From assembly GCA_020622165.1 (NCBI GenBank), contig JACNMN010000003.1:1-64000 (forward strand): a DNA stretch of 64,000 bases, read 5' to 3'. Below the pieces are notes generated by a model. It ran no database searches. It was not told where the DNA came from and saw only the letters and a program-made list of their open reading frames with translations. This DNA is from Boseongicola sp. H5 (GTDB lineage: Bacteria > Pseudomonadota > Alphaproteobacteria > Rhodobacterales > Rhodobacteraceae). Position numbers and translations under genes: made by a program. Shown one piece after another: positions 1 through 64,000 of the stretch. Position 1 is the stretch's first letter, and each line of letters opens with the position of its first letter.

Positions 1-44
1 GCCACAGATCGTAGCGACACGTCCAAACCCACATAGTAATCCAT
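1..44 (-). CDS. IS110-family transposase, 5' end only (runs off the window)
   Basis: The minus strand reads MDYYVGLDVSLRSV from an ATG at position 44. This is the characteristic N-terminus of IS110-family DEDD recombinases, in which the Asp of GLDV is the first catalytic acid. A good Shine-Dalgarno (GAGGAGA) lies just upstream at about 51-57. The rest of the gene lies left of the window, so the catalytic Ser domain and length cannot be checked. The element sits beside mobilization genes, consistent with an IS inserted into the integrated element. The family call rests on 14 residues plus the ribosome binding site. Confidence 0.7.
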   Translation of the reverse strand, partial: MDYYVGLDVSLRSV

Positions 45-362
45 CTCGTTCTCCTCAGGTTGCACAAATCACTGCAACTCTATCGAGAACCCGACCCATC
101 CATCAGGCCAGCCCGATTACCCATGCTTCGTCCGGCATTGTGTGAGTCCAGCAACCAACTGGATTTGCGACTGCAGCGGAAGTCAGCAAATTCGGGCTGC
201 ACCGTAGCGTCGGATGTCGACGGCAATGTCGGCATTTGCCCGTTCAAGCCAGTTTCCCGCAGCACGGCAAGCAACAGTTTCGTCTTGCAGCTTGTTCTTC
301 GCCAGACATCGCTGGCTGATGCGCGAGGCAACCCGGCAACACTGCAAAACCCTCTGCGGCTG
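45..362. other. Non-coding stretch upstream of the IS110 transposase (candidate IS left end / bridge-RNA region)
   Basis: No convincing gene is seen; open frames here look like GC-driven shadows. The minus strand has small inverted repeats, for example TTGCA/TGCAA at about 61-78 and a TCCAG/CTGGA hairpin near 147-163. In IS110-group elements the non-coding left end upstream of the recombinase encodes the bridge RNA, so that RNA would be expected here. The IS boundary cannot be fixed from one end. Confidence 0.35.
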
Positions 363-569
363 TCAGCGTTCCTCTCGCTCCAATCGCCAGCCTACTGGGT
401 TTTCAACCCACCTGTTGATGTCGGATTCCCGCCATCCTGCACCGTGGATGCTGATCCTGAGCTGGGCGGGGAAGGTGCCTTCGGCAATCTTGCGATAGAT
501 TGTGGACCGGGACAGGCCGGTTCGGTCGAGGACGGTGGTCAGGCGGATGATACGGTCTGGGTCGGACAT
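363..569 (-). CDS. AlpA/MerR-like DNA-binding protein (prophage/ICE-type excision regulator)
   Basis: A 68-residue protein of the AlpA family: a short winged helix-turn-helix with the hallmark sequence TGLSRSTIYRKIAEGTFPAQ, followed by WRESDINRWVE. Such proteins act in the cytoplasm as activators of integrase/excision genes or as excisionase-like factors of integrated elements. The start at 569 was chosen because AGGAGG lies about 10 bases upstream; a longer frame to 647 lacks such a site. It lies downstream of and co-directional with traA, about 120 bases away, so it may be co-transcribed. Its DNA target is unknown. Confidence 0.8.
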   Translation of the reverse strand: MSDPDRIIRLTTVLDRTGLSRSTIYRKIAEGTFPAQLRISIHGAGWRESDINRWVENPVGWRLEREER

Positions 570-689
570 GGGTTTATTGCCTCCTGCTGGATGTTCTTGA
601 TCCAGACAGAACGCCGCGAGCTGTTGGCGCAAGACAGTCCGGCCCATCGTCGCAGCAGGGCGTGGAATGGGCGGCAGATCGGACGGGTG

Positions 690-3671
690 TCAGAGCCTGA
701 GTCCGCGTCCCCGGGTGATGTCGATGCCGTGACAATAAGCCAACTCCGCACCGAGTCGACGGCACGAGTCCATTCGAATACCCAGTTCGGCCTTGCGGTT
801 GGCAAGGACGGATTCTAGTTGCGGATCGCGTTGGAGGCTTTTCGCCATCTCGCCCATCTCCGCTCGCGTGGCCTCGTAAGCAGTCATTTTGCCCGCCCGG
901 TATTGGGACAAGCTGGTCCGATCAAGGTGCTGCCAGCGCTCCACGAACTGCGCGGCCCGACGCTCTGGAGAGGTGCGCAACTGCGTCTCAAGTTGAAGCG
1001 CCCGGATAGCGCGGTTGACCTGGCCTGATCCGGCCTCGCGGGCAAGGGACGGGTCCTTGGCATAGGCTGCTTCGGCATCGCGCCAGCCATGGGGCCGGAC
1101 CTCTTCGAAGGACGCGCGAGACTCGGCGAGGTCGCGCAACTGGTCAGGCGTGCCCGTACCGCCCCGCTTCTGGGCCTTGAAGACGCCGTCCACTGCAAGG
1201 GCATGGCGTTTGAGGGCTTCGGTGCGGGCTTTTCGCATTGCCGCTTCCGGGTCATACGCCACGGCTTTTTGCAGCGCATCCGCGCTGGGACGGATATCCT
1301 TCCTTGCCTCTTCCCTTCCCGGCCTCTGCGCGACATCCGAGCCAAGCGCGCCGTCTCTGGCAGGGCGCGACCCATCAATCCTATCGCGGAGTCTCTCCGG
1401 CACGATCTTGCGCAGGACCTCGATGACACGCTCCCGGAATGCAATTCCACGCCGCTCGGCAAAGTCCTGCGCCGGATCGGTCTCGGCGTAGTCGAGCGCC
1501 ATATCCTTGGACCGGTCGCGGGACAGGGTGTGGATCAGTTGATCCTGCGAGGCGAAGTCGTCGCGACCGTAATGCAGGTTCAGTCCGTCCCGATGCCGCG
1601 ACAGGGCGACATAGCTGCCATGGGCGTCCAGGCCCGGTGTCGCGAGAACATGGGTTCGGTCCACCGTCATGCCCTGGGCCTTGTGGATGGTCGCGGCATA
1701 GCCGTGGTCGAGGCGGTCGTAGTCCTTGAGGTCGAAGGCGATGGAGCGCCCATCATCGGTATGAACGGACAGGGACTGTGTGCTGGCCTCATGGATGGTC
1801 CCGAGCGTGCCGTTCTTTACGCCAAGGCCGCGGTCGTTCTGCAGGAACATCACCCGATCGCCGCTGGCAAAGCAACGGTCACCGCGCTCGACCGTCAAGG
1901 AGACGTCCTCGCCCAGATCGCCCGCCGCGCGTTTCCGCTCCCGCGCCAAATCATTTAAGGCGTAAACCTCAACGTTGGTGTGGGTCAGGATGATCCGGCT
2001 CTGATCGGGTGCGGCCTGACGGTCGCGGTCCCAGTGATCGATCAGGTCGGCGCGCGCCTGCTCCCGCGTCGCCGCTGCATGCACCATGCCATGGCTGTCA
2101 TAAGCTTCGATCGCCGCCCCGGACCGGCCAGTCGCCAGATCGCCAGTAGCTTCCCGTTGCCAGTCCGCGCGCTGGCGATGCACCTCTTCAATCAGGGCGC
2201 CACCGTGACGTTCATGAAGCGACCGGAAGGCTGCGCCCGCCTCGATGGATTGCAGCTGTTGCGGATCGCCTACTAGAACTACTTTGGCTCCAGCATCTGC
2301 CGCATGTGACAGCACGCGTTCCAGCTGCCGCGTGCCGACCATGCCGGCCTCATCGATCACCAGCACATCGCGCGCGTTGAGGTGATCGCGGTCGTTCGCC
2401 CAACCATGTTCCAGGCTGGCGATGGTGCGCGACGCGATGCCCGATCCGCTCTGGAGACCGTCCGCCGCGATGCCGGACAGGGCAACGCCGCGCACCCGAT
2501 ACCCCGCCGCCTCCCAGGCCTCCCGCGCCACGCCCAGCATCGCGCTCTTCCCTGTCCCGGCATGGCCGACGACAACGCCGAGATCGCGCCCATCGGTAAT
2601 CTGCGTCAGAGCGTCAGCCTGCTCGCGCGATAGAACCAGACCGCGCGCTTCCGCACGCGCCAAGGCTGCTTTGCGATCCGCATCCCGCACGTCATGACGT
2701 TGCTTCTCGGCCAAGACTTTGGCGGCGCGATGCAGACGCTGTTCGGCCTCGATCATCGCGCGGGTGGTGAAACGGTCCTCGCCGCGCCTGTCCTGGCCAA
2801 GCCCAACCAGATCGGGCGCGCTTCGGATTGCGTTGTTCACCGCGTTGAACTGATCGATCCCATCGCTGTGCCGATGTGCGAAGCGTGCCATGTCGCGCTG
2901 CGTGAAGGTCGATTGCTGATGGGTAATCGCGTCCAATGCAAGCGAAGGTTCCGCGATGATCGTCGCTCCGTTGTCGCGTGCGATCTCGCGGTGCAGTTCG
3001 GCCCGGTCGGCAGGGCTCCCTTCGCCCGCGATACGCTGCGCGGGCGCGCCGATCTGGCTTTGCGGCTCCAGTGCGATGCCTTGGTCTTCCAGACTCCTGT
3101 GATCGATGCGTGCGTCGATGTCGAGTTCAGTCAGGCGCTCGTTGGCAAGCGTCGCCCAGCGTTCCCTCCAACGCTCGACCATCCCGGTGCTGTTCCAGTC
3201 GCGCACCTTTTTGCCAAACCCATCTTCATCGACGGACCGCATCGTCAGCATGACGTGGGCATGGGGTTTGGGCAGTCCATCCGCATCCCTGTCCCAATGC
3301 ACATTGAGATCGGCGATCATGCCTTGATCCACAAACTCCGACTGCACGAAGTCGCGGGCGAGCGCGATACCCTCCGCCTCACTCATCTCGCGCGGAATGG
3401 CGAACTCCACTTCCCGGGCCAGCTGCGCATCGCGCCTCGCCTCGACCGCTTCGACCGCGTTCCAGAGCTGTTCGCGGTCAGACCATGCTCCGGGCGCGTT
3501 CTCCGGCAGCAGCACCCCGGAATGCACGACACCGCGCTTGGCCGTGAAGTCATGGGGACGGTCCAGCCGCTCGTCGCGCAACCGCGATGCTGCGCGGTAG
3601 GCAGCGGACGCCACCGCGCTGGAACCAGCTGCGCGCCCGATGACTTTCACGTGGAGATGATAGATTGCCAT
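690..3671 (-). CDS. traA: Ti-type conjugative relaxase-helicase TraA (MobA/MobL family)
   Basis: This 993-residue protein combines an N-terminal MobA/MobL (MOBQ) relaxase with a C-terminal RecD/TraI-like helicase. The relaxase starts MAIYHLHVKVIGR, has Tyr25 in the AAYRAASRL segment as candidate nicking residue, and the metal-binding histidines H137 and H139 in PKPHAHVML. The helicase shows Walker A GHAGTGKS near residue 370, Walker B VLVIDEAGM, and the C-terminal motif YAATIHKAQGMTVDRTH with YVALSRHRDG. Family role: nick oriT, stay covalently on the 5' end and unwind the transferred strand. It is divergent from traC/traD with a candidate oriT between. Length is close to usual TraA (about 1000-1100). 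No coupling protein is seen nearby. Confidence 0.93.
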   Translation of the reverse strand: MAIYHLHVKVIGRAAGSSAVASAAYRAASRLRDERLDRPHDFTAKRGVVHSGVLLPENAPGAWSDREQLWNAVEAVEARRDAQLAREVEFAIPREMSEAEGIALARDFVQSEFVDQGMIADLNVHWDRDADGLPKPHAHVMLTMRSVDEDGFGKKVRDWNSTGMVERWRERWATLANERLTELDIDARIDHRSLEDQGIALEPQSQIGAPAQRIAGEGSPADRAELHREIARDNGATIIAEPSLALDAITHQQSTFTQRDMARFAHRHSDGIDQFNAVNNAIRSAPDLVGLGQDRRGEDRFTTRAMIEAEQRLHRAAKVLAEKQRHDVRDADRKAALARAEARGLVLSREQADALTQITDGRDLGVVVGHAGTGKSAMLGVAREAWEAAGYRVRGVALSGIAADGLQSGSGIASRTIASLEHGWANDRDHLNARDVLVIDEAGMVGTRQLERVLSHAADAGAKVVLVGDPQQLQSIEAGAAFRSLHERHGGALIEEVHRQRADWQREATGDLATGRSGAAIEAYDSHGMVHAAATREQARADLIDHWDRDRQAAPDQSRIILTHTNVEVYALNDLARERKRAAGDLGEDVSLTVERGDRCFASGDRVMFLQNDRGLGVKNGTLGTIHEASTQSLSVHTDDGRSIAFDLKDYDRLDHGYAATIHKAQGMTVDRTHVLATPGLDAHGSYVALSRHRDGLNLHYGRDDFASQDQLIHTLSRDRSKDMALDYAETDPAQDFAERRGIAFRERVIEVLRKIVPERLRDRIDGSRPARDGALGSDVAQRPGREEARKDIRPSADALQKAVAYDPEAAMRKARTEALKRHALAVDGVFKAQKRGGTGTPDQLRDLAESRASFEEVRPHGWRDAEAAYAKDPSLAREAGSGQVNRAIRALQLETQLRTSPERRAAQFVERWQHLDRTSLSQYRAGKMTAYEATRAEMGEMAKSLQRDPQLESVLANRKAELGIRMDSCRRLGAELAYCHGIDITRGRGLRL

Positions 3672-3701
3672 GATGGCGCAATCATCTACACAAGAACGCC
3701 C

Positions 3702-3732
3702 ACGTCGGAACGACGTATAAGCGCGCCCTCCC
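3702..3732. other. Candidate oriT (inverted repeat plus nic region)
   Basis: A perfect inverted repeat ACGTCG-GAA-CGACGT (3702-3716) is followed directly by TATAAGCGCGCCCTCCC. The latter closely resembles the nic region of RSF1010- and Ti-type oriTs (consensus around TAAGTGCGCCCT). Position supports this: in Ti-type systems oriT lies between the divergent traA and traC genes, exactly the arrangement here. The exact nicked bond is not determined. Confidence 0.7.
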
Positions 3733-3843
3733 TCAGTAAAATCTCGGGATGGACCGGCGCGTCCCCAGCCGTCCTGGCGACTCTGCTGCCTTCTGCAAGG
3801 TGCCCGGCTATCCTCTCTGCATCAAAACGTTATGGAGAATGCA

Positions 3844-4170
3844 ATGCGCAAACCACGGGATTACGACGCGGAATTGAAGGCGCTGGAGCTGAAGACGAAA
3901 GAGCTGAAAACCCGCAAGGTACAACAACTCGGCGCGCTGGTCGTCGCCACTGGAGCCGATGCATTCAGTGCAGAGGAACTCGCCGGTGCGTTGATCGTGC
4001 TGGCCGAGACAACGGATACTGCAAAAAGGGAGGCTTGGTCAAAACGCGGTGCCGCGTTCTTTCAAGGCCGGTCGCGGAAACCTGCAAAAGCGACTGACCG
4101 CGACGCGAAAAGCGCTGCGGCGCTCTCTGGCGGTGCGCCATCGGCAACAGGCCGCCCGGGCGCGGCATGA
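3844..4170 (+). CDS. traC: Conjugal transfer protein TraC-like
   Basis: A 108-residue basic protein with a charged helical N-terminus (AELKALELKTKELKTRK), then QQLGALVVATGADAFSAEELAGALIVLAE, the core of small TraC-type proteins encoded divergently from Ti-type traA. These are thought to help the relaxase at oriT. The start at 3844 is preferred over ATG 3832 because GGAG at 3834-3837 has good spacing to it. The C-terminal third (after about residue 75) is low-complexity and Lys/Ala-rich. The stop is one base before the traD start, so the two are translationally linked. Confidence 0.75.
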   Translation: MRKPRDYDAELKALELKTKELKTRKVQQLGALVVATGADAFSAEELAGALIVLAETTDTAKREAWSKRGAAFFQGRSRKPAKATDRDAKSAAALSGGAPSATGRPGAA

Positions 4171-4171
4171 C

Positions 4172-4417
4172 ATGCGCAGCTGGCAGGTCGAACGCCGCAA
4201 ACGCACCCGGCATCTGATCGAATTGGGTGGACTCGTCGTCAAAGCAGGGATTGTGGAGATCACCGGCGATGACCGCGCTCTGATCTACGGCGCGTTGCTC
4301 TGGATGGCAGAAAAGCTCAAGGGCGAACAAGGCGATCATGCACGAGTAGTTTGGGCCGAGAAGGGGAAAGGGGCGTTCGAAGACGCTCAGAAAAGAGATG
4401 GGCCCTTGGGCCGGTAG
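4172..4417 (+). CDS. traD: Conjugal transfer protein TraD-like (small Ti-type TraD)
   Basis: An 81-residue protein beginning MRSWQVERRKRTRHLIELGGLVVKAGI, followed by DDRALIYGALLWMAEKL. This is the small Ti-type TraD, not the F-type coupling ATPase. The same frame is open upstream to 4049, inside traC, but the family N-terminus and the 1-base gap to the traC stop favour the start at 4172. It probably acts with TraC at the relaxosome. In Ti plasmids traG (coupling protein) comes next; here the next gene is the oppositely oriented integrase, so traG is missing. Confidence 0.8.
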   Translation: MRSWQVERRKRTRHLIELGGLVVKAGIVEITGDDRALIYGALLWMAEKLKGEQGDHARVVWAEKGKGAFEDAQKRDGPLGR

Positions 4418-4446
4418 TGGTCCAGAAGTCAGCGGCCAGCGACATG

Positions 4447-5604
4447 TTAGGGGCATTGCCCCGTGCAAATCTTTGCCCACCTCTCCATCAATGGCCGCCT
4501 CTGATCCAGGAAGTCGGTCTTGCGATAAGTCCGCACGACCTTGCTGTCTGAGACATGTGCCAGCACCATCTCGGCGACCTCATGTGGCGCGTCCGTCTGG
4601 TCTGCGAGCCAAGTGCGCAGGCTTGTTCTGAAGCCATGCGGGCGGGCCTCAAGCTCCCTGCGTTCCATCAGCCGCGCCATCGTCGCATCGCTGATGACCC
4701 CCTTGCGGACAGAGGGAAACAGATACCCGTCGCGCTCGTAGGGACGGGCAAGCTCGATAACACGTTGTGCCTCTTCGCTGATGGGGACGCGGAAGTCCTC
4801 CGCAGCGCCGAGACGTGCCTTCATATTGTTCGCGGGCACGGTCCAAATATTGCCGTCGATTTCTTCCAGCCGCGCAAACCGCACAGGCCGCGAGCGAAGC
4901 CCTGTAAGGATGAGCAGTCGCAGCGCGAGATGTGTGATCGTTGGCTCCCCGATGGAGGCGTAGAACGCCGGGACATCCTCCCACGGCATACTCGGGATCG
5001 ACGTGACCTGGTGCCGCTGCCGCCCCAAGAGCTGCTTCGCCTTGGCAACCGCCTGCAAGTCGACATCGAGGCCCAGAGCAGCTGCGTGATCCAGAACGAT
5101 CTTGAGGCGATTGGCGGCCTTCTTGGCAGTTGCAGCCTTGGCATGCCAGATCGGGGCCAAGGCGTCCCGGACATCGCTTTGGGTGATCTCGGTGACGGGC
5201 ATGCGTCCAAGTTTGGGCAACACGTGACGTTCCAACGGGCTATACCATCGTCCCGCAGTCCCGTCCCCCTTAAGGTCGGCCTTGCGGCTCTCGAAGGCGT
5301 CCAACGCGACATCCCTTAAGAGGTGGCGGTTGCGCATGGCGTCTTGGCGTTGCCTGCGCCGATGCTCAATGGGGTCCTTGCCTTTTGCGACCATAGTTCG
5401 ATACTCGGAGGCGACGTCCCGAGCATCCTTCAGGGAGAGAGCCTTCAGGCCGCCGAGACCCATCTCTCGGCGTCGCCCGTAAAGGGTATAGCGGAAGACC
5501 CATTGACCGCCGCCATCCTTGCGCTTGATCAGGCGCAGCCCATCGCCATCCTCATGCTTGCCGGGTGGCGCGGATTTGATGAAAAGGGCTGTTAGGTTCC
5601 TCAC
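4447..5604 (-). CDS. P4-type tyrosine integrase
   Basis: A 385-residue site-specific recombinase. The N-terminal DUF4102-like domain (about residues 1-85) is followed by a SAM-like core-binding domain and a catalytic domain with TGLRS (R237), HGFR (H323, R326), LAHVSDSK (H350) and nucleophile Tyr360 in VVRTYRKTD, so all key residues except the weakly conserved Lys are visible. GTG at 5604 is preferred because GGGGGA sits 7 bases upstream; an in-frame GTG at 5631 adds nine residues but has no clear ribosome binding site. It probably integrated the element carrying traA/C/D. No tRNA gene is adjacent, so the target differs from the usual P4-type tRNA site or has been lost. Confidence 0.93.
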   Translation of the reverse strand: MRNLTALFIKSAPPGKHEDGDGLRLIKRKDGGGQWVFRYTLYGRRREMGLGGLKALSLKDARDVASEYRTMVAKGKDPIEHRRRQRQDAMRNRHLLRDVALDAFESRKADLKGDGTAGRWYSPLERHVLPKLGRMPVTEITQSDVRDALAPIWHAKAATAKKAANRLKIVLDHAAALGLDVDLQAVAKAKQLLGRQRHQVTSIPSMPWEDVPAFYASIGEPTITHLALRLLILTGLRSRPVRFARLEEIDGNIWTVPANNMKARLGAAEDFRVPISEEAQRVIELARPYERDGYLFPSVRKGVISDATMARLMERRELEARPHGFRTSLRTWLADQTDAPHEVAEMVLAHVSDSKVVRTYRKTDFLDQRRPLMERWAKICTGQCP

Positions 5605-5605
5605 A

Positions 5606-5630
5606 AAAATATCCCCCAAATTATCCCCCA
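5606..5630 (-). repeat. Tandem GGGGGATA(A/T)TTT repeat at the integrase start
   Basis: On the minus strand, two copies of GGGGGATA followed by T-rich bases occur about 13 bases apart just before the GTG at 5604. The proximal copy is the likely Shine-Dalgarno. The duplication could be an autoregulatory operator or part of the attachment/arm-site region; this is inferred from position only. Confidence 0.4.
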
Positions 5631-5631
5631 C

Positions 5632-6020
5632 AAGCTGCCGGATTTACTAGGATGGCGCAACATCTCTTGGGAGTGTCGTTCCAGGAAAACACATTCATTC
5701 CAAGCGTCTAAGATACTATATGGGGTCTTCTGAGACTGCAATGCCATGCCGCCCCCGGGCACCACGTTTCCTGCCATCGAAACCACGATGTCTCAACAAG
5801 CACCGCTTCCTCCGGGTCTGACCTGCCTTTGACCAGCGTTTCGGGCCGCGCAATGGCAGTTCGTCTCCGCCCCTTGTCATCGGGCGGGGATGTCCACAAT
5901 GTGCGACGGCGGGGATACGCATGGGCGGATGCCGCGCCGGAACGTGGAGGGGAGACGCCAGATGATCGGAAATAAGCGATTTTCGCAGGCTGTGCCCGGA
6001 AAACCGGCGGGCCGCCTGTC
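5632..6020. other. Intergenic region between integrase and soeA; no gene recognised
   Basis: About 390 bases. The right boundary of the integrated element should lie here, since the integrase is the last element gene, but the matching repeat at the left end is outside the window. No tRNA-like sequence is visible. Promoters for the leftward integrase and for soeA are expected; no convincing -35/-10 pair stands out. Confidence 0.4.
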
Positions 6021-8858
6021 GTGAGCGCGAAGCAACCCTTTCTGGAGACCTCCCCCCGGGTTTCGGACGAGGTTCGCAAGACCACCTGCTACATGTGCGC
6101 CTGCCGCTGCGGCATCGATGTGCATCTGCGCGCGGATGCCGACGGTGTTCCCCGGATCCGCTATATCGAAGGCAACCGCGATCATCCGGTGAACCGGGGC
6201 GTGCTGTGCGCGAAAGGCTCCGCCGGGATCATGCAGCATTACGCTCCCGCACGGCTGAAGGCACCGCTCAAGCGCGTGGGGCCGCGCGGCTCGGGCCGGT
6301 TCGAGGAGATCGGCTGGGAGGAGGCGATGGAGATCGCCGTCTCATGGCTGAAACCGATCCGCGAGAAGGACCCGAAGAAACTGGCCTTATTCACCGGCCG
6401 TGACCAGAGCCAGAGCTTCACCGGCTGGTGGGCGCAGCAATACGGAACGCCGAATTATGCTGCCCATGGCGGGTTCTGTTCGGTCAACATGGCGGCGGCC
6501 GGTATCTACACGATGGGCGGCGCGTTCTGGGAGTTCGGCTCCCCGGATTGGGACCGCACGAGGATGTTCATGATCTTCGGTGTCGCCGAGGATCACGACA
6601 GCAACCCGATCAAGATGGGTCTGGGAAAGCTGAAGGCGCGCGGGGCCAAGGTGGTTGCCGTCAACCCGGTGCGCTCGGGGTACAATGCGATTGCCGATGA
6701 ATGGGTGGGGATCACGCCGGGTACGGACGGGTTGTTCATTCTTGCGCTGATCCACGAGCTGTTGCGGTCGGGTCATGTCGATCTCGACTACCTGCTGCGC
6801 TACACGAACGCGCCGCATCTGGTGGTGCAGAACGATGGCGGGCCCGATCACGGACTGATCGCGCGAAACGAAGCCGGGGAACCGCTGGTCTGGGACCGGG
6901 AGGAGCATCGCGCGCGCGGCTGGACGGAGATCTCGACCAAAGCCGCGCTGCACGGTGAGGTGACGCTGCCCGACGGGCGAAGTGCGGTCCCGTCCTTCGA
7001 CCTGCTGGCCCGGCGGTATCTGGGGGCGGAATATGCGCCCGAGGCGGTGGCCGAGCGGACGGGTGTGCCAGCGGAAACCATCCGCCGGTTGGCCGCAGAA
7101 CTGGCGCGCACCGCCTTCGACGAGGCGATCACGCTCGATCAGCCCTGGACCGATATGCGCGGCGAGCGTCATGCCACGATGATCGGCCGGCCGGTCAGCT
7201 TTCATGCGATGCGGGGCATCTCGGCCCATTCCAACGGGTTTCAGACGGCACGCGCGCTGCACCTGCTGCAAATCCTGCTGGGCGCGGTCGAATGCCCGGG
7301 CGGGTTCCGCTTCAAGCCGCCTTACCCCAAGCCCGTTCTGGCCCACCCCACGCCGCATAGCGAAGCCCATCCGAACGCGCCGCTGGCGGGCCCGCATCTG
7401 GGCTATCCAAGGGGGCCGGAGGATTTGCGCCTGGACAAGGACGGTCATCCCGAACGGATCGACAAGGCCTTCACATGGGAGGCGCCGCTGTCGGTTCACG
7501 GGCTGATGCATATGGTGATCTCGAACGCGGTCGCGGGCGACCCCTACGAGATCGACACGCTCTTTCTCTACATGGCGAACATGGCATGGAATTCGTCGAT
7601 GAATACCCGCGGCGTGATGGACATGCTGGAGGCCACAAACGCCGATGGCAGCTACAGGATTCCGCATATCATCTATTCCGATGCCTATTCGTCGGAAATG
7701 GTGGCCTATGCCGATCTGATCCTGCCGGACACGACCTATCTGGAGCGGCATGACTGCATCTCCTTGCTGGATCGCCCGATCTGCGAACCCGACGCGGTGG
7801 CCGACGCGATCCGCTGGCCGGTGGTGGAGCCGGACCGGGAGGTGCGAGGCTTTCAATCGGTATTGATCGATCTGGGCGCGCGGCTTGGCCTGCCGGGCTT
7901 CGTCACCGAGGCGGGCGATGCGGTTTACAGGGATTACGCGGATTACATCGTCAATCACCAGCGCAAGCCCGGTGTCGGGCCGCTGGCGGGCTGGCGGGGG
8001 GAGGGGGAGGATATCGGGCGCGGTCGGCCGAACCCCGATCAGCTGGACCGCTACATCGAGAATGGCGGCTTCTGGCAAAGCGATATTCCGGCCAACGCGC
8101 AGTTCTACAAAATGGCCAATCAGGCCTATCAGGATTGGGCCGTCGGGATGGGGTTTTACGATGCGCCGCAGCCCTATACCTTCGACATTTATGTCGAAAC
8201 CCTGCGCAAGTTCCAGTTGGCCGCCGAAGGCCATGGCGAGCGGCAGCCTCCGGAGCATCTGCGCGCGCAGGTGGCCCTGGCCTTCGATCCGCTTCCCGTC
8301 TGGTACCCGCCATTCGAGGGCGAGGCCGTGACCGGGGATTTCCCGCTTCACGCAATCACGCAGCGCCCGGCGGCGATGTACCATTCCTGGGGGTCCCAGA
8401 ATGCCTGGCTGCGGCAGATCCACGGGCAAAACCCGCTTTATGTGCCCGGGGAGGTGATGGAGAGCGCGGGCCTCACCGATGGCGGATGGGCCTGGGTGAT
8501 CTCGCATCACGGCAAGATCAAGGTGCCGGTGCGCCGGACCGATGCGGCCAATGGCAAGACGCTCTGGACCTGGAATGCCATCGGCAAGCGCAAGGGCGCC
8601 TGGGCGCTGTCGCCGGGCGCGCCCGAGGCGACGAAGGGGTTCTTGCTTAACCACCTCATCTCCGAGCTTCTTCCGCCCAAGGGCGACGGGCTGCGATGGG
8701 CCAATTCCGACCCGGTGACGGGGCAGGCGGCGTGGTACGATTTGCGGGTGCGGATCGAACCGGCCGAGGATGGCCCGCTCGACCCGCTGATGGACGCGCA
8801 GGACAGCCCCGTGGGGCGCGGCACCGGAGATGTGACCTACGGGGAGGAGTGGACATGA
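6021..8858 (+). CDS. soeA: Molybdopterin oxidoreductase, probable sulfite dehydrogenase (quinone) catalytic subunit SoeA
   Basis: A 945-residue DMSO-reductase-superfamily catalytic subunit. C23, C26, C30 and C63 bind a [4Fe-4S] cluster; the molybdopterin domains follow and a molydop-binding C-terminal domain starts near residue 760. There is no twin-arginine signal, so the enzyme should face the cytoplasm, as SoeABC does and PsrA/PhsA do not. It is followed by a four-cluster ferredoxin-like subunit and a DmsC-type anchor in the soeABC order. Proposed reaction: sulfite to sulfate with electrons to quinone. The GTG start has no strong ribosome binding site, but no alternative precedes the cysteine motif. 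Other cytoplasmic DMSO-reductase-like oxidoreductases remain possible. Confidence 0.75.
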   Translation: MSAKQPFLETSPRVSDEVRKTTCYMCACRCGIDVHLRADADGVPRIRYIEGNRDHPVNRGVLCAKGSAGIMQHYAPARLKAPLKRVGPRGSGRFEEIGWEEAMEIAVSWLKPIREKDPKKLALFTGRDQSQSFTGWWAQQYGTPNYAAHGGFCSVNMAAAGIYTMGGAFWEFGSPDWDRTRMFMIFGVAEDHDSNPIKMGLGKLKARGAKVVAVNPVRSGYNAIADEWVGITPGTDGLFILALIHELLRSGHVDLDYLLRYTNAPHLVVQNDGGPDHGLIARNEAGEPLVWDREEHRARGWTEISTKAALHGEVTLPDGRSAVPSFDLLARRYLGAEYAPEAVAERTGVPAETIRRLAAELARTAFDEAITLDQPWTDMRGERHATMIGRPVSFHAMRGISAHSNGFQTARALHLLQILLGAVECPGGFRFKPPYPKPVLAHPTPHSEAHPNAPLAGPHLGYPRGPEDLRLDKDGHPERIDKAFTWEAPLSVHGLMHMVISNAVAGDPYEIDTLFLYMANMAWNSSMNTRGVMDMLEATNADGSYRIPHIIYSDAYSSEMVAYADLILPDTTYLERHDCISLLDRPICEPDAVADAIRWPVVEPDREVRGFQSVLIDLGARLGLPGFVTEAGDAVYRDYADYIVNHQRKPGVGPLAGWRGEGEDIGRGRPNPDQLDRYIENGGFWQSDIPANAQFYKMANQAYQDWAVGMGFYDAPQPYTFDIYVETLRKFQLAAEGHGERQPPEHLRAQVALAFDPLPVWYPPFEGEAVTGDFPLHAITQRPAAMYHSWGSQNAWLRQIHGQNPLYVPGEVMESAGLTDGGWAWVISHHGKIKVPVRRTDAANGKTLWTWNAIGKRKGAWALSPGAPEATKGFLLNHLISELLPPKGDGLRWANSDPVTGQAAWYDLRVRIEPAEDGPLDPLMDAQDSPVGRGTGDVTYGEEWT

Positions 8859-9610
8859 CCTCTCTGCCTGCCTCGACCGGGGTGAAACTCGGCCTCGTGA
8901 TCGATCTGGATACCTGCGTCGGTTGCCATGCCTGCGTGATCTCCTGCAAGGAATGGAACACCGGCGGCTATGGCTCGGCCCTGGCCGATGCCGATGCCTA
9001 CGGCGATGCCCCGCTTGGCGCGTTCCTGAACCGGGTCCACACATTCGAGGTCAAGCCGGAGGAGGGCCCCGCCGCGGTCGTGCATTTCCCGAAATCCTGC
9101 CTGCATTGTGACGATGCGCCCTGCGTGACCGTCTGCCCGACGGGGGCCAGTTACAAACGCGTCGAAGACGGGATCGTGCTGGTCAATGAGGATGCATGCA
9201 TCGGCTGCGGCCTGTGCGCCTGGGCCTGTCCCTACGGCGCCCGGGAGATGGATCCGGTCGAAAAGGTCATGAAGAAATGCACCCTCTGCGTCGACCGGAT
9301 CTATAACGAGAACATCGTCGAGGAGGATCGGATTCCGTCCTGTGTGCGGACCTGCCCGGCCGGTGCGCGGCATTTCGGCGATCTGAACGATCCGGCCTCG
9401 GCCGTGTCCGAACTGGTGGCCGCGCGCGGCGGGTTCGACCTGATGCCGGAGCAGGGCACCGGACCGGTGAACAAATACCTGCCGCCCCGGCCCAGAACGC
9501 CCGAGCCCGTTCCTCATCTGCCCGATCTTGCCGATCTGGCGGCGGATGCGCGCGAGACACGGGCGGAGGGGTTCTTTGGCTGGCTGGACCGCGCGCTGGA
9601 GAGGCTCTGA
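8855..9610 (+). CDS. soeB: [4Fe-4S] electron-transfer subunit, SoeB/DmsB-like
   Basis: A 251-residue ferredoxin-type subunit with four cysteine clusters in order: CVGCHACVISCKEWN, CLHCDDAPCVTVCPTGA, CIGCGLCAWACPYGA and CTLC...CVRTCPAGA. It passes electrons between the molybdenum subunit and the membrane anchor. The ATG overlaps the soeA stop (ATGA) and is preceded by GGGGAGGAG. The stop overlaps the start of the anchor gene. There is no signal peptide, matching the cytoplasmic soeA product. Confidence 0.85.
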   Translation: MTSLPASTGVKLGLVIDLDTCVGCHACVISCKEWNTGGYGSALADADAYGDAPLGAFLNRVHTFEVKPEEGPAAVVHFPKSCLHCDDAPCVTVCPTGASYKRVEDGIVLVNEDACIGCGLCAWACPYGAREMDPVEKVMKKCTLCVDRIYNENIVEEDRIPSCVRTCPAGARHFGDLNDPASAVSELVAARGGFDLMPEQGTGPVNKYLPPRPRTPEPVPHLPDLADLAADARETRAEGFFGWLDRALERL

Positions 9611-10530
9611 TGCATCCGGCCTATTCGATCATCTTCTTCACGGTCAGTTCCGGCGCTGGTTTTGGCGTTCTTGCGGCGCTTGGTCTGGCTGCGTTTCTGG
9701 GCCTGACGCCGCAGGGGGGTCTCTATTGGGCCGGGTTCGTGATCGGCTTTGGCCTGTCCATGGCCGGTCTGGTATCCTCGACCTTCCATCTGGGCCATCC
9801 GGAGCGGGCATGGCGCGCGCTCAGCCAGTGGCGCAGCTCCTGGCTCTCGCGGGAGGGGGTGCTGGCCATCGTCGCGCTGGCCCTTGCCGGGGCCTTCGCG
9901 CTGAGCCTGCTGATGGGCGGGCAAGGGCGGCTACTGGGGCTGCTGACGGCGGCCTTTTCGCTGATCACGGTCTATTCCACCTCGATGATCTATGCGCAGC
10001 TGAAAACCGTGCAGCGCTGGTGCCAGCCACTGACGCCGGTGGTGTTTCTGTGCTTTTCGCTGGCCGGTGGCGCGCTGATCTACGCGTTTCTGGCGCAGGT
10101 CTTTGCCGGTGGCGCGGGCCTGTTACCGACCGTGGCGGCGCTGCTCGTGTTTCTGGCGTGGGGCGCAAAGCTCGGCTGGTGGCGCCGGGGGGATACGGCC
10201 CCGGTCCTGTCCACCCCGGAAAGCGCCACCGGTCTGGGCGCCATGGGCAAGGTGCGCATGCTGGAAGCCCCGCACACGGGCGGGAATTACCTGCTGAAGG
10301 AGATGGGCCACAAGATCGGGCGCAAGCATCAGGCCAAGCTGCGCCAGATCGCGCTGGTGCTGGGCGGGATCGTTCCGGTCTTCGCGACCCTGTTTGCATC
10401 CTGGGGCCTGTGGCCCGGGCTTTTTCTGCTTTTGGCCGTTCTTGCCTTTCTGGGCGGGCTTCTGGCCGAACGCTGGCTGTTCTTCGCCGAAGCGGAGCAC
10501 AGCGTGATGACCTATTACACCCGCGCCTAG
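9610..10530 (+). CDS. soeC: DmsC-family membrane anchor, SoeC-like
   Basis: A 306-residue hydrophobic protein with about eight predicted membrane helices, from MHPAYSIIFFTVSSGAGF to the helix ending ERWLFFAEAEHS. It belongs to the DmsC anchor family rather than the NrfD family, the anchor type seen in SoeABC. It would hold the soeAB products at the inner membrane face and transfer electrons to quinone. The start overlaps the soeB stop. The last four bases overlap, tail to tail, the stop of the dehalogenase gene on the other strand, so there is no room for a terminator. Confidence 0.85.
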   Translation: MHPAYSIIFFTVSSGAGFGVLAALGLAAFLGLTPQGGLYWAGFVIGFGLSMAGLVSSTFHLGHPERAWRALSQWRSSWLSREGVLAIVALALAGAFALSLLMGGQGRLLGLLTAAFSLITVYSTSMIYAQLKTVQRWCQPLTPVVFLCFSLAGGALIYAFLAQVFAGGAGLLPTVAALLVFLAWGAKLGWWRRGDTAPVLSTPESATGLGAMGKVRMLEAPHTGGNYLLKEMGHKIGRKHQAKLRQIALVLGGIVPVFATLFASWGLWPGLFLLLAVLAFLGGLLAERWLFFAEAEHSVMTYYTRA

Positions 10531-13500
10531 AGGTCGATTTCGACAATGCCTCCGGGCTCCGCCGCGCGGGATTGACACAAGATGATGCTGTGTTGCCGCT
10601 GCGCTTTCGACAGCACGAAATCCCTGTGCTCCACGGCGCCGGAAACCAGCCCGCATTTGCAGACGCCGCAGATCCCGTCGGAGCATTTCACATCCACATG
10701 AATGCCGTTTTCAGCCAGAACATCCGTGGCGGATCTCTCGGCCGGCACAAGCAGATCGCGCCCATCCCTGAGGCGCAGGATGAAATCGTGGTTCACATAG
10801 TCCGGCACCTCGGGGACCGAGAAGTATTCCAGATGCCGCGCCTCTTCGGGGATGCCGTGCGCCGTGGCGCTGTCGATCACGGCGCCCATGAATGTCTCGG
10901 GGCCGCAGGTATAGACATGGGTGCCTTCGGGGGCGGCGGCCATGATCGCATCCAGATCGGCCCGTGTGCCTTCGTCGGAGATATGAAGATGCAGGTTTGC
11001 GGCCCATTCCATTGCGGCCAGATCGTTCAGGAAACCCGCGCTGGCCCGTGATTTCGCGCAATAATGCAGGGCAAAGGGCCTGCCCAATGCATGCAGGCGA
11101 TGGGCCATGGCGATCATCGGCGTGATCCCGATGCCGCCGCCCATCAACAGGCTGAAGGGGGCCTGCTCCTCCAGCGGGAAGTGATTGATCGGCCGGGAGA
11201 TGAAAATCTGCCGCCCCTCGCTGAAAATGCGGTGCATCAGCCGGGAACCGCCCCGGCCCAGATCCTCCCGTAGGACGCCGATCTGGTACTTCGTGCGATC
11301 CGCGGGATCGCCGGACATGGAATACTGGCGCAGGAACTCCGGCGCCACGACAATGTCCAGATGCGCGCCCGCGGTCCATTCCGGCAACGCACCGCCATCG
11401 GCGGCGCGGAACTCGTATTTGGTGACCTCCGGTGTCATCGCCTCGGCCCCGGTCACCACGACCTGCAGGACCGGGCTGTCGCCATCGTTGGTGTAGCGAT
11501 GCACCACGCTGTCGTCCCCGCGGGCCAGACGGTCGCGATACTCTTCCGCGGTGATCATCGCCTGATAGGCTTCGATCCCCGCCTCGCGATCCATCGGGAA
11601 CGGGTAGGGATACGGATGCGGCGCCAGCGGGGCGGGGTAGACCGCCAGCGTCTGATCCTCGTATTTCAGGTTCAGATCGCGCTGCAGATCGCGGGCGTTG
11701 ACCGGATGCGACGCAGGGCCGTAACTGTCGTCTTCGCGCAGCTCCAGATCCCACCACCATTTCTTGACCGGGTTCAGCCCCCCGTTTCCCAGCGCGTCAT
11801 CGAGCCTGGCCAATGCGGGGGCCGTCGCCGGGATGTTCATCGCCGCCCATCGAAAGGGCTTTTCGGCAAACAGCCCCTCCAGGTTCCACGGACAGGTTTT
11901 CATGCAGCGGCCGCACATCGCCCCGCCAAGTGTGGTGATCCGGTAGCTGGCGCAGCGTTCGCTGTCCGATTTCCAGATTTCATAGCCGTTGAACATCAGC
12001 TTCGGGCCGGCGGTGATGGCCCCCGAGGGGCATTCGCGCGCGCATTTGTTGCAGCTTTCGCAGAACCGTTGCAGGCCGAAATCGATCGGCTTGTCATGGG
12101 CCATGGGCATATCGGTCGTCACCACGCCCGATTTCAGGCGGGGGCCAAGGAACGGGTTCAGGATGACCTCCCCGATGCGGGAGACCTCGCCCAGACCGCT
12201 CAGCAGCAACAGGGGCGGCTGCAACACCTCCCCGTCAAGCACCGTATGGGCCTTGGCGCTGTAGCCGAGATTTCTGATCTGCTTGGCGATGACGCCGCCC
12301 AGAAGCGAAAACCGCAGATAGGCGCGCATGGATTGCGCAACGCTGATCCAGTCATCGCCGGAGGCGCCTTCCATCGTCTCATAGCCCTGATCGATGATCA
12401 TGCTGATCGCCTGATCGTGGGGCGGTGTGATCGGGTCGCCGCGCGCGTCGTGGGAATACCATGTCCAGTCGGGGCAGCGGCTGATCCCGACGGCGTCGAT
12501 GCCCAGAAAATAGCTGGCCGCCTTGATCGCATCGGCATTGGCCTGGGGGTCGTCGGGGCGCGGCCCGTCTGCGGCCGGCCCGTCCTGCAACAGCACGAAT
12601 GCCCCCAACATCCGCCGCTGCGCCATGGAAGGTGCGGCCTTGCGCACGTAATAGCCGCCTTTCGCGGCGTTCTGATTGGCCTTGCCCATATCGCCGAACT
12701 GGGCGCGGGCAAACATATCCGAACGTTTGGGCACGCGGGCGACATTCGGTTCGTCGATATAGGTCGTGGGCGTGTCCACGCGCGTCAGCGTCTCGAACGG
12801 GTGCGGGCCGTCGGCGAAGTCGCGCCGCGCGAACGGGTCACGGTTCAGCGCGGATTTGGCGAACCCCTTGCCCAGCCACCAGGCCGGCCCCTTGGTTCTG
12901 AACCGGGGTTGCCGGGCCATCTGAGCCAGCGGCGCGTCAACGGTCAGATCGAATTCGGTGGTGATCGCGGCGATGCCGAAACGGCTGCCCAGATAGGGGT
13001 TTGCCAGCGTGCCATTCTCGACACTCGCAAGGCCCGCGGCCACGGCCAGAACGTTGAGGTCCACATCCGCGCTGGTGCCCGTATGCGCCTTGGCATCCCA
13101 GCCCAGAATGCGGATGTAATTGGCCAGCACCACGGCGGTTTCGGTTGCGCGCAAACAGGCGCGATGGGCCTGCGCATCGTCCAGCCAGCCCACCCCTTTC
13201 TCGTCCGAACGCGGGTCGCGCGGCATCTCGTAAAGAAAGACGATCGCGCGGGTATGGGCATCGATCGTGCTCGGCGGGGCCTCTACCGCGTCTTTCAGAT
13301 CGGCCATGATCATGTCGATGCCAGAGGCAAGCGTCTTGGTCTGCTTGGTGCGCAGATCATCGGCCAGCGCGTCGATGCCGGGGTTGCGATAGGGCTCCGC
13401 CAGGCGCGCCGCGGCGGGCAGCGGCCCGATCCCCACCATCGACGCGTCGGAGAAGTATCCGAACGCCTTCAGGTGGTTGGCACGTTCGGTCGGGTCATCC

Positions 13501-13733
13501 GGGCATACGGACCGGGACGCTGTCACCAGCCCGTCGCGGATGGCGTCCATCATCGCCTGATACTCCGTCATCGCATTGACGATGGAGGCGGGCGTATCGG
13601 GGCGCGTGAAGTCCAGAGGCACGAAGGGCGGCACGTGAGACAAATCCGGCATCGGGCCGCGGGCCAGCCGTTCCATCGGGTAGGGGCCCATGTGAACCGG
13701 ACGGTTTGCATCGGAAAAGAAACGGATTGTCAT
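10527..13733 (-). CDS. rdhA: Self-sufficient reductive dehalogenase (corrinoid/Fe-S) fused to NAD(P)H-flavin-[2Fe-2S] reductase
   Basis: This 1068-residue protein has three visible parts. Residues about 160-550 are a duplicated corrinoid-type region. Residues 558-568 (CESCNKCARECPS) plus C594, C607, C610 and C614 (CGRCMKTCPWN) are the two [4Fe-4S] motifs of reductive dehalogenases. Residues about 750-1068 are a phthalate-dioxygenase-reductase-like module: flavin site RQYSMSG (802-808), nucleotide motif GGGIGITP (865-872), and plant-type [2Fe-2S] ligands C1017, C1022, C1025 and C1053. There is no Tat signal or rdhB anchor. This is the architecture of BhbA-like catabolic dehalogenases, which reductively remove halide from halophenolic compounds in the aerobic cytosol; the substrate here is unknown. 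GGGAGG precedes the ATG. The gene is divergent from the Gfo/Idh operon. Confidence 0.88.
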   Translation of the reverse strand: MTIRFFSDANRPVHMGPYPMERLARGPMPDLSHVPPFVPLDFTRPDTPASIVNAMTEYQAMMDAIRDGLVTASRSVCPDDPTERANHLKAFGYFSDASMVGIGPLPAAARLAEPYRNPGIDALADDLRTKQTKTLASGIDMIMADLKDAVEAPPSTIDAHTRAIVFLYEMPRDPRSDEKGVGWLDDAQAHRACLRATETAVVLANYIRILGWDAKAHTGTSADVDLNVLAVAAGLASVENGTLANPYLGSRFGIAAITTEFDLTVDAPLAQMARQPRFRTKGPAWWLGKGFAKSALNRDPFARRDFADGPHPFETLTRVDTPTTYIDEPNVARVPKRSDMFARAQFGDMGKANQNAAKGGYYVRKAAPSMAQRRMLGAFVLLQDGPAADGPRPDDPQANADAIKAASYFLGIDAVGISRCPDWTWYSHDARGDPITPPHDQAISMIIDQGYETMEGASGDDWISVAQSMRAYLRFSLLGGVIAKQIRNLGYSAKAHTVLDGEVLQPPLLLLSGLGEVSRIGEVILNPFLGPRLKSGVVTTDMPMAHDKPIDFGLQRFCESCNKCARECPSGAITAGPKLMFNGYEIWKSDSERCASYRITTLGGAMCGRCMKTCPWNLEGLFAEKPFRWAAMNIPATAPALARLDDALGNGGLNPVKKWWWDLELREDDSYGPASHPVNARDLQRDLNLKYEDQTLAVYPAPLAPHPYPYPFPMDREAGIEAYQAMITAEEYRDRLARGDDSVVHRYTNDGDSPVLQVVVTGAEAMTPEVTKYEFRAADGGALPEWTAGAHLDIVVAPEFLRQYSMSGDPADRTKYQIGVLREDLGRGGSRLMHRIFSEGRQIFISRPINHFPLEEQAPFSLLMGGGIGITPMIAMAHRLHALGRPFALHYCAKSRASAGFLNDLAAMEWAANLHLHISDEGTRADLDAIMAAAPEGTHVYTCGPETFMGAVIDSATAHGIPEEARHLEYFSVPEVPDYVNHDFILRLRDGRDLLVPAERSATDVLAENGIHVDVKCSDGICGVCKCGLVSGAVEHRDFVLSKAQRQHSIILCQSRAAEPGGIVEIDL

Positions 13734-13809
13734 GAACGATAGTGCCTCCCTCGGGGCGGACTATTGCGCGAACCGGGGCCGTGTTCCAGTGCCTGAGCCA
13801 AGAAAGCGG

Positions 13810-13852
13810 TTGACGGGTCAGCCAAATCGGATCAACTTAATGGAACGTTCCA
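13810..13852 (+). promoter_or_regulatory. Promoter with LacI-type operator TGGAACGTTCCA upstream of the Gfo/Idh operon
   Basis: A -35-like TTGACG (13810-13815) is followed about 20 bases later by an AT-rich -10-like element (CTTAAT), then a perfect 12-base palindrome with central CG (13841-13852). Placement over the expected transcription start suits repression. A near-identical palindrome lies before the GMC operon at 24341. The likeliest binder is the LacI protein encoded at 29388. Confidence 0.6.
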
Positions 13853-13902
13853 AAAAAGCCGGCCAGACTGGCCACGCGGAGCGAAAGGGGAGGATGATGC
13901 CG

Positions 13903-14904
13903 ATGAAATGGGGTCTGATCGGGGCCAGTACGATTGCGGCCGAGCGCATGATCGAGGCGTTCCGCTCCGTGTCCGGCGAGGGTGCGGTGACCCATGTCCT
14001 GTCCTCCAGCCCCGAGCGGGCGGAAAGCTATGCCGCCGAACACGGCATCGCCCATGGGGGCAGCGATCTGGAGGCGCTGCTGGCCGGGGATATCGATGCT
14101 GTCTACATCTCCACCACCAATGAAAAGCATTTCAGTCAGGCCATGGCCGCCATCGCGGCGGGCAAGCATGTCTTGTGCGAAAAGCCGCTGGCGATGACCG
14201 TCGCGGATGCGGTGACCATGGTGCGCGCCGCACAGAAGGCGGGCCTTGTCTTTGCCACCAATCATCATCTGCGCAACGCCGGCAGCCATCTGGCCATTCG
14301 GGAGGCCGTGCGGGCCGGCCGCGTCGGCGATGTGTTGAGCGTGCGCGTTTTCCACGCCGTCTATCTCCCCCCGCATCTGCAGGGCTGGCGGCTGGACAAG
14401 CCCGAGGCCGGCGGCGGCGTGATCGCGGATATCGTGGTTCATGACGCCGATACCGTGCGGTTCCATCTGGGGGAGGATCCCGTGGATGTGGTCGCGATGG
14501 CAAGCAGCGCGGGCATGGGCAAGGGCGTCGAAGACAGCGCGATGTCGGTCTGGTCCATGCCGTCGGGCGCGATGGTGCAGACCCATGAAAGCTTCACCCA
14601 TCGCTTTGCCAGAAGCGGGTTTCAGGTCCACGGAACGAAGGGCTCCATCGTCGCCACCGACGTGATGACGCAAGGCGCCGTCGGCGAGATCGTCCTGACC
14701 ACCGAAGCCGGAGCGGAAACGCTGCCCTATGACACGCATGATCTCTATCGGCGTTCGGTCGGCTTGTTCTGCGATGCGGTGGCCGGGCAGGGTCGCCCTT
14801 CGGCTGACGGGGTGGACGGCGTGAAATCCCTCGCCGTGGCCGCCGCTGTCGCGAAGGCGGCGGAAACCGGGCGGCGCGTTGCCGTCGACTACGGAGGCAT
14901 TTGA
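13903..14904 (+). CDS. Gfo/Idh/MocA-family NAD(P)-dependent oxidoreductase
   Basis: A 333-residue cytoplasmic dehydrogenase. The N-terminal Rossmann domain opens MKWGLIGASTIA; the family motif is EKP at residues 93-95 with Lys94 catalytic; the C-terminal alpha/beta domain carries HDADTVRFHLGEDP with the candidate catalytic His. Such enzymes oxidise a sugar, cyclitol or sugar-acid hydroxyl, often at C3 or C1. The start at 13903 is chosen because GGGAGG ends 9 bases upstream; ATGs at 13894 and 13897 are too close. It is first in a four-gene operon with CoA-transferase, enoyl-CoA hydratase and ALDH. The substrate cannot be read from sequence. Confidence 0.85.
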   Translation: MKWGLIGASTIAAERMIEAFRSVSGEGAVTHVLSSSPERAESYAAEHGIAHGGSDLEALLAGDIDAVYISTTNEKHFSQAMAAIAAGKHVLCEKPLAMTVADAVTMVRAAQKAGLVFATNHHLRNAGSHLAIREAVRAGRVGDVLSVRVFHAVYLPPHLQGWRLDKPEAGGGVIADIVVHDADTVRFHLGEDPVDVVAMASSAGMGKGVEDSAMSVWSMPSGAMVQTHESFTHRFARSGFQVHGTKGSIVATDVMTQGAVGEIVLTTEAGAETLPYDTHDLYRRSVGLFCDAVAGQGRPSADGVDGVKSLAVAAAVAKAAETGRRVAVDYGGI

Positions 14905-14907
14905 GCC

Positions 14908-16479
14908 ATGGGCAAGATCGTTTCCGGGGCCGAGGCCGTGGCGCATATCGGGGATGGCGCGGTGGTGACTGTATCGTCCTCCTCGGCACTCGGGTGCCCG
15001 GATGCGGTGTTGGAGGCGCTTGGCGCGCGGTTCAGGGACGAGGGGCATCCGCGTGGCCTGACCACCATCCACCCGATCGCGGCGGGCGACATGTACGGGG
15101 TCAAGGGGGTCGATCATATCGCGCAGGACGGTCTGCTGGCGACGATCATCGGCGGGTCCTATCCTTCGGGTCCTTCCAACCTGCCGATGCCCGCGATCTG
15201 GCAGATGATCGTGGAAAACCGGGTTGCGGCCTACAATGTCCCCTCGGGCATCCTTTTCGACATGCATCGCGACGTGGCCGCACGCAAACCGGGCGTGCTG
15301 ACCAAGGTGGGGCTGGAGACGTTTGTCGACCCGCTCCGCGAGGGGTGTGCGATGAACGATGTCGCGGTGGGCCGGAGCATTGTGGAACGGGCGGAATTCG
15401 GCGGGGAAACATGGCTGCATTTCCCGAATATCGTGCCAGATGTCGCGATCATCCGGGCAACGACGGCGGATGAACACGGCAATCTGACCTACGAACATGA
15501 AGGCGCCACCCTTGGTGCGCTTGATCAGGCGATTGCCGTGCGAAACCATGGCGGCCTTGTGATCGCGCAGGTCAAGCGGGTCACCGCGGCGGGGTCGCTC
15601 CGGCCCCATGACGTGCATGTGCCGGGGCATCTGGTGGACATGATCGTGGTGGCCCCCGGTCAGAAACAGACCACCGAAACGCTCTATGACCCGGCGATCT
15701 CGGGGGAGATCATGCGGCCATGGGACAGCTTCGCCCGGGCCGAACATAATGTGGAGAAGGTCATCGCGCGCCGCGCCGCGATGGAGCTGCGGGCGGGACA
15801 GACCGCCAATCTGGGCTTCGGCATTTCGGCGATCGTGCCCCGGATCCTGTTGGAGGAAGGTCAGGCGCAGGCCGTGACCTGGGCCATCGAACAGGGGGCG
15901 GTCGGGGGTATGCCGTTGACCGGGTTCGCCTTTGGCTGCGCCTCGAATGCCCATGCCTTCGTGCCGTCACCGAACCAGTTCACCTATTTTCAGGGGGGCG
16001 GGTTCGACATGTCTTTCCTCTCCTTTCTGGAGGTGGATGTGCAGGGCAATGTCAATGTCTCGAAGCTTGGGAAAAAACCTTATCTCACCGCAGGGTGCGG
16101 GGGGTTCGTGGACATCACGGCCCACGCGAGGAAGATCGTGTTTTCCGGATATTTCGAGGCCGGCGCGGAGCTGTCCCTGACGCCGGAGGCCATAAGCGTC
16201 ACCAGACCCGGCAAGTTCACCAAGATGGTCGAGGCGGTGGAACATGTCACCTTTGCCGGTCAGCGCGCGCTGCGGCAGGGGCAGGATGTGCTCTATGTGA
16301 CCGAGCGCTGCGTGATGCGACTGACCGAAACCGGGCTCGTGGCGACCGAGATCATGCCCGGCATCGATCCGGAGCGCGATATCGTGACGGCCTCCGAAGG
16401 GCGCGTCGCGGTCGCGGGCAATGCCAACCGGATGCCTGTGAGCCTGCTGTCGGAAACACCCATGGGGCTTGCGCTGTGA
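14908..16479 (+). CDS. Family I CoA-transferase (YdiF/propionate CoA-transferase-like, fused alpha and beta domains)
   Basis: A 523-residue protein with both CoA-transferase halves in one chain. The N-terminal half has IGDGAVVTVSS and glycine-rich PSG loops. The C-terminal half has IEQGAVGG with Glu328 as the expected residue forming the glutamyl-CoA thioester. Family role: move CoA from an acyl-CoA donor such as acetyl-CoA onto a carboxylate. It begins 3 bases after the Gfo/Idh stop, and its stop overlaps the hydratase GTG start, so the genes are tightly coupled. A CoA-activation step within a carbohydrate locus is unusual and suggests an organic-acid intermediate. Confidence 0.88.
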   Translation: MGKIVSGAEAVAHIGDGAVVTVSSSSALGCPDAVLEALGARFRDEGHPRGLTTIHPIAAGDMYGVKGVDHIAQDGLLATIIGGSYPSGPSNLPMPAIWQMIVENRVAAYNVPSGILFDMHRDVAARKPGVLTKVGLETFVDPLREGCAMNDVAVGRSIVERAEFGGETWLHFPNIVPDVAIIRATTADEHGNLTYEHEGATLGALDQAIAVRNHGGLVIAQVKRVTAAGSLRPHDVHVPGHLVDMIVVAPGQKQTTETLYDPAISGEIMRPWDSFARAEHNVEKVIARRAAMELRAGQTANLGFGISAIVPRILLEEGQAQAVTWAIEQGAVGGMPLTGFAFGCASNAHAFVPSPNQFTYFQGGGFDMSFLSFLEVDVQGNVNVSKLGKKPYLTAGCGGFVDITAHARKIVFSGYFEAGAELSLTPEAISVTRPGKFTKMVEAVEHVTFAGQRALRQGQDVLYVTERCVMRLTETGLVATEIMPGIDPERDIVTASEGRVAVAGNANRMPVSLLSETPMGLAL

Positions 16480-17240
16480 GCGCCGTTCATCTTCATCGGG
16501 GCGCGATCGCGCGGCTTGAGCTGGACAATCCGGGCAAGCTCAACGCCTTCACCCCCGACATGCTGGAGCAGTTGGAGAGCCATTGCGCGGCGCTGGACGC
16601 GGATCCCGCCGTGCTTGGGGTGCTGGTCACCGCGGCGCCGGCCAGAGCCTTTTGCGCGGGCGCGGATATCTCGGCCTGGGCCGGTCTTGCCCCCGCGGAG
16701 TTTGCCCGTCACTGGGTGCGTGACGGCCACCGGGTGTTCGACCGGCTTGCGCGACTGTCGAAACCCACGATTGCCGTGATCGGCGGCCATGCCTTCGGTG
16801 GCGGGCTGGAACTGTCGGCGGCGTGCGATGTTCGGGTAATGGCGACGGAGGCCAGACTTGGCCTGCCGGAAAGCTCGGTCGGGATCGTTCCGGGATGGTC
16901 CGGCACGCAGCGCCTGCTGCGTCTGGTGCCGGAACCGGTGGTCAAGGAGATGGCGCTGTTCGGGCGCCACCTGACGGCGGAGCGGGCGAGGGAGCTTGGC
17001 TTCGTGGCGGAGGTTGCGGCGGATCCGCTGGCCGCCGCAGAGGAGATCGCCGCGCGTCTGGCGCACACCAGCCCGCGGGCGACCGAGATTGCCAAATACC
17101 TGATCCACGCGGCCGCGGGCGAGGACCGGGCCGCGATGATCGAGGCTCTGGGTGGTGGCATGATCGCGGCCAGCGCCGACAAGGCCGAGGGCGTGGCCGC
17201 CTTTGCCGAGAAACGCAAACCTGAGTTCCCGGGGGTATGA
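16476..17240 (+). CDS. Enoyl-CoA hydratase/isomerase family protein
   Basis: A 254-residue crotonase-fold protein. ARLELDNPGKLNAF, the oxyanion-hole segment AFCAGADISAW and the HAFGGGLELSAACDVRVM segment are typical, and Glu-containing GLPESSVGIVPGWSGTQRL matches the active-site loop. The GTG start overlaps the CoA-transferase stop (GTGA). It likely hydrates, dehydrates or isomerises the CoA thioester made by the preceding gene product. The precise reaction within the superfamily cannot be assigned. Confidence 0.87.
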   Translation: MSAVHLHRGAIARLELDNPGKLNAFTPDMLEQLESHCAALDADPAVLGVLVTAAPARAFCAGADISAWAGLAPAEFARHWVRDGHRVFDRLARLSKPTIAVIGGHAFGGGLELSAACDVRVMATEARLGLPESSVGIVPGWSGTQRLLRLVPEPVVKEMALFGRHLTAERARELGFVAEVAADPLAAAEEIAARLAHTSPRATEIAKYLIHAAAGEDRAAMIEALGGGMIAASADKAEGVAAFAEKRKPEFPGV

Positions 17241-17241
17241 G

Positions 17242-18762
17242 ATGACGGAGTTTACCCTGATCCCGGCCTGCGGCGCCGCCATCCCGACCGACCCGTTCAT
17301 CGGGCAGCATCTGATCGATGGCGCGTGGGTGGGGAGCGCCGACGGCGCCGTGTTCGAGCGACACTCCCCGGCGCATGGCGATCTCGTCAGCCGATCCGCA
17401 CGGGGCGGCGGCGATGATATCGCGCGCGCGATTGCGGCGGCCAGACATGCCTTCGATGCGGGCGACTGGGCCGCCTCCCCGGGCGCGGCGCGGGCAAGGA
17501 TCCTGCTGAAAACCGCTGATCTGATAGACGAAAACCGCGAACGGATCGCGGTTCTGGAAACCCTGGAAAGCGGCAAGCCGATCACTCAGGCGCGCGCCGA
17601 AATCGAGGGCGCCGCCGATCTCTGGAGATATGCCGCCGCCCTTGCACGCACGCTGCATGGCGACAGCCATAACAGCCTGGGCCCCGATATGCTGGGCATG
17701 GTGCTGAAGGAGCCGGTGGGCGTGGTCTCGCTGATCACGCCATGGAATTTCCCCTTTCTGATCATAAGCCAGAAACTTCCCTTCGCGCTGGCCGCAGGCT
17801 GCACCGCGGTGGTGAAACCTTCGGAGATGACGCCCTCCACCACCGTGATCCTCGGCCAGTTGCTGCAACGGGCCGGCTTGGCCGACGGTGTGGTCAATAT
17901 CGTGCTGGGATACGGCGATCCGGTCGGGGCGCTGATGACCGGCGATGACAGGGTCGACATGGTGTCCTTCACCGGCTCCACCGCGGTCGGCAAGCAGATC
18001 GTCAGGACCGCGGCCGGGACGCTGAAAAAGGTCTCGCTGGAGCTTGGGGGCAAGAACCCGCAGGTGATTTTCCCCGACGCCGACCTTGAGGCCGCCGCCG
18101 ATGCCATCGTGTTCGGTGTCTATTTCAATGCGGGCGAATGCTGCAACTCCGGCAGCCGGATCATCGTGCATGAAGACGTGGCCGGGACGCTGACCGAAAT
18201 GGTCGTGGACGCGTCGCGCAAGGTGCCCTTCGGCGACCCGCTCGATCCCCGGACCAAGGTCGGCGCAATCATCTCGCCCGACCATCAGGCGAAGATCGCG
18301 GCCTATGTCCGGGATGCCGAGACCGCCGGGGCGCAGGTGGCGCTTGGCGGCAAGGCGCTGTCGATCGACGGTTTGGCGGGCCAGTTCCACGCCCCCACGA
18401 TCGTCACCGGCGTTACCCCCGACATGGCCATCGCCACCGAAGAGGTGTTCGGGCCGGTTCTGTCCGTCCTGACCTTCCGGACAATGGATCAGGCGATTTT
18501 GCTTGCCAATTCCGCGCCTTACGGGCTGTCGGCGGGGGTATGGAGCCGCGATGTCTACACCTGTCTTGAGTTCTCCCGCAGGGTTCGGGCCGGGACGGTC
18601 TGGACCAATACCTGGATGGATGGTTTTGCCGAGATGCCCTTCGGCGGGGTCAAGCAGAGCGGGCAGGGCCGGGAACTGGGCCGATACGGGATAGAGGAGT
18701 TCCTTGAGGTCAAATCCGTCCAGATGCGGATCGGCGACACCCGGCCGAGATGGGTGGCCTAA
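17242..18762 (+). CDS. NAD(P)-dependent aldehyde dehydrogenase
   Basis: A 506-residue ALDH-superfamily enzyme. Visible motifs are PWNFPF (coenzyme/active-site Asn), FTGSTAVGKQI, LELGGKNPQ with the general-base Glu, GECCNSG with catalytic Cys301, and EEVFGPVL. It oxidises an aldehyde, perhaps a glyceraldehyde-like or semialdehyde intermediate, to the acid. The start one base after the hydratase stop is preferred over an in-frame upstream ATG at 17203 lying within the hydratase gene. It is last in the operon; its stop overlaps the convergent lacI stop by 4 bases. Confidence 0.93.
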   Translation: MTEFTLIPACGAAIPTDPFIGQHLIDGAWVGSADGAVFERHSPAHGDLVSRSARGGGDDIARAIAAARHAFDAGDWAASPGAARARILLKTADLIDENRERIAVLETLESGKPITQARAEIEGAADLWRYAAALARTLHGDSHNSLGPDMLGMVLKEPVGVVSLITPWNFPFLIISQKLPFALAAGCTAVVKPSEMTPSTTVILGQLLQRAGLADGVVNIVLGYGDPVGALMTGDDRVDMVSFTGSTAVGKQIVRTAAGTLKKVSLELGGKNPQVIFPDADLEAAADAIVFGVYFNAGECCNSGSRIIVHEDVAGTLTEMVVDASRKVPFGDPLDPRTKVGAIISPDHQAKIAAYVRDAETAGAQVALGGKALSIDGLAGQFHAPTIVTGVTPDMAIATEEVFGPVLSVLTFRTMDQAILLANSAPYGLSAGVWSRDVYTCLEFSRRVRAGTVWTNTWMDGFAEMPFGGVKQSGQGRELGRYGIEEFLEVKSVQMRIGDTRPRWVA

Positions 18763-19805
18763 TGGTCGCTGTCGCCGCAAAATCCGGTGTCGGGGCGGAA
18801 CAGCACATTGAGCGCTTCCGGCGGCTCGCCCGCCATCCGGCGCAACAGCATCTCCGCCATCGCGCGGCCCGTGGCGCGCAGGTCTTCGAACACGGTCTCG
18901 ATCCGCGGACGGATATTGTCGAAGATGGGAGAGGCGCGTTTGGCCAGCACATCGGCCTCCACCCCCGGTGTCACGCCCACATCGCCAAGGGCCGTCAGCG
19001 TCACCAGCGCGGTCACCTCGCCCACGCAGATGTACCCGTCGGGCGGGTTCGGCCGATACCTTCGCCGCTTGGTGGCCTCCGCGATATCGGCGGTGGCGGA
19101 ATCGAGCGTCACGTCGGTGACGATCTCGTACTCGACACCGGTTTCCCGCACCGCGCTCATGAAGCCGTAGCGCAGATGCTGGGTGAAGGTGAACCGGTCC
19201 TCCGGCAGGATCAGGCTCAGCCGTCTGCGGCCCTTCTCGACCAGCCGGTGCACCGCCTTGCGGGCAAAGGTCTCGTTGTCGAAATCGACCCATGGATGGG
19301 GCGTGGTGAATTCGGTTCGGCCATGGCTGACAAAGGGAAACCCGTTCTCCATCATCAGCCGGACCCGGGGGTCGAAGCATTCCGTCCGGGTGAAGAGAAT
19401 GCCATCGGCCAGATTGTTGCGCAAAATGGTGCGCACCGGATCCAGCCGGTCCTTGCCGACCGTGTCGGGAACGACGGTGACGGAATAGCCCGTGCCGCGC
19501 AGGACGTCGGTGATGCCGGTCAGAAACTCATGGGTGAAGCCCAGAAACTCATGTTCGGTATTGAGCAGAAGGCTCACGACCTGCGTGCGCCCGGTGCGCA
19601 GCCGCCGTGCCGCGCGGTCGGGCACATAGCCCAGATTCTTCGCCGCAAGGGACACTTTTTCGCGGGTCGTCTTGGCGATTCGCGGGTCGTTGGCCAGCGC
19701 CCGCGACACGGTGGCCACGGCATATCCGGTCTGCTCCGCGATCGTTCGCAATGTCGGGCGTTCGCCGGGCGCAAGCGGCGCGGTCTCGTCGGTGTCCTTG
19801 GTCAT
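18759..19805 (-). CDS. LacI-family transcriptional regulator (ABC transporter locus)
   Basis: A 348-residue repressor. The N-terminal helix-turn-helix is TLRTIAEQTGYAVATVSRALANDP, followed by the hinge YVPDRAARRLRTG and a periplasmic-binding-protein-like sensor domain. It is divergent from the sugar ABC transporter operon. A perfect palindrome TTGAAACGTTTCAA lies 50 bases upstream of its own start and a related site overlaps the transporter promoter, so it most likely represses both. The ATG at 19805 is chosen over TTG at 19808. The effector is presumably the transported sugar or a derivative. Confidence 0.9.
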   Translation of the reverse strand: MTKDTDETAPLAPGERPTLRTIAEQTGYAVATVSRALANDPRIAKTTREKVSLAAKNLGYVPDRAARRLRTGRTQVVSLLLNTEHEFLGFTHEFLTGITDVLRGTGYSVTVVPDTVGKDRLDPVRTILRNNLADGILFTRTECFDPRVRLMMENGFPFVSHGRTEFTTPHPWVDFDNETFARKAVHRLVEKGRRRLSLILPEDRFTFTQHLRYGFMSAVRETGVEYEIVTDVTLDSATADIAEATKRRRYRPNPPDGYICVGEVTALVTLTALGDVGVTPGVEADVLAKRASPIFDNIRPRIETVFEDLRATGRAMAEMLLRRMAGEPPEALNVLFRPDTGFCGDSDH

Positions 19806-19854
19806 CAAGCCGGGGTGCTCCGCTGCGGAAGGCTTGGGTCACTATGGCGATTAT

Positions 19855-19868
19855 TTGAAACGTTTCAA
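19855..19868. promoter_or_regulatory. LacI-type operator TTGAAACGTTTCAA
   Basis: A perfect 14-base palindrome with the central CG typical of LacI-family operators, positioned just upstream of lacI. Likely autoregulatory site of the adjacent regulator. Confidence 0.7.
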
Positions 19869-19968
19869 CTGAAAAGCGTTTCGCGGTGTTGTGGCCATGT
19901 AGTCGCCTTTGTGCCTGTAACGCTGAGTATATGGCGATCGCGTTGCAACCCAGACGCGAAATTTTCCG

Positions 19969-19998
19969 TTGACTCAGGGCTGTGTTATAACGTTTTAA
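19969..19998 (+). promoter_or_regulatory. Promoter and operator of the sugar ABC transporter operon
   Basis: TTGACT (19969-19974) is a good -35. The following AT-rich segment contains the palindrome TTATAACGTTTTAA (19985-19998; five of six pairs match around a central CG), which overlaps the likely -10. It is similar to the site at 19855, so both are probably bound by the divergent LacI protein. Confidence 0.6.
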
Positions 19999-20043
19999 TT
20001 CCAGCAGTCCAAAAGGGACTCATAACGAAAAGGGAGGACGATC

Positions 20044-21294
20044 ATGACCATTCTCAGAAAGCTTCAGCTGTCTGCCGCAGCTGTCGCGCTGTCGACCACG
20101 GGGGTCGTGGCGCAGGAAGTTGAAGTTCTTCACTGGTGGACATCCGGTGGCGAGGCCGCGGCGCTGAACGTGCTGCGCGAGGATCTGGCCGGCAGCGGCA
20201 TCGGCTGGACCGATATGCCAGTGGCCGGCGGCGGCGGCTCCGATGCGATGACCGTTCTGCGCGCCCGCGTGACCGCAGGCGACCCGCCCACCGCCGTGCA
20301 GATGCTCGGCTTCTCCATTCAGGACTGGGCCGCCGAAGGCGCGCTGGCCAATCTCAACGATCTGGCCGCCGAACAGAACTGGGACGATGTCGTGCCCGCG
20401 GCGCTGCAGCGTTTCTCCACCTATGACGGTGACTGGGTGGCGGCACCGGTGAACGTCCATTCGACCAACTGGGTCTGGGCCAATACCGCGCTGATGGAAG
20501 AGCTTGGCATCGAACAGCCCGGAACATGGGATGAGTTCGTGGCCGCAATGCAGGCCGCGCAGGATGCGGGCTACACCGCACTCGCCCATGGCGGTCAGGC
20601 CTGGCAGGACGCCACGATCTTCGATTCGATGGTGATGGGGGTCGGTGGCCCCGAATTCTATCAGGCCGCGATGGTCGATCTCGACCCCGAGGCGCTCGGC
20701 TCCGCCCAGATGGTCGAGGCGTTCGAGCGTATGGCCGTATTGCGCGGCTTCGTGGACGACAACTTCTCGGGTCGCGACTGGAACCTCGCCTCGGCGATGG
20801 TCGCCAATGGCGACGCGCTGTTCCAGATCATGGGGGACTGGGCCAAGGGCGAGTTCATCAACGCAGGCCAGACCGCCGGAGAAGAGTTCCAGTGCTTCCG
20901 CGTGCCGGGCACCGAGGGAATGGTCACCTTCAACTCCGACCAGTTCGCGATGTTCAACGTGACCGACGCCGCGGCGATGGAGGCGCAGACGGCCATGGCC
21001 TCGGCGGTGATGAGCCCCGAGTTCCAGGTGGCCTTCAACACGGTCAAAGGCTCCGTGCCCGCCCGGACTGATATCTCGCCCGAGGCGTTCGATGCCTGCG
21101 GACAGATGGGGATGGCGCAGCTTGCCGAAGCCGCGGCCAGTGGCGGGCTTTTCGGGTCCATGGCCCATGGTCATGCCAACAACCCGTCGGTGCAGAATGC
21201 GATGTATGATGTGATCACCGCGCATTTCAACGGCGAATACGATGCCGAAACCGCTGCCCAGGAAATGGTGACAGCCGTCGAACTGGCGATGTAA
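20044..21294 (+). CDS. Sugar ABC transporter substrate-binding protein (glucose/mannose-like, CUT1)
   Basis: A 416-residue periplasmic binding protein with a cleavable signal peptide ([24 protein letters not shown]). The mature start, [20 protein letters not shown], together with [13 protein letters not shown], resembles GtsA-type glucose/mannose binding proteins. GGGAGG precedes the ATG. The LacI operator and promoter lie directly upstream, and a strong hairpin follows the stop, usual for genes expressed above their permeases. Sugar specificity is inferred from similarity to the GtsA type only. Confidence 0.88.
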
Positions 21295-21303
21295 CGCCTG
21301 TCG

Positions 21304-21331
21304 GGACCGGCCCTTTTTTCGGGGCCGGTCC
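21304..21331 (+). terminator. Intercistronic hairpin after the sugar-binding protein gene
   Basis: A perfect 10-base stem (GGACCGGCCC / GGGCCGGTCC) encloses a T-rich loop. No T-run follows the stem, so it probably stabilises the upstream mRNA or attenuates transcription rather than stopping it fully. Confidence 0.6.
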
Positions 21332-21385
21332 ACGGGTCCGGGCAGGGGCCCGGTCGTCACCGCAACGACAAAGGGGAGGGGGCCA

Positions 21386-22294
21386 ATGGCTGCTACCGAC
21401 GCCGGGCAGGATACGGGCGTGGATTTCCGCACGCGTCTTCAGAACTGGCTGCCCAAGATCGTTCTGGCGCCGTCCTTTGCGGTGATGGTGATCTTCGTTT
21501 ACGGCTTCATCGCCTTCACGGTCTATCTGAGCTTCACAGACAGCCGCATGCTGCCGTCATACGAATGGGTCGGCTGGCAGAATTACGACCGGCTGTTCCG
21601 CGTCCGCGAATGGGATATCGCGGTCAAGAACCTCGCCATATTCGCCTCGCTCTACATCGTGATCTGCACGCTGATCGGCCTGATGCTGGCGATTTTTCTC
21701 GATCAGAAGATCAGGGGCGAAGGTATTTTGAGGCCCATCTTCCTTTATCCCATGGCGCTCAGCTTCATCGTGACGGGCACCGCTTGGAAGTGGTTTCTGG
21801 ACCCCGCGATCGGGCTGGAAAACACCATGCATCTCTGGGGCTGGGAAAGCTTCACCTTCAACTGGATCAAGGATCGCGAAATGGCGATCTACACCATCGT
21901 CATCGCCGCGGTCTGGCAAAGCTCGGGCTTCGTCATGGCGATGTTTCTGGCCGGTCTCCGCGGGATCGACAACGAGATCCTGAAAGCGGCCCAGATGGAC
22001 GGGGCCTCGAACTGGAACCTGTATCGCCGGATCATCCTGCCGCAGCTTCGGCCCGCGTTCCTGTCGGCCTTCGTCATTCTCAGCCACCTTGCGATCAAAT
22101 CCTATGACCTTGTGATCGCCCTGACCGGCGGCGGGCCGGGCAATGCGACGGCGCTGCCTGCGACCTTCATGTATTCCTACACATTCACGCGCAACCAGAT
22201 GGGCATCGGCGCCTCGTCTGCGGTGATCATGCTGATGACCATCGCGGCGATCATGGTGCCCTATCTCTATGCCGAATTGCGGGAGAAGAAGTGA
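21386..22294 (+). CDS. Sugar ABC transporter permease 1 (MalF-like)
   Basis: A 302-residue inner-membrane protein with six predicted helices. The EAA loop (EILKAAQMDGASNWNLYRRIILP) contacts the ATPase, and the segment ALTGGGPGNATALPATFMY is typical of CUT1 MalF/GtsB-type permeases. AGGGGAGGGGG precedes the ATG. The stop overlaps the next permease start by one base. It works with the adjacent permease and ATPase to import the ligand of the upstream binding protein. Confidence 0.92.
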   Translation: MAATDAGQDTGVDFRTRLQNWLPKIVLAPSFAVMVIFVYGFIAFTVYLSFTDSRMLPSYEWVGWQNYDRLFRVREWDIAVKNLAIFASLYIVICTLIGLMLAIFLDQKIRGEGILRPIFLYPMALSFIVTGTAWKWFLDPAIGLENTMHLWGWESFTFNWIKDREMAIYTIVIAAVWQSSGFVMAMFLAGLRGIDNEILKAAQMDGASNWNLYRRIILPQLRPAFLSAFVILSHLAIKSYDLVIALTGGGPGNATALPATFMYSYTFTRNQMGIGASSAVIMLMTIAAIMVPYLYAELREKK

Positions 22295-23175
22295 TGGCCA
22301 TCGCATCCGCCGACACCGCAATCCGGTCCTCCAGCTTCAGCCGGGTGCTGATCTATCTGGTGCTTCTGCTCTTCGCCCTGTTCTACCTGCTGCCCTTCGG
22401 CATCATGCTGGTGAACTCGCTCAAGCCGCTGGAAGAGATCACCGGCGGAAACATGGTGTCGCTCCCCCGGGAATGGACCATCGCACCCTGGCTGAGCGCC
22501 TGGTCGACCGCGCAGATCGGGGTGGAGCCGACCGGCCTGCGCCCGTATTTCATCAACTCGATCGTGATGGCGGTGCCCGCCGTGGCGCTGTCGACCATCG
22601 TGGGGGCGCTCAACGGCTATGTTCTCACCAAATGGCAGTTCCGGGGCGCGACGCTGATCTTCGGGCTGTTGCTCTTCTCCTGCTTCATCCCGTTCCAGAT
22701 CGTCCTGATCCCGATGGCGCGCATTCTCGGCATTCTTGACATCGCCGGCACGACGACCGGTCTGATCCTTGTGCATTTCGTCTACGGGATCGGGTTCACC
22801 ACGCTCTATTTCCGGAACTACTATGCCGCGTTCCCCACGGAGCTGGTGCGCGCCGCACAGATCGACGGCGCGGGTTTTTTCCAGATCTTCTGGCGGATCA
22901 TGCTGCCCAGTTCGGGGCCGATCATCGCGGTGTCGTGTATCTGGCAGTTCACCAATATCTGGAACGATTTCCTGTTCGGCGCCTCCTTCGCATCGGGCGG
23001 GTCCGCCCCGATGACGGTGGCGCTCAACAATCTCGTCAACTCCTCCACGGGTGTGCGCGAATACAATGTGCATTTTGCCGGCGCCATCATGGCGGCCGCA
23101 CCCACTCTTCTCGTTTACATCGTCGCTGGCCGCTACTTCGTGCGCGGTCTGATGGCGGGCTCAGTCAAGGGATAA
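22294..23175 (+). CDS. Sugar ABC transporter permease 2 (MalG-like)
   Basis: A 293-residue inner-membrane permease of the MalG/GtsC type with six predicted helices. The EAA loop is ELVRAAQIDGAGFFQIFWRI. ATG at 22294 overlaps the preceding stop (TGATG), implying translational coupling; a GTG three bases upstream is less likely. It forms the translocation heterodimer with the preceding permease. Confidence 0.92.
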   Translation: MAIASADTAIRSSSFSRVLIYLVLLLFALFYLLPFGIMLVNSLKPLEEITGGNMVSLPREWTIAPWLSAWSTAQIGVEPTGLRPYFINSIVMAVPAVALSTIVGALNGYVLTKWQFRGATLIFGLLLFSCFIPFQIVLIPMARILGILDIAGTTTGLILVHFVYGIGFTTLYFRNYYAAFPTELVRAAQIDGAGFFQIFWRIMLPSSGPIIAVSCIWQFTNIWNDFLFGASFASGGSAPMTVALNNLVNSSTGVREYNVHFAGAIMAAAPTLLVYIVAGRYFVRGLMAGSVKG

Positions 23176-23180
23176 GTCCG

Positions 23181-24296
23181 ATGGGTTTTCTCGACATCAA
23201 CAACGTCACCAAATCCTACGGCGCGGTGGAGGTGCTGCATAAGGTCGATATCGAGGTGCAGGAGGGCGAGTTTCTTGTTCTTGTCGGCCCCTCGGGCTGC
23301 GGCAAGTCCACGCTTCTCAACATGATCGCGGGGCTGGAGGGGATCACCTCCGGCGAAATCGCCATCAAGGACCGGGTGATCAACGGCGTGCACCCGTCCA
23401 AGCGCAACATCGCGATGGTGTTCCAGTCCTACGCGCTCTACCCCAACATGACCGTCGGCCAGAACATCACGTTCGGGCTTGAGATGCATGGCGTTCCGAA
23501 GGCCGACCGCGACCGCGCGATGGCGGATGTGGCCAAGCTGCTGCAGATCGAAAACCTGCTTGACCGGAAACCCGGCCAATTGTCCGGCGGTCAGCGGCAA
23601 CGGGTGGCGATGGGGCGCGCGCTTGTCCGCAACCCGGACGTGTTTCTGTTCGACGAGCCGCTGTCCAATCTCGATGCCAAGCTGCGCGTGGACATGCGGA
23701 CCGAGATCAAGAAACTGCACCAGAAGCTGGGCACGACGATCGTTTACGTGACCCATGATCAGATCGAGGCGATGACGCTCTCCACCCGTATCGCGGTGAT
23801 GTATGACGGCTATGTGCAGCAGCTCGGCACGCCCAAGGAGATCTACGACAACCCCGCCAACCTGTTCGTGGCCAGCTTCATGGGCTCGCCCTCGATGAAC
23901 GTGCTGCCGGCACGGTTGCGGAACTTGAATGGCGAGATCCACGCCGAGATCACCGGCGCGGAGGATCAGCCGCTGCATCTGCGGATCGAAAACGCGCCGG
24001 AGAGCTACCGGGCCTATCTGGACGCGGAGGTGATGCTGGGCATCCGCCCGGAGGCGATCACCGATCCCGAAGGCGCCGACCGCAACGCCCGCAATATTCA
24101 GTCGCTGCACAACACGGTCAGCGTGACGGAACCGGCCGGCGCGGATACGTTCGTCAGCACGACGCTTTCGGGCAAGGACTGCATCGCGCGGATGCGGGCC
24201 GATGCCGATGTCCACCCGGGCCAGGCCTTCGATTTCGCGGTGAACATGGACAAGGCCGTGCTGTTCGACCCGAAGACCGAAGAGCGGATCGGCTGA
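23181..24296 (+). CDS. Sugar ABC transporter ATP-binding protein (UgpC/MsmK-like)
   Basis: A 371-residue CUT1 ATPase. Walker A is GPSGCGKST, the Q-loop segment is MVFQSYALYPN, the signature is [17 protein letters not shown], and Walker B is VFLFDEP with the D-loop SNLDAKLR. The C-terminal TOBE/OB region (from about residue 240) contains LGIRPEAI. It begins five bases after the permease stop and powers uptake. It is followed by a terminator, making it the last gene of this unit. Confidence 0.93.
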   Translation: MGFLDINNVTKSYGAVEVLHKVDIEVQEGEFLVLVGPSGCGKSTLLNMIAGLEGITSGEIAIKDRVINGVHPSKRNIAMVFQSYALYPNMTVGQNITFGLEMHGVPKADRDRAMADVAKLLQIENLLDRKPGQLSGGQRQRVAMGRALVRNPDVFLFDEPLSNLDAKLRVDMRTEIKKLHQKLGTTIVYVTHDQIEAMTLSTRIAVMYDGYVQQLGTPKEIYDNPANLFVASFMGSPSMNVLPARLRNLNGEIHAEITGAEDQPLHLRIENAPESYRAYLDAEVMLGIRPEAITDPEGADRNARNIQSLHNTVSVTEPAGADTFVSTTLSGKDCIARMRADADVHPGQAFDFAVNMDKAVLFDPKTEERIG

Positions 24297-24304
24297 GGCG
24301 GATG

Positions 24305-24330
24305 GGGTGGCCCGAGGCCGCCCTTTCTTT
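24305..24330 (+). terminator. Rho-independent terminator of the sugar ABC operon
   Basis: The 7-base stem GGGTGGC / GCCGCCC (one G-U pair) with a 5-base loop is followed by TTTCTTT. It directly follows the ATPase stop and separates the ABC operon from the GMC operon. Confidence 0.65.
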
Positions 24331-24340
24331 CAGGTAGAAA

Positions 24341-24354
24341 TTGGAATGTTCCAA
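24341..24354 (+). promoter_or_regulatory. LacI-type operator TTGGAATGTTCCAA before the GMC oxidoreductase operon
   Basis: A 14-base palindrome (6 of 6 arm pairs, TG centre) ends 15 bases before the start of the first GMC gene. It shares the TGGAA/TTCCA arms with the site at 13841. It probably binds the LacI-family regulator encoded within this same operon at 29388. No clear -35/-10 could be identified. Confidence 0.6.
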
Positions 24355-24368
24355 ATGCAGATCGCGGC

Positions 24369-25865
24369 ATGACGACCGACATCCTGATCATCGGCTCCGG
24401 CATGGGGGGTGCCACATTGGCCGCCGCCCTGGCGCCAAGCGGTGCGCGGATCGTGGTTCTGGAGCGGGGGGATCATCTGGCCGACAGCCCCGCCGCGCGC
24501 GACCCGCAGGCGATTTTCCGCGACGGCGTTTTCCAGCCCGATGAGACATGGCTGGACGGGCAGGGCGAACCGTTCAATCCGGGCAACTACTATTGCGTTG
24601 GCGGCAACAGCAAATTCTACGGTGCCGCACTGATCCGGTTTCGCGAAACGGATTTCGCGCCGGTCCGGCATATGGGCGGCACGACATCGGGCTGGCCCTT
24701 CGACTATGCCGAACTAGAGCCGTGGTATCAGGCCGCCGAAGAGATGTATGAGGTGCGCGGGTGTTTGGGCGAAGACCCGACCGAGCCGCCCCATTCGGGC
24801 AGATACCCGCATCCGCCCGTGCCCGATGAACCCGAGATTGCGGCGCTTCGCGCCCGGCTTGTCCGTATCGGGCTGCATCCGTCCTCCCTGCCGCTTGCGG
24901 TCGATCTGCCCCGCTGGCTGGCGCGGGGCCAAACGCCATGGGATGCGTTCCCCGATACCGATGGCTCCAAGATGGATGCCGAAAGCGTGGGGATGCGCCG
25001 GGCCTTATCCTTTGAAAACGTAACCTTGCACACCGGCATGCATGTGGATCGTCTGTTGGCCGATGACGCGGGGCGCATCACGGCAGTACAGGTCACCGGC
25101 CCCGATGGCCGGTCAGAGATCGCGGCCCGCAGCTTCGTGCTGGCCGCTGGCGCGGTGAACAGCGCGGCGATCCTGCTGCGCTCGGCCACGGACGCTTATC
25201 CCAAGGGGCTCGCCAATCGCTCCGATCAGGTCGGGCGGAATTTCATGAACCACAACTGTTCCGCTGCGCTGGCAATCCATCCCTGGCGAAAAAATCGTTC
25301 CGTCTATCAAAAGACGATTCAGATCAACGACTTCTATGGAAAGCCTCATGCCGGCGACATGCCTCTTGGCAACATTCAACTGCTTGGGCGCGTCTCCGGC
25401 CCGATCCTCGCCTCGCAGACCGGGCTGCCGGGCCCCGTTGCCCGATGGATCGCGGATCATGCGATTGATTTCTACGTGATGTCCGAGGATCTTCCCGATC
25501 CTGAAAGCCGTGTCACGCTGCGGGGGGATCGGATCGTGCTGGACTGGAAGCGCTCCAACTGGGCGGCGCATGACGCGCTGGTGGCGCGGCTGAAACGGGT
25601 TCTGCGCAAGGCCGGTTTTCCGGTGGTCCTGTCGCGGCCGTTCGACCGGCGCACACCGTCGCATCAATGCGGCACCGCCCGTATGGGGACCGATCCGGCG
25701 CGCAGCGTGGTCACGCCGACAGGCCGTGCCCATGACCATCCGAACCTGTTCATTGCCGATGCCAGCATCCTGCCCACATCGGCGGCGGTGAACCCGGCGC
25801 TGACCATCGCCGCCAACGCCTTGCGGATCGCCCATCATTTCCGGCAGAGGGAGCTTGCCATATGA
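24369..25865 (+). CDS. GMC-family FAD-dependent oxidoreductase (gluconate 2-dehydrogenase-like)
   Basis: A 498-residue flavoprotein. The N-terminal ADP-binding motif is DILIIGSGMGGATLAAAL. The glycine-rich VGGNSKFYGAAL and the C-terminal GTARMGTDP and NLFIADASILPTSAAVNPALTIAANALRI-type ending fit GMC enzymes related to the large subunit of sugar/gluconate dehydrogenases. It would oxidise a sugar or sugar-acid hydroxyl. No signal peptide or small subunit is seen, so location and acceptor are uncertain. It opens the operon behind a LacI-type operator; the stop overlaps the SDR start (ATGA). The Shine-Dalgarno is poor. Confidence 0.85.
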   Translation: MTTDILIIGSGMGGATLAAALAPSGARIVVLERGDHLADSPAARDPQAIFRDGVFQPDETWLDGQGEPFNPGNYYCVGGNSKFYGAALIRFRETDFAPVRHMGGTTSGWPFDYAELEPWYQAAEEMYEVRGCLGEDPTEPPHSGRYPHPPVPDEPEIAALRARLVRIGLHPSSLPLAVDLPRWLARGQTPWDAFPDTDGSKMDAESVGMRRALSFENVTLHTGMHVDRLLADDAGRITAVQVTGPDGRSEIAARSFVLAAGAVNSAAILLRSATDAYPKGLANRSDQVGRNFMNHNCSAALAIHPWRKNRSVYQKTIQINDFYGKPHAGDMPLGNIQLLGRVSGPILASQTGLPGPVARWIADHAIDFYVMSEDLPDPESRVTLRGDRIVLDWKRSNWAAHDALVARLKRVLRKAGFPVVLSRPFDRRTPSHQCGTARMGTDPARSVVTPTGRAHDHPNLFIADASILPTSAAVNPALTIAANALRIAHHFRQRELAI

Positions 25866-26614
25866 CCCGAACAGCCCTGATCACCGGCGGCCAGCAAGGC
25901 ATAGGTCTCGGCATTGCGCGGGCCCTTCGCGGGGCCGGCTATCGCGTCGCGGTCTGCGCGGAGCAAGCGGCGGACAGCGCCGCCGTGCGTGGTGTCGTGG
26001 AAGAACTGGAGGTTGAGTATTTTGTACATGATCTCAGCTCTCTGGGGAACGAAGCTGATCTGATCGCGGAGGTCGAATCCCGCCTCGGCCCGCTGACATG
26101 TTTCATCTCGAATGCGGGGGTTCCGGCGCATGTGCGGGGCGATATGCTGGGGTTGATGCCGGACAGCTTCGATCATGTCATGTCGGTGAACCTGCGCGGC
26201 GCCTTCTTTCTGGCGCAGGAGGTCGCAAGGCGGATGCTGGCCACACCCTCGGCGCATTACAGATCGCTGCAATTCGTCACCTCCGTCAGTGCGTCCATGG
26301 CCTCGGTCGAGCGGGCGGAATACTGCATGTCCAAGGCGGCGGCCTCGATGATGGCGCAGCTTTTCGCGGCCCGGCTTGCCGAGGCGGGGATCGGCGTATT
26401 CGAACTTCGCCCGGGCATCATCGAGACGGCGATGATCGCAGGCGCGAAGGACATCTATGATGCGCGTATCGCCGCGGGTCTGGTGCCTGCCAAACGGTGG
26501 GGGCAGCCCGCCGATCTGGGCCAGGTGGCCGCGGCCCTGGCCGAAGGTCAGTTTGCGTTTTCCACGGGTGCGATCATCCCGGTGGATGGCGGCCTGTCCA
26601 TAGAACGGTTGTGA
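25862..26614 (+). CDS. Short-chain dehydrogenase/reductase
   Basis: A 250-residue classical SDR. The cofactor motif TGGQQGIG is at residues 8-15; NAG is present; the catalytic Tyr154 and Lys158 (YCMSK) are preceded by the active-site Ser in TSVSASMAS; the C-terminal segment is GAIIPVDGGLSI. It likely performs NAD(P)-dependent oxidation or reduction of a sugar-derived intermediate. It overlaps the preceding GMC gene by four bases, and GAGGGAACGG inside or after its stop serves the next gene. Confidence 0.9.
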   Translation: MTRTALITGGQQGIGLGIARALRGAGYRVAVCAEQAADSAAVRGVVEELEVEYFVHDLSSLGNEADLIAEVESRLGPLTCFISNAGVPAHVRGDMLGLMPDSFDHVMSVNLRGAFFLAQEVARRMLATPSAHYRSLQFVTSVSASMASVERAEYCMSKAAASMMAQLFAARLAEAGIGVFELRPGIIETAMIAGAKDIYDARIAAGLVPAKRWGQPADLGQVAAALAEGQFAFSTGAIIPVDGGLSIERL

Positions 26615-26622
26615 GGGAACGG

Positions 26623-28209
26623 ATGGCCGAGAGTTACGACATCATCATCGTGGGCGGGGGCAGTGCCGGATGCGTGCTGGCCGCGCGGCTGTCCGAAGTG
26701 CGGGAGTTGCGGGTCTGCCTGCTGGAGGCCGGCGGCAGCGACCGGCACCCGTTTTACAAGATGCCCGCCGGCTTCGCCAAGATGACCAGGGGCATCGGGT
26801 CCTGGGGGTGGCGGACGGTTCCCCAGAAACACATGAAAAACATGGTGATCAACTACACTCAGGCCCGCGTGATCGGCGGCGGGTCGACGGTGAACGCGCA
26901 GATCTACACGCGCGGCAATGCGCTGGATTACGACGAATGGCGGCAGATGGGGTGCGACGGCTGGAGCTATGCCGACGTGCTGCCGTATTTTCGCAAGGCG
27001 GAAGACAACGACACCTATGACGACGCGTTTCACGGGCGCGGCGGTCCCTTGGGCGTGTCGCAACCGCGCGCCCCGCTCCCGATCTGCGAGGCCTATTTTG
27101 CGGCAGCGGGGGAGCTGGGTATCCCGCGGGCCGGCGACATGGCCGGAGAGAACCCGGAGGGTGTTGGATTTTACCAGCTGACACAAAGAGATGCGCGCCG
27201 ATCTTCAACCTCCGTGGCGTATCTGGGGCCGGCGCGTGGGCGGCCCAACCTGACCATCAGAACCGGGGCGCAGGTCCGTCGTCTGATCATCGAGACGCAT
27301 CGGGCCGTCGGTGTCGAACTGATGGATGGCACCCGCCTGATGGCCGGAGCCGAGGTGATCCTGTCTTCCGGCGCGATCGGGTCGCCGCGCCTGTTGATGC
27401 TGTCGGGGATCGGCCCGGCAGACCATCTGTCCGAGGTCGGGGTGCCCGCGATACTGGATCAGCCGGAGGTCGGTGCGAACCTGCAGGATCACCTCGATCT
27501 CTTCACGATTTCCGAATGTACCGGCGATCACACCTACGACAAGTACGCCCGCCCGCACTGGTCCGCGCTGGCCGGGTTGCAGTATCTGCTGACAAAACGG
27601 GGCCCGGTCGCCTCCAGCCTGTTTGAGACCGGCGGGTTCTGGTATGCCGAGGAGGGCGCGCGAAGCCCCGATCTCCAGTTCCATCTGGGGCTTGGGTCGG
27701 GGATCGAGGCGGGCGTTGCCAAGATGCGGAACCCCGGCGTCACGCTCAACTCCGCCTATCTGCGCCCCCGGTCGCGCGGTACTGTCCGACTTCAAAGCGC
27801 CGATCCGTCCGCCGCGCCGCTGATCGACCCGAATTACTGGGCCGACCCGCATGACCGGGCGATGTCGATACGCGGCCTGAAGCTGGCGCGGGAGATCTTG
27901 CGGCAACCCGCGCTGGCGCCCTTCGTCGAGCGGGAGGTTCTGCCGGGGCCTGATGTCCGGACCGATGCGGAGTTCTTCGATTTCGCCTGCGCCAACGCGA
28001 AAACCGATCATCACCCGGCGGGCACCTGCCGCATGGGCGCGGATGCGACCGCCGTGGTCACGCCGCGCCTGCGGTTCAACGGCATCGACGGGCTGCGCGT
28101 GGTCGATGCGTCGATCATGCCGCGCCTGATTTCCTCCAACACCAATGCGCCGGTGATCATGATCGCGGAGAAAGCCGCCGATCTGATCCGCGCCGATCAC
28201 GGGGTCTGA
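26623..28209 (+). CDS. GMC-family oxidoreductase (choline dehydrogenase-like)
   Basis: A 528-residue FAD enzyme. The FAD motif is DIIIVGGGSAGCVLAARLS; VIGGGSTVNAQIYTRG is GMC signature 1; SSGAIGSPRLLMLSGIGP is signature 2. Active-site residues are in HHPAGTCRMG and SSNTNAP. It differs from the first GMC protein, being of the BetA/alcohol-dehydrogenase type. ATG 26623 follows a GAGGGAACGG ribosome site; the longer upstream frame lies in the SDR gene. No choline-pathway neighbours are present, so a sugar, polyol or other primary alcohol is a more likely substrate. Confidence 0.9.
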   Translation: MAESYDIIIVGGGSAGCVLAARLSEVRELRVCLLEAGGSDRHPFYKMPAGFAKMTRGIGSWGWRTVPQKHMKNMVINYTQARVIGGGSTVNAQIYTRGNALDYDEWRQMGCDGWSYADVLPYFRKAEDNDTYDDAFHGRGGPLGVSQPRAPLPICEAYFAAAGELGIPRAGDMAGENPEGVGFYQLTQRDARRSSTSVAYLGPARGRPNLTIRTGAQVRRLIIETHRAVGVELMDGTRLMAGAEVILSSGAIGSPRLLMLSGIGPADHLSEVGVPAILDQPEVGANLQDHLDLFTISECTGDHTYDKYARPHWSALAGLQYLLTKRGPVASSLFETGGFWYAEEGARSPDLQFHLGLGSGIEAGVAKMRNPGVTLNSAYLRPRSRGTVRLQSADPSAAPLIDPNYWADPHDRAMSIRGLKLAREILRQPALAPFVEREVLPGPDVRTDAEFFDFACANAKTDHHPAGTCRMGADATAVVTPRLRFNGIDGLRVVDASIMPRLISSNTNAPVIMIAEKAADLIRADHGV

Positions 28210-28213
28210 ACCG

Positions 28214-29380
28214 ATGCTCTTGCCAGGCCATGATGGCCGCCTGAAACCCTATCGCCTGACCGGGGCCTCCTTGACCCCGCGCGCCCCACGCCGGCCGTTC
28301 ACCCGGACGGCATTCGCCGCGGCCCATGTGGTCAGCGACCCGCTGGCTGAGCGCGACCCGTGGCAGGGCCGCCCTGCGGTGGATTGGGATGCAACGCTGA
28401 AATTCCGTCATTATCTGTGGGATCAGGGCCTTGGTCTGGCCGAGGCGATGGACACCGCCCAACGCGGCATGGGCGTGGATTGGCCGACGGCGCGGGAGCT
28501 GATCGAGCGGACGATGCGCGAGGCAAAGGCGCATCCGCTGGCCCCCCGCGTCGCCTGTGGCGCCGGGACCGACCACATCGCGCCCGACGATTTGCGCGAC
28601 GCGGACGCCATCATCGCGGCCTACGAACATCAGATGGAGGTGATCGAGGCCGCGGGCGGGCAGGTCATCTTGATGGCGACCCGGGCCTTGCCCGCAATCG
28701 GCGCGGGCCCGGAGACCTATACCCGTGTCTATGGCCGTCTTCTCGATCAGGCCCGGGACAAGGTGATCCTGCATTGGCTGGGCGATATGTTCGACCCGGC
28801 GCTTGCGGGCTACTGGGGCGGGGCGGATGTAAACGCGGCCTCCGATGCGGTGCTCGCGATCATTGCGGCCCGGGCGCACAAGGTCGACGGTATCAAGATT
28901 TCCCTTCTGGATCAGGCGCATGAAGAGGCTTTTCGCAAGCGGCTGCCCGCCGGTGTCCGCCTTTATACGGGCGATGACTTCAACTATGCGCCGCTGATCG
29001 AAGGGGACGGCCGGTATCATTCCCACGCGCTTCTGGGCATTTTCGCGGCCATCGCCCCGGCGGCATCGCAGGCATTGGAGGCGCTGGCGATGGGCAACAG
29101 CGCAGAATATCACGCGCTTCTGGCCCCGACGGTTCCGCTGTCTCGGGAGATTTTCAAGGCGCCCACGCAGTTCTACAAGGCAGGCATCGCCTTTCTGGCC
29201 TGGCTGAACGGGGCACAGGATCACTTCATCATGCCCGGCGGTTTCCAATCCTCCCGCGAGATCACGCATTACGCCGAGGTTTTCCGCCTCGCCGATCAGG
29301 CCCGGCTTTTGACCCGACCGGATCTGGCAGAGACGCGGATGCGTATGCTACTGGGTCTGCACGGGATCGACGGGGGCTAG
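28214..29380 (+). CDS. DUF993 family protein, putative TIM-barrel aldolase/lyase
   Basis: A 388-residue cytoplasmic protein of the DUF993 family, distantly related to dihydrodipicolinate synthase/N-acetylneuraminate lyase-type TIM barrels. Seen segments include LAPRVACGAGTDHI near residue 120, VILMATRALP, the candidate Schiff-base lysine in HKVDGIKISLLD, and LYTGDDFNYAPLI. No function is established that I can name; an aldolase or lyase acting on an oxidised sugar is inferred from fold and neighbours. It starts 4 bases after the GMC stop and ends 7 bases before the LacI gene. Confidence 0.8.
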   Translation: MLLPGHDGRLKPYRLTGASLTPRAPRRPFTRTAFAAAHVVSDPLAERDPWQGRPAVDWDATLKFRHYLWDQGLGLAEAMDTAQRGMGVDWPTARELIERTMREAKAHPLAPRVACGAGTDHIAPDDLRDADAIIAAYEHQMEVIEAAGGQVILMATRALPAIGAGPETYTRVYGRLLDQARDKVILHWLGDMFDPALAGYWGGADVNAASDAVLAIIAARAHKVDGIKISLLDQAHEEAFRKRLPAGVRLYTGDDFNYAPLIEGDGRYHSHALLGIFAAIAPAASQALEALAMGNSAEYHALLAPTVPLSREIFKAPTQFYKAGIAFLAWLNGAQDHFIMPGGFQSSREITHYAEVFRLADQARLLTRPDLAETRMRMLLGLHGIDGG

Positions 29381-29387
29381 GCCGGGC

Positions 29388-30404
29388 TTGGGCAAGAGAC
29401 CAACCATTCTGGATGTGGCGCACCATGCGGGCGTGTCCAAATCCACGGTGTCGCTGGTGTTGCAGCGCAGCCCGCTGGTGAAGGCGCAAACCGCCGAACT
29501 GGTGCGCAAATCCATGGCCGATCTGGGCTATGTCTACAACCGCGCGGCGGCGCAACTCCGCTCGGGCGGGGTCGGGCTGATCGGGATGGTGATCAACGAT
29601 CTGAGGAACCCGTTTTTCACGGAGTTCGCCATATCGGTGCAGATGGCCCTGTCCGCGCGGGGCTACGCCACGATCGTCTCGAACTCGGATGAGGACGCGG
29701 ACCTGCAGGCGCAGGTCACAGGCTCGATGATCGAACACGGGGTGTCGGGCCTGATCATGTCGCCCGCCTACGGGGACGCCACGGGCGCGCTTTTCGACCG
29801 GATCGCCCGGGCCGGGCTGCCCTGTTTGCAGATGCTGCGACAGGTCGATCCGCGGACCGATCTCTTTCCCTTCGCATCCTTCGACTACAGCGCGGGCGGG
29901 CGCGCGGCGACGCGGGCGCTTCTGGCATCCGGGGCGCGGAACATCGCCTTTGTGGGCGGGGTCGAGGGGCGCGAGATCACGCAGGAGCGCCTGTCGGGCT
30001 ATCTGTCGGAGACGCGCAGCGCGGGACGGGATCCATTCGTCCTTTATGGGCGCGCGTCCCGCGCTTTCGGGCGCGACGCGGCGAAGGTTCTGGCCCGCGA
30101 GCACCCCGAAATAGATGCCGCGATCTGTTTCAACGATCTTGTCGCCCTTGGGGTGCATTCCGGCTGCGCCGAGATCGGACGGCGGGTGGGTGCGGACTTT
30201 CAGCTGATCGGGTTCGACGATATCGAGGAATCTGCACAGGTTTATCCACAACTCTCGTCGGTAAGTTGCGATATTGAAAGCTTTGGGTCTTATACCGCTT
30301 ATCTGATGGCTGAATGGTTGGAAAAAGGAAATAAACCCGCGCCGGAGTATCGGGCGCCGGTGCGTCTGGTAACCCGATCTTCAAGCCGTGAGCCCGACAG
30401 ATGA
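29388..30404 (+). CDS. LacI-family transcriptional regulator (GMC operon)
   Basis: A 338-residue regulator. The HTH is TILDVAHHAGVSKSTVSLVLQRSP and the hinge YVYNRAAAQLRSG, followed by a sugar-sensor domain (MVINDLRNPFFTEFA; LIGFDDIEES). The start is TTG, since no ATG precedes the HTH. It is embedded in the operon it probably controls, so it would be autoregulated. It is the best candidate to bind the TGGAA(C/T)GTTCCA palindromes at 13841 and 24341. Its stop overlaps the glycerate kinase start (ATGA). Confidence 0.9.
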   Translation: MGKRPTILDVAHHAGVSKSTVSLVLQRSPLVKAQTAELVRKSMADLGYVYNRAAAQLRSGGVGLIGMVINDLRNPFFTEFAISVQMALSARGYATIVSNSDEDADLQAQVTGSMIEHGVSGLIMSPAYGDATGALFDRIARAGLPCLQMLRQVDPRTDLFPFASFDYSAGGRAATRALLASGARNIAFVGGVEGREITQERLSGYLSETRSAGRDPFVLYGRASRAFGRDAAKVLAREHPEIDAAICFNDLVALGVHSGCAEIGRRVGADFQLIGFDDIEESAQVYPQLSSVSCDIESFGSYTAYLMAEWLEKGNKPAPEYRAPVRLVTRSSSREPDR

Positions 30405-31660
30405 CCGCTCCCGCCCTGCTTCGCGGCCTTTTCGACCGCGCCGTGGAAGTGGCCGACCCGATGCGCAGCCTGTCTGCGTATCTGCCGCCGAAACCCTCCG
30501 GGCGGGTGGTCGTCGTCGGGGCAGGCAAGGCGTCGGCCCGGATGGCCGAGGCGGTCGAACGGGCCTGGGGCCCTTGCGAAGGGCTGGTCATCACCCGCTA
30601 CGGCTATGCACGGGCCTGCCAGGGGATCGAGATCGTCGAGGCCGCACATCCGGTGCCCGACGAGGCAGGCGAGGTCGCCACAAGGCGCATGCTGGCGCTC
30701 CTCCACAGTCTGGGGGAGGAGGATTTCGTGCTGGCACTGATCTCGGGCGGCGGATCGGCCCTGCTGACGGCCCCGGCTGCGGGCATCACCCTCGCCGAGA
30801 AACGCGCGCTGACCCAGGCGCTGCTGGCGTCGGGTGCATCGATCGGCGATATCAACGGCATCCGAAAGGAGGTGTCCGCGGTCAAGGGCGGGCGGCTTGC
30901 GGCTGCGGCCTATCCGGCGCGGATGCTGGCGCTGATGATTTCGGACGTGCCGGGAGACAATCCGGGCGATATCGCGTCGGGCCCGACGGTGGGCTATCGG
31001 GGCGATGCGGTGCGCGCCTTGGCGACCCTGGATCGGTGGGGCGTGACGCCGCCCGATGCGATCGGGGATTTTCTGGCCGCAGGGGGAGATCCGGTCCGGC
31101 CGGAAGATCCGCGCCTGTCCCGCGTGGAAAACGTGGTCTACGCCGCCCCGTCGCAGTCTCTGGCCGCAGCGGCGGAAATGGCGCGGGCCCGCGGGCTGAC
31201 CGTGGAGATGCTGGGCGACGCGCTGGAAGGTGAGGCACGACGCATTGCGGCGGACCACGCGGCGATTGCCCGCGCGCGGCAGCAAGGCCTGACGCCCGGC
31301 GCCGCCGGCCACCTGATCCTGTCCGGCGGGGAACTGACCGTTACCCGGCGTGGTGGCGGCAGCGGTGGGCCCAATGCGGAATACGCGCTGGCGCTGGCCA
31401 TCGCGCTGAAGGGCGCGCCGGGCATTCATGCGCTTGCCTGCGACACCGATGGCGTCGATGGCGCAGCCGAGGTGGCCGGGGCGCTGATCGGCCCCGGAAC
31501 GCTGAGCAAGGCCGCGGCCGCCGGGATCGACCCCGAAGCGGCGCTGGCCGATAATGACAGCCACGGGTTTTTCGCAGCGACCGGAGAGCAGGTCGTGACC
31601 GGCCCGACCCTTACCAATGTCAACGACTTCCGCGCCATCCTTGTAGAAAGACAGACCTGA
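30401..31660 (+). CDS. Glycerate 2-kinase (GckA/TtuD, MOFRL family)
   Basis: A 419-residue kinase. VVVVGAGKASARMAEA and ALISGGGSALLTAPA are the N-terminal signatures, IRKEVSAVKGGRLA follows, and the MOFRL C-terminal domain shows GGGSGGPNAEYALALA and CDTDGVDG. It phosphorylates D-glycerate to 2-phosphoglycerate with ATP. In this operon it gives the strongest clue to pathway output: oxidised sugar carbon leaving as glycerate and entering lower glycolysis. It overlaps the LacI gene by 4 bases and is followed after 1 base by the Dabb gene. Confidence 0.92.
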   Translation: MTAPALLRGLFDRAVEVADPMRSLSAYLPPKPSGRVVVVGAGKASARMAEAVERAWGPCEGLVITRYGYARACQGIEIVEAAHPVPDEAGEVATRRMLALLHSLGEEDFVLALISGGGSALLTAPAAGITLAEKRALTQALLASGASIGDINGIRKEVSAVKGGRLAAAAYPARMLALMISDVPGDNPGDIASGPTVGYRGDAVRALATLDRWGVTPPDAIGDFLAAGGDPVRPEDPRLSRVENVVYAAPSQSLAAAAEMARARGLTVEMLGDALEGEARRIAADHAAIARARQQGLTPGAAGHLILSGGELTVTRRGGGSGGPNAEYALALAIALKGAPGIHALACDTDGVDGAAEVAGALIGPGTLSKAAAAGIDPEAALADNDSHGFFAATGEQVVTGPTLTNVNDFRAILVERQT

Positions 31661-31661
31661 T

Positions 31662-31970
31662 ATGCTGAAACACTGCGTTTTTGTTGCCGCGAACACACCT
31701 GACGCCTTGGCGCAAACCGCCGAAGCCATGGCATTGATCGAGGGGCTTTTGCCCAAGATCCCGGGCATGCTTGATCTGGCCCATGGCCCCAACCGGGATT
31801 TCGAGGAGAAAACCGGGGCCTATCCTTACGGCTTCATCATTAGTTTTGAGGGTCGCGCGGCCCATCTGGCCTATGAGAACCACCCCGATCATCAAAGGGC
31901 GGGCGCATTGCTGGTGGCTGCCGCGACCGGCGGCGCAGACGGGATACTGGTCGCCGATTTGGAGGTGTGA
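31662..31970 (+). CDS. Dabb-family (stress-responsive A/B barrel) protein
   Basis: A 102-residue protein starting MLKHCVFVAANTPDALAQ, with a central IPGMLDLAHGPNRDFEEK and the typical ending HLAYENHPDHQRAGALL. This matches the dimeric alpha/beta barrel Dabb fold. Members include small lyases and cyclases as well as proteins without known activity. It is last in the GMC operon, so it may act on a pathway intermediate; the reaction is unknown. Confidence 0.8.
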   Translation: MLKHCVFVAANTPDALAQTAEAMALIEGLLPKIPGMLDLAHGPNRDFEEKTGAYPYGFIISFEGRAAHLAYENHPDHQRAGALLVAAATGGADGILVADLEV

Positions 31971-32070
31971 GAGCGGGGGGCGCTGTGTTTGCCTGATCGC
32001 CGGAAATGCGATAGACGGCGGTGATATAGCAAGACGCATTCAATCCGGCTCACACAGTCTCTTTGCATCC

Positions 32071-32646
32071 ATGTCCGTGAACTCCATGACCGAAGATCAG
32101 ACCCAGGCCGCGTTGCTGACCCGCATGGCCGATGGCGACCGGCAGGCGCTGGCGGCGCTTTACCGGGCATTGGAAAAGCCGGTTTTCAGATTTATCCGCT
32201 CCAGATTGAACGATCCGTTCGAGGCCGGCGACATACTCCATGACGTATTCATGGAGGTGTGGCGTTCCGCCGGCCGTTTCGAAGGGAGATCGAAAGTGCA
32301 GACATGGATATTCGGCATCGCCTATCGAAAGGTGATCGACGCCCATCGCAAACGCGGCCGCACCGATCTTGTGGGAGACGTTCCCGACAGCGCGGATGAA
32401 GGCCCCGATGCGGAGACCTGTCTGGCCGCGGGGCAGGAGGCCGAACATGTGCGCCACTGTCTTGGCACGCTGAAGGATGACCACCGGGCCGCCATCTCGA
32501 TGGCATTCTACGACGACATGACCTATGGCGAGATCGCCGAGATCGCAGGCGTGCCGGAAGGCACGATCAAGACCCGGATCTTCCACGCCAAGAAGTTGCT
32601 GATGCGCTGCCTGTCCGGCCGTGTCGCACGGAGGGCGCCCGCATGA
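32071..32646 (+). CDS. ECF-type RNA polymerase sigma factor
   Basis: A 191-residue sigma factor. Sigma-2 spans about residues 30-95, with FEAGDILHDVFMEVWR (region 2.2) and VQTWIFGIAYRKVIDAHR (2.4). Sigma-4 spans about 130-185, with MTYGEIAEIAGVPEGTIKTR as the HTH. It directs transcription of a small regulon when released from the anti-sigma factor encoded by the overlapping next gene. A second ATG at 32086 (MTEDQTQ) is an equally possible start; neither has a clear Shine-Dalgarno. The inducing signal is unknown. Confidence 0.9.
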   Translation: MSVNSMTEDQTQAALLTRMADGDRQALAALYRALEKPVFRFIRSRLNDPFEAGDILHDVFMEVWRSAGRFEGRSKVQTWIFGIAYRKVIDAHRKRGRTDLVGDVPDSADEGPDAETCLAAGQEAEHVRHCLGTLKDDHRAAISMAFYDDMTYGEIAEIAGVPEGTIKTRIFHAKKLLMRCLSGRVARRAPA

Positions 32647-33248
32647 CCCGGCTTGTCGAAGAGCTTCTGCCGTTTTACGTCAACGGCACCCTCGACGCAG
32701 CCGAGCGCGCCGAGGTCGATGCGGCGCTTGCCGACAGTGCCGATCTGCGCGCCGAACTGGAGGTTCTGACGGCCCTGCGCAAGCAGATGCAGGCCGACGA
32801 GGTCGAAAGCCCCGGTGAGTTCGGGCTGGCCCGGCTGATGCGCGATGTCGATCGGGAGGGCCCCCCGTCTTCCGCGCCGGTGGAGGAGCCCGGCACTGTC
32901 GTCCCGGTCCGGCAGTTGCGGATCTGGCAGATCGCGGCGGCGCTGGTTCTGGCGATCGGTTTGGCGCAATCCGTCATCTTGCTGAACGCGCCCGGCGAGC
33001 CCGGGTTCGAACTGGCCAGCGGCGGCGCGGCCGGAGCGGATTTCGTGGTAGGCTTCGCCCCGGATGCCACGGAGGCCCAGATTCGCGCGCTGTTGCTGGA
33101 CGCGGGCGTCGAGATTTCCGCCGGACCCTCCGCGTTGGGCCTCTATGAACTGGCCGTGCTGGACGAAGCGGGAGTTGAGGCGGCCGAAGAGATGCTTCTC
33201 GCGGCGGAAGGGCGTCTGATCGATACGCTGGAAGTCACGGCCCCTTGA
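32643..33248 (+). CDS. Membrane anti-sigma factor
   Basis: A 201-residue protein: N-terminal anti-sigma domain with EELLPFYVNGTLDAAERAEVDAAL, one membrane helix at residues 94-115 (IWQIAAALVLAIGLAQSVIL), and a periplasmic domain. No HxxxCxxC zinc motif is present, so it is a zinc-less anti-sigma type. It overlaps the sigma gene by 4 bases, as expected for a co-expressed pair. The periplasmic part (residues about 120-201) has an alpha/beta pattern (DFVVGFAPDATEAQIRALLL; GLYELAVLD) like a small peptidase-propeptide fold, suggesting interaction with the adjacent subtilase; that is inference. Confidence 0.83.
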   Translation: MTRLVEELLPFYVNGTLDAAERAEVDAALADSADLRAELEVLTALRKQMQADEVESPGEFGLARLMRDVDREGPPSSAPVEEPGTVVPVRQLRIWQIAAALVLAIGLAQSVILLNAPGEPGFELASGGAAGADFVVGFAPDATEAQIRALLLDAGVEISAGPSALGLYELAVLDEAGVEAAEEMLLAAEGRLIDTLEVTAP

Positions 33249-33258
33249 AACAAGGTTG

Positions 33259-34488
33259 ATGAAAATGCGGGTTATCGCGGTGCTTCTGATCGTTTTGCTG
33301 GGCCTCGCGCTGCCCGCTGCGGTCGCGGCGCAGACCACCGGCCAGCAGGGCTCCCGCCCGCAAGGCGAGCCGACCCCACGCGATGACGGGGCGTGGGAGG
33401 AAAGCCGCCGTGCGGCCTCCACCGACGCGCACAGGATCGCGGGAAACCGACTGGAATACATCGTGATCGGCCCGCCGGGCCAGTCCAACGCCGTGATCCA
33501 GGCCTTGACTGCGGCGGGCGCGGAGCTGCGCCGGACCCGCGATTACCCGACGCTCAACCGGCGCGGGCTGTTCTTCGATTTCCGCAACCGTCTGCAACTG
33601 GCCGAAGCCGAACGGATCCTGGCCCAGGCCGCGCCGCAGAGCTTCGTCGACATTCATGCCTTTTACCGGTTTGCCCAGGGCAGCCCGCGGATATACGCCC
33701 CCGAAATGGTGGGCGTGGCGTCGCCGGGCCTTTGCCGCATCTCCGGCTCGGTCACGCTTGGCCTGATCGACGGGCCCGTCGATACCTCGCACCCCGCGCT
33801 GCAAGCCGTGCAGATCACGAACGAAAGCGTTCTGAACCGGGGCGAACGCCCGCCCGCTGCGGACCATGGCACGGCCATTGCGATCCTGATGGCCGGGCAG
33901 GACGGGGGCGGACCGCTGACAGGTCTGGCCGGGGGCGCCCGGCTTCATGCGATCTCCGCCTTTTCGCGGAATGCCGGGCGGGAGGCGGGCGATATCGAGC
34001 GGATTGCGGCGGCCATCGACCGGCTGCTGAGCCGGAATGTGCGCCTGATCAACATGTCCTTTGCCGGGCCGCAGAACCGGGCCATGGCGGCCGTGCTGGA
34101 GGCCGCGGCCGGGCGTGGTGCGGTGATGATCGCCGCGGCCGGCAATAACGGCCGTGATCTGGCCAGCTATCCGGCGGGCTACCCCGATGTCATCGCCGTA
34201 ACCGCCATCGATGCAGGCTATCGGCGGTACCGGCGGGCCAATTTCGGCACGCACATCGAATTTGCCGCCCCGGGTGTGGACCTTTTCGTCGCCACGCGAC
34301 GCGGTGGCAGTTACGCCTCCGGCACATCCTACGCGGCGCCGATCGTCACGGCACTGGCCGCGCGTCTGGCCCCGTCCGCGTCGGTCCAGACGGTGCGCAG
34401 CCGGCTGCGTGCGGCGTCCGTCGATCTGGGCAGTCCCGGCCGGGATGCGGAGTTTGGCTGGGGCCTTGTCCGCGTGCCGGGCTGCTAG
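33259..34488 (+). CDS. Secreted S8 (subtilisin-like) serine protease
   Basis: A 409-residue protein with a signal peptide ending near AVAAQ. A propeptide-like region (residues about 63-135, EYIVIGPPGQSNAVIQAL) precedes the catalytic domain: Asp171 (GLIDGPVDTSHP), His203 (DHGTAIAILMAG), Asn297 (AAAGNNG) and Ser357 (GTSYAAP), so the triad is intact. ATG at 33259 or 33265 is possible; AAGG at 33252-33255 is better spaced for 33265. It lies 10 bases after the anti-sigma gene, so the protease may be under the ECF regulon and may process a cell-envelope target. A coding-like proline-rich tail continues in another frame after the stop. Confidence 0.9.
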   Translation: MKMRVIAVLLIVLLGLALPAAVAAQTTGQQGSRPQGEPTPRDDGAWEESRRAASTDAHRIAGNRLEYIVIGPPGQSNAVIQALTAAGAELRRTRDYPTLNRRGLFFDFRNRLQLAEAERILAQAAPQSFVDIHAFYRFAQGSPRIYAPEMVGVASPGLCRISGSVTLGLIDGPVDTSHPALQAVQITNESVLNRGERPPAADHGTAIAILMAGQDGGGPLTGLAGGARLHAISAFSRNAGREAGDIERIAAAIDRLLSRNVRLINMSFAGPQNRAMAAVLEAAAGRGAVMIAAAGNNGRDLASYPAGYPDVIAVTAIDAGYRRYRRANFGTHIEFAAPGVDLFVATRRGGSYASGTSYAAPIVTALAARLAPSASVQTVRSRLRAASVDLGSPGRDAEFGWGLVRVPGC

Positions 34489-34721
34489 GCGCCAGCGCGT
34501 TTCCCGCGTCTCCCGACCCTTTCGCCATCGCGCCTGTCGGGGCCCCGATCCCCGCCGCCGTGGAGCCGACCCCGATACCGATCCCGGTGATGCCGCCGCC
34601 CTATCCGAGGCCGGTTCCGCCCTCCGAGGATGCCGCCGATACGGCCCCCGATCCGGGTGAGGGGATCGACCCCGAACTTGCGGCTCTCCTCGGTCTGATC
34701 GAGGCACTTGCCGGGCTCTGA
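34482..34721 (+). pseudogene. Out-of-frame C-terminal coding tail after the subtilase (possible frameshift or separate small ORF)
   Basis: In the frame one base behind the protease, 79 codons run open from the protease stop to a TGA at 34719-34721. They read a plausible secreted-protein tail: Pro/Ala-rich (AVEPTPIPIPVMPPPYPRP) then acidic and helical (DPELAALLGLIEALAGL). Codon use matches the neighbours, with GC-rich third positions. No good start precedes it; only internal GTG/ATG codons near 34559-34591 exist. It may be the original C-terminus of the protease, separated by a one-base indel, or a small ORF with a non-canonical start. Confidence 0.45.
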
Positions 34722-34784
34722 ACCGTCCCCGATCAGTTGCCCGGCGGAACCGGCCTGCCGAGGTCCCGCGGCAGGTCGGTCTTT

Positions 34785-36488
34785 TCAGGCGACCGCCAGT
34801 CCCTCGTTCGACAGCCCGTCAAGCTTGGGCATCAGCGACAGCAGATCGCGGGTATAGGGATGCTGCGGTCTGGCAAACAGATCCTCGGTATCGGCGACCT
34901 CGACCAGTTTGCCGCCCTTGAGCACGCCCACCCGGTCGCACATTTGCCGGACCACGGGCAGATCGTGGGAAATGAACAGCATCGTCAGATTCAGATGCTC
35001 CTGCAAATCCTTGAGAATATTGAGGATCTGCGCCTGGATGGAGACATCCAGCGCCGAGGTCGGCTCATCGCAGATCAAGAAGCGCGGTTGCGTCGCCAGC
35101 GCGCGCGCGATGGAGATCCGTTGCCGTTGCCCGCCCGAAAACTCGTGCGGATACTTCAGCCCCGCATCCGCCCCCAGACCGACGCGGTCAAGCAATTCGC
35201 TGACCCGCGCCTGCAACGGCTCCCCCGACAGCAGCCCGTGATGGCGTGCGGGCTCGGCCACGATCTGATCGACCCGCATGCGCGGGTTCAGGCTGGAATA
35301 GGGATCCTGAAAGATCATCTGGATCTGCTTGCGGTAGAAATCGGGCACGCCGCGCCGCCCCGCCGTGACCTCTTGGCCTTCGAAGCGGACCGATCCCTCA
35401 TCGACCGGATAAAGCCCCGCGATCATCCGCGCGATGGTGGATTTCCCCGACCCGCTTTCGCCCACCAGCCCGAACACCTCGCCCTGCCGGATCTCGAAAT
35501 TGGCGTTGTCGACCGCGGTGAAGAACTCCCGGCGCGACGGCAGCAGGGCGGCCTTCTGCAGGAACCGTTTGGTCAGCCCCGACACCTCCAGCAGCGCGCT
35601 TCCCCGCTCGGCTTCGGTGGAGGGCCAGTTGCGGGCCAGATCCTCGATATGGAATTCCGTCACCCGCCCGCCATAGCTGATCAGCGGGAACCGGTTCAGC
35701 TTGACCGTGGGGCGGGGAACGGCGGCGATCAGCGATTTCGTATAGGGATGATCGGGCTGGCCCAGAACCTGTACCGTTGCCCCGCTTTCGACGACTTCGC
35801 CCTGATACATCACGGTGACCTTGTCGGTCGTGTCGGCGATGACGCCCATGTCATGGGTGATCAGGATCACACCCACCTGGCGTTCGCGCGCCAGTTCCTT
35901 GATCAGGTCAAGGATCTGCGCCTGAATCGAGACGTCGAGCGCGGTCGTGGGCTCATCCGCGATGATCACGTCGGGCTCGGAACACAGCGCAAGCGCGATC
36001 ACCACACGCTGGCGCATGCCGCCCGAAAACTGGTGCGGATACTGGTTCACACGGATTTCCGGGTCGGGAATACCGACACGGTTGATCAGTTCGATCGCGC
36101 GGGCGGCGGCGGCCGCGTCGTCGAAGCCCAGATGCTCCTGAATGGTCTCCACCAGTTGCTGTTTCACGGTGAAAAGCGGGTTCAGCGAGGTCAGCGGATC
36201 CTGAAAGATCATGCTGATCTTCCTGCCCCGAAGCGCCTGCATCGCGGCGGCATCCAGCCCCGAGATCTCCTCGCCCCGGAAGCGGATCGTGCCGCTGGTG
36301 ATATGCCCCGGCGGGTCCAGAAGACCCATGACGGCGGCGCCGATGGTGGATTTGCCGGCCCCGCTTTCGCCCACCAGCCCGTGGATCTGGCCCGGTTCGA
36401 CGGTCAGATCGGCCTTGTTGACGGCGACGAAGGTCTTGCGGCGGGTCGGGAACTCCACCGTCAGGTTGCTGATCTCAAGCAATGCCAT
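34785..36488 (-). CDS. Oligopeptide-type ABC transporter, fused double ATP-binding protein (DppD-DppF/GsiA-like)
   Basis: A 567-residue protein with two complete nucleotide-binding domains. NBD1 has Walker [10 protein letters not shown] (40-48), FSGGMRQRV and Walker [15 protein letters not shown]2, from about residue 305, has [18 protein letters not shown] and [11 protein letters not shown]. Each is followed by the HPYT(K/R) C-terminal motif of Opp/Dpp ATPases. It powers import by the permeases encoded upstream. It is last in a leftward operon of binding protein, two permeases, a small membrane protein and this ATPase. The ligand could be peptides, opines, glutathione or similar; not determinable. 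Confidence 0.92.
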
Positions 36489-36503
36489 CGGAGGGCCCTC
36501 CCA

Positions 36504-36674
36504 TCATCGCCAGACCAGCCCGAAGACAAACAGCAGCACGAAGACGATGCCGCCGAACACCGCGAATTGCTTGCCGCGCGACAGGCGCGGCAGCGGCGAG
36601 AACATCACCAGCGCGTAATAGACGCCCACCACCAGCAGAACCTGCGCGATGTAGCGCCCCCAATCGACCTCCAT
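36504..36674 (-). CDS. Small membrane protein inside the oligopeptide-type ABC operon (56 residues)
   Basis: A short gene between the second permease and the ATPase. It reads MEVDWGRYIAQVLLVVGVYY..., with two hydrophobic stretches (IAQVLLVVGVYYALVMF and FAVFGGIVFVLLFVFGLVW) separated by the basic loop LSRGKQ: a two-helix inner-membrane protein. AAGGGGG lies about 6 bases before the ATG, the upstream permease stop is 15 bases away and the ATPase start follows 15 bases after its stop, so spacing fits a true operon member. I do not recognise a named family; an accessory or regulatory role for the transporter is inferred. Confidence 0.7.
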   Translation of the reverse strand: MEVDWGRYIAQVLLVVGVYYALVMFSPLPRLSRGKQFAVFGGIVFVLLFVFGLVWR

Positions 36675-36689
36675 CACGGGCCCCCTTCA

Positions 36690-37646
36690 TCAGCGCAACC
36701 TCGGGTTCAGCGCATCGCGCAGCCAGTCCCCGAGCAGGTTGACCGCCAGCGCCAGCGCCAGCAGCGTGCAGGCCGGGAAAAACAGGATCCACCACTCGCC
36801 GGAGAACAGGAAGCCCTGACCGATCCGGATCAGCGTGCCGAGCGAGGGCTGGGTCGGCGGCGCGCCGACGCCCAGGAAGCTGAGCGTCGCCTCGGCGATG
36901 ATCGCCAGCGCCAGCGAGATCGTGGCGATCACCAGAACCGGGGAAAGCACGTTGGGCAGGATATGACGCACCATGATCGCCAGCGGGGTGCGCCCGATCA
37001 GCCGCGCGGCCTGCACGTATTCCTTTGATTTCTCTACAAGGGTTGCGCCGCGAACCACCCGCGCGAACTGCACCCAGTCACTCAGCCCGATGGCGATGAT
37101 CAGCACCCAGATCGCGACCTGATCGCGGTATTCGATGGGCGTGATCCCCTTGGCGACCCCGAAGATCAGCATCGCGACAAGGATCGCGGGGAAGGTCAGC
37201 TGCACATCGGCCACGCGCATGATGATCGTTTCGGTCCAGCCGCCCACATAGCCCGCCAGAAGACCGAGGGAGATCCCCAGCACCATGGCGAAGAGCACCG
37301 CGGCGAAACCCACGAAGAGCGAAATCCGCAGCCCGTAGAGGATGGTCGAAAACACGTCGCGCCCCTGATCGTCGGTGCCGAGCAGAAAGCTTTCGCCGGT
37401 AAAGGCGTTGGCCTCCCCCGGCGGGGTGAACCCGTTCATCAGGTTCAGCGTTGCGGGGTTGAACGGGTCATGGGGGGCGATCAGCGGGGCGAAAACGGCC
37501 GCCAGAACAAGCAGAAGCGTCACGAAGAGCGAGACCATGGCCACCGGCGAGTGGCGGAAGGAATAGCCCACGTCGCTGTCCCAGGCCATATACAGGCGCG
37601 ACCGCGCGCGGGCTTTTTCCGGCGGGGTGATCGGCGTGTCGGTCAT
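36690..37646 (-). CDS. Oligopeptide-type ABC transporter permease (DppC-like)
   Basis: A 318-residue permease. It has a cytoplasmic N-terminus, a first membrane helix at about 37-57, the OppC-type motif LLGTDDQGRDVFSTILYGLRISLFVG, and the EAA-loop region YVQAARLIGRTPLAIMVRHILPN. The end PACTLLALALAVNLLGDWLRDALNPRLR is standard for DppC. Its start overlaps the stop of the dppB-like gene by one base. It forms the membrane channel with that protein. Confidence 0.92.
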   Translation of the reverse strand: MTDTPITPPEKARARSRLYMAWDSDVGYSFRHSPVAMVSLFVTLLLVLAAVFAPLIAPHDPFNPATLNLMNGFTPPGEANAFTGESFLLGTDDQGRDVFSTILYGLRISLFVGFAAVLFAMVLGISLGLLAGYVGGWTETIIMRVADVQLTFPAILVAMLIFGVAKGITPIEYRDQVAIWVLIIAIGLSDWVQFARVVRGATLVEKSKEYVQAARLIGRTPLAIMVRHILPNVLSPVLVIATISLALAIIAEATLSFLGVGAPPTQPSLGTLIRIGQGFLFSGEWWILFFPACTLLALALAVNLLGDWLRDALNPRLR

Positions 37647-38620
37647 CAGCTTTTCCCTTCGGTCCGCAGCCGCGGATCAATCGCCACATAGAGCAGGTCA
37701 ACCGCCAGATTGATGCCCACGAACATGACCGAGATCAGCATCAGATAGGCGGCCATCACTGGGATATCGACGAACTGGATGGCGTTGATGAACAAGAGCC
37801 CGACACCCGGCCACTGGAACACGGTTTCGGTGATGATGGCGAACGCGATGATCGAGCCAAGCTGCAACCCGGTCACGGTGATCACCGGCACAAGCGTGTT
37901 TTTCAAGGCATGGCGGAAGTTTATCGCGCGTTGTTTAAGCCCGCGCGCGCGGGCGAAGCGGATGTAATCTTGCCGCAGCACCTCCAGCATTTCCGAGCGG
38001 ACCAGCCGCATGATCAGCGTCATCTGGTAAAGGCCGAGCGTGATCGAGGGCAGGATCAGCGCCATGAGGCCCGATTGGGTCAGAAAGCCGGTGGACCAGC
38101 CGCCGATCTGCACAACCTCGCCGCGTCCGAAACTCGGCAGCCAGCCCAGTTCCACCGAAAAGAGGTATATCAATAGTATACCAATCAGGAAGGTGGGCAG
38201 CGACACGCCGATCAGCGACAGGGTCATGATCGCGTTCGAGGCGAAGCCGTCCCGTCGGATCGCCGTGAAGACACCAAGCCCGATGCCAAGGACCAGCGCA
38301 AAGACACCCGAGACCGCCGCCAGTTCAAGCGTTGCGGGAATGCGCTCGGCGATGATCTCGGAAACCTGCCGGCCCTGACGGTAGGAGATCCCGAATTCGC
38401 CCTGCACGGCGCCCTGAAGGAAGCGGTAATATTGCACGACGAAGGACTGGTCGAGGCCGAGCTGTTCGCGCAGGCGTTCCACATCCTCCATGGTGCGTTC
38501 CTGACCGAGCATGTTGTCGACCGGATCGCCCACGAACCGGAACATGGCGAAGGCCACGAGCCCCACGACCAGAAGCACAAGAACGGATTGCAGCACGCGG
38601 CGTATGATATAGTTGAGCAT
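37646..38620 (-). CDS. Oligopeptide-type ABC transporter permease (DppB-like)
   Basis: A 324-residue permease starting MLNYIIRRVLQSVLVLLVVGLVAFAMFRFVGDP, the usual DppB opening. It carries LREQLGLDQSFVVQYYRFL and the EAA-loop YIRFARARGLKQRAINFRHALKN. The start at 38620 is chosen because upstream residues in the open frame are GC-rich noise, while MLNYI is the family N-terminus. A strong hairpin lies between the binding-protein gene and this gene. Confidence 0.92.
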   Translation of the reverse strand: MLNYIIRRVLQSVLVLLVVGLVAFAMFRFVGDPVDNMLGQERTMEDVERLREQLGLDQSFVVQYYRFLQGAVQGEFGISYRQGRQVSEIIAERIPATLELAAVSGVFALVLGIGLGVFTAIRRDGFASNAIMTLSLIGVSLPTFLIGILLIYLFSVELGWLPSFGRGEVVQIGGWSTGFLTQSGLMALILPSITLGLYQMTLIMRLVRSEMLEVLRQDYIRFARARGLKQRAINFRHALKNTLVPVITVTGLQLGSIIAFAIITETVFQWPGVGLLFINAIQFVDIPVMAAYLMLISVMFVGINLAVDLLYVAIDPRLRTEGKS

Positions 38621-38791
38621 CCCGCTGTTCTGCGTTGCGGGCGGGCGCGGGTCAAGGGTTCTGCGCGGGGGAGGAGAGGGTTGTGATCCAGGTTTTCGCC
38701 GATCGGGCCGCACGGGGCGCGCCGACGGCCCGGCGATGCCGTCGGGAACACGGCAGGCGCGCGCCGCCCGCCTGTCTGCGCATTCCGGCCG

Positions 38792-38821
38792 GCCGCCGCC
38801 GGACAGGGGCCCGGCGGCGGC
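38792..38821 (-). terminator. Intercistronic hairpin after the binding-protein gene
   Basis: A perfect 11-base GC stem (GCCGCCGCCGG / CCGGCGGCGGC) with an 8-base loop, 14 bases downstream of the binding-protein stop. No U-run follows, so partial termination or mRNA stabilisation is likely. Confidence 0.6.
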
Positions 38822-38834
38822 GTGGAACCGGTGT

Positions 38835-40394
38835 TCAGTTCACCGTCACCCAACGCAGGATGAAGAAGTTGTCGGGGCGTTGCGTGAGGTCGATATTGTC
38901 GCGGGTGCCCCAGATCAGCGGCTGCACATACATCGGCAGATAGACCATATCCTCCTGAATGATGCCGGCAGCCTCGTCCAGCATGGCCTGCCGCGCGGCA
39001 TCGTCGATCTCGGACTGGATCAGGGGAAGCATCTCGTCGATGCGCGGGTTGGAATAGCCGCCGAAATTCCACGTGCCGAGCCGCTCACCCGATGTATGGA
39101 CCAGAAAGCGGATCGGGTGTTCGGCGTCGAAGGTGCCGGGCGACCAGCCCAGAAGATACATGTCGAAGTTATCGGCACGCAGTTCGGGCCAGTAATTCGA
39201 AACGGGCATCGCATCGAGCTGCGCCTCCAGCCCGATCTGCGCCAGCATGCCGACCACGGCCTGACAGACGGATTCGTCGTTCAGATAGCGGTCGTTCGGG
39301 CAGGACAGACCGAAGGAGAACCCGTCGGGATATCCCGCCTCGGCCAGAAGCGCGCGCGCGGCGTCCAGATCGACGGCGGGGCGGGCCGCATGGATCGCGG
39401 AATAGCCGCGCATGGCGGGGCTGACCAGCTGGCTGGCGGGTTCGGCATTGCCGCGCATGATGGTTTGCAGGATCGCGTCGACATTCACTGCATGGGCCAC
39501 GGCGCGCCGGACGCGGACATCGGCAAACGGGTTCGGCGCGCCCGCATCGGCGCCCCCGTAGAGCACCTCGTGGTCATGGGCGAAACCCAGCATGATCACG
39601 CGCGCCTCGATCCCCTGGACAACCTTGACGCCGTCCGTTTCCGACAGTCGCGCGGCATCCTGGATCGGCACCGGGTCGATCATGTCCACGTCGCCCGACA
39701 GGAGCGCGGCGACCGCGGTGGCCGAATTCTGGATCGGCGTCAGTTCGGCGCGGGTGATGTTGTGCTCCACCTCGCCCCACCAGCCGTCGAAGGGCACCAG
39801 AACGGTGCTGAGGCCCGGCTGCCGTTCGGCCAGCATGAAGGCGGCGGTGCCGTTGGCGTTCAGCGTGGCGTGGTTTTCCGCGTCCCGGGCGGGCAGTTCC
39901 GCACCATTGGCCTCGGCCCATCCACTGTCCATCATCATCCAGTTGGCGATGCTGTCGGGAAAGATCGGCTGCGGCGAGGTGGTCATGATGTCCACGGTGA
40001 ACTCGTCGACCACGATGACCTCGGAGACGGGGGAGAACCAGCTTGCCACATCCGACTGTTCCGAGGATGCGCGTTGATAGGAGAACAGCACATCCTCGGC
40101 GGTGAAGTCGCTGCCGTCATGGAAGGTCACGCCCTGGCGCAGGGTGAACCGCCAGCCGTCGCCGGCCCCGATCGGCTCCCATCCCGTGGCGAGCGCCGGT
40201 TCGATCGACATGTCGCGGCCGCGCCGGACAAGCCCCTCGTAGACATTGTTCAGAAAGCCGAGCACCGGTGCGGAGCTGACCGCGTGGGGGTCCATGGTTT
40301 GCGGATCGGTGGTGGTGGCCCACCGGAAGGTTTCCGCGGTGGCCGCGGTGCCAAGGCAAAGCGCCATGGCGGTGAGTGTCAATGCGCGTTTCAT
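38835..40394 (-). CDS. ABC transporter substrate-binding protein, family 5 (oligopeptide type)
   Basis: A 519-residue periplasmic binding protein with signal peptide MKRALTLTAMALCLGTAATAE. The mature protein has the SBP_bac_5 signature (RFTLRQGVTFHDGSDFTAEDVLFSYQRA) and CPNDRYLNDESVCQA near residue 345. MKRAL at 40394 is chosen because the longer frame to 40511 lacks a signal-peptide-like start. It delivers ligand to the adjacent permeases. It resembles the second binding protein at 41771-43360, suggesting duplication or two related ligands. Confidence 0.9.
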   Translation of the reverse strand: MKRALTLTAMALCLGTAATAETFRWATTTDPQTMDPHAVSSAPVLGFLNNVYEGLVRRGRDMSIEPALATGWEPIGAGDGWRFTLRQGVTFHDGSDFTAEDVLFSYQRASSEQSDVASWFSPVSEVIVVDEFTVDIMTTSPQPIFPDSIANWMMMDSGWAEANGAELPARDAENHATLNANGTAAFMLAERQPGLSTVLVPFDGWWGEVEHNITRAELTPIQNSATAVAALLSGDVDMIDPVPIQDAARLSETDGVKVVQGIEARVIMLGFAHDHEVLYGGADAGAPNPFADVRVRRAVAHAVNVDAILQTIMRGNAEPASQLVSPAMRGYSAIHAARPAVDLDAARALLAEAGYPDGFSFGLSCPNDRYLNDESVCQAVVGMLAQIGLEAQLDAMPVSNYWPELRADNFDMYLLGWSPGTFDAEHPIRFLVHTSGERLGTWNFGGYSNPRIDEMLPLIQSEIDDAARQAMLDEAAGIIQEDMVYLPMYVQPLIWGTRDNIDLTQRPDNFFILRWVTVN

Positions 40395-40532
40395 CGGCAG
40401 CAGTCCCTTGAAGATATGCGCCCTGCCGTCAGGGCCTGCGGCAGCCTGACCGAGAAGCCGCGCCGGCGCAAAGAGACCCCGATCACAACCCCGTGAGGCG
40501 CAACCGGCCATCGGCGGGTGACATGTGGACCG

Positions 40533-41564
40533 TCATGCGCGGCGCACGGCCCAGTCGAGCGGCGATCCCTGATCGATCTCGGAGATCAGAATATCGGGGC
40601 CTTGTGTGCTGGCGCGGTGCAGCGCGTGCTTGAGCCGGTCCCAGACCGTGGCGATCTTTTCGCTGAGGCCGGGGCGGACGAGCCCGATGCTGACGGTGGA
40701 ACAGCCCACATCGCCGGGCGCAAGGTCGACGACCATATCGCCGATCTTTTCCCGGAGCATATCCATCACCCATTCCGCGTTTTCGGTATCCGTATCGTGC
40801 ATTGCGATCCCGAATACGGATTTGCTGAGCCGCGCGACGCGGGTGCCCGACTGGATGTGGGAGGTGACGTGATCCATGATCGCGGAGATCAGCCTGTCGG
40901 CCATCCGGGATCCGTAGAGATCCGAGATCTCGTCGAAATCATCGACCCTGATCGCGGCCACGGCCGGCAAGGGCCGGTCGCTCAGGATATCTTCCTGCAA
41001 CATGGCCTGCCACCGGGCGCGGTCGACCATCTGGCTGATCGGCCGGAGCTCTTCAAGCCTGCGCCGTTTTTCGAGCATGTCGATGATCACCGTGGACAGG
41101 TGCGACAGGATCGTCCGGTCGGTCTCGGTGAAATCCCTGGGTTGCAGCCCGATCGCGCAGATCGTTCCAAGCTGGTAGCCCTCGGGCGTACGGAGCGGGC
41201 AGCCGATATAGCTGCGCACGAAGGGCGCGCCCGCCACGAGCGCGTTTGCGTTGAACCGGGTATCCTGACGCATGTCCGGCACGGCCAGTATCTCGGGCTT
41301 GCGGATCGTGTAGTCGCAGAAGGCGAGGCCGCGTTCGGTGCCGCGGATATCCACGCCGGTGGCGGATTTGAACCACTGGTGATGCTCGTCGATCAGCGCG
41401 ATGGTCGACACTTCGGTGCCGACCGTGGCCTGCACCAACTGCGTTATCGCGTCAAAGGCGGCCTCCCGCTCGGTATAGAGGACGTGGTAGTTTTCCAGCG
41501 CGCGCATGCGGCCGCGCTCGTCGGATCGGAACGGTGTCAAGACGGCTCTCCGGCAGGGGGACAT
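40533..41564 (-). CDS. GAF domain protein with degenerate GGDEF domain
   Basis: A 343-residue cytoplasmic protein. The GAF sensor domain spans about residues 36-165 (with AFCDYTIRKPEILAVPDMRQDTRF, VAGAPFVRSYIGCPLRTPEGYQLGTICAIG), followed by a short helix (LEKRRRLEEL) and a GGDEF-fold domain at 185-343. At the active-site hairpin the sequence is RLSKSVFGI, i.e. SKSVF at 247-251 replaces GGDEF, so diguanylate cyclase activity is not expected. It may bind GTP or c-di-GMP or act through the GAF domain. The gene lies between two oligopeptide-type binding-protein genes, all on the same strand. Confidence 0.85.
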   Translation of the reverse strand: MSPCRRAVLTPFRSDERGRMRALENYHVLYTEREAAFDAITQLVQATVGTEVSTIALIDEHHQWFKSATGVDIRGTERGLAFCDYTIRKPEILAVPDMRQDTRFNANALVAGAPFVRSYIGCPLRTPEGYQLGTICAIGLQPRDFTETDRTILSHLSTVIIDMLEKRRRLEELRPISQMVDRARWQAMLQEDILSDRPLPAVAAIRVDDFDEISDLYGSRMADRLISAIMDHVTSHIQSGTRVARLSKSVFGIAMHDTDTENAEWVMDMLREKIGDMVVDLAPGDVGCSTVSIGLVRPGLSEKIATVWDRLKHALHRASTQGPDILISEIDQGSPLDWAVRRA

Positions 41565-41696
41565 CGATCTGCCGATGCTAGACCGGATAGGTAAACCAAT
41601 ACCTAAGCGGAGCGGGGTGCCGGGCGCGAAAAATCACGCAATTGAACCGATTTCCCGTACACCGTCGGGCCGGCCCCGGAACCTGCGAAACGCCAA

Positions 41697-41762
41697 GGGG
41701 CGCCGCCGGTCATCCGGCGACGCCCCCTGACTGCGCCGGCAACGGGACATGGCCCCGTTGCC
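41697..41762 (-). terminator. Two hairpins downstream of the second binding-protein gene
   Basis: Adjacent to the stop at 41771, a 9-base stem GGCAACGGG / CCCGTTGCC (41738-41762) is followed in the direction of transcription by a second GC-rich hairpin (41697-41726: GGGGCG...CGCCGG paired with CCGGCG...CGCCCC, with a one-base bulge). There is no U-tract. Probably the end of this transcription unit. Confidence 0.5.
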
Positions 41763-41770
41763 TGTCGCGC

Positions 41771-43360
41771 TCAGTTTCTGGTGAAATACTTGAATTTCAC
41801 CTGGTCATCCGCATCCACGACGGTGCTCCAGTCATCGCTGATGCCCCAGTTCAGGATCTGGTTGTGGATTGGCAGATAGATCAGCTCTTCCTCGGCCATC
41901 TGCCAGAGGCTTGCGATCATGCCGTCCCGCTCGGCCAGATCCACCTCGGAGGACAGACCGACGATCATCTCGTCCATCACCGCGTTGGAGAACCCGGTGC
42001 CGTTCCAGCTTCCGCGGCCTTCGTCGCGGGTGTGGTAGAGGAAGTTGAAGATGTATTCGCTGTCATAGGTCGGAACGCCCCATCCCAGCAGGTAGAAATC
42101 CGTCTCCCCATTGGCGATCAGCGGGAAATGCTGGGCGCGGGGCAGGGCGGAGAGGTTCACGGTGACCCCGATCTGCGCGAACATGCCCACCGCCGCCTGG
42201 CAGATCGCCTCGTCATTGACGTAGCGGTCGTTCGGGCAGTCGAGCTGGATCGTGAACCCGTCGCCATAGCCGGCCTCTTCCATCAGGGCCCGCGCGGCCT
42301 CCACGTCATAGGCGGGATAGGCGTCAAGCTCTTCGGTCCAGCCATGGACGGGCGGCGGCATGATGACACCGGCGGGTGCGGATTGCCCGCGCATCACGAC
42401 CTGCTGGATCGCCTCGCGGTTGATGGCGATGTCCATTGCCGCGCGCACCCGGCGGTCGGCCAGCGGGTTCGCCCCGTCGACGCTGTCGCGGTCGAGATCG
42501 TCGGCCCCCACGTTCAGCCCGAAGAAGATCACCCGGTTCTGCGGCGCGGTGGCAAGACCGAGACCATCGGCCCCCGCCACACGCTCCAGATCCTGCACCG
42601 GAACGTCCTGAATGAAATCCACCTCGCCCGACAGGAGCGCCGCGACGCGGGTCGCGGGGTTCTGGATCGGCGTGAAGACGATCTCGGAGGCGGCCAGCGG
42701 GAACTCCCCGATGCCCCAGTAATCCTCGAAGGCGGTCAGCACGGTCTGCGCATCGGCCTGACGGCTGGACATCACGTAAGGACCGGTGCCGTTGGAGTTG
42801 CGCGCGCTGAACGTGTCTTCGCCACCGGCGTAATCCTGCACCTCGACCGCGTCGTTCTCGGTGGACCAGCCTTCATCCATCATGAAGATATTGGTCAGGT
42901 TGTTCGGCAGAAGCGGGTTCGGCCCGTCCGTTTCGATCTCCACCGTGTAGGGCCCGGTGGCGCGGACATCGACGACGCCGCTCAGCAATTCGCGGAAGTT
43001 GGAGTTGGCCGACATCGCGCGGTTCAGCGAGAAGACGGCATCGGCGCTGTCGAAGGTCTGCCCCTCGTGGAAGGTCACGCCTTCGCGCAGGGTGAAGACC
43101 CACACATTCGGGTCATCGCCCGAGGGCTGCCAGTCGGTTGCCAGCGCGGCCTCCATGGCGCCCTCCATGTTCCGCAGGATCAGCGGTTCATAGACCTGAT
43201 GGTTGAGCGTGGTCGTCGGCCCCTCGTTCTGGGCATGGGGGTCCTGAGTGAGGGCTTCGGCGGCGCGGGCCCATCGCAGGGTTTCCGCATCGAGCGGCGC
43301 GGCGGTCATGGCAGTGGTGGCCAGCAGCGCGGTGGCCATCGCGGTAAAGCGAAGTGTCAT
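41771..43360 (-). CDS. ABC transporter substrate-binding protein, family 5 (second copy)
   Basis: A 529-residue periplasmic binding protein: signal peptide MTLRFTAMATALLATTAMTAAPLDAE, signature VFTLREGVTFHEGQTFDSADAVFSLNRA, and CPNDRYVNDEAICQA as in the protein at 38835-40394. AGGGAG precedes ATG 43360; the longer frame extends into the divergent CDGSH gene region and is rejected. No permease follows it; the GAF gene lies between this gene and the transporter operon, so it may use the same permeases. Confidence 0.9.
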   Translation of the reverse strand: MTLRFTAMATALLATTAMTAAPLDAETLRWARAAEALTQDPHAQNEGPTTTLNHQVYEPLILRNMEGAMEAALATDWQPSGDDPNVWVFTLREGVTFHEGQTFDSADAVFSLNRAMSANSNFRELLSGVVDVRATGPYTVEIETDGPNPLLPNNLTNIFMMDEGWSTENDAVEVQDYAGGEDTFSARNSNGTGPYVMSSRQADAQTVLTAFEDYWGIGEFPLAASEIVFTPIQNPATRVAALLSGEVDFIQDVPVQDLERVAGADGLGLATAPQNRVIFFGLNVGADDLDRDSVDGANPLADRRVRAAMDIAINREAIQQVVMRGQSAPAGVIMPPPVHGWTEELDAYPAYDVEAARALMEEAGYGDGFTIQLDCPNDRYVNDEAICQAAVGMFAQIGVTVNLSALPRAQHFPLIANGETDFYLLGWGVPTYDSEYIFNFLYHTRDEGRGSWNGTGFSNAVMDEMIVGLSSEVDLAERDGMIASLWQMAEEELIYLPIHNQILNWGISDDWSTVVDADDQVKFKYFTRN

Positions 43361-43593
43361 TGTTATGTGCTCCCTGAAGTTGATGGGCGGAGTATGGCCG
43401 CTAAATCCGTCTTGGCAAGAGACCGCCGACAGGACGGCATGGGAAGTTTTGCGATTCGGGTCAGGATTGAGCTGTTGCGGCGCACAATCGGGCTTTCCAG
43501 TGAAACCTGGGCCCGCGCGCGGCCCAAACCGGTTGCCGGGGCGGGCCGGCCCGTGGTTCTGTAGCGGGATAACCCCAGCCAATGGAGACCCCC

Positions 43594-44220
43594 ATGCGCC
43601 CGGTAGAGACCGATGCCCTGACCATCATCTTCGATGCCCGAACCTGCATCCATGCGCGCCGCTGCGTGCTGGGCCTGCCCGGTGTGTTCAGGCCCGGGGC
43701 CAGGGGCGGCTGGATCCAGCCCGGCGATGCCGACCCCGAGGCGCTGGTGCGTGTGATCGAGGCCTGCCCGTCCGGGGCGCTCAGCTATACCCGCAAGCAG
43801 GGCGCGGAGGAGCCGACGCCGGAGGTGAACACCGCCCGGCTGTGGGAAAACGGACCGGTGGAACTGCGGGGCGAGATCGTCATCGGAGAGGAGAGCTATA
43901 CCCGCGTCACGCTTTGCCGCTGCGGGAAGTCGGCGAACAAGCCCTTTTGCGACAATTCCCATATCGAGGCGGGGTTCACCGCAACCTCCGAGCCTGCCGC
44001 GAACGAGGAGGCTGCGCCGCTTGAGGCCCGGAACGGGCCGCTGAACCTGCGCGTCGCCCCGAACGGCCCGGTCATCATATCGGGCAATCTGGAGCTGATC
44101 GCCGGATCGGGGCGGGCGCTCGACACGACGGAGAAGCTTTATCTGTGCCGCTGCGGCGCGTCGGGCAACAAGCCCTATTGCGATGGCAGCCACAAGGAGG
44201 CGGGGTTCACGACCGAGTAA
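43594..44220 (+). CDS. Iron-sulfur protein with N-terminal Fer4_19-type domain and two CDGSH domains
   Basis: A 208-residue cytoplasmic protein. Residues 1-70 hold a divergent mono-cluster ferredoxin-like domain (C18, C24, C58 in EACPSGALSY). Two CDGSH [2Fe-2S] motifs follow: CRCGKSANKPFCDNSH (C108, C110, C119, H123) and CRCGASGNKPYCDGSH (C185, C187, C196, H200). The start at 43594 has GGAG 5 bases upstream; ATG 43582 lacks a site. Redox or Fe-S handling is inferred; no partner is known. It sits just upstream of the SulP permease gene. Confidence 0.88.
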   Translation: MRPVETDALTIIFDARTCIHARRCVLGLPGVFRPGARGGWIQPGDADPEALVRVIEACPSGALSYTRKQGAEEPTPEVNTARLWENGPVELRGEIVIGEESYTRVTLCRCGKSANKPFCDNSHIEAGFTATSEPAANEEAAPLEARNGPLNLRVAPNGPVIISGNLELIAGSGRALDTTEKLYLCRCGASGNKPYCDGSHKEAGFTTE

Positions 44221-44295
44221 GCCCCGGCGGGCCGCGGGCCCGGTTCCATCATGCCGCATGCCGCGGGGGGTTGAAGTTATGACTACTTGTCAAAT

Positions 44296-44314
44296 ATTGA
44301 TACTGTAAATCAAT
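44296..44314. promoter_or_regulatory. AT-rich inverted repeat before the SulP gene
   Basis: ATTGAT and ATCAAT are separated by seven bases, in the only AT-rich segment of this intergenic region, 18 bases before the SulP start. It probably overlaps the promoter (TTGTCA at 44287-44292 is a candidate -35). The binder is unknown. Confidence 0.4.
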
Positions 44315-44331
44315 TTGGCTCTGTCTGACCC

Positions 44332-46086
44332 ATGTCCCGACCCGATTTCACTCGTTACCTGCCGATCCTGGATTGGGGGCGCCGCTATGATCGCACGGCG
44401 CTGACCGGGGATCTGATCGCGGCGGTGATCGTCACGATCATGCTGATCCCGCAATCGCTGGCCTATGCGCTGCTGGCCGGGTTGCCGCCGGAGGCGGGGC
44501 TTTACGCCTCGATCGCGCCGATCCTGCTTTATGCGGTCTTCGGCACCTCGCGGGCGCTGGCGGTGGGCCCGGTGGCGGTTGTGTCGCTGATGACGGCGGC
44601 GGCGGTGGGGCAGGTGGCCCAGCAGGGAACCGCCGGCTATGCGGTCGCGGCGCTGACGCTGGCGGTCCTGTCGGGCGGTATCCTCTTGCTGCTGGGCGTG
44701 CTGCGGATGGGGTTCATCGCCAATTTCCTGTCCCATCCGGTCATTTCGGGGTTCATCACCGCGTCGGGTATCCTGATCGCCGTCAGCCAGGTGAAACACA
44801 TCCTCGGCGTAGAGGCATCGGGCCATACGCTGGTGGAGATCGGCAGGTCGCTTATGGCCGGTCTGCCGCAGACAGATATGACGACGCTGGCGATCGGGGT
44901 CGGGGCGACGGGCTTTCTGTTCTGGGTGCGCAAGGACATGAAACCGGCCCTGATCCGGCTTGGGCTGGGCGCGCGCCCGGCCGATATCGCCACCAAGGCG
45001 GGCCCGGTTCTGGCGGTGATCGTGACCACGCTGCTGGTCTGGGGGCTGGGCCTGTCAGACCAGGGGGTGGCCATCGTGGGCGCGGTGCCGCAATCCCTGC
45101 CGCCGCTGACCATGCCGGCCTTTTCCCCCGATCTGGTGGGCGCGTTGCTGGTGCCGGCGCTGCTGATCTCGGTCATCGGATTTGTCGAGTCGATCTCGGT
45201 GGCGCAGACGCTGGCCGCCAAGAAGCGCCAGCGGATCGACCCAAATCAGGAGCTGATCGGACTGGGCGCCGCCAATATCGGCGCGGGCTTCACCGGCGGC
45301 TATCCGGTGACCGGCGGCTTTGCGCGGTCGGTGGTGAATTTCGATGCGGGCGCCGAAACGCCTGCCGCCGGGGCCTTTACCGCCCTGGGGCTGGCCATCG
45401 CGGCGCTGGCGCTGACCCCGCTGATTTTCTTCCTGCCGAAAGCGACCCTCGCGGCCACGATCATCGTCGCGGTGCTGAGCCTTGTCGATTTCGGCGTTCT
45501 GAAACGCGCATGGGGCTATTCGAAGGCCGATTTCGGCGCGGTCGCGGCGACCATCGTGCTGACCCTCGGCTTCGGCGTCGAAATCGGCGTGTCGGCGGGG
45601 GTGATCCTGTCGGTGCTGCTGCATCTTTGGAAAACCTCGCGCCCGCATGTGGCCGAGGTGGGGCTTGTTCCGGGCACCCAGCATTTCCGGAATATCCTGC
45701 GCCACCGGGTGGAGACCGATCCGGCGGTGCTGACGATCCGGATCGACGAAAGCCTCTATTTCGCGAATGCCCGTTTTCTTGAGGATTACATCCTGAACCG
45801 GGTGGCCGAGGACCGCGCGCTGCGCCATGTCGTGCTGATGTGTTCCGCGGTGAACGCGATCGACCTGAGCGCGCTGGAAAGCCTTGAGGCGCTGAACGAG
45901 CGGCTTGGCGATCTGGATATCAGGCTGCATCTGAGCGAGGTGAAGGGCCCGGTGACCGACCGGCTGGCGCGCACCCATTTTCTGGATGCGCTGACGGGCG
46001 AGGTCTTCCTGTCGCAATACGACGCCTGGGCCGCCCTGACCGGCGGATCGGCAGGGCCCGCGCCGGTGCCGGTGGCGGGCCGCTGA
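44332..46086 (+). CDS. SulP-family anion permease with STAS domain
   Basis: A 584-residue inner-membrane transporter. The N-terminal SulP signature is LTGDLIAAVIVTIMLIPQSLAYALLAGLPPEAGLYAS, and about twelve to fourteen helices run to residue 430 (GANIGAGFTGGYPVTGGFARSVVN). The cytoplasmic STAS domain spans about 450-560 (VLTIRIDESLYFANARFLEDYI). It probably imports sulfate or a related anion (bicarbonate in some relatives). It converges with ugpC, 28 bases apart. With soeABC elsewhere in the window, sulfate transport is plausible but not proven. Confidence 0.92.
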   Translation: MSRPDFTRYLPILDWGRRYDRTALTGDLIAAVIVTIMLIPQSLAYALLAGLPPEAGLYASIAPILLYAVFGTSRALAVGPVAVVSLMTAAAVGQVAQQGTAGYAVAALTLAVLSGGILLLLGVLRMGFIANFLSHPVISGFITASGILIAVSQVKHILGVEASGHTLVEIGRSLMAGLPQTDMTTLAIGVGATGFLFWVRKDMKPALIRLGLGARPADIATKAGPVLAVIVTTLLVWGLGLSDQGVAIVGAVPQSLPPLTMPAFSPDLVGALLVPALLISVIGFVESISVAQTLAAKKRQRIDPNQELIGLGAANIGAGFTGGYPVTGGFARSVVNFDAGAETPAAGAFTALGLAIAALALTPLIFFLPKATLAATIIVAVLSLVDFGVLKRAWGYSKADFGAVAATIVLTLGFGVEIGVSAGVILSVLLHLWKTSRPHVAEVGLVPGTQHFRNILRHRVETDPAVLTIRIDESLYFANARFLEDYILNRVAEDRALRHVVLMCSAVNAIDLSALESLEALNERLGDLDIRLHLSEVKGPVTDRLARTHFLDALTGEVFLSQYDAWAALTGGSAGPAPVPVAGR

Positions 46087-46114
46087 CCGGGCGGACGGGT
46101 CCCGGCGGGCGCGC

Positions 46115-47176
46115 CTATTCCACCATGCTGAGACTTGGGGCCGCGAGCGGCTCCATTGCCCGCTCCTCCCCGTCGAAGAAGGTGATCGCCTGGGCAGGTG
46201 CGGAAAGCTGCACGGTCTGGCCCTGCCGCATTCCCGCCTCCAGCGGCGCGCGCAGGATCAGGCGGTCCTCCCCCAGCTTCACATGGACGAGCATTTCCGC
46301 GCCAAGCGCCTCCACCAGCAGAACCTGCGCCTCGGGGCCGCTGTCGCCTGCATGGAGCGCTTCGGGGCGGATGCCCGCAAGGGCCGCGCCCGGCGGCTGC
46401 GCGCCCGCCATGGTGCACAGCGCCTGCCCGGCGGGCGAGGCGAGCGGGTAGATGTTCATCGGCGGGGCGCCGATGAACTCCGCCACGAAGCGGCTGGCGG
46501 GGCTGGAATAAAGCTCCATCGGTGTGCCGATCTGTTCGATCCGGCCCGCCGACATGATCACGATCCGGTCGGCGAGGCTCATCGCCTCCACCTGATCGTG
46601 GGTCACGAAGACGAAAGTCGCGCCAAGCCGGGCATGCAGGTCCTTCAGTTCGGCACGCAACTGGGTGCGGAGCTTGGCATCGAGGTTCGACAGCGGTTCG
46701 TCGAACAGGAACACGGCGGGTTCGCGCACGATGGCCCGGCCCATCGCCACGCGCTGACGCTGACCGCCGGACAACTGGCGCGGCTTGCGATCGAGATAGT
46801 CGGTCAGTTGCAGGGTCCGCGCCGCCTCGGCGATGCGGCGCGCGATCTCGTCTTTCGGCATCCGGCCGTTCTTGAGCCCGTATTCCATGTTCTTGCGCAC
46901 GGACATATGCGGGTAGAGCGCGTAATTCTGGAACACCATCGCGATGTCCCGCTCCCCCGGTTCGAGCTTGTTGACCACGCGGCCCCCGATGCTGATCTCG
47001 CCTTCGGTGATCTGCTCCAGCCCGGCGATCATCCGCAGGATGGTGGATTTGCCGCAACCCGAGGGGCCGACCAGCACGATGAATTCCCCGTCCGCGATCT
47101 GGAAATCGGCGCCCGCCACGGCGGTCACCCCGCCGGGATAGGTCTTGCCCACATTTTTCAGCGTCAACTCTGCCAT
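46115..47176 (-). CDS. ugpC: sn-Glycerol-3-phosphate ABC transporter ATP-binding protein UgpC
   Basis: A 353-residue CUT1 ATPase: Walker [26 protein letters not shown], signature [17 protein letters not shown], Walker [16 protein letters not shown] and a C-terminal regulatory region with [13 protein letters not shown]. It is last gene of ugpBAEC, three bases after ugpE. It hydrolyses ATP for glycerol-3-phosphate (and glycerophosphodiester) import. Assignment as UgpC rather than another CUT1 ATPase rests on the operon. Confidence 0.92.
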
Positions 47177-47179
47177 GTC

Positions 47180-48028
47180 TTATTTCTCACTTTCCACCAG
47201 CCCTTTGACAAAGAGCCGTTGCATCGCCAGCACCACCACGACCGGCGGTATCAGCGCCAGAATTGCAGTGCCCATTGTCAGGTGCCAGATCGGCAGACCC
47301 TCGCCGACATTCACCATCCGCTGAATGCCCATCACGACCGTGTAGAGATCCACATCCGTGGTGATGATGAAGGGCCAGAGATACTGGTTCCACCCGAAGA
47401 TGAAGAGGATGATGAAGAGCGCCGCGATATTGGTGCGGCTCAGCGGCAGAAGGATATCGAAGAAGAAGCGGATCGGGCCGGCGCGGTCGATCCGCGCGGC
47501 CTCCACCAGTTCGTCCGGGATGGTCAGAAAGAACTGCCGGAACAGAAACGTCGCCGTGGCCGATGCAATCAGCGGCACCGTCAGGCCCCAGTAGCTGTTG
47601 AGCATGCCCAGATTGGTCACGATGTCATAGGTGGGCAGGATGCGCACCTCGATCGGCAGCATCAGCGTGATGAAGATCAGCCAGAAGAACCCCATGCGGA
47701 AGGGGAAGCGGAAATACACGATGGCATAGGCCGCCAGCAGGCTGACCGCGATCTTGCCGAAGGTGATGCCGAGCGCCATCAGAAGGCTGTTCCACATCAT
47801 CCTGAGCACCGGCACGCCGCCGGCCTCGGCCACGCCGCCGGACAGAAGCGTGGTGTAATTCTCCACCGCCTGATCGCCGAACCACATCGGGATGGGGGAG
47901 CGGACCAGCGCATCGCCCGGATGGGTGGAGGCGACCAGCGCCATCCAGACCGGGAAACACAGGAACAGCACGCCGAGGATCAGCACCGCATGGGTGAGAA
48001 TTTTCAGAAAGGGGCGATTTTCGACCAT
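47180..48028 (-). CDS. ugpE: sn-Glycerol-3-phosphate ABC transporter permease UgpE
   Basis: A 282-residue MalG-type permease starting [35 protein letters not shown]. It carries FWLIFITLMLPIEVRILPTYDIVTNLGMLNSYWGLTVP and the EAA loop ELVEAARIDRAGPIRFFFDILLP. Asp-Arg replaces the usual Asp-Gly in the loop. The start at 48028 overlaps the ugpA stop (ATGA). It pairs with UgpA. Confidence 0.93.
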   Translation of the reverse strand: MVENRPFLKILTHAVLILGVLFLCFPVWMALVASTHPGDALVRSPIPMWFGDQAVENYTTLLSGGVAEAGGVPVLRMMWNSLLMALGITFGKIAVSLLAAYAIVYFRFPFRMGFFWLIFITLMLPIEVRILPTYDIVTNLGMLNSYWGLTVPLIASATATFLFRQFFLTIPDELVEAARIDRAGPIRFFFDILLPLSRTNIAALFIILFIFGWNQYLWPFIITTDVDLYTVVMGIQRMVNVGEGLPIWHLTMGTAILALIPPVVVVLAMQRLFVKGLVESEK

Positions 48029-48912
48029 CAGTAATTCACCCTGCGTTCGACATAGCGGAACTGGATCACGGTCATCACGATCACGATCCCCATCAGGATC
48101 ACCGATTGCGCCGCGGAAGACCCGTAATCCTGCCCGACGAAGCCCGTGGAATAGACCCGGTAAACGAGGATCGAGGTGGCATCGGCCGGCCCGCCCGACG
48201 TTGTTGCGTGGATGATCGCGAAGGTGTCGAAGAAGGCATAGACGAGGTTCACGACCAGAAGGAAGAAGGTGGTGGGCGACAGCAGCGGGAAGACGATCGT
48301 CCAGAACCGGCGCGTCGGGCTGGCCCCGTCGATGGCCGCGGCCTCGATCATGGATTTCGGGATCGACTGCATCCCGGCCAGAAAGAACAGGAAGTTGTAG
48401 CTGATCTGTTTCCACGCCGCCGCGATGATCACCATGATCAGGGCCTCGCGCCCGTTGACATAGTGGTTCCAGTCATAGCCGAAGAAGCTTTCCAGCCAGT
48501 AGGCGATGATGCCGAGCGACGGGTTCATCATGAAGAACCAGATCACGCCGGCCAGCGCCGGGGCCACCGCATAGGGCCAGATCAGAAAGGTCCGGTAAGT
48601 GGTTGCGCTGCGGATCACCCGGTTGGCGCAGACCGCCAGCGCCAGCGCGATGGACATGGACAGGAAGGTGACCGAGACCCCGAAGACCAGCGTGGTCCAG
48701 AAACTACGCAGATAGCCCGGATCGTTGAACAGGGCACGAAAGTTGTCCAGCCCGACGAAATTGCGCGAAAAGCCGAAGGCGTCCTCGATATAGAACGAGG
48801 TTTCAAGCGCCTGATAGGCGGGCCAGATGAAGAATACCAGAGTGACGGCGATCTGCGGCAGAACCAGCAGATAGGGCAGCCACCAGGATCGGAAAACAAC
48901 ACGTTTTTGCAT
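48028..48912 (-). CDS. ugpA: sn-Glycerol-3-phosphate ABC transporter permease UgpA
   Basis: A 294-residue MalF-type permease: [63 protein letters not shown] and the EAA loop [23 protein letters not shown], all close to UgpA. It is second in the ugpBAEC operon, after a hairpin that follows ugpB. Confidence 0.94.
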
Positions 48913-48940
48913 GGAGAGCGGCCGGTATCCGGAAAGAGTG

Positions 48941-48969
48941 AACCGGCCGGGTATCAGGCCCGGCCGGTT
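48941..48969 (-). terminator. Intercistronic hairpin between ugpB and ugpA
   Basis: A perfect 11-base stem (AACCGGCCGGG / CCCGGCCGGTT) with a 7-base loop, 15 bases after the ugpB stop. Probably lowers permease expression relative to the binding protein. Confidence 0.65.
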
Positions 48970-48984
48970 CTGGAAAGGTGAGGC

Positions 48985-50301
48985 TTAGCTGTTTGCGGCT
49001 TCGAAGCGGCGCAACAGGTCGTTGCCCCGCTCGACCGCGGCGTCCATTGCCTCGCGGGCGGTCTTGTCACCGGACCAGACGGCCTCCAGCTCTTCGTTGA
49101 TCACGTCGCGGATCTGCACGAAGTTGCCGAAGCGCAGCCCGCGGCTGGCAGGGGTCGGCTCGTTCAGGCTGAGCTGTTCGATGGCCGTGTCGGTGCCCGG
49201 GTTCTCTTCGAAGAAGCCCTGCTCGGTCATCAGATCTGCCGCGGCCGTGGTGATCGGCACATAGCCGGTGGAGCCGGCCCAGTCGGCCTGTTGTTCGGCG
49301 GTGGACAGGAAGGCGAGGAATTCGGCCGCGCCCTGATACTCGTCCGCCTCGTGGCCCTGCAGCACCCAGAGCGTGGCGCCCCCGATGATGGAGTTCTGCG
49401 GCGCGTCGGCCACGTCCGTATCGAGCGGCAGCATCGCCTGACCGAACTCGAAATCGGTGATGTCGTTCACGAAGCCGCCGTAATAGGCCGAGGAGTTGAT
49501 CCACATCGCCACCTCGCCATTGACGAACATGCCCCGGCTGTCGCCGCGACGCCCGCCATAGGTGAAGAGACCCTCTTCGCCCATATCCGCGATGCGCTGG
49601 ATGTGGTTGACCACGGCGTCATTGTTGAAGGTGAACTCGGTGCCGACACCGGCGAAGCCGTTTTCCATCGTGCCGAGCGGGATATTGTGCCAGGCCGAAT
49701 AGTTCTCGATCATCGTCCAGGATTGCCAGCCGAAGCCGAACGGGCTTTCGACGCCGTTTGCCTTGAGCGCGCGGGACGCCTCGACAACCTCGTCCCATGT
49801 GGTGGGAACCTCGACGCCGGCGGCCTCGAACATGTCGGCATTGTACCACATCACGGGCGTGGAGGAGTTGAAGGGCAGGGACAGAAGGTTGCCCTCGGTG
49901 TCGCTGTAATAGGAGATCACACCGGAGATGTAGGACGCCTCGTCGAACGGGATGCCGGCATCTGCCATCAGCTGATAGACCGGGTAGATCGCGCCGTTAT
50001 CCGCCGCCGACATCATCGTTGCGGTGCCAACCTCGAAGACCTGCACGATATGGGGCTGCTCGCCCGCGCGGAAGGCCGCGACCGCGGTGGTCATCGTCTC
50101 GGTATAGTTGCCCTGATAGATGCTGTTGACCTGGTAGGTGTCCTGCATCGCATTGAAATCGGACGCGAACTGGTCGACGCGCTCGCCCAGTTGGCCGCCC
50201 ATCGCGTGCCAGAAATCGATTTCGATCCGATCCTGGGCCTGCGCCGCCGTGACGGCGATGACGCTTACCGCGGTCGCGGCGAAAAACAGCTTGGTTTTCA
50301 T
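48985..50301 (-). CDS. ugpB: sn-Glycerol-3-phosphate-binding protein UgpB
   Basis: A 438-residue periplasmic protein with signal peptide MKTKLFFAATAVSVIAVTAAQAQ. It matches E. coli UgpB along its length: IDFWHAMGGQLGERVDQF, YQGNYTETMTTAVAAFRAGEQPHIVQVFEVGTATMM, LPFNSSTPVMWYN, GWQSW, DAPQNSIIGGATLWVLQG, TGYVPIT and AVERGNDLLRRFE. GGGAGGAGG precedes the ATG. It binds glycerol-3-phosphate or glycerophosphocholine. A tandem 11-base repeat resembling a Pho box lies about 110 bases upstream, fitting phosphate-starvation control. Confidence 0.95.
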   Translation of the reverse strand: MKTKLFFAATAVSVIAVTAAQAQDRIEIDFWHAMGGQLGERVDQFASDFNAMQDTYQVNSIYQGNYTETMTTAVAAFRAGEQPHIVQVFEVGTATMMSAADNGAIYPVYQLMADAGIPFDEASYISGVISYYSDTEGNLLSLPFNSSTPVMWYNADMFEAAGVEVPTTWDEVVEASRALKANGVESPFGFGWQSWTMIENYSAWHNIPLGTMENGFAGVGTEFTFNNDAVVNHIQRIADMGEEGLFTYGGRRGDSRGMFVNGEVAMWINSSAYYGGFVNDITDFEFGQAMLPLDTDVADAPQNSIIGGATLWVLQGHEADEYQGAAEFLAFLSTAEQQADWAGSTGYVPITTAAADLMTEQGFFEENPGTDTAIEQLSLNEPTPASRGLRFGNFVQIRDVINEELEAVWSGDKTAREAMDAAVERGNDLLRRFEAANS

Positions 50302-50366
50302 GTTGGAATTCCTCCTCCCGGTGCAAACTCGTGGTCTCGGCCGGGGCTGATTGTTGGTCGTTACGT

Positions 50367-50380
50367 GAGCGTTAACGCTC
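50367..50380. promoter_or_regulatory. Palindrome GAGCGTTAACGCTC upstream of ugpB
   Basis: A perfect 14-base palindrome 66 bases upstream of the ugpB start, inside the divergent ugpB/tctC region. A candidate operator for an unknown regulator. Confidence 0.45.
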
Positions 50381-50412
50381 TGCCCGGCGGCGATAGACCT
50401 CTCGTGTATCGG

Positions 50413-50445
50413 CGATGTTACGGTTTTGAAACAGTTTTGTGAAGC
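50413..50445 (-). promoter_or_regulatory. Putative Pho box (three 11-base direct repeats) upstream of ugpB
   Basis: Read on the minus strand there are three adjacent 11-mers: GCTTCACAAAA, CTGTTTCAAAA and CCGTAACATCG. The pattern, CTGT-like heptamers plus an A-rich tetramer in 11-base tandem, is that of PhoB boxes in alphaproteobacteria. ugp operons belong to the Pho regulon in E. coli and rhizobia. The match is imperfect, so this is a candidate. Confidence 0.5.
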
Positions 50446-50522
50446 ACGCGATCGGGCTCTGGCAAGGCGATCACGGTATCGTCAGACGCGCCTTATTGTG
50501 ACGTCTGCATAAGGATTTGTCT

Positions 50523-50540
50523 ATTGCAAGGGCTTGCAAT
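50523..50540. promoter_or_regulatory. Palindrome ATTGCAAGGGCTTGCAAT upstream of tctC
   Basis: Perfect 7-base arms around a 4-base centre, about 80 bases before the tctC start. A candidate operator for control of the tctCBA operon; no regulator gene is adjacent. Confidence 0.45.
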
Positions 50541-50620
50541 GAATGTCTTGAACCGCCTTACGAAATATCGCTAGGGTTGAAGCCGAGCAGGTGTCGAGAC
50601 CTGCCAAGGGAGGACTACAG

Positions 50621-51595
50621 ATGATGAAAATGACAAAGGCGGCCTTCGTGGCCGCCACGATTGCCGCGTCCGGCGCGACCATGGTGCAGGCCGATGGCCA
50701 TCAGGTGGTGGACAGCATTCACTTTCTGGTCCCCGGCGGGGCAGGCGGCGGATGGGACGGCACCGCGCGCGGCACCGGCGAGGCGCTGACCGAAAGCGGG
50801 CTTGTGGGCAGCGCGACCTATGAGAACATGTCCGGCGGCGGCGGCGGTCTGGCGATTGCCCATCTGATCGAAACCAACGATCCGGGCGTGATGATGGTCA
50901 ACTCCACGCCGATCGTGATCCGGTCGCTTCAGGGCGTGTTTCCGCAATCCTTCCGCGATCTGACGCCGGTGGCGGGCACGATCGGGGACTATGCGGCGAT
51001 GGTGGTGCATTCCGACAGCGAGATTACGGATTTCGGCCAGCTTCTGGAGATGTTCGATGCCGATCCGACCGCGCTCAACATCGGCGGCGGCTCCGTCGAG
51101 GGTGGCATGGACCATCTGGTGGCCGCGATGGTGTTCCAGGCCGCAGGCGGCAACCCCTCGGATGTGAAATACATCCCCTATGACGCGGGCGGAGAGGCGA
51201 TGGCAGGCCTTCTGACCGGCGAGATCCAGGCGCTGTCCACCGGCTTTTCCGAAGCCATCGCCCTGGCCAATCAGGGTGAGGTCCGCATTCTCTGCGTGAC
51301 CTCGGCCGAGCGTGTCGATGCCGCCGCCGACGTGCCGACCTGCGCGGAGGCCGGTGCCGATGGCATGGAGTTCGTGAACTGGCGCGGGTTCTTTGCCGCC
51401 CCCGGCATCTCCGACGAGCAGGTGAATGCCTATCGCGATGCGCTGGAAGCGATGTACGAGACCGAGGCCTGGGCTGCCGTGCGCGACCGCAACGGCTGGG
51501 TCGAGATCTGGAACCGTGGCGAGGATTTCAACGCCTTCCTGGAAAATCAGGAACAGGTGATCGGCGATCTGATGCGCGATCTGGGCTTCCTCTGA
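50621..51595 (+). CDS. tctC: Tripartite tricarboxylate transporter substrate-binding protein TctC
   Basis: A 324-residue periplasmic protein of the TctC/Bug family. The signal peptide is MMKMTKAAFVAATIAASGATMVQA. Ligand-loop segments VPGGAGGGWDGTARGTGEAL and ENMSGGGGGLAIAHL, then NIGGGSVEGGMDHL and YIPYDAGGEAMAGLLTGEI, are typical. GGGAGG lies 7 bases before the ATG. It works with the TctB and TctA products encoded downstream to import a carboxylate; the ligand is not evident. Confidence 0.92.
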   Translation: MMKMTKAAFVAATIAASGATMVQADGHQVVDSIHFLVPGGAGGGWDGTARGTGEALTESGLVGSATYENMSGGGGGLAIAHLIETNDPGVMMVNSTPIVIRSLQGVFPQSFRDLTPVAGTIGDYAAMVVHSDSEITDFGQLLEMFDADPTALNIGGGSVEGGMDHLVAAMVFQAAGGNPSDVKYIPYDAGGEAMAGLLTGEIQALSTGFSEAIALANQGEVRILCVTSAERVDAAADVPTCAEAGADGMEFVNWRGFFAAPGISDEQVNAYRDALEAMYETEAWAAVRDRNGWVEIWNRGEDFNAFLENQEQVIGDLMRDLGFL

Positions 51596-51611
51596 GGGGC
51601 TGAGGCAATTC

Positions 51612-51640
51612 GGGCCGCCCCCCGGACCCGGGGGCGGCCC
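51612..51640 (+). terminator. Intercistronic hairpin after tctC
   Basis: A perfect 11-base stem (GGGCCGCCCCC / GGGGGCGGCCC) with a 7-base loop, 16 bases after the tctC stop. It lacks a long T-run; probable attenuation between binding protein and membrane components. Confidence 0.6.
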
Positions 51641-51669
51641 CTTCGCACAAGGGCAGGGGGCAGCGTGCC

Positions 51670-52128
51670 ATGATGCTTTCCAAAGACCGGATCGGCGGGG
51701 TTCTGCTGCTGCTGTTCTGCCTGATCTATGCCTGGCTGAGCCAGGATATCCGGCTGCTGCCGTTTCAGGAGCGCGCGGCCTTTCACGCCCGCACGATGCC
51801 GGAAATCCTGTCGATCCTGGGGATCGGGCTGGCCCTGTGGACGATCATTCTGCCGGGCAAGTCGGAAAGGCCGGAGCTTGGCGGCGCCGACTGGCTCAAG
51901 GCGGGGCTGTTTCTGGTGCTGATGTCGGCCTATGGGTTCACGGTGCGTCCGCTGGGCTTTATCCTGTCCACGTCGCTGTTCCTGATGATCGGATATGCGC
52001 TTTTGGGGGAACGCAAGGTCGTGCCGCTGGTGCTGGCCTCGGTTCCACTTGTCGTCGCGTTCTGGGTGCTGATGACGCAGGGGCTGGACGTGTTCATCGA
52101 ACCCTGGCCCGGGTTCCTGCGGGAATGA
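51670..52128 (+). CDS. tctB: Tripartite tricarboxylate transporter small subunit TctB
   Basis: A 152-residue membrane protein with four predicted helices: IGGVLLLLFCLIYAWLS, an ILSILGIGLALWTIIL segment, AGLFLVLMSAYGFTVRPLGFILSTSLFLMIGYALLG and VPLVLASVPLVVAFWVLMTQGLDVFI. This is the TctB layout. It stabilises or assists the TctA channel. ATG at 51673 is an alternative start. A 235-base gap separates it from tctA, larger than usual in tct operons and without a visible gene. Confidence 0.88.
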   Translation: MMLSKDRIGGVLLLLFCLIYAWLSQDIRLLPFQERAAFHARTMPEILSILGIGLALWTIILPGKSERPELGGADWLKAGLFLVLMSAYGFTVRPLGFILSTSLFLMIGYALLGERKVVPLVLASVPLVVAFWVLMTQGLDVFIEPWPGFLRE

Positions 52129-52363
52129 GATGCGCCGACGCCATTTCGCCCCGAACCCGCATCCTGGGGCCGTCGCCGACATGCGTTCCGCGCGCGCAAG
52201 CCAGTCATGACGTGACCGGGGCCGCCGTGGGCGCGCGCGGCCCGCTTCGCGCGCCGCCGTCCTGTCCCGCCCGTCCCGGTGCCATCCCTCAGCCAGCCTT
52301 CGCCCGGCCTGTCACGGGACCGGTTCTGAGCGCGCGACACATCTCATCCACGGAGGCCCTCTC

Positions 52364-53905
52364 ATGATCGAAGGCATTATGATCGGCCTCGGTACGGCCC
52401 TGACGCTGCAAAACCTGCTCTTCGTGATGATGGGCTGCCTTGTGGGCACCTTCATCGGCATGCTGCCGGGGCTGGGGCCGATGTCGGCCATTGCGCTGAT
52501 GATCCCGATCGCCGCGTCGCTCGATCCGTCGGCGGGCATCATCCTGATGGCGGCGGTCTATTACGGCGCGATCTTCGGGGGCTCCACCTCGTCGATCCTG
52601 ATCAACGCGCCCGGTGTGGCCTCCACCGTCGCCACCTCCTTCGACGGCTATCCGATGGCGAAACAGGGCAAGGCCGGCAAGGCGCTGGCGATCGCGGCCT
52701 ATTCGTCCTTTTCGGGCGGGGTCATCGCGGCGCTGTTTCTTCTGGTGGCGGCGCCGTTTCTGGCCTCGGTCTCGCTCAGCTTTCAATCGACCGACTATTT
52801 CGCGCTGATGGTGCTGGGTCTTGTCGCGGTTTCCGCCTTCGCGGGCAAGGGCGACATGATCAAGGCGCTGCTGATGACGGTGATCGGGCTGATGCTGTCC
52901 ACGGTCGGCACGGACCAGACGCAAGGCGTGCCGCGTTTTACCCTCGGGATCATCGACCTGATCGACGGGATCTCCTTCCTGCTTCTGGTGATGGCGACCT
53001 TCGCCCTCAGCGAGGCGCTGATGGCGATCCTCCGGCCCAAGGGCGATGCGGATCGCAAGAAGGAAAAAGAGGCTTCGGAAAACCTGGGCTCGATGAAGGT
53101 GAGCCGCGCGGAGGTCAGGGAAATGGCCCCGGTCATCGGGCGCTCCTCCGTGCTGGGATTTCTGATCGGCGTTCTGCCGGGGGCCGGTGCCACCATCGCC
53201 TCCTTTCTGGCCTATGGCACGGAACAGCGGATCGCGGGCCCGAAAAAGGGGGCCGAGTTCGGCAAGGGCTCGATCCGCGGGCTATCGGCCCCGGAAACCG
53301 CCAACAACGCCGCCGCAACCGGCTCCTTCGTGCCGCTTCTGACGCTTGGCATTCCGGGCTCGGGCACCACGGCGATCATGCTGGGCGCCTTGATCGGCTA
53401 CGGCATCCAGCCGGGGCCGCGTCTTTATGTGGACCAGCCCGAGATCTTCTGGTCGGTCATCGTGTCGATGTGGATCGGCAACATCATCCTTCTGGTGCTG
53501 AACCTGCCGCTGATCCCCTATATCGCCAAGGTTCTTGCCATCCCGTCGCGGTTTCTTCTGCCGCTCATCCTCTTTTTCAGCCTGATCGGCGTCTACTTCG
53601 TCAGCTTCAACACGTTCGATATCCAGCTGATGGTGATCTTTGCGGTGGCCGCAGTGATCCTGCGGGTGCTCGATTTTCCCATGGCGCCGATGATCCTCGG
53701 CTTCATTCTGGGCGGGATGATGGAGGAGAACCTGCGCCGTGCCCTGCTGATCAACAACGGCAGCTGGTCCTTCCTGTGGGAGCGTCCGCTGACCGTGACG
53801 ATCCTGGCCATCGCGGCGGCCTGCCTGCTGCTGCCCTTCTTGACCGGCTGGCTGCGCCGGGTCAAAGACAGGGCATATGAGAAGACCTCCTCCAGCGGGG
53901 ACTGA
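52364..53905 (+). CDS. tctA: Tripartite tricarboxylate transporter large permease TctA
   Basis: A 513-residue membrane protein with about twelve helices. Both TctA repeats are visible: GCLVGTFIGMLPGLGPMSAIALMIP with YYGAIFGGSTSSILINAPG, and LGFLIGVLPGAGATIASFLAYGTEQ with GIPGSGTTAIMLGAL. The GLGP and PGAGA loops are expected at the substrate site. It uses the ion gradient. GGAGG precedes the ATG. Its stop overlaps the next gene's start. Confidence 0.95.
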   Translation: MIEGIMIGLGTALTLQNLLFVMMGCLVGTFIGMLPGLGPMSAIALMIPIAASLDPSAGIILMAAVYYGAIFGGSTSSILINAPGVASTVATSFDGYPMAKQGKAGKALAIAAYSSFSGGVIAALFLLVAAPFLASVSLSFQSTDYFALMVLGLVAVSAFAGKGDMIKALLMTVIGLMLSTVGTDQTQGVPRFTLGIIDLIDGISFLLLVMATFALSEALMAILRPKGDADRKKEKEASENLGSMKVSRAEVREMAPVIGRSSVLGFLIGVLPGAGATIASFLAYGTEQRIAGPKKGAEFGKGSIRGLSAPETANNAAATGSFVPLLTLGIPGSGTTAIMLGALIGYGIQPGPRLYVDQPEIFWSVIVSMWIGNIILLVLNLPLIPYIAKVLAIPSRFLLPLILFFSLIGVYFVSFNTFDIQLMVIFAVAAVILRVLDFPMAPMILGFILGGMMEENLRRALLINNGSWSFLWERPLTVTILAIAAACLLLPFLTGWLRRVKDRAYEKTSSSGD

Positions 53906-54939
53906 TGCAGACCACAATTCTGACCCTTGCCATCGGGGCGACAGGTGCGGTGATCGCCTGGGCGCTTGGCGTGCCGGCGCCGTTTCTGACCGGGCCGGCG
54001 GCGCTGGTTTCTGCGGCGTCGCTGATGGGGGTCAGAACGGCGGTTCCGATGCCGCTGCGGGATGTCTGTTTCGTGCTGATCGGGGTTGGCATGGGCACCG
54101 GCGTGACGCCGGAAGTGCTGGCCGCCGCGCGGCAATGGCCGATCCCGCTGGCGATGCTCAGCCTGCTGCTTCTGGTGATCTTCTTCGGCGGTTCATGGGC
54201 GGTCGGGCAACTGTTCGGATATGACCGCAACACCGCGCGGCTGGCGGCCACGCCCGGGCATCTGAGCTTCATCCTGTCGCTTTCCACCGAGGTCAGGGCG
54301 GATATCCCCATCGTCGCGGTCATCCAGTCCCTGCGGGTTCTGATCCTGACGCTTCTGGTGCCCGCCGTGGTCGCCATGATCACCGAGGCGGACCTGTCGA
54401 TGAGCCTCGCGCCCGCCACAACCATGGCGCTGCCGGCGCTGGCGGTGATCGTCGCGCTGGCGGCCGGTCTGGGCCTGCTTCTGAAGCGGAAGAACGTGCC
54501 CGCGGCCCTGTTGCTGGCCGGGATGGCCGTGTCGACCGTGGCCCATGGCTCGGGCCTTGTGCCGGGGGGCATGCCGCTCTGGGTGGTGATCCCGACCTTC
54601 GCGATCATGGGCACCCTGATCGGCACCCGGTTTTCCGGTGTCACGCTGAACCTGGTGATGCGCGCGGCGGCGGCGTCGGGCTTTCTGACCGCGCTGGCGC
54701 TGGCCGCGACGCTCGCCGCGGCACTGGTGGTGAACCGCATGACCGGGCTGCCGCTCACCGATCTGATGATCGCCTTTGCGCCGGGGGGGCTGGAAACCAT
54801 GGCCGCGCTGTCGATCATGCTGGAGGCGGATCCTGCCTTTACCGCGCTGCACCATATCTATCGGCTGGTCTTCCTGACGTTTCTGGTCCCGATCTTCATC
54901 GAGCCCGACAGGGATCGCGCGGAGCGGGCGGAGCGCTGA
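53905..54939 (+). CDS. AbrB-family membrane protein
   Basis: A 344-residue hydrophobic protein of the AbrB family (membrane protein, not the Bacillus DNA-binding AbrB). Two homologous halves are visible: an N-terminal GAVIAWALGVPAPFLTGPAALVSAASLMG and a C-terminal LIGTRFSGVTLNLVMRAAAASGF, then FAPGGLETMAALSI. Ten or so helices are predicted. It overlaps tctA by one base, so it is co-translated with the carboxylate transporter and may export or regulate a related compound. Function of the family is not established. Confidence 0.85.
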   Translation: MQTTILTLAIGATGAVIAWALGVPAPFLTGPAALVSAASLMGVRTAVPMPLRDVCFVLIGVGMGTGVTPEVLAAARQWPIPLAMLSLLLLVIFFGGSWAVGQLFGYDRNTARLAATPGHLSFILSLSTEVRADIPIVAVIQSLRVLILTLLVPAVVAMITEADLSMSLAPATTMALPALAVIVALAAGLGLLLKRKNVPAALLLAGMAVSTVAHGSGLVPGGMPLWVVIPTFAIMGTLIGTRFSGVTLNLVMRAAAASGFLTALALAATLAAALVVNRMTGLPLTDLMIAFAPGGLETMAALSIMLEADPAFTALHHIYRLVFLTFLVPIFIEPDRDRAERAER

Positions 54940-54964
54940 CCCCGGGGCCGGGCGCGCCGCCCCG

Positions 54965-55747
54965 TCAGGCCGCCAGATCGACCCAGACCGGCACGTGATC
55001 CGACGGTTTTTCCCGACCGCGGATCTCGTGATCTATCCGCACATCGCTCAGCAGGTCGGCCGCCTGCGGGCTGAGCAACAGGTGGTCGATCCGGATCCCG
55101 TCATTCCTGTTCCAGGCGCCGGCCTGATAATCCCAGAAGGAGTAATGCCCGCCGCCGAAGACACGCGCGCGAAACGCGTCGGTAAAGCCGAGGTTCAGGA
55201 TACGCCGGAACGCCGCCCGGCTTTCGGGGCGCGCCAGCGCATCGTCCTGCCAGACCTCCGGGCGGGCGGCGTCCTCGTCTTGGGGAATGACATTGTAGTC
55301 GCCCGCCAGAACCACGGCCATCTCGCTCGCCAGCAGGGCGCGGGCATGGGCCTCCATCCGCGCCATCCAGGCAAGTTTGTACTCGTATTTCGGCCCCGGC
55401 GCGGGGTTGCCGTTGGGCAGATAGAGCCCGCAGACGCGAACCGCCGCGGTCTCGCCGATCACGGTTGCCTCGATCCAGCGGGCCTGCGTGTCATCGTCAT
55501 CGCCGGGCAGGCCGCGGGACACATCCTCCAGCGGGAGTTTCGACAGGATCGCGACCCCGTTGAAGCCCTTCTGCCCGTGGGTTTCCACATTGTAGCCGCG
55601 CTCCTCGAACATCTCGCGGGGGAAACCTTCGTCGACGGTCTTGATCTCCTGCAACAGCGCCACATCGGGTCTGGCCTCGTCCAGCCAGTCGGGCAGGGCG
55701 GCCACGCGGGCCTTGATGCCGTTGATGTTGAATGTCGCGATCTTCAT
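54965..55747 (-). CDS. xthA: Exodeoxyribonuclease III
   Basis: A 260-residue EEP-superfamily nuclease. MKIATFNINGIKARVAALPDWL, the metal-ligand Glu in LLQEIKT, YLPNG, LAGDYNVIPQDEDAARP, and the C-terminal RIDHLLLSP and PSDHVPVW cover the catalytic residues. It repairs abasic sites and 3' blocks. It converges with the AbrB-family gene and is divergent from the small hypothetical gene at 55910. Confidence 0.94.
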   Translation of the reverse strand: MKIATFNINGIKARVAALPDWLDEARPDVALLQEIKTVDEGFPREMFEERGYNVETHGQKGFNGVAILSKLPLEDVSRGLPGDDDDTQARWIEATVIGETAAVRVCGLYLPNGNPAPGPKYEYKLAWMARMEAHARALLASEMAVVLAGDYNVIPQDEDAARPEVWQDDALARPESRAAFRRILNLGFTDAFRARVFGGGHYSFWDYQAGAWNRNDGIRIDHLLLSPQAADLLSDVRIDHEIRGREKPSDHVPVWVDLAA

Positions 55748-55909
55748 CTCAAGGAGTCCTTTTCCGCCAGTCCCCCAGATGTGCCCGGTTTCACGGCATA
55801 ATCCAAGCCTGTCCCCGCCGATCGTCGCGGAAGTGCGAATTTGGCTTTGGGATCATCGCCCGGCCCGCTAGTCTGGGAACCGGTGACGCGCTGCAATTCA
55901 GGGGGAGAG

Positions 55910-56392
55910 ATGCTGAAATTTCTTTTTGGAGGCCGTAAGAAGCCTGACGTGAAGATCGAGACGCAGCGGGAGAGCTTCGTTCGTCTGGTGACCGAACTGA
56001 ACGAGGCGATCGATGCGCTGCCTGACAAGCCCCGGGTCACCATCGACCCGGCAAGCGGCCACATCCTGCCCGAGGCGCCCGAGCATTTCCCCGACGAGGC
56101 GCTGGCCCTGCCCGCACCCGGAGAAAAGGCGGCGGCCGATGCCGCCCCGACCCCTGAGGAGACCACATCCGCCGACACGCCCCCCGAAGGCGAGGGTCCC
56201 AGAACCGCCGGTACCGCCGACGCCAAGGACGCGCCCGGGCAGGCCCCGGACGACAAGAGCGTGCAGTCGGCGCTGGAGGCCGATGGCGGGGTGCGCACGG
56301 GGCGGGTGCCCCCGGTTTTGCCGGGCACGCCGGTTCCGAACCCGCCCAAGGCGGCCAATTCGGCGCAGGAGGCCCCAAAGCCCTCCCACTAG
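55910..56392 (+). CDS. Hypothetical protein, charged N-terminus and Pro/Ala/Glu-rich tail
   Basis: A 160-residue protein starting MLKFLFGGRKKPDVKIETQRESFVRLVTELNEAIDAL. The first 65 residues look folded (helical) and the rest is disordered-looking Pro/Ala/Asp/Glu-rich sequence. GGGGGAGAG directly precedes the ATG, supporting 55910 over upstream starts. No known domain is recognised. It is not obviously co-transcribed with a neighbour; the SpoIIAA-like gene converges on it. Confidence 0.65.
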   Translation: MLKFLFGGRKKPDVKIETQRESFVRLVTELNEAIDALPDKPRVTIDPASGHILPEAPEHFPDEALALPAPGEKAAADAAPTPEETTSADTPPEGEGPRTAGTADAKDAPGQAPDDKSVQSALEADGGVRTGRVPPVLPGTPVPNPPKAANSAQEAPKPSH

Positions 56393-56442
56393 CGCGAGTG
56401 GCGCGGCTGTTCGGGGGAGAGGCCGGTTGGGTCGTTCTGCGA

Positions 56443-56847
56443 TCAGCTTGCGGTCGCATCCACGCTCAGCGGGGCCGCCAGCCAGTCGCGGGCCTCCGCC
56501 TCCGCATCCGGCGGGAAGCTTTTGATCACCAGATTGGGGATCAGCGCGCTTTCGAGCCCCGCAAGGGTCCTGACCCATGACCGGTCGGTCAGAAGGGCGA
56601 CCTTGTCGACCTTCTCCACCATGGCCATGAGCTGCACCCAATGGCGCAGCTCGACGCCGATCGCCCCCAGACTGGGCCACTCCACCCCTTCGGCGCGGAT
56701 CAGAACGCCGCCATGGTGCATCCCCTCCATCTCCGCGACCAGCATGTTGAGCGCCACCTCCATACCGACGGCATCGAGCGCGCCATGGGTTTCGATCACC
56801 AGAAGGTCCGGGGTCTCGAGCCTGCTGCTGAAATTCGGTGTGGTCAT
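56443..56847 (-). CDS. SpoIIAA-like (STAS-fold) family protein
   Basis: A 134-residue cytoplasmic protein of the SpoIIAA-like family: SRLETPDLLVIETHGALDAVGMEVALNMLVAEMEG, then GVLIRAEGVEWPSLGAIGVELRHW and VDKVALLTDRSWVRTLAGLES. AAGGAGATC lies 8 bases before ATG 56847. Family members are small STAS/CRAL-TRIO-like proteins of unclear role, perhaps lipid or partner binding. No partner switch (kinase/phosphatase) genes are close by. Confidence 0.8.
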   Translation of the reverse strand: MTTPNFSSRLETPDLLVIETHGALDAVGMEVALNMLVAEMEGMHHGGVLIRAEGVEWPSLGAIGVELRHWVQLMAMVEKVDKVALLTDRSWVRTLAGLESALIPNLVIKSFPPDAEAEARDWLAAPLSVDATAS

Positions 56848-57147
56848 CGCGGGATCTCCTTTTCCTGGGCTGGAGAGTGACAAGATCGCGGAGGCCCGAC
56901 CTTGATGCGTGTCAAGCGCACGCAGGTTGACCGTCAGATACCTCGGGCCTTCGCGGCAAAGCCGAGCCATGAGTGCCGATCGAGATCCATGCTGGCCGTC
57001 CATGGATGCTGTAACGCATCCGGGGGCTCGCTTGGAGGTCAATTTGCTCGATGCTGCGGCAAGTCTGAATGGCTGCTTTAGTTATGCGCGACCGTTCGCC
57101 ATGCTGAACTTGTCTGGAACCCAGGTCTGCGACCGGAAAGGGATCGA
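56848..57147. other. Intergenic region; no gene recognised
   Basis: 300 bases holding the leftward SpoIIAA-like gene's ribosome site and, on the right, the leader of the GNAT gene. Base composition becomes visibly AT-richer from about 57030. Nothing else is supported. Confidence 0.4.
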
Positions 57148-57669
57148 ATGAAAAGTCTTTCTCACGCACCCATGCTGACGACTGAGCGGTTGGTTTTGCG
57201 TGGGCCCGAACGGGATGATTTATCGGAGTTCACTCGTTTCATGACCAGCGCCCCGTCGATGGAAGCTCAGGGAGAGACGGTCACGGCGGAACAGGCCTGG
57301 TTCGGGTTTCTGACTGGTATTGGCCATTGGCATTGGCACGGCTTCGGCTTCTTTACGGTCGTGGAGCAGCAGATCGGACATCCCGTCGGCCGGGTGGGCC
57401 TGATCAAGCATTCCAACTGGCCGGATGTAGAGCTGGCATGGCATCTTTTCGAAGGCGCCGAGGGAAAGGGTTTTGCCACGGAAGCTGCGATGGCCGTCAA
57501 GACATGGGCCCGTGAGGATCTGGGGCTGGACAGGCTGTACAGCTACATAGACCGGAAAAATACGCGTTCACAGGCTGTTGCAAAGAGGCTCGGTGCCACC
57601 ACGGACGGAACGCGCGCCCCGCATGAACCGGAGGCGGAGGTATGGGTTCACTCAATGGAAAGCCATTGA
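57148..57669 (+). CDS. GNAT N-acetyltransferase (RimJ/RimL type)
   Basis: A 173-residue acetyltransferase. LTTERLVLRGPERDDLSEFTRFMTS is the RimL-type opening, ELAWHLFEGAEGKGFATEAAMAV is motif A with the acetyl-CoA loop, and SYIDRKNTRSQAVAKRLGA is motif B. AAAGGGATCGA precedes the ATG. The substrate may be a protein N-terminus or small molecule. It is AT-richer than most of the window. Confidence 0.9.
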   Translation: MKSLSHAPMLTTERLVLRGPERDDLSEFTRFMTSAPSMEAQGETVTAEQAWFGFLTGIGHWHWHGFGFFTVVEQQIGHPVGRVGLIKHSNWPDVELAWHLFEGAEGKGFATEAAMAVKTWAREDLGLDRLYSYIDRKNTRSQAVAKRLGATTDGTRAPHEPEAEVWVHSMESH

Positions 57670-57909
57670 ACCACGCTTGCGAGACCTTGCAAAGCGGCCG
57701 TTCTCACTAAGCCGTCCGCCGGTGAGGCTCCGGCTGACCTGCGGGCCGCCGTTCAAGGATCTTGCGGCGAAGGGGCGGTCAGGGCCTTGTGCGGCAGCCC
57801 CTTGGCCTTGATGCTAAAGGATGCTGCGCCTGCTCCTAGGTCTGGTGCGAGCCCAGAGCTACAGAGGAAAACAGCTTTTGCACTCGCAAAAAGGGTGTCA
57901 TGTAACAGC

Positions 57910-58419
57910 ATGGTTCTTCGCGCAGCAACTTTCTCCGATGCATCAAGTATCGCAGCTATCTCTATCGAGGTATGGATCGGCACCTACCTGAAGAAAGGCG
58001 TGAGCGCTTTCTTTGCGGATTATGCGCTAGGAGAGTTCACGGTTGAAAAGACCAAGAAGCTGATTGGTGACCCAGAACAATTCATGGTGGTTTCTGAGAA
58101 CGCCGAAGGAATTGATGGCTTCATAAGGGTTTCGTCGAACAGCCCTGCGCCAGTAAATGGCTGTTCAGATGTAGAGATTTCAACCTTTTACGTTCAGCCA
58201 AGACATCATGGGAAGGGCATCGGGAAACGCCTACTGTCTGCGGCGCTTGACCACTGTCGTGATGCTTCTGTCGGCTCCGTTTGGTTAGCAACTAATGCGG
58301 AAAATGATCCCGCGATAGCCTTCTATCTTGCTAAGGGTTTTGAACACATCGGCGAGACGCACTTTCATATTGATGATCAGGGTTACCTGAACAACGTCTA
58401 TCGGTTTCCCTTGCTCTGA
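57910..58419 (+). CDS. GNAT N-acetyltransferase
   Basis: A 169-residue GNAT protein. MVLRAATFSDASSIAAISIEVWIGTYL is the N-terminus, STFYVQPRHHGKGIGKRLLSAAL carries the acetyl-CoA P-loop (HHGKGIG), and NDPAIAFYLAKGFEHIGE is motif B. ATG 57910 is chosen because the family N-terminus begins there; upstream in-frame residues are unrelated. It is markedly AT-richer than its surroundings, with different codon use, which suggests recent acquisition. The substrate is unknown. Confidence 0.88.
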   Translation: MVLRAATFSDASSIAAISIEVWIGTYLKKGVSAFFADYALGEFTVEKTKKLIGDPEQFMVVSENAEGIDGFIRVSSNSPAPVNGCSDVEISTFYVQPRHHGKGIGKRLLSAALDHCRDASVGSVWLATNAENDPAIAFYLAKGFEHIGETHFHIDDQGYLNNVYRFPLL

Positions 58420-58728
58420 ATATACCCTGCAGGATTAACGGCAGCTTTGTCCGCAGTGCCGACCTTCGCACGGATGGCGATGAAGCTCTGGTTTGGGCCG
58501 GAAACCCCTGATCCTTGGGCCGATACCGTGTGGCGCCGCCTCATTACAGCGATCAGACAACCCGCCCCATCCCGTCACAGATATGTGACGTTCTCCAGCG
58601 CCCGGAGACATCCGTGACGCGGAAGCGCGCCCGTCGCGGGGTTGGCGATCGGGCGGGTGGGGGATCCGCGACGATCCTGCGGGCAGACATGGCGTGCCTG
58701 CCGGGTGCATCCCGTGCCTGAAGGCGCG
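58420..58728. other. Convergent intergenic region with a perfect inverted repeat
   Basis: 309 bases between the stops of the GNAT gene and erpA. No gene is supported. It contains CGTCACA-GATA-TGTGACG (58573-58590), a perfect 7-base inverted repeat, whose placement between convergent genes suits a hairpin better than an operator. Confidence 0.45.
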
Positions 58729-59067
58729 CTACATGGAGAAGGACGTGCCGCACCCGCAGGATGACGAGGCGTTGGGGTTTTCGATGGTGAAGCGCGCCCC
58801 GATCAGTTCTTCGGAAAAATCGATCACCGCATCGGCCAGAAACGGCAGCGACACGCTGTCGACCACGACTTTCTGGCCGCCGCTCTCCAGCACCAGATCG
58901 TCTTCGGCCGGGTCGTCCAGCTTGATCTCGTACTGAAATCCGGAACATCCGCCGCCTTCCACGGCCACCCTCAGGGCCTTGGGCGTGTCCGTGTCTTCGT
59001 TGATTTCGGCCAGACGTTCAAAGGCGCGCGGGGTGACTTTGGGCGGAACGGTCAGGGTCAGGGTCAT
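58729..59067 (-). CDS. erpA: A-type iron-sulfur carrier/insertion protein ErpA
   Basis: A 112-residue HesB/IscA-type protein. The three conserved cysteines are in GGGCSGFQY and SSCGCGTSF, and the fold segments VPPKVTPRAFERLAEI and VVVDSVSLPFLADAVIDF match. It delivers Fe-S clusters to apo-enzymes, relevant for a cell with many Fe-S oxidoreductases. The start at 59067 begins the family N-terminus; the much longer open frame upstream is antisense to dgt. It is divergent from dgt, 78 bases apart. Confidence 0.9.
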   Translation of the reverse strand: MTLTLTVPPKVTPRAFERLAEINEDTDTPKALRVAVEGGGCSGFQYEIKLDDPAEDDLVLESGGQKVVVDSVSLPFLADAVIDFSEELIGARFTIENPNASSSCGCGTSFSM

Positions 59068-59145
59068 CTTTCGGGCTCCGGGCGGTGTCGCTTCGCTACG
59101 AAACTGAATATATGGGGCGCAAGGGGATGCCACAAGGAGGCGGCG

Positions 59146-60288
59146 ATGCTGGCGGTCTATGCCTGCGATCCGGGCAACAGCCGGGGACGGCTGATAGCGG
59201 AGGAGGAAAGCACTTTTCGCTCCTGCTTTCAGCGGGATCGCGACCGGATCATCCATGCCTCCGCCTTCCGGCGGCTGAAACACAAGACGCAGGTCTTCGT
59301 GGAGCATGAGGGGGATTACTATCGCACCCGCCTGACCCATTCGATCGAAGTGGCGCAGGTGGCGCGCACCATCGCCGGTGTGCTCGGCCTCAACGCGGAG
59401 CTGACCGAGGCGCTGGCGCTGGCCCATGATCTGGGGCACACGCCCTTCGGTCATACCGGCGAAGACGCGCTGTCGGCGCTGATGGCGCCTTATGGCGGGT
59501 TCGACCACAATGCGCAGGCGATCCGCATCGTGACCTCGCTTGAGCGGCATTACGCGGAATTCGACGGGCTGAACCTGACATGGGAAACGCTGGAGGGTCT
59601 GGCCAAGCATAACGGCCCGGTGACCGACGATCTGCCCTGGGCCCTGGCCGGTTACAACGCGCGCCACGATCTGGAACTGCACAGCCATGCCAGCGCCGAG
59701 GCGCAGGTGGCGGCCATCGCCGACGATGTGGCCTACAATCACCACGATCTGCATGACGGGTTGAGGGCCGAGCTGTTTTCGACCGACGAATTGGCGGAAC
59801 TGCCGATCCTGTCGGGCTGTTTCGCCGAGGTTGACCGGCTTTACCCGAACCTCAATTACTACCGGCGGCGGCACGAGGCGCTGAGGCGGTTTTTCGGGGT
59901 TCTGGTGGAGGATGTGATCGCGGTTGCCCGGCGCAACCTGACCGAGATCGCGCCGCAAAGCGCGGAAGACGTCCGCGCGGCGGGCCGGGGCGTGATCCGC
60001 TTTTCCGATGCGCTCTGGGTGGATCTGAACGTGATCCGGCGGTTCCTGTTCAAACGCATGTATCGCGCGCCCGGTGTGGTCGAGATGCGCGCGGAGGTGA
60101 CCGGCGTGGTCAATGACCTGTTTCCATACTTCATGGCGCATACCGAGAGCCTGCCGAAACAGTGGCGCAAGGATGTGGAGGAGGCCGATGGCGAGGTGGC
60201 TCTGGCGCGGATCGTGTCGGACTACATCGCAGGCATGACGGACCGCTTCGCGCTTCAGGAACACGCGCGGCTGATCGGCGGCGCTTGA
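59146..60288 (+). CDS. dgt: Deoxyguanosinetriphosphate triphosphohydrolase-like protein
   Basis: A 380-residue HD-domain dNTPase. RDRDRIIHASAFRRLKHKTQVF is the dGTPase signature. The metal-binding HD residues are in RLTHSIEV and LAHDLGHTPFGH, and DDVAYNHHDL supplies the last Asp. It cleaves dNTPs to deoxynucleoside plus triphosphate. AAGGAGG precedes the ATG. The length fits the short bacterial dGTPase-like type. erpA-dgt-argS order is common in Rhodobacterales. Confidence 0.93.
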   Translation: MLAVYACDPGNSRGRLIAEEESTFRSCFQRDRDRIIHASAFRRLKHKTQVFVEHEGDYYRTRLTHSIEVAQVARTIAGVLGLNAELTEALALAHDLGHTPFGHTGEDALSALMAPYGGFDHNAQAIRIVTSLERHYAEFDGLNLTWETLEGLAKHNGPVTDDLPWALAGYNARHDLELHSHASAEAQVAAIADDVAYNHHDLHDGLRAELFSTDELAELPILSGCFAEVDRLYPNLNYYRRRHEALRRFFGVLVEDVIAVARRNLTEIAPQSAEDVRAAGRGVIRFSDALWVDLNVIRRFLFKRMYRAPGVVEMRAEVTGVVNDLFPYFMAHTESLPKQWRKDVEEADGEVALARIVSDYIAGMTDRFALQEHARLIGGA

Positions 60289-60352
60289 AGGCAGCATTAT
60301 TGATCTTTTGGTGTTTTTGACCTATGTCTGAGTGGACGAAACAGGAGTTGAC

Positions 60353-60472
60353 ATGAACGACAAGATCATCGCCTTTCATGCTCTGCGCGTGAACAAGTTC
60401 GTTGAGAACCGCGCCTGGTTCATCCTGGCGGCTTTTCTGGCTGTTCTGCTGCTGGCTGCTGTTCTCGGCTGA
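60353..60472 (+). CDS. Small membrane peptide (39 residues)
   Basis: ATG 60353 follows AGGAG at 5 bases and encodes MNDKIIAFHALRVNKFVE, then one hydrophobic helix (WFILAAFLAVLLLAAVLG) to a TGA at 60470-60472. The charged N-terminus plus single helix fits a small inner-membrane protein. Its last 53 bases overlap, antisense, the 3' end of the channel gene. No family is recognised; the ribosome site is the main support. Confidence 0.5.
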   Translation: MNDKIIAFHALRVNKFVENRAWFILAAFLAVLLLAAVLG

Positions 60473-61088
60473 GTTCGTCGTCAATCTCTTTTTGCAACTC
60501 TTCCGAACGCTGTCGAAGCCGATCCAATTCGGCTTGCAGACGTGAAACCCGCCTTTGACAGGCAAGCAGCAGGGTTTCGATATCTTCCTCTTCCACCGGG
60601 TCCGCTTCGGGGGCGGAGCCATCGCCGTTTTGACCGGTGCCGCTGAGCAAGAAAAACGCTGACGCGGCGAAGAGCGCCAGATGCAGATTGCCAACGACGG
60701 CCTCCCCTGCTGCAACGGCACGGCTCAAGCCCTCCTCTGGCGTCAGATCGCCAAAGCCGAGGGTCGAGAAAGACACCGTAGAAAAATAGAACGCTTCAGC
60801 GGGATCTGTAACGCACCCCGTACCGTTCAATCCGTAGCTTATGTAGAAAGCGGCGCAGCTTGTGACCGTCTGAACCGACGAAATGGCGATATGAAGCAGA
60901 AAGTCGCTGATACTGCCTTTGCCTGAATAGGCCGAGTAGGCGAAGGTTGCCAGAAACGCGACATACAACACTGCGAATACAAGCAAAACGACGGCGATCG
61001 CAGGCGTGTCTGCGATCCAGCGCCCGGAGAACACGACCAGCAGGATGCTGATCGTCGTGATAATGCCAAATATCGCGTGGACCCGCAT
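60420..61088 (-). CDS. Two-TM potassium-channel-like protein with C-terminal coiled coil
   Basis: A 222-residue inner-membrane protein. Two helices (about 5-25 and 34-54) are followed by an amphipathic segment, another helix (about 65-90), the pore loop FYFSTVSFSTLGFGDLTPEEG (120-140) and a last helix (about 147-170). The filter TLGFGD replaces the usual TVGYGD. Residues 185-215 form a charged coiled coil (QAELDRLRQRSEELQKEIDDEL), with no RCK domain. Ion-channel-2-type potassium conductance is likely but selectivity may differ. Confidence 0.8.
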   Translation of the reverse strand: MRVHAIFGIITTISILLVVFSGRWIADTPAIAVVLLVFAVLYVAFLATFAYSAYSGKGSISDFLLHIAISSVQTVTSCAAFYISYGLNGTGCVTDPAEAFYFSTVSFSTLGFGDLTPEEGLSRAVAAGEAVVGNLHLALFAASAFFLLSGTGQNGDGSAPEADPVEEEDIETLLLACQRRVSRLQAELDRLRQRSEELQKEIDDELSREQQPAAEQPEKPPG

Positions 61089-61163
61089 CCGCCCGATACT
61101 CCAAGCCGGCGTTGACCTTCCTTTCCCAGATGCTAAACCGCCGGGCAGTTAGGGGAAAGCCAT

Positions 61164-62909
61164 ATGCATCTGTTCACCGATATCCGTGCCCTTGTTCTGC
61201 AAAGCCTCGACGCGCTTGTCGCCGAGCAGGTTCTTCCGGGCGGGCTGGAGATGCGAAACGTCACGGTGGAGCCGCCGCGCGACGCCGCCCATGGGGATAT
61301 GGCGACCAATGCGGCGATGGTGCTGGCCAAGCCCGCCGGGATGAAACCGCGCGACATCGCGGAGGCGCTGGCGGGCAAGCTGGCCGCCGACGACCGGATC
61401 GACAGCGCCGATGTAGCCGGGCCCGGCTTCATCAACCTGCGGCTGTCGGCGGAGACCTGGCGCGGCGTGATCCGGGGGATCCTTGCCGCCGGGGCCGGGT
61501 ATGGCCGCTCCGACGTGGGGGCGGGGCGGAAGGTGAATGTCGAATATGTCTCCGCGAACCCGACCGGGCCGCTGCATGTGGGCCACACGCGGGGCGCGGT
61601 GTTCGGCGACGCGCTGGCCAGTCTTCTGGATTTCACCGGCCATGCGGTAACCCGGGAATACTATATCAACGATGGCGGCGGGCAGGTCGATGTGCTCGCC
61701 CGGTCCGTCTATCTGCGCTACCTGGAGGCCCATGGGCAGAAGGTCGCCTTCGAGGACGGCACCTATCCGGGCGATTACCTCATCGAGGTCGGGCAGGCGC
61801 TGAAGGACAAGGTCGGCGATGCGTTCCTGGGCAAGGGGGAGCAGTTCTGGCTGGCCGAGGTGCGCGACTTCGCGACCGACGCGATGCTAAAGATGATCCG
61901 CGCCGATCTGGCGCAGCTTGGCGTCGAGATGGACCTGTTCTACTCCGAAAAATCGCTCTATGGCAGCGGCCGGATCGAAGAGGCCATCGCGGAACTGCGG
62001 CGCAAGGGCCTGATCTATGAAGGCACGCTGGAGCCGCCCAAGGGCAAGACGCCCGAGGATTGGGAGCCACGGGTCCAGACCCTGTTCAAATCCACCGAAT
62101 TCGGCGACGACGTGGACCGGCCGGTCATGAAGTCGGATGGATCATGGACCTATTTCGCGCCCGATATCGCCTATCATTTCGACAAGGTGTCGCGCGGGTT
62201 CGAAGAGCTGATCGACGTCTTCGGCGCCGATCATGGCGGTTATGTCAAACGGATGAAGGCGGCAGTGGCCGCGCTGTCGGACAGCAAGGTGCCGCTCGAC
62301 ATCAAGCTGATGCAGCTGGTCAAGCTGCGGCGGGGCGAGGAAGAGCTGAAAATGTCCAAACGCGCGGGCACGTTCGTCACACTGCGCGATGTGGTGGATC
62401 TGGTCGGGCCGGACGTGACCCGGTTCGTGATGCTGACCCGCAAGAACGACGCGCCGCTTGATTTCGATGTGGAGAAGGTGACCGAGCAATCGAAGGAAAA
62501 CCCGGTCTGGTACGTGCAATACGCCCATGCGCGCATCGCCTCGGTGCTGCGCAAGACGGCCGAGGCGGGGATCTCTGCCGATGATGCGGTTCTGGCGGAG
62601 GCGGATCTGTCCCCGATCTCCGATCCGGCGGAGCTGGCCCTGGCCGCGAAGCTGGCTGAATGGCCGCGGCTGGTCGAGATCGCGGCCCAGACCCACGAGC
62701 CGCACCGGGTGGCATTCTATCTCTACGATCTGGCCTCGGAATTCCACGCATTGTGGAACAAGGGCAACGCCGATCCGTCGCTGCGCTTTCTGCAGGAGGA
62801 TGACGAAACCGCAACTTTGGCGAAATCTGCGCTGATTCGCGCCGTAGCCGTTGTTATTTCGGGCGGTCTTGGTATTTTGGGTGTGACCCCGCTGAACGAA
62901 ATGCGCTGA
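61164..62909 (+). CDS. argS: Arginyl-tRNA synthetase
   Basis: A 581-residue class I synthetase. The N-terminal additional domain starts at residue 1, the HIGH-like motif is [15 protein letters not shown], the KMSKS motif is KMSKRAGTF, and the DALR anticodon-binding domain has [15 protein letters not shown] and ending [18 protein letters not shown] precedes the ATG. It charges tRNA-Arg in the cytoplasm. Confidence 0.97.
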
Positions 62910-62957
62910 GGCAAGACCTCGATAACTAGGCGCCGAGGCGGGGACGAGCAGGCAAAC

Positions 62958-62978
62958 CCCGGCATCGCCATTGCCGGG
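62958..62978 (+). terminator. Possible hairpin between argS and the SPOR gene
   Basis: A stem CCCGGCA / TGCCGGG with a 7-base loop lies about 50 bases after the argS stop and just before the ribosome site of the next gene. No T-run follows; it may be a weak terminator or a leader structure. Confidence 0.35.
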
Positions 62979-62993
62979 CATAAGAGGGCAGGC

Positions 62994-63971
62994 ATGGCTG
63001 ATATCGATTATTTCGAGGATGAGGCGCATGGTCATCCGCCGCCGGCGGGGCCGTCGCCAGTTGCAACATTGATCAATTGGGCGGGGGCGCTGATCTCGCT
63101 GGGCCTGATCGCGGGCATGGCGATCTGGGCGTGGCAGCTGACGATGCGCGACGTGACCGGGGTGCCGGTCGTCCGCGCGCTGGAAGGGGCCATGCGGGTC
63201 GCGCCGGAAAACCCCGGCGGCAGTCAGGCGGACCATCAGGGGTTGGCGGTGAACCGTATCGCCGAAGGGCGGGAGGCCGAGCCCGCCGCCGAACGGATCG
63301 TGCTGGCCCCTCCGCCTGTGGAACTGGTCGAGATCGATCTCAGTTCGGCCAGCCTGCCGGAGGCGACACGCGAGGCCGTGCCGGAAACGCCCACGCCGCA
63401 GGCCGCCAGCGAAGCGACGCTTGCCCTGATCGACCGGCTGATGCAGGACGAAACGCAGACGCCCCCCGTGCCCGAGGCAGGGGCCGAGACGGCCGCGACG
63501 CCTGAGGCCACATCACCCGACCCCACGCCGGAGCCTGCGCCGCAGACCCGCGATGCGATTGCCGTGATCCCAGTTTCGGTGCCGGGCGTGCGCAGCTCTC
63601 CGCGCCCGACCACCCGGCCGGCGGCGGTTCAGATGGCCGCGCTGAGCGCCGCGGCCGATGCGGCGACCGCCACCGCAGGCGCGACGCCGGCCGCCGAGAT
63701 CGACCCCGACAGCCTGCCGGCGGGGACCCGGCTGGTCCAGCTTGGCGCCTTTGACGATGCCGAGACCGCGCGCACGGAATGGGAGAGGCTGACCCGCAGC
63801 TTCCCGGATTTCTTCGACGGACGCTCCCGGATCGTACAACCGGCGGTCTCGGGCGGGCGGCAGTTCTACCGGCTGCGCGCCCATGGGTTCACCGATCTCA
63901 GCGATGCGCGGCGCTTCTGCACGACGCTTCTGGCGCAAGGCGCGGCCTGTATCCCCGTCACGGTACGCTGA
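62994..63971 (+). CDS. SPOR-domain protein, single membrane span
   Basis: A 325-residue bitopic inner-membrane protein. A short cytoplasmic N-terminus is followed by one helix at about 26-47 (INWAGALISLGLIAGMAIWAW), a long Pro/Ala/Glu/Thr-rich periplasmic linker (about 75-235), and a C-terminal SPOR domain (about 245-325: TRLVQLGAFDDAETARTEWERL, QFYRLRAHGFTDLSDARRFCTTL). SPOR domains bind denuded glycan strands at the division septum. GAGGGCAGG precedes the ATG. Its position after argS and before the next gene matches the conserved Rhodobacterales order. Confidence 0.92.
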   Translation: MADIDYFEDEAHGHPPPAGPSPVATLINWAGALISLGLIAGMAIWAWQLTMRDVTGVPVVRALEGAMRVAPENPGGSQADHQGLAVNRIAEGREAEPAAERIVLAPPPVELVEIDLSSASLPEATREAVPETPTPQAASEATLALIDRLMQDETQTPPVPEAGAETAATPEATSPDPTPEPAPQTRDAIAVIPVSVPGVRSSPRPTTRPAAVQMAALSAAADAATATAGATPAAEIDPDSLPAGTRLVQLGAFDDAETARTEWERLTRSFPDFFDGRSRIVQPAVSGGRQFYRLRAHGFTDLSDARRFCTTLLAQGAACIPVTVR

Positions 63972-63976
63972 GCGGG

Positions 63977-64000
63977 ATGGCGGCGGGCTCTGCCACGATC
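63977..64000 (+). CDS. Start of a further gene (partial; possibly beta-N-acetylhexosaminidase NagZ by synteny)
   Basis: ATG 63977 opens MAAGSATI six bases after the SPOR gene stop and runs off the window. In Rhodobacterales nagZ commonly follows the argS-SPOR pair; that synteny is the only reason for the name, and eight residues cannot confirm it. Confidence 0.35.

Follow-up and report, generated by a model that had tools for sequence, protein, structure and literature searches.

The window, the whole 64,000-nucleotide stretch of Boseongicola sp. H5 analysed here, carries on its minus strand a long gene that raises two questions: whether it encodes a reductive dehalogenase with its own electron supply, and on which halogenated compounds such an enzyme would act. 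The first-pass annotation described the product as a corrinoid-type catalytic region with two [4Fe-4S] motifs, fused to a flavin-NAD(P)H-[2Fe-2S] reductase. Profile searches bore out the catalytic region, with 210 bits against the reductive dehalogenase profile TIGR02486 (cut-off 160.35); PF13486 (Dehalogenase) gave no match at E values up to 1. The eight [4Fe-4S] cysteines lie exactly where they had been placed (Table 1). The reductase was likewise recovered, as a Fer2 domain at residues 995-1057 in the profile search and as a match of residues 755-1059 to 2pia, phthalate dioxygenase reductase (PDR), in a sequence search of solved structures (E 1.6e-51). This module contains RQYS (802), GGIGIT (866) and GPETFM (944), followed by the [2Fe-2S] motif, which we take to be the characteristic motifs of a PDR module.

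The N-terminal half resembles a second copy of the corrinoid fold. NpRdhA was aligned by phmmer in two stretches, residues 2-106 and 158-736, leaving residues about 107-157 with no counterpart, and the strand/helix pattern repeats in the AlphaFold model, the N-terminal half included. The predicted absence of a Tat signal was upheld, as a scan of the first 60 residues found no RR. No membrane-like stretch was found in the protein, the highest 19-residue Kyte-Doolittle mean being 1.42, at the NAD-site motif. The proposed BhbA-type architecture also holds, in that BhbA aligns over the full query with 50% identity. Judged by its architecture, the window gene is a self-sufficient catabolic reductive dehalogenase, a member of an already characterised type.

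Table 1. Position of the fusion gene and its parts in the window
Feature	Coordinates	Strand	Basis or remark
rdhA-PDR fusion gene	10527..13733	minus	1068 aa; span includes stop codon
N-terminal duplicated (vestigial) corrinoid-fold region, residues 1-330	12744..13733	minus	two-stretch NpRdhA phmmer alignment; strand/helix repeat in model
Catalytic corrinoid region, residues 385-660	11754..12581	minus	TIGR02486 best stretch 440-650; NpRdhA identity
Y472 codon, equivalent of NpRdhA Y426	12318..12320	minus	alignment; invariant in 106/106
K534 codon, equivalent of NpRdhA K488	12132..12134	minus	alignment; invariant in 106/106
R598 codon, equivalent of NpRdhA R552	11940..11942	minus	alignment; invariant in 106/106
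Two [4Fe-4S] motifs, residues 558-617 (C558/561/564/568, C594/607/610/614)	11883..12062	minus	all eight Cys invariant in 106/106
Phthalate-dioxygenase-reductase-type module, residues 755-1068	10530..11471	minus	2pia match, Fer2, motifs
[2Fe-2S] motif, residues 1017-1053 (Cys 1017/1022/1025/1053)	10575..10685	minus	Cys positions read, alignment

NpRdhA is the best solved relative, with 44% identity over 574 aligned residues and 55% over residues 380-660 of the window protein. Alignment with this Nitratireductor enzyme, one of the two that the first-pass annotation had proposed for locating the catalytic Tyr, Lys and Arg, places them at Y472, K534 and R598. Its own candidates, Y426 and K494, are thus replaced; position 494 is a Thr in BhbA. 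The three residues and the 12 cluster cysteines are invariant in all 106 full-length sequences compared, the window protein counted. In a Foldseek search with the window model, NpRdhA entries occupied the top 14 rows, followed by PDR-type structures; a TM-score of about 0.8 (normalised by target length) agrees with the duplicated corrinoid domain. The AlphaFold model has a mean pLDDT of 71.9, falling below 50 around the clusters (residues 553-597 and 604-622). Use of the model as proof of active-site geometry was dropped, and because of this local weakness the active-site assignment rests on the alignment.

The core by itself would also fit proteins of other function. An epoxyqueuosine reductase-like protein, or another class-III B12 enzyme devoid of dehalogenase activity, shares the fold class, and TIGR00276 gives a weak match of 26.9 bits. 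However, the cut-off of that profile is 200, whereas TIGR02486 exceeds its own, and the NpRdhA Y/K/R triad is kept in every sequence compared. This kinship, raised at the outset as a possible objection, was examined through profile scores and the solved-structure search rather than a tree, and neither placed the protein with the epoxyqueuosine reductases; such an identity is very improbable. A respiratory organohalide reductase is, if anything, even less probable. The core does match PceA-type enzymes (4uqu, E 3e-30), but the protein has neither Tat motif nor membrane segment, and its fused NAD(P)H reductase and duplicated domain also argue against a respiratory role.

The type is less rare than the "few known" enzymes to which it had been assigned. 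Strong matches, a few of them partial, occur in 149 of 394 same-family genomes among the matches listed, and the fused dehalogenase is common in this bacterial family. Rhodophyticola porphyridii has an enzyme 97% identical to the window protein. According to the available text of PMC13101508, homologues of bhbA are widely distributed among Roseobacter clade members, a statement made in words to which the listed count adds a number. The count further suggests that, in this family, aerobic reductive debromination is nothing out of the ordinary.

The surroundings of the gene in the window say little about its substrate. Consistent with the earlier observation that no halogenated-aromatic pathway adjoins it, none was found in the profile-scanned neighbours (6021-10530, 13732-16479 and 17203-18762); the genes between and beyond were judged by eye from the ORF list. 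Aromatic-pathway genes do not neighbour rdhA in the window or in most of the genus. In the profile search, DmsC is the match for the membrane protein next to rdhA (9610-10530). In four of the five genus loci with long flanks, the genes flanking rdhA are those of a PhsA/DmsC-type molybdoenzyme and of a divergent Gfo/Idh/MocA protein; the fifth locus is a second copy (62%). An 84% copy in another genome (G006) has short flanks that do not align to the window at all. These neighbours were dropped as a substrate clue, since they look unrelated to halo-aromatics. A gene next to rdhA on the OM-1 plasmid was considered as the counterpart of the window Gfo/Idh/MocA gene and rejected, the two sharing 30% identity over 107 residues. 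The palindrome TGGAACGTTCCA was considered as a shared rdhA operator and rejected, as it occurs in 10 of 151 loci, corresponding to five genus genomes with the present one among them, and lies closer to the Gfo/Idh/MocA gene. Allowing up to 2 mismatches, it occurs 3 times in the window against a mean of 1.95 expected, which is not above chance. A gapped palindrome shared by the upstream regions of relatives reached 5 of 80 in the best case.

The neighbourhoods of relatives are more informative. RdhA was identified in all 81 neighbourhood sets; many of the 80 relative loci have short flanks, so that the neighbour counts are lower bounds. In five of the 80 loci pobA is the immediate neighbour of rdhA, lying upstream of it once and downstream four times. 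These pairs show at least two arrangements, and all four of the adjacent pobA genes that were scanned exceed the TIGR02360 cut-off. Four of the five pairs come from a single clade of nine, five members of which have no pobA there. Meta-cleavage genes follow rdhA in one relative (locus L075), and the BhbA and OM-1 plasmids carry such genes in its vicinity; the search that found pobA detected no relatives of LigA, LigB, type-III extradiol dioxygenase or PcaH in the flanks of the 80 loci. Apart from rdhA, no gene family recurs in more than 12 of the 81 loci, and the neighbours differ between lineages. The idea that MarR, LysR or TRAP genes regularly accompany rdhA was discarded, since they occur in 1, 2 and 10 of the 80 loci, respectively, with TRAP directly upstream in 3. 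The presence of pobA beside rdhA in some relatives favours bromo-4-hydroxybenzoates, and these neighbours suggest brominated 4-hydroxybenzoates or related ortho-bromophenols as the likeliest natural substrates. The rdhA-pobA pairs also offer a native substrate that can be tested.

The genome of the window itself encodes pobA and pcaH, both away from rdhA, and, at C34:355473, a second, short dehalogenase; HpaB had no match in it. For cobamide synthesis, CobJ gave nothing above cut-off in this genome and CobN was not found, whereas CobQ is present, suggesting that the cobamide of the window enzyme is probably scavenged. The sole PF02514 protein found is the magnesium chelatase BchH, and this match was rejected as CobN or as proof of B12 synthesis. 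As this carrier of rdhA apparently lacks corrin-ring synthesis genes, the supply of B12 may help to control how bromine is turned over in the sea.

Taken together, these results point, with a probability of about 0.8, to a cytosolic, self-sufficient debrominase of the BhbA/JtRdhA type that acts on bromo-4-hydroxybenzoates and ortho-bromophenols with a scavenged cobamide. NAD(P)H would reduce the flavin of the C-terminal module, from which electrons would travel first to the [2Fe-2S] cluster, then to the two [4Fe-4S] clusters and finally to the base-off cobalamin of the catalytic half. The halogen ortho to the phenolic OH would then be removed, with Y472 and the K534/R598 pair donating the proton and clamping the substrate. 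In the cell, the enzyme would most likely act on marine-derived 4-hydroxybenzoates that carry bromine, or perhaps iodine, and on related ortho-bromophenols; the 4-hydroxybenzoate released would be passed on to PobA and protocatechuate dioxygenase, whose genes lie elsewhere in the genome. The cobamide would probably be taken from outside rather than made.

The same chemistry might mainly serve to detoxify or scavenge diverse bromophenols and iodophenols rather than to support growth on brominated 4-hydroxybenzoate. The variation of rdhA neighbours among lineages fits such a role, as does the second dehalogenase, which is close to the 2,6-dibromophenol debrominase Ros_A3X954. The purified enzyme JtRdhA can likewise use 2,6-dibromophenol, iodophenols and bromoxynil, but its rate on 2,6-dibromophenol is only 6.8% of that on its best substrate (available text of PMC10463259). 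That some relatives pair rdhA with pobA or with genes for ring cleavage also speaks against this role. Detoxification as the main role is possible, though we consider it rather unlikely. For the debrominase reading, a wider and tentative extension is a marine cross-feeding trait, in which algae-associated alphaproteobacteria with scavenged cobamide would debrominate brominated 4-hydroxybenzoates and bromophenols from marine bacteria and algae, feeding PobA and protocatechuate. If so, chemical-defence compounds would become food.

Among known systems, BhbA of Comamonas sp. 7D-2 (WP_015585978.1, named as BhbA in PMC10463259) is a fusion like the window protein over its full length, with the same catalytic and cluster residues. 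However, its gene lies on plasmid pBHB beside protocatechuate 4,5-dioxygenase genes, and its host is described in the available text of PMC10463259 as a soil bacterium degrading the herbicide bromoxynil. NpRdhA of Nitratireductor pacificus (4ras, 6zxu, 6zy1) has the same triad but no fused reductase, and nothing in it aligns to window residues about 107-157. Ros_A3X954 of Roseobacter sp. MED193, a tested B12-dependent debrominase from a marine relative, is 64% identical to the second dehalogenase of the present genome; unlike the window protein, it is short (395 aa), unfused and reported as oxygen-sensitive (available text of PMC13101508). JtRdhA of the marine Jhaorihella thermophila (WP_104007082) is compared here through its published description rather than by alignment: a duplicated-domain RdhA fused to PDOR, without Tat signal and with equivalents of Y426/K488/R552. 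Each of the two proteins is longer than NpRdhA at some point: an insertion is reported for JtRdhA, and residues about 107-157 of the window protein may be the same insertion or a different one. The available sections of PMC10463259 contain no discussion of a natural substrate. JtRdhA, unlike the window protein, is biochemically characterised, having been produced in E. coli with a btuCEDFB plasmid; the purified enzyme uses NADPH to debrominate under air, with its highest rates on 3,5-dibromo-4-hydroxybenzoate and 3-bromo-4-hydroxyphenylacetate (PMC10463259).

Profile searches place the rdhA protein among the reductive dehalogenases (TIGR02486, 210 bits; NCBIfam cut-off 160.35). The NCBIfam QueG model scores 26.9 bits against a cut-off of 200, which argues against the kinship with QueG that the first-pass annotation had named as a ground for refutation. 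Pfam places a double [4Fe-4S] region at residues 558-617, where two [4Fe-4S] motifs had been read, and Fer2 at residues 995-1057; PF13486 (Dehalogenase) is absent from the 13 Pfam families matching the protein at E up to 1. The top solved-structure match is NpRdhA, the Nitratireductor pacificus enzyme (E about 1e-160, stretches 2-106 and 158-736), followed by P450 fusions and phthalate dioxygenase reductase over residues about 755-1059, and then by PceA. The Fer2 and phthalate dioxygenase reductase matches bear out the fused [2Fe-2S] reductase of the earlier annotation. RQYS at 802, GGIGIT at 866 and GPETFM at 944 are presumably the flavin and NAD motifs.

Alignment with NpRdhA showed 44% identity over 574 aligned residues and 55% within residues 380-660. 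Y426, K488 and R552 of NpRdhA align with Y472, K534 and R598, each of which is invariant in 106 of 106 full-length sequences, as is each of the 12 cluster cysteines. This set comprises the window protein, BhbA (the Comamonas sp. 7D-2 plasmid enzyme) and relatives from loci and plasmid records, leaving out exact duplicates and matches with 900 or fewer aligned residues. The catalytic candidates of the first-pass annotation are thereby replaced: its Y426, although invariant, is the counterpart of NpRdhA Y379, and the position of its K494 holds Lys in 101 of the 106 sequences and Thr in BhbA, NpRdhA K488 aligning with K534 instead. An AlphaFold2 model built with 30 sequences has a mean pLDDT of 71.9 and a pTM of 0.68, with pLDDT below 50 in much of the cluster region. 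In a Foldseek comparison with the PDB, 14 NpRdhA chains rank first (TM about 0.8 by target length), including 6zy1 with 3-bromo-4-hydroxybenzoate bound, followed by P450-reductase fusions and 2pia. The model supports the predicted fold, not the active-site geometry. That the rdhA protein is an ordinary member of a characterised enzyme type is well supported.

Coordinates of rdhA, its neighbours and related features
Feature	Contig	Position	Strand	Remark
Integrase gene	window	4447-5631
Three-subunit molybdoenzyme	window	6021-10530		subunits PhsA-like, Fe-S and DmsC-type; convergent with rdhA
rdhA	window	10527-13733	minus	1068 aa
Palindrome TGGAACGTTCCA	window	13841-13852		upstream of Gfo/Idh/MocA gene
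Gfo/Idh/MocA gene	window	likely start 13894		divergent neighbour of rdhA
CoA transferase gene	window			near Gfo/Idh/MocA gene
Enoyl-CoA-hydratase-like gene	window			between CoA transferase and aldehyde dehydrogenase; family by eye
Aldehyde dehydrogenase gene	window			farther than CoA transferase
LacI-like gene	window	18759-19808		family by eye
TGGAACGTTCCA, 2 mismatches	window	19856-19867		directly upstream of LacI-like gene
TGGAACGTTCCA, 1 mismatch	window	24342-24353
Short dehalogenase (L003)	G000:C34	355473-356345		403 aa from likely start
pobA and pcaH	G000:C2	58436-60351
Probable pcaG	G000:C2	60473-60976		weaker match after pcaH
Second rdhA copy, 62% (L130)	G001:C15	9859-13005		18-kb contig

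Six of the seven genus genomes, our own included, carry a full-length rdhA copy with at least 84% identity, and the search found none in G005. One of the six carriers has a second copy, whose contig is possibly a plasmid. Within the family, 320 of 394 genomes give a match of some kind at an E-value of 0.001 or lower, many to the reductase or core part only; E = 0 matches, a few of them partial and all with at least 53% identity, occur in at least 149 of 394 distinct genomes including our own. Among genome contigs, 577 of 590 pattern matches encode a relative, and the closest named one among the best 80 kept is Rhodophyticola porphyridii (97%). In the tree of 106 proteins, rooted on BhbA and the protein of the OM-1 plasmid, the Rhodophyticola copies group together except for the 62% copy, a deep branch. 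Families are mixed in this tree, which by the program's own warning is no proof of transfer; it also flags long branches.

The stretch from the molybdoenzyme, which we take to be perhaps a SoeABC-type sulfite dehydrogenase, to the aldehyde dehydrogenase is kept in four of the five genus loci with long flanks; the remaining one is the locus of the 62% second copy. The G006 copy has short flanks, and these do not align with the window. The palindrome next to the Gfo/Idh/MocA gene is conserved in five genus genomes, and its count in the window shows no excess over chance. The contig start, which includes the stretch with the integrase gene (4447-5776), may be an inserted element, because similarity to the R. 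porphyridii relative ends at 5777.

The short dehalogenase, which lies outside the window, is the sole PF13486 find in our own genome; it passes that cut-off and scores 144.1 bits against TIGR02486, below 160.35. It is 64% identical to a 395-aa protein of Roseobacter sp. MED193, whose two cluster motifs begin at residues 283 and 337; Li et al. 2026 (PMC13101508) give exactly these positions for Ros_A3X954, a tested marine debrominase of 2,6-dibromophenol. For the corrinoid cofactor, CobQ is present in this genome, the sole match to the CobJ/CbiH model reaches 68 bits (cut-off 246.35), and the search for CobN-family proteins found BchH alone; the cobamide is therefore likely to be scavenged rather than self-made, judging from gene content. 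CobJ exceeds its cut-off in three of the seven genus genomes (G001, G004 and G005), and four of the six rdhA carriers (our own, G002, G003 and the 89% complete G006) have no such match. The genome carries pobA (4-hydroxybenzoate 3-monooxygenase) together with pcaH, and no HpaB match was found in it. 3-Bromo-4-hydroxybenzoate is an intermediate in Bmp5-type dibromophenol formation. According to PMC10579414 and PMC7918430, Bmp5-type halogenases of marine bacteria convert 4-hydroxybenzoate to dibromophenols, which is a plausible natural source.

The flanks of the 80 relatives were searched with 14 query proteins, keeping the nearest match per locus. Outside the genus, no gene family except rdhA itself is shared by over 12 of the 81 loci (the 80 and the window, many flanks being short). 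PobA occurs in five of the 80, always as the immediate same-strand neighbour of rdhA, while the remaining 75 gave no match to it; all four scanned neighbours pass TIGR02360. It touches rdhA from upstream in a Dinoroseobacter MAG (L056) and lies 7-9 bases downstream, by ORF calls, in L098, L106, L116 and L117. These four belong to a single nine-row clade whose five further members lack pobA, so the pairing arose in two or more arrangements rather than as five independent events. The LigA, LigB, type-III extradiol dioxygenase and PcaH queries gave no match in the flanks of the 80. In locus L075, rdhA is followed by DUF1932, catechol-2,3-dioxygenase-like (306 bits, just below the cut-off of 320.2), PIG-L, LigK-type aldolase and 4-oxalomesaconate tautomerase genes, the last two over their cut-offs; its tree sister L079 seems to have a similar set, judged from sequence starts. 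The OM-1 plasmid has pobA and dioxygenase genes no more than about 5 kb from rdhA, on the other strand. On the BhbA plasmid, protocatechuate 4,5-dioxygenase genes lie just upstream of bhbA on the same strand.

The analysis usefully adds the corrected active-site residues, the distribution count, the second debrominase-like gene, a probable reliance on cobamide scavenging and, for some relatives, a gene context with pobA and ring-cleavage genes. Homologues of bhbA are widely distributed in the Roseobacter clade, as Li et al. 2026 (PMC13101508) state. Fisher et al. 2023 (PMC10463259) describe purified JtRdhA, an enzyme of the marine Jhaorihella thermophila, as a self-sufficient enzyme of the same architecture that retains Y426, K488 and R552 and is driven by NADPH with tight coupling in air. 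Its substrates are ortho-bromo- and iodophenols but none of the chloro analogues tested there, and the fastest are 3,5-dibromo-4-hydroxybenzoate and 3-bromo-4-hydroxyphenylacetate.
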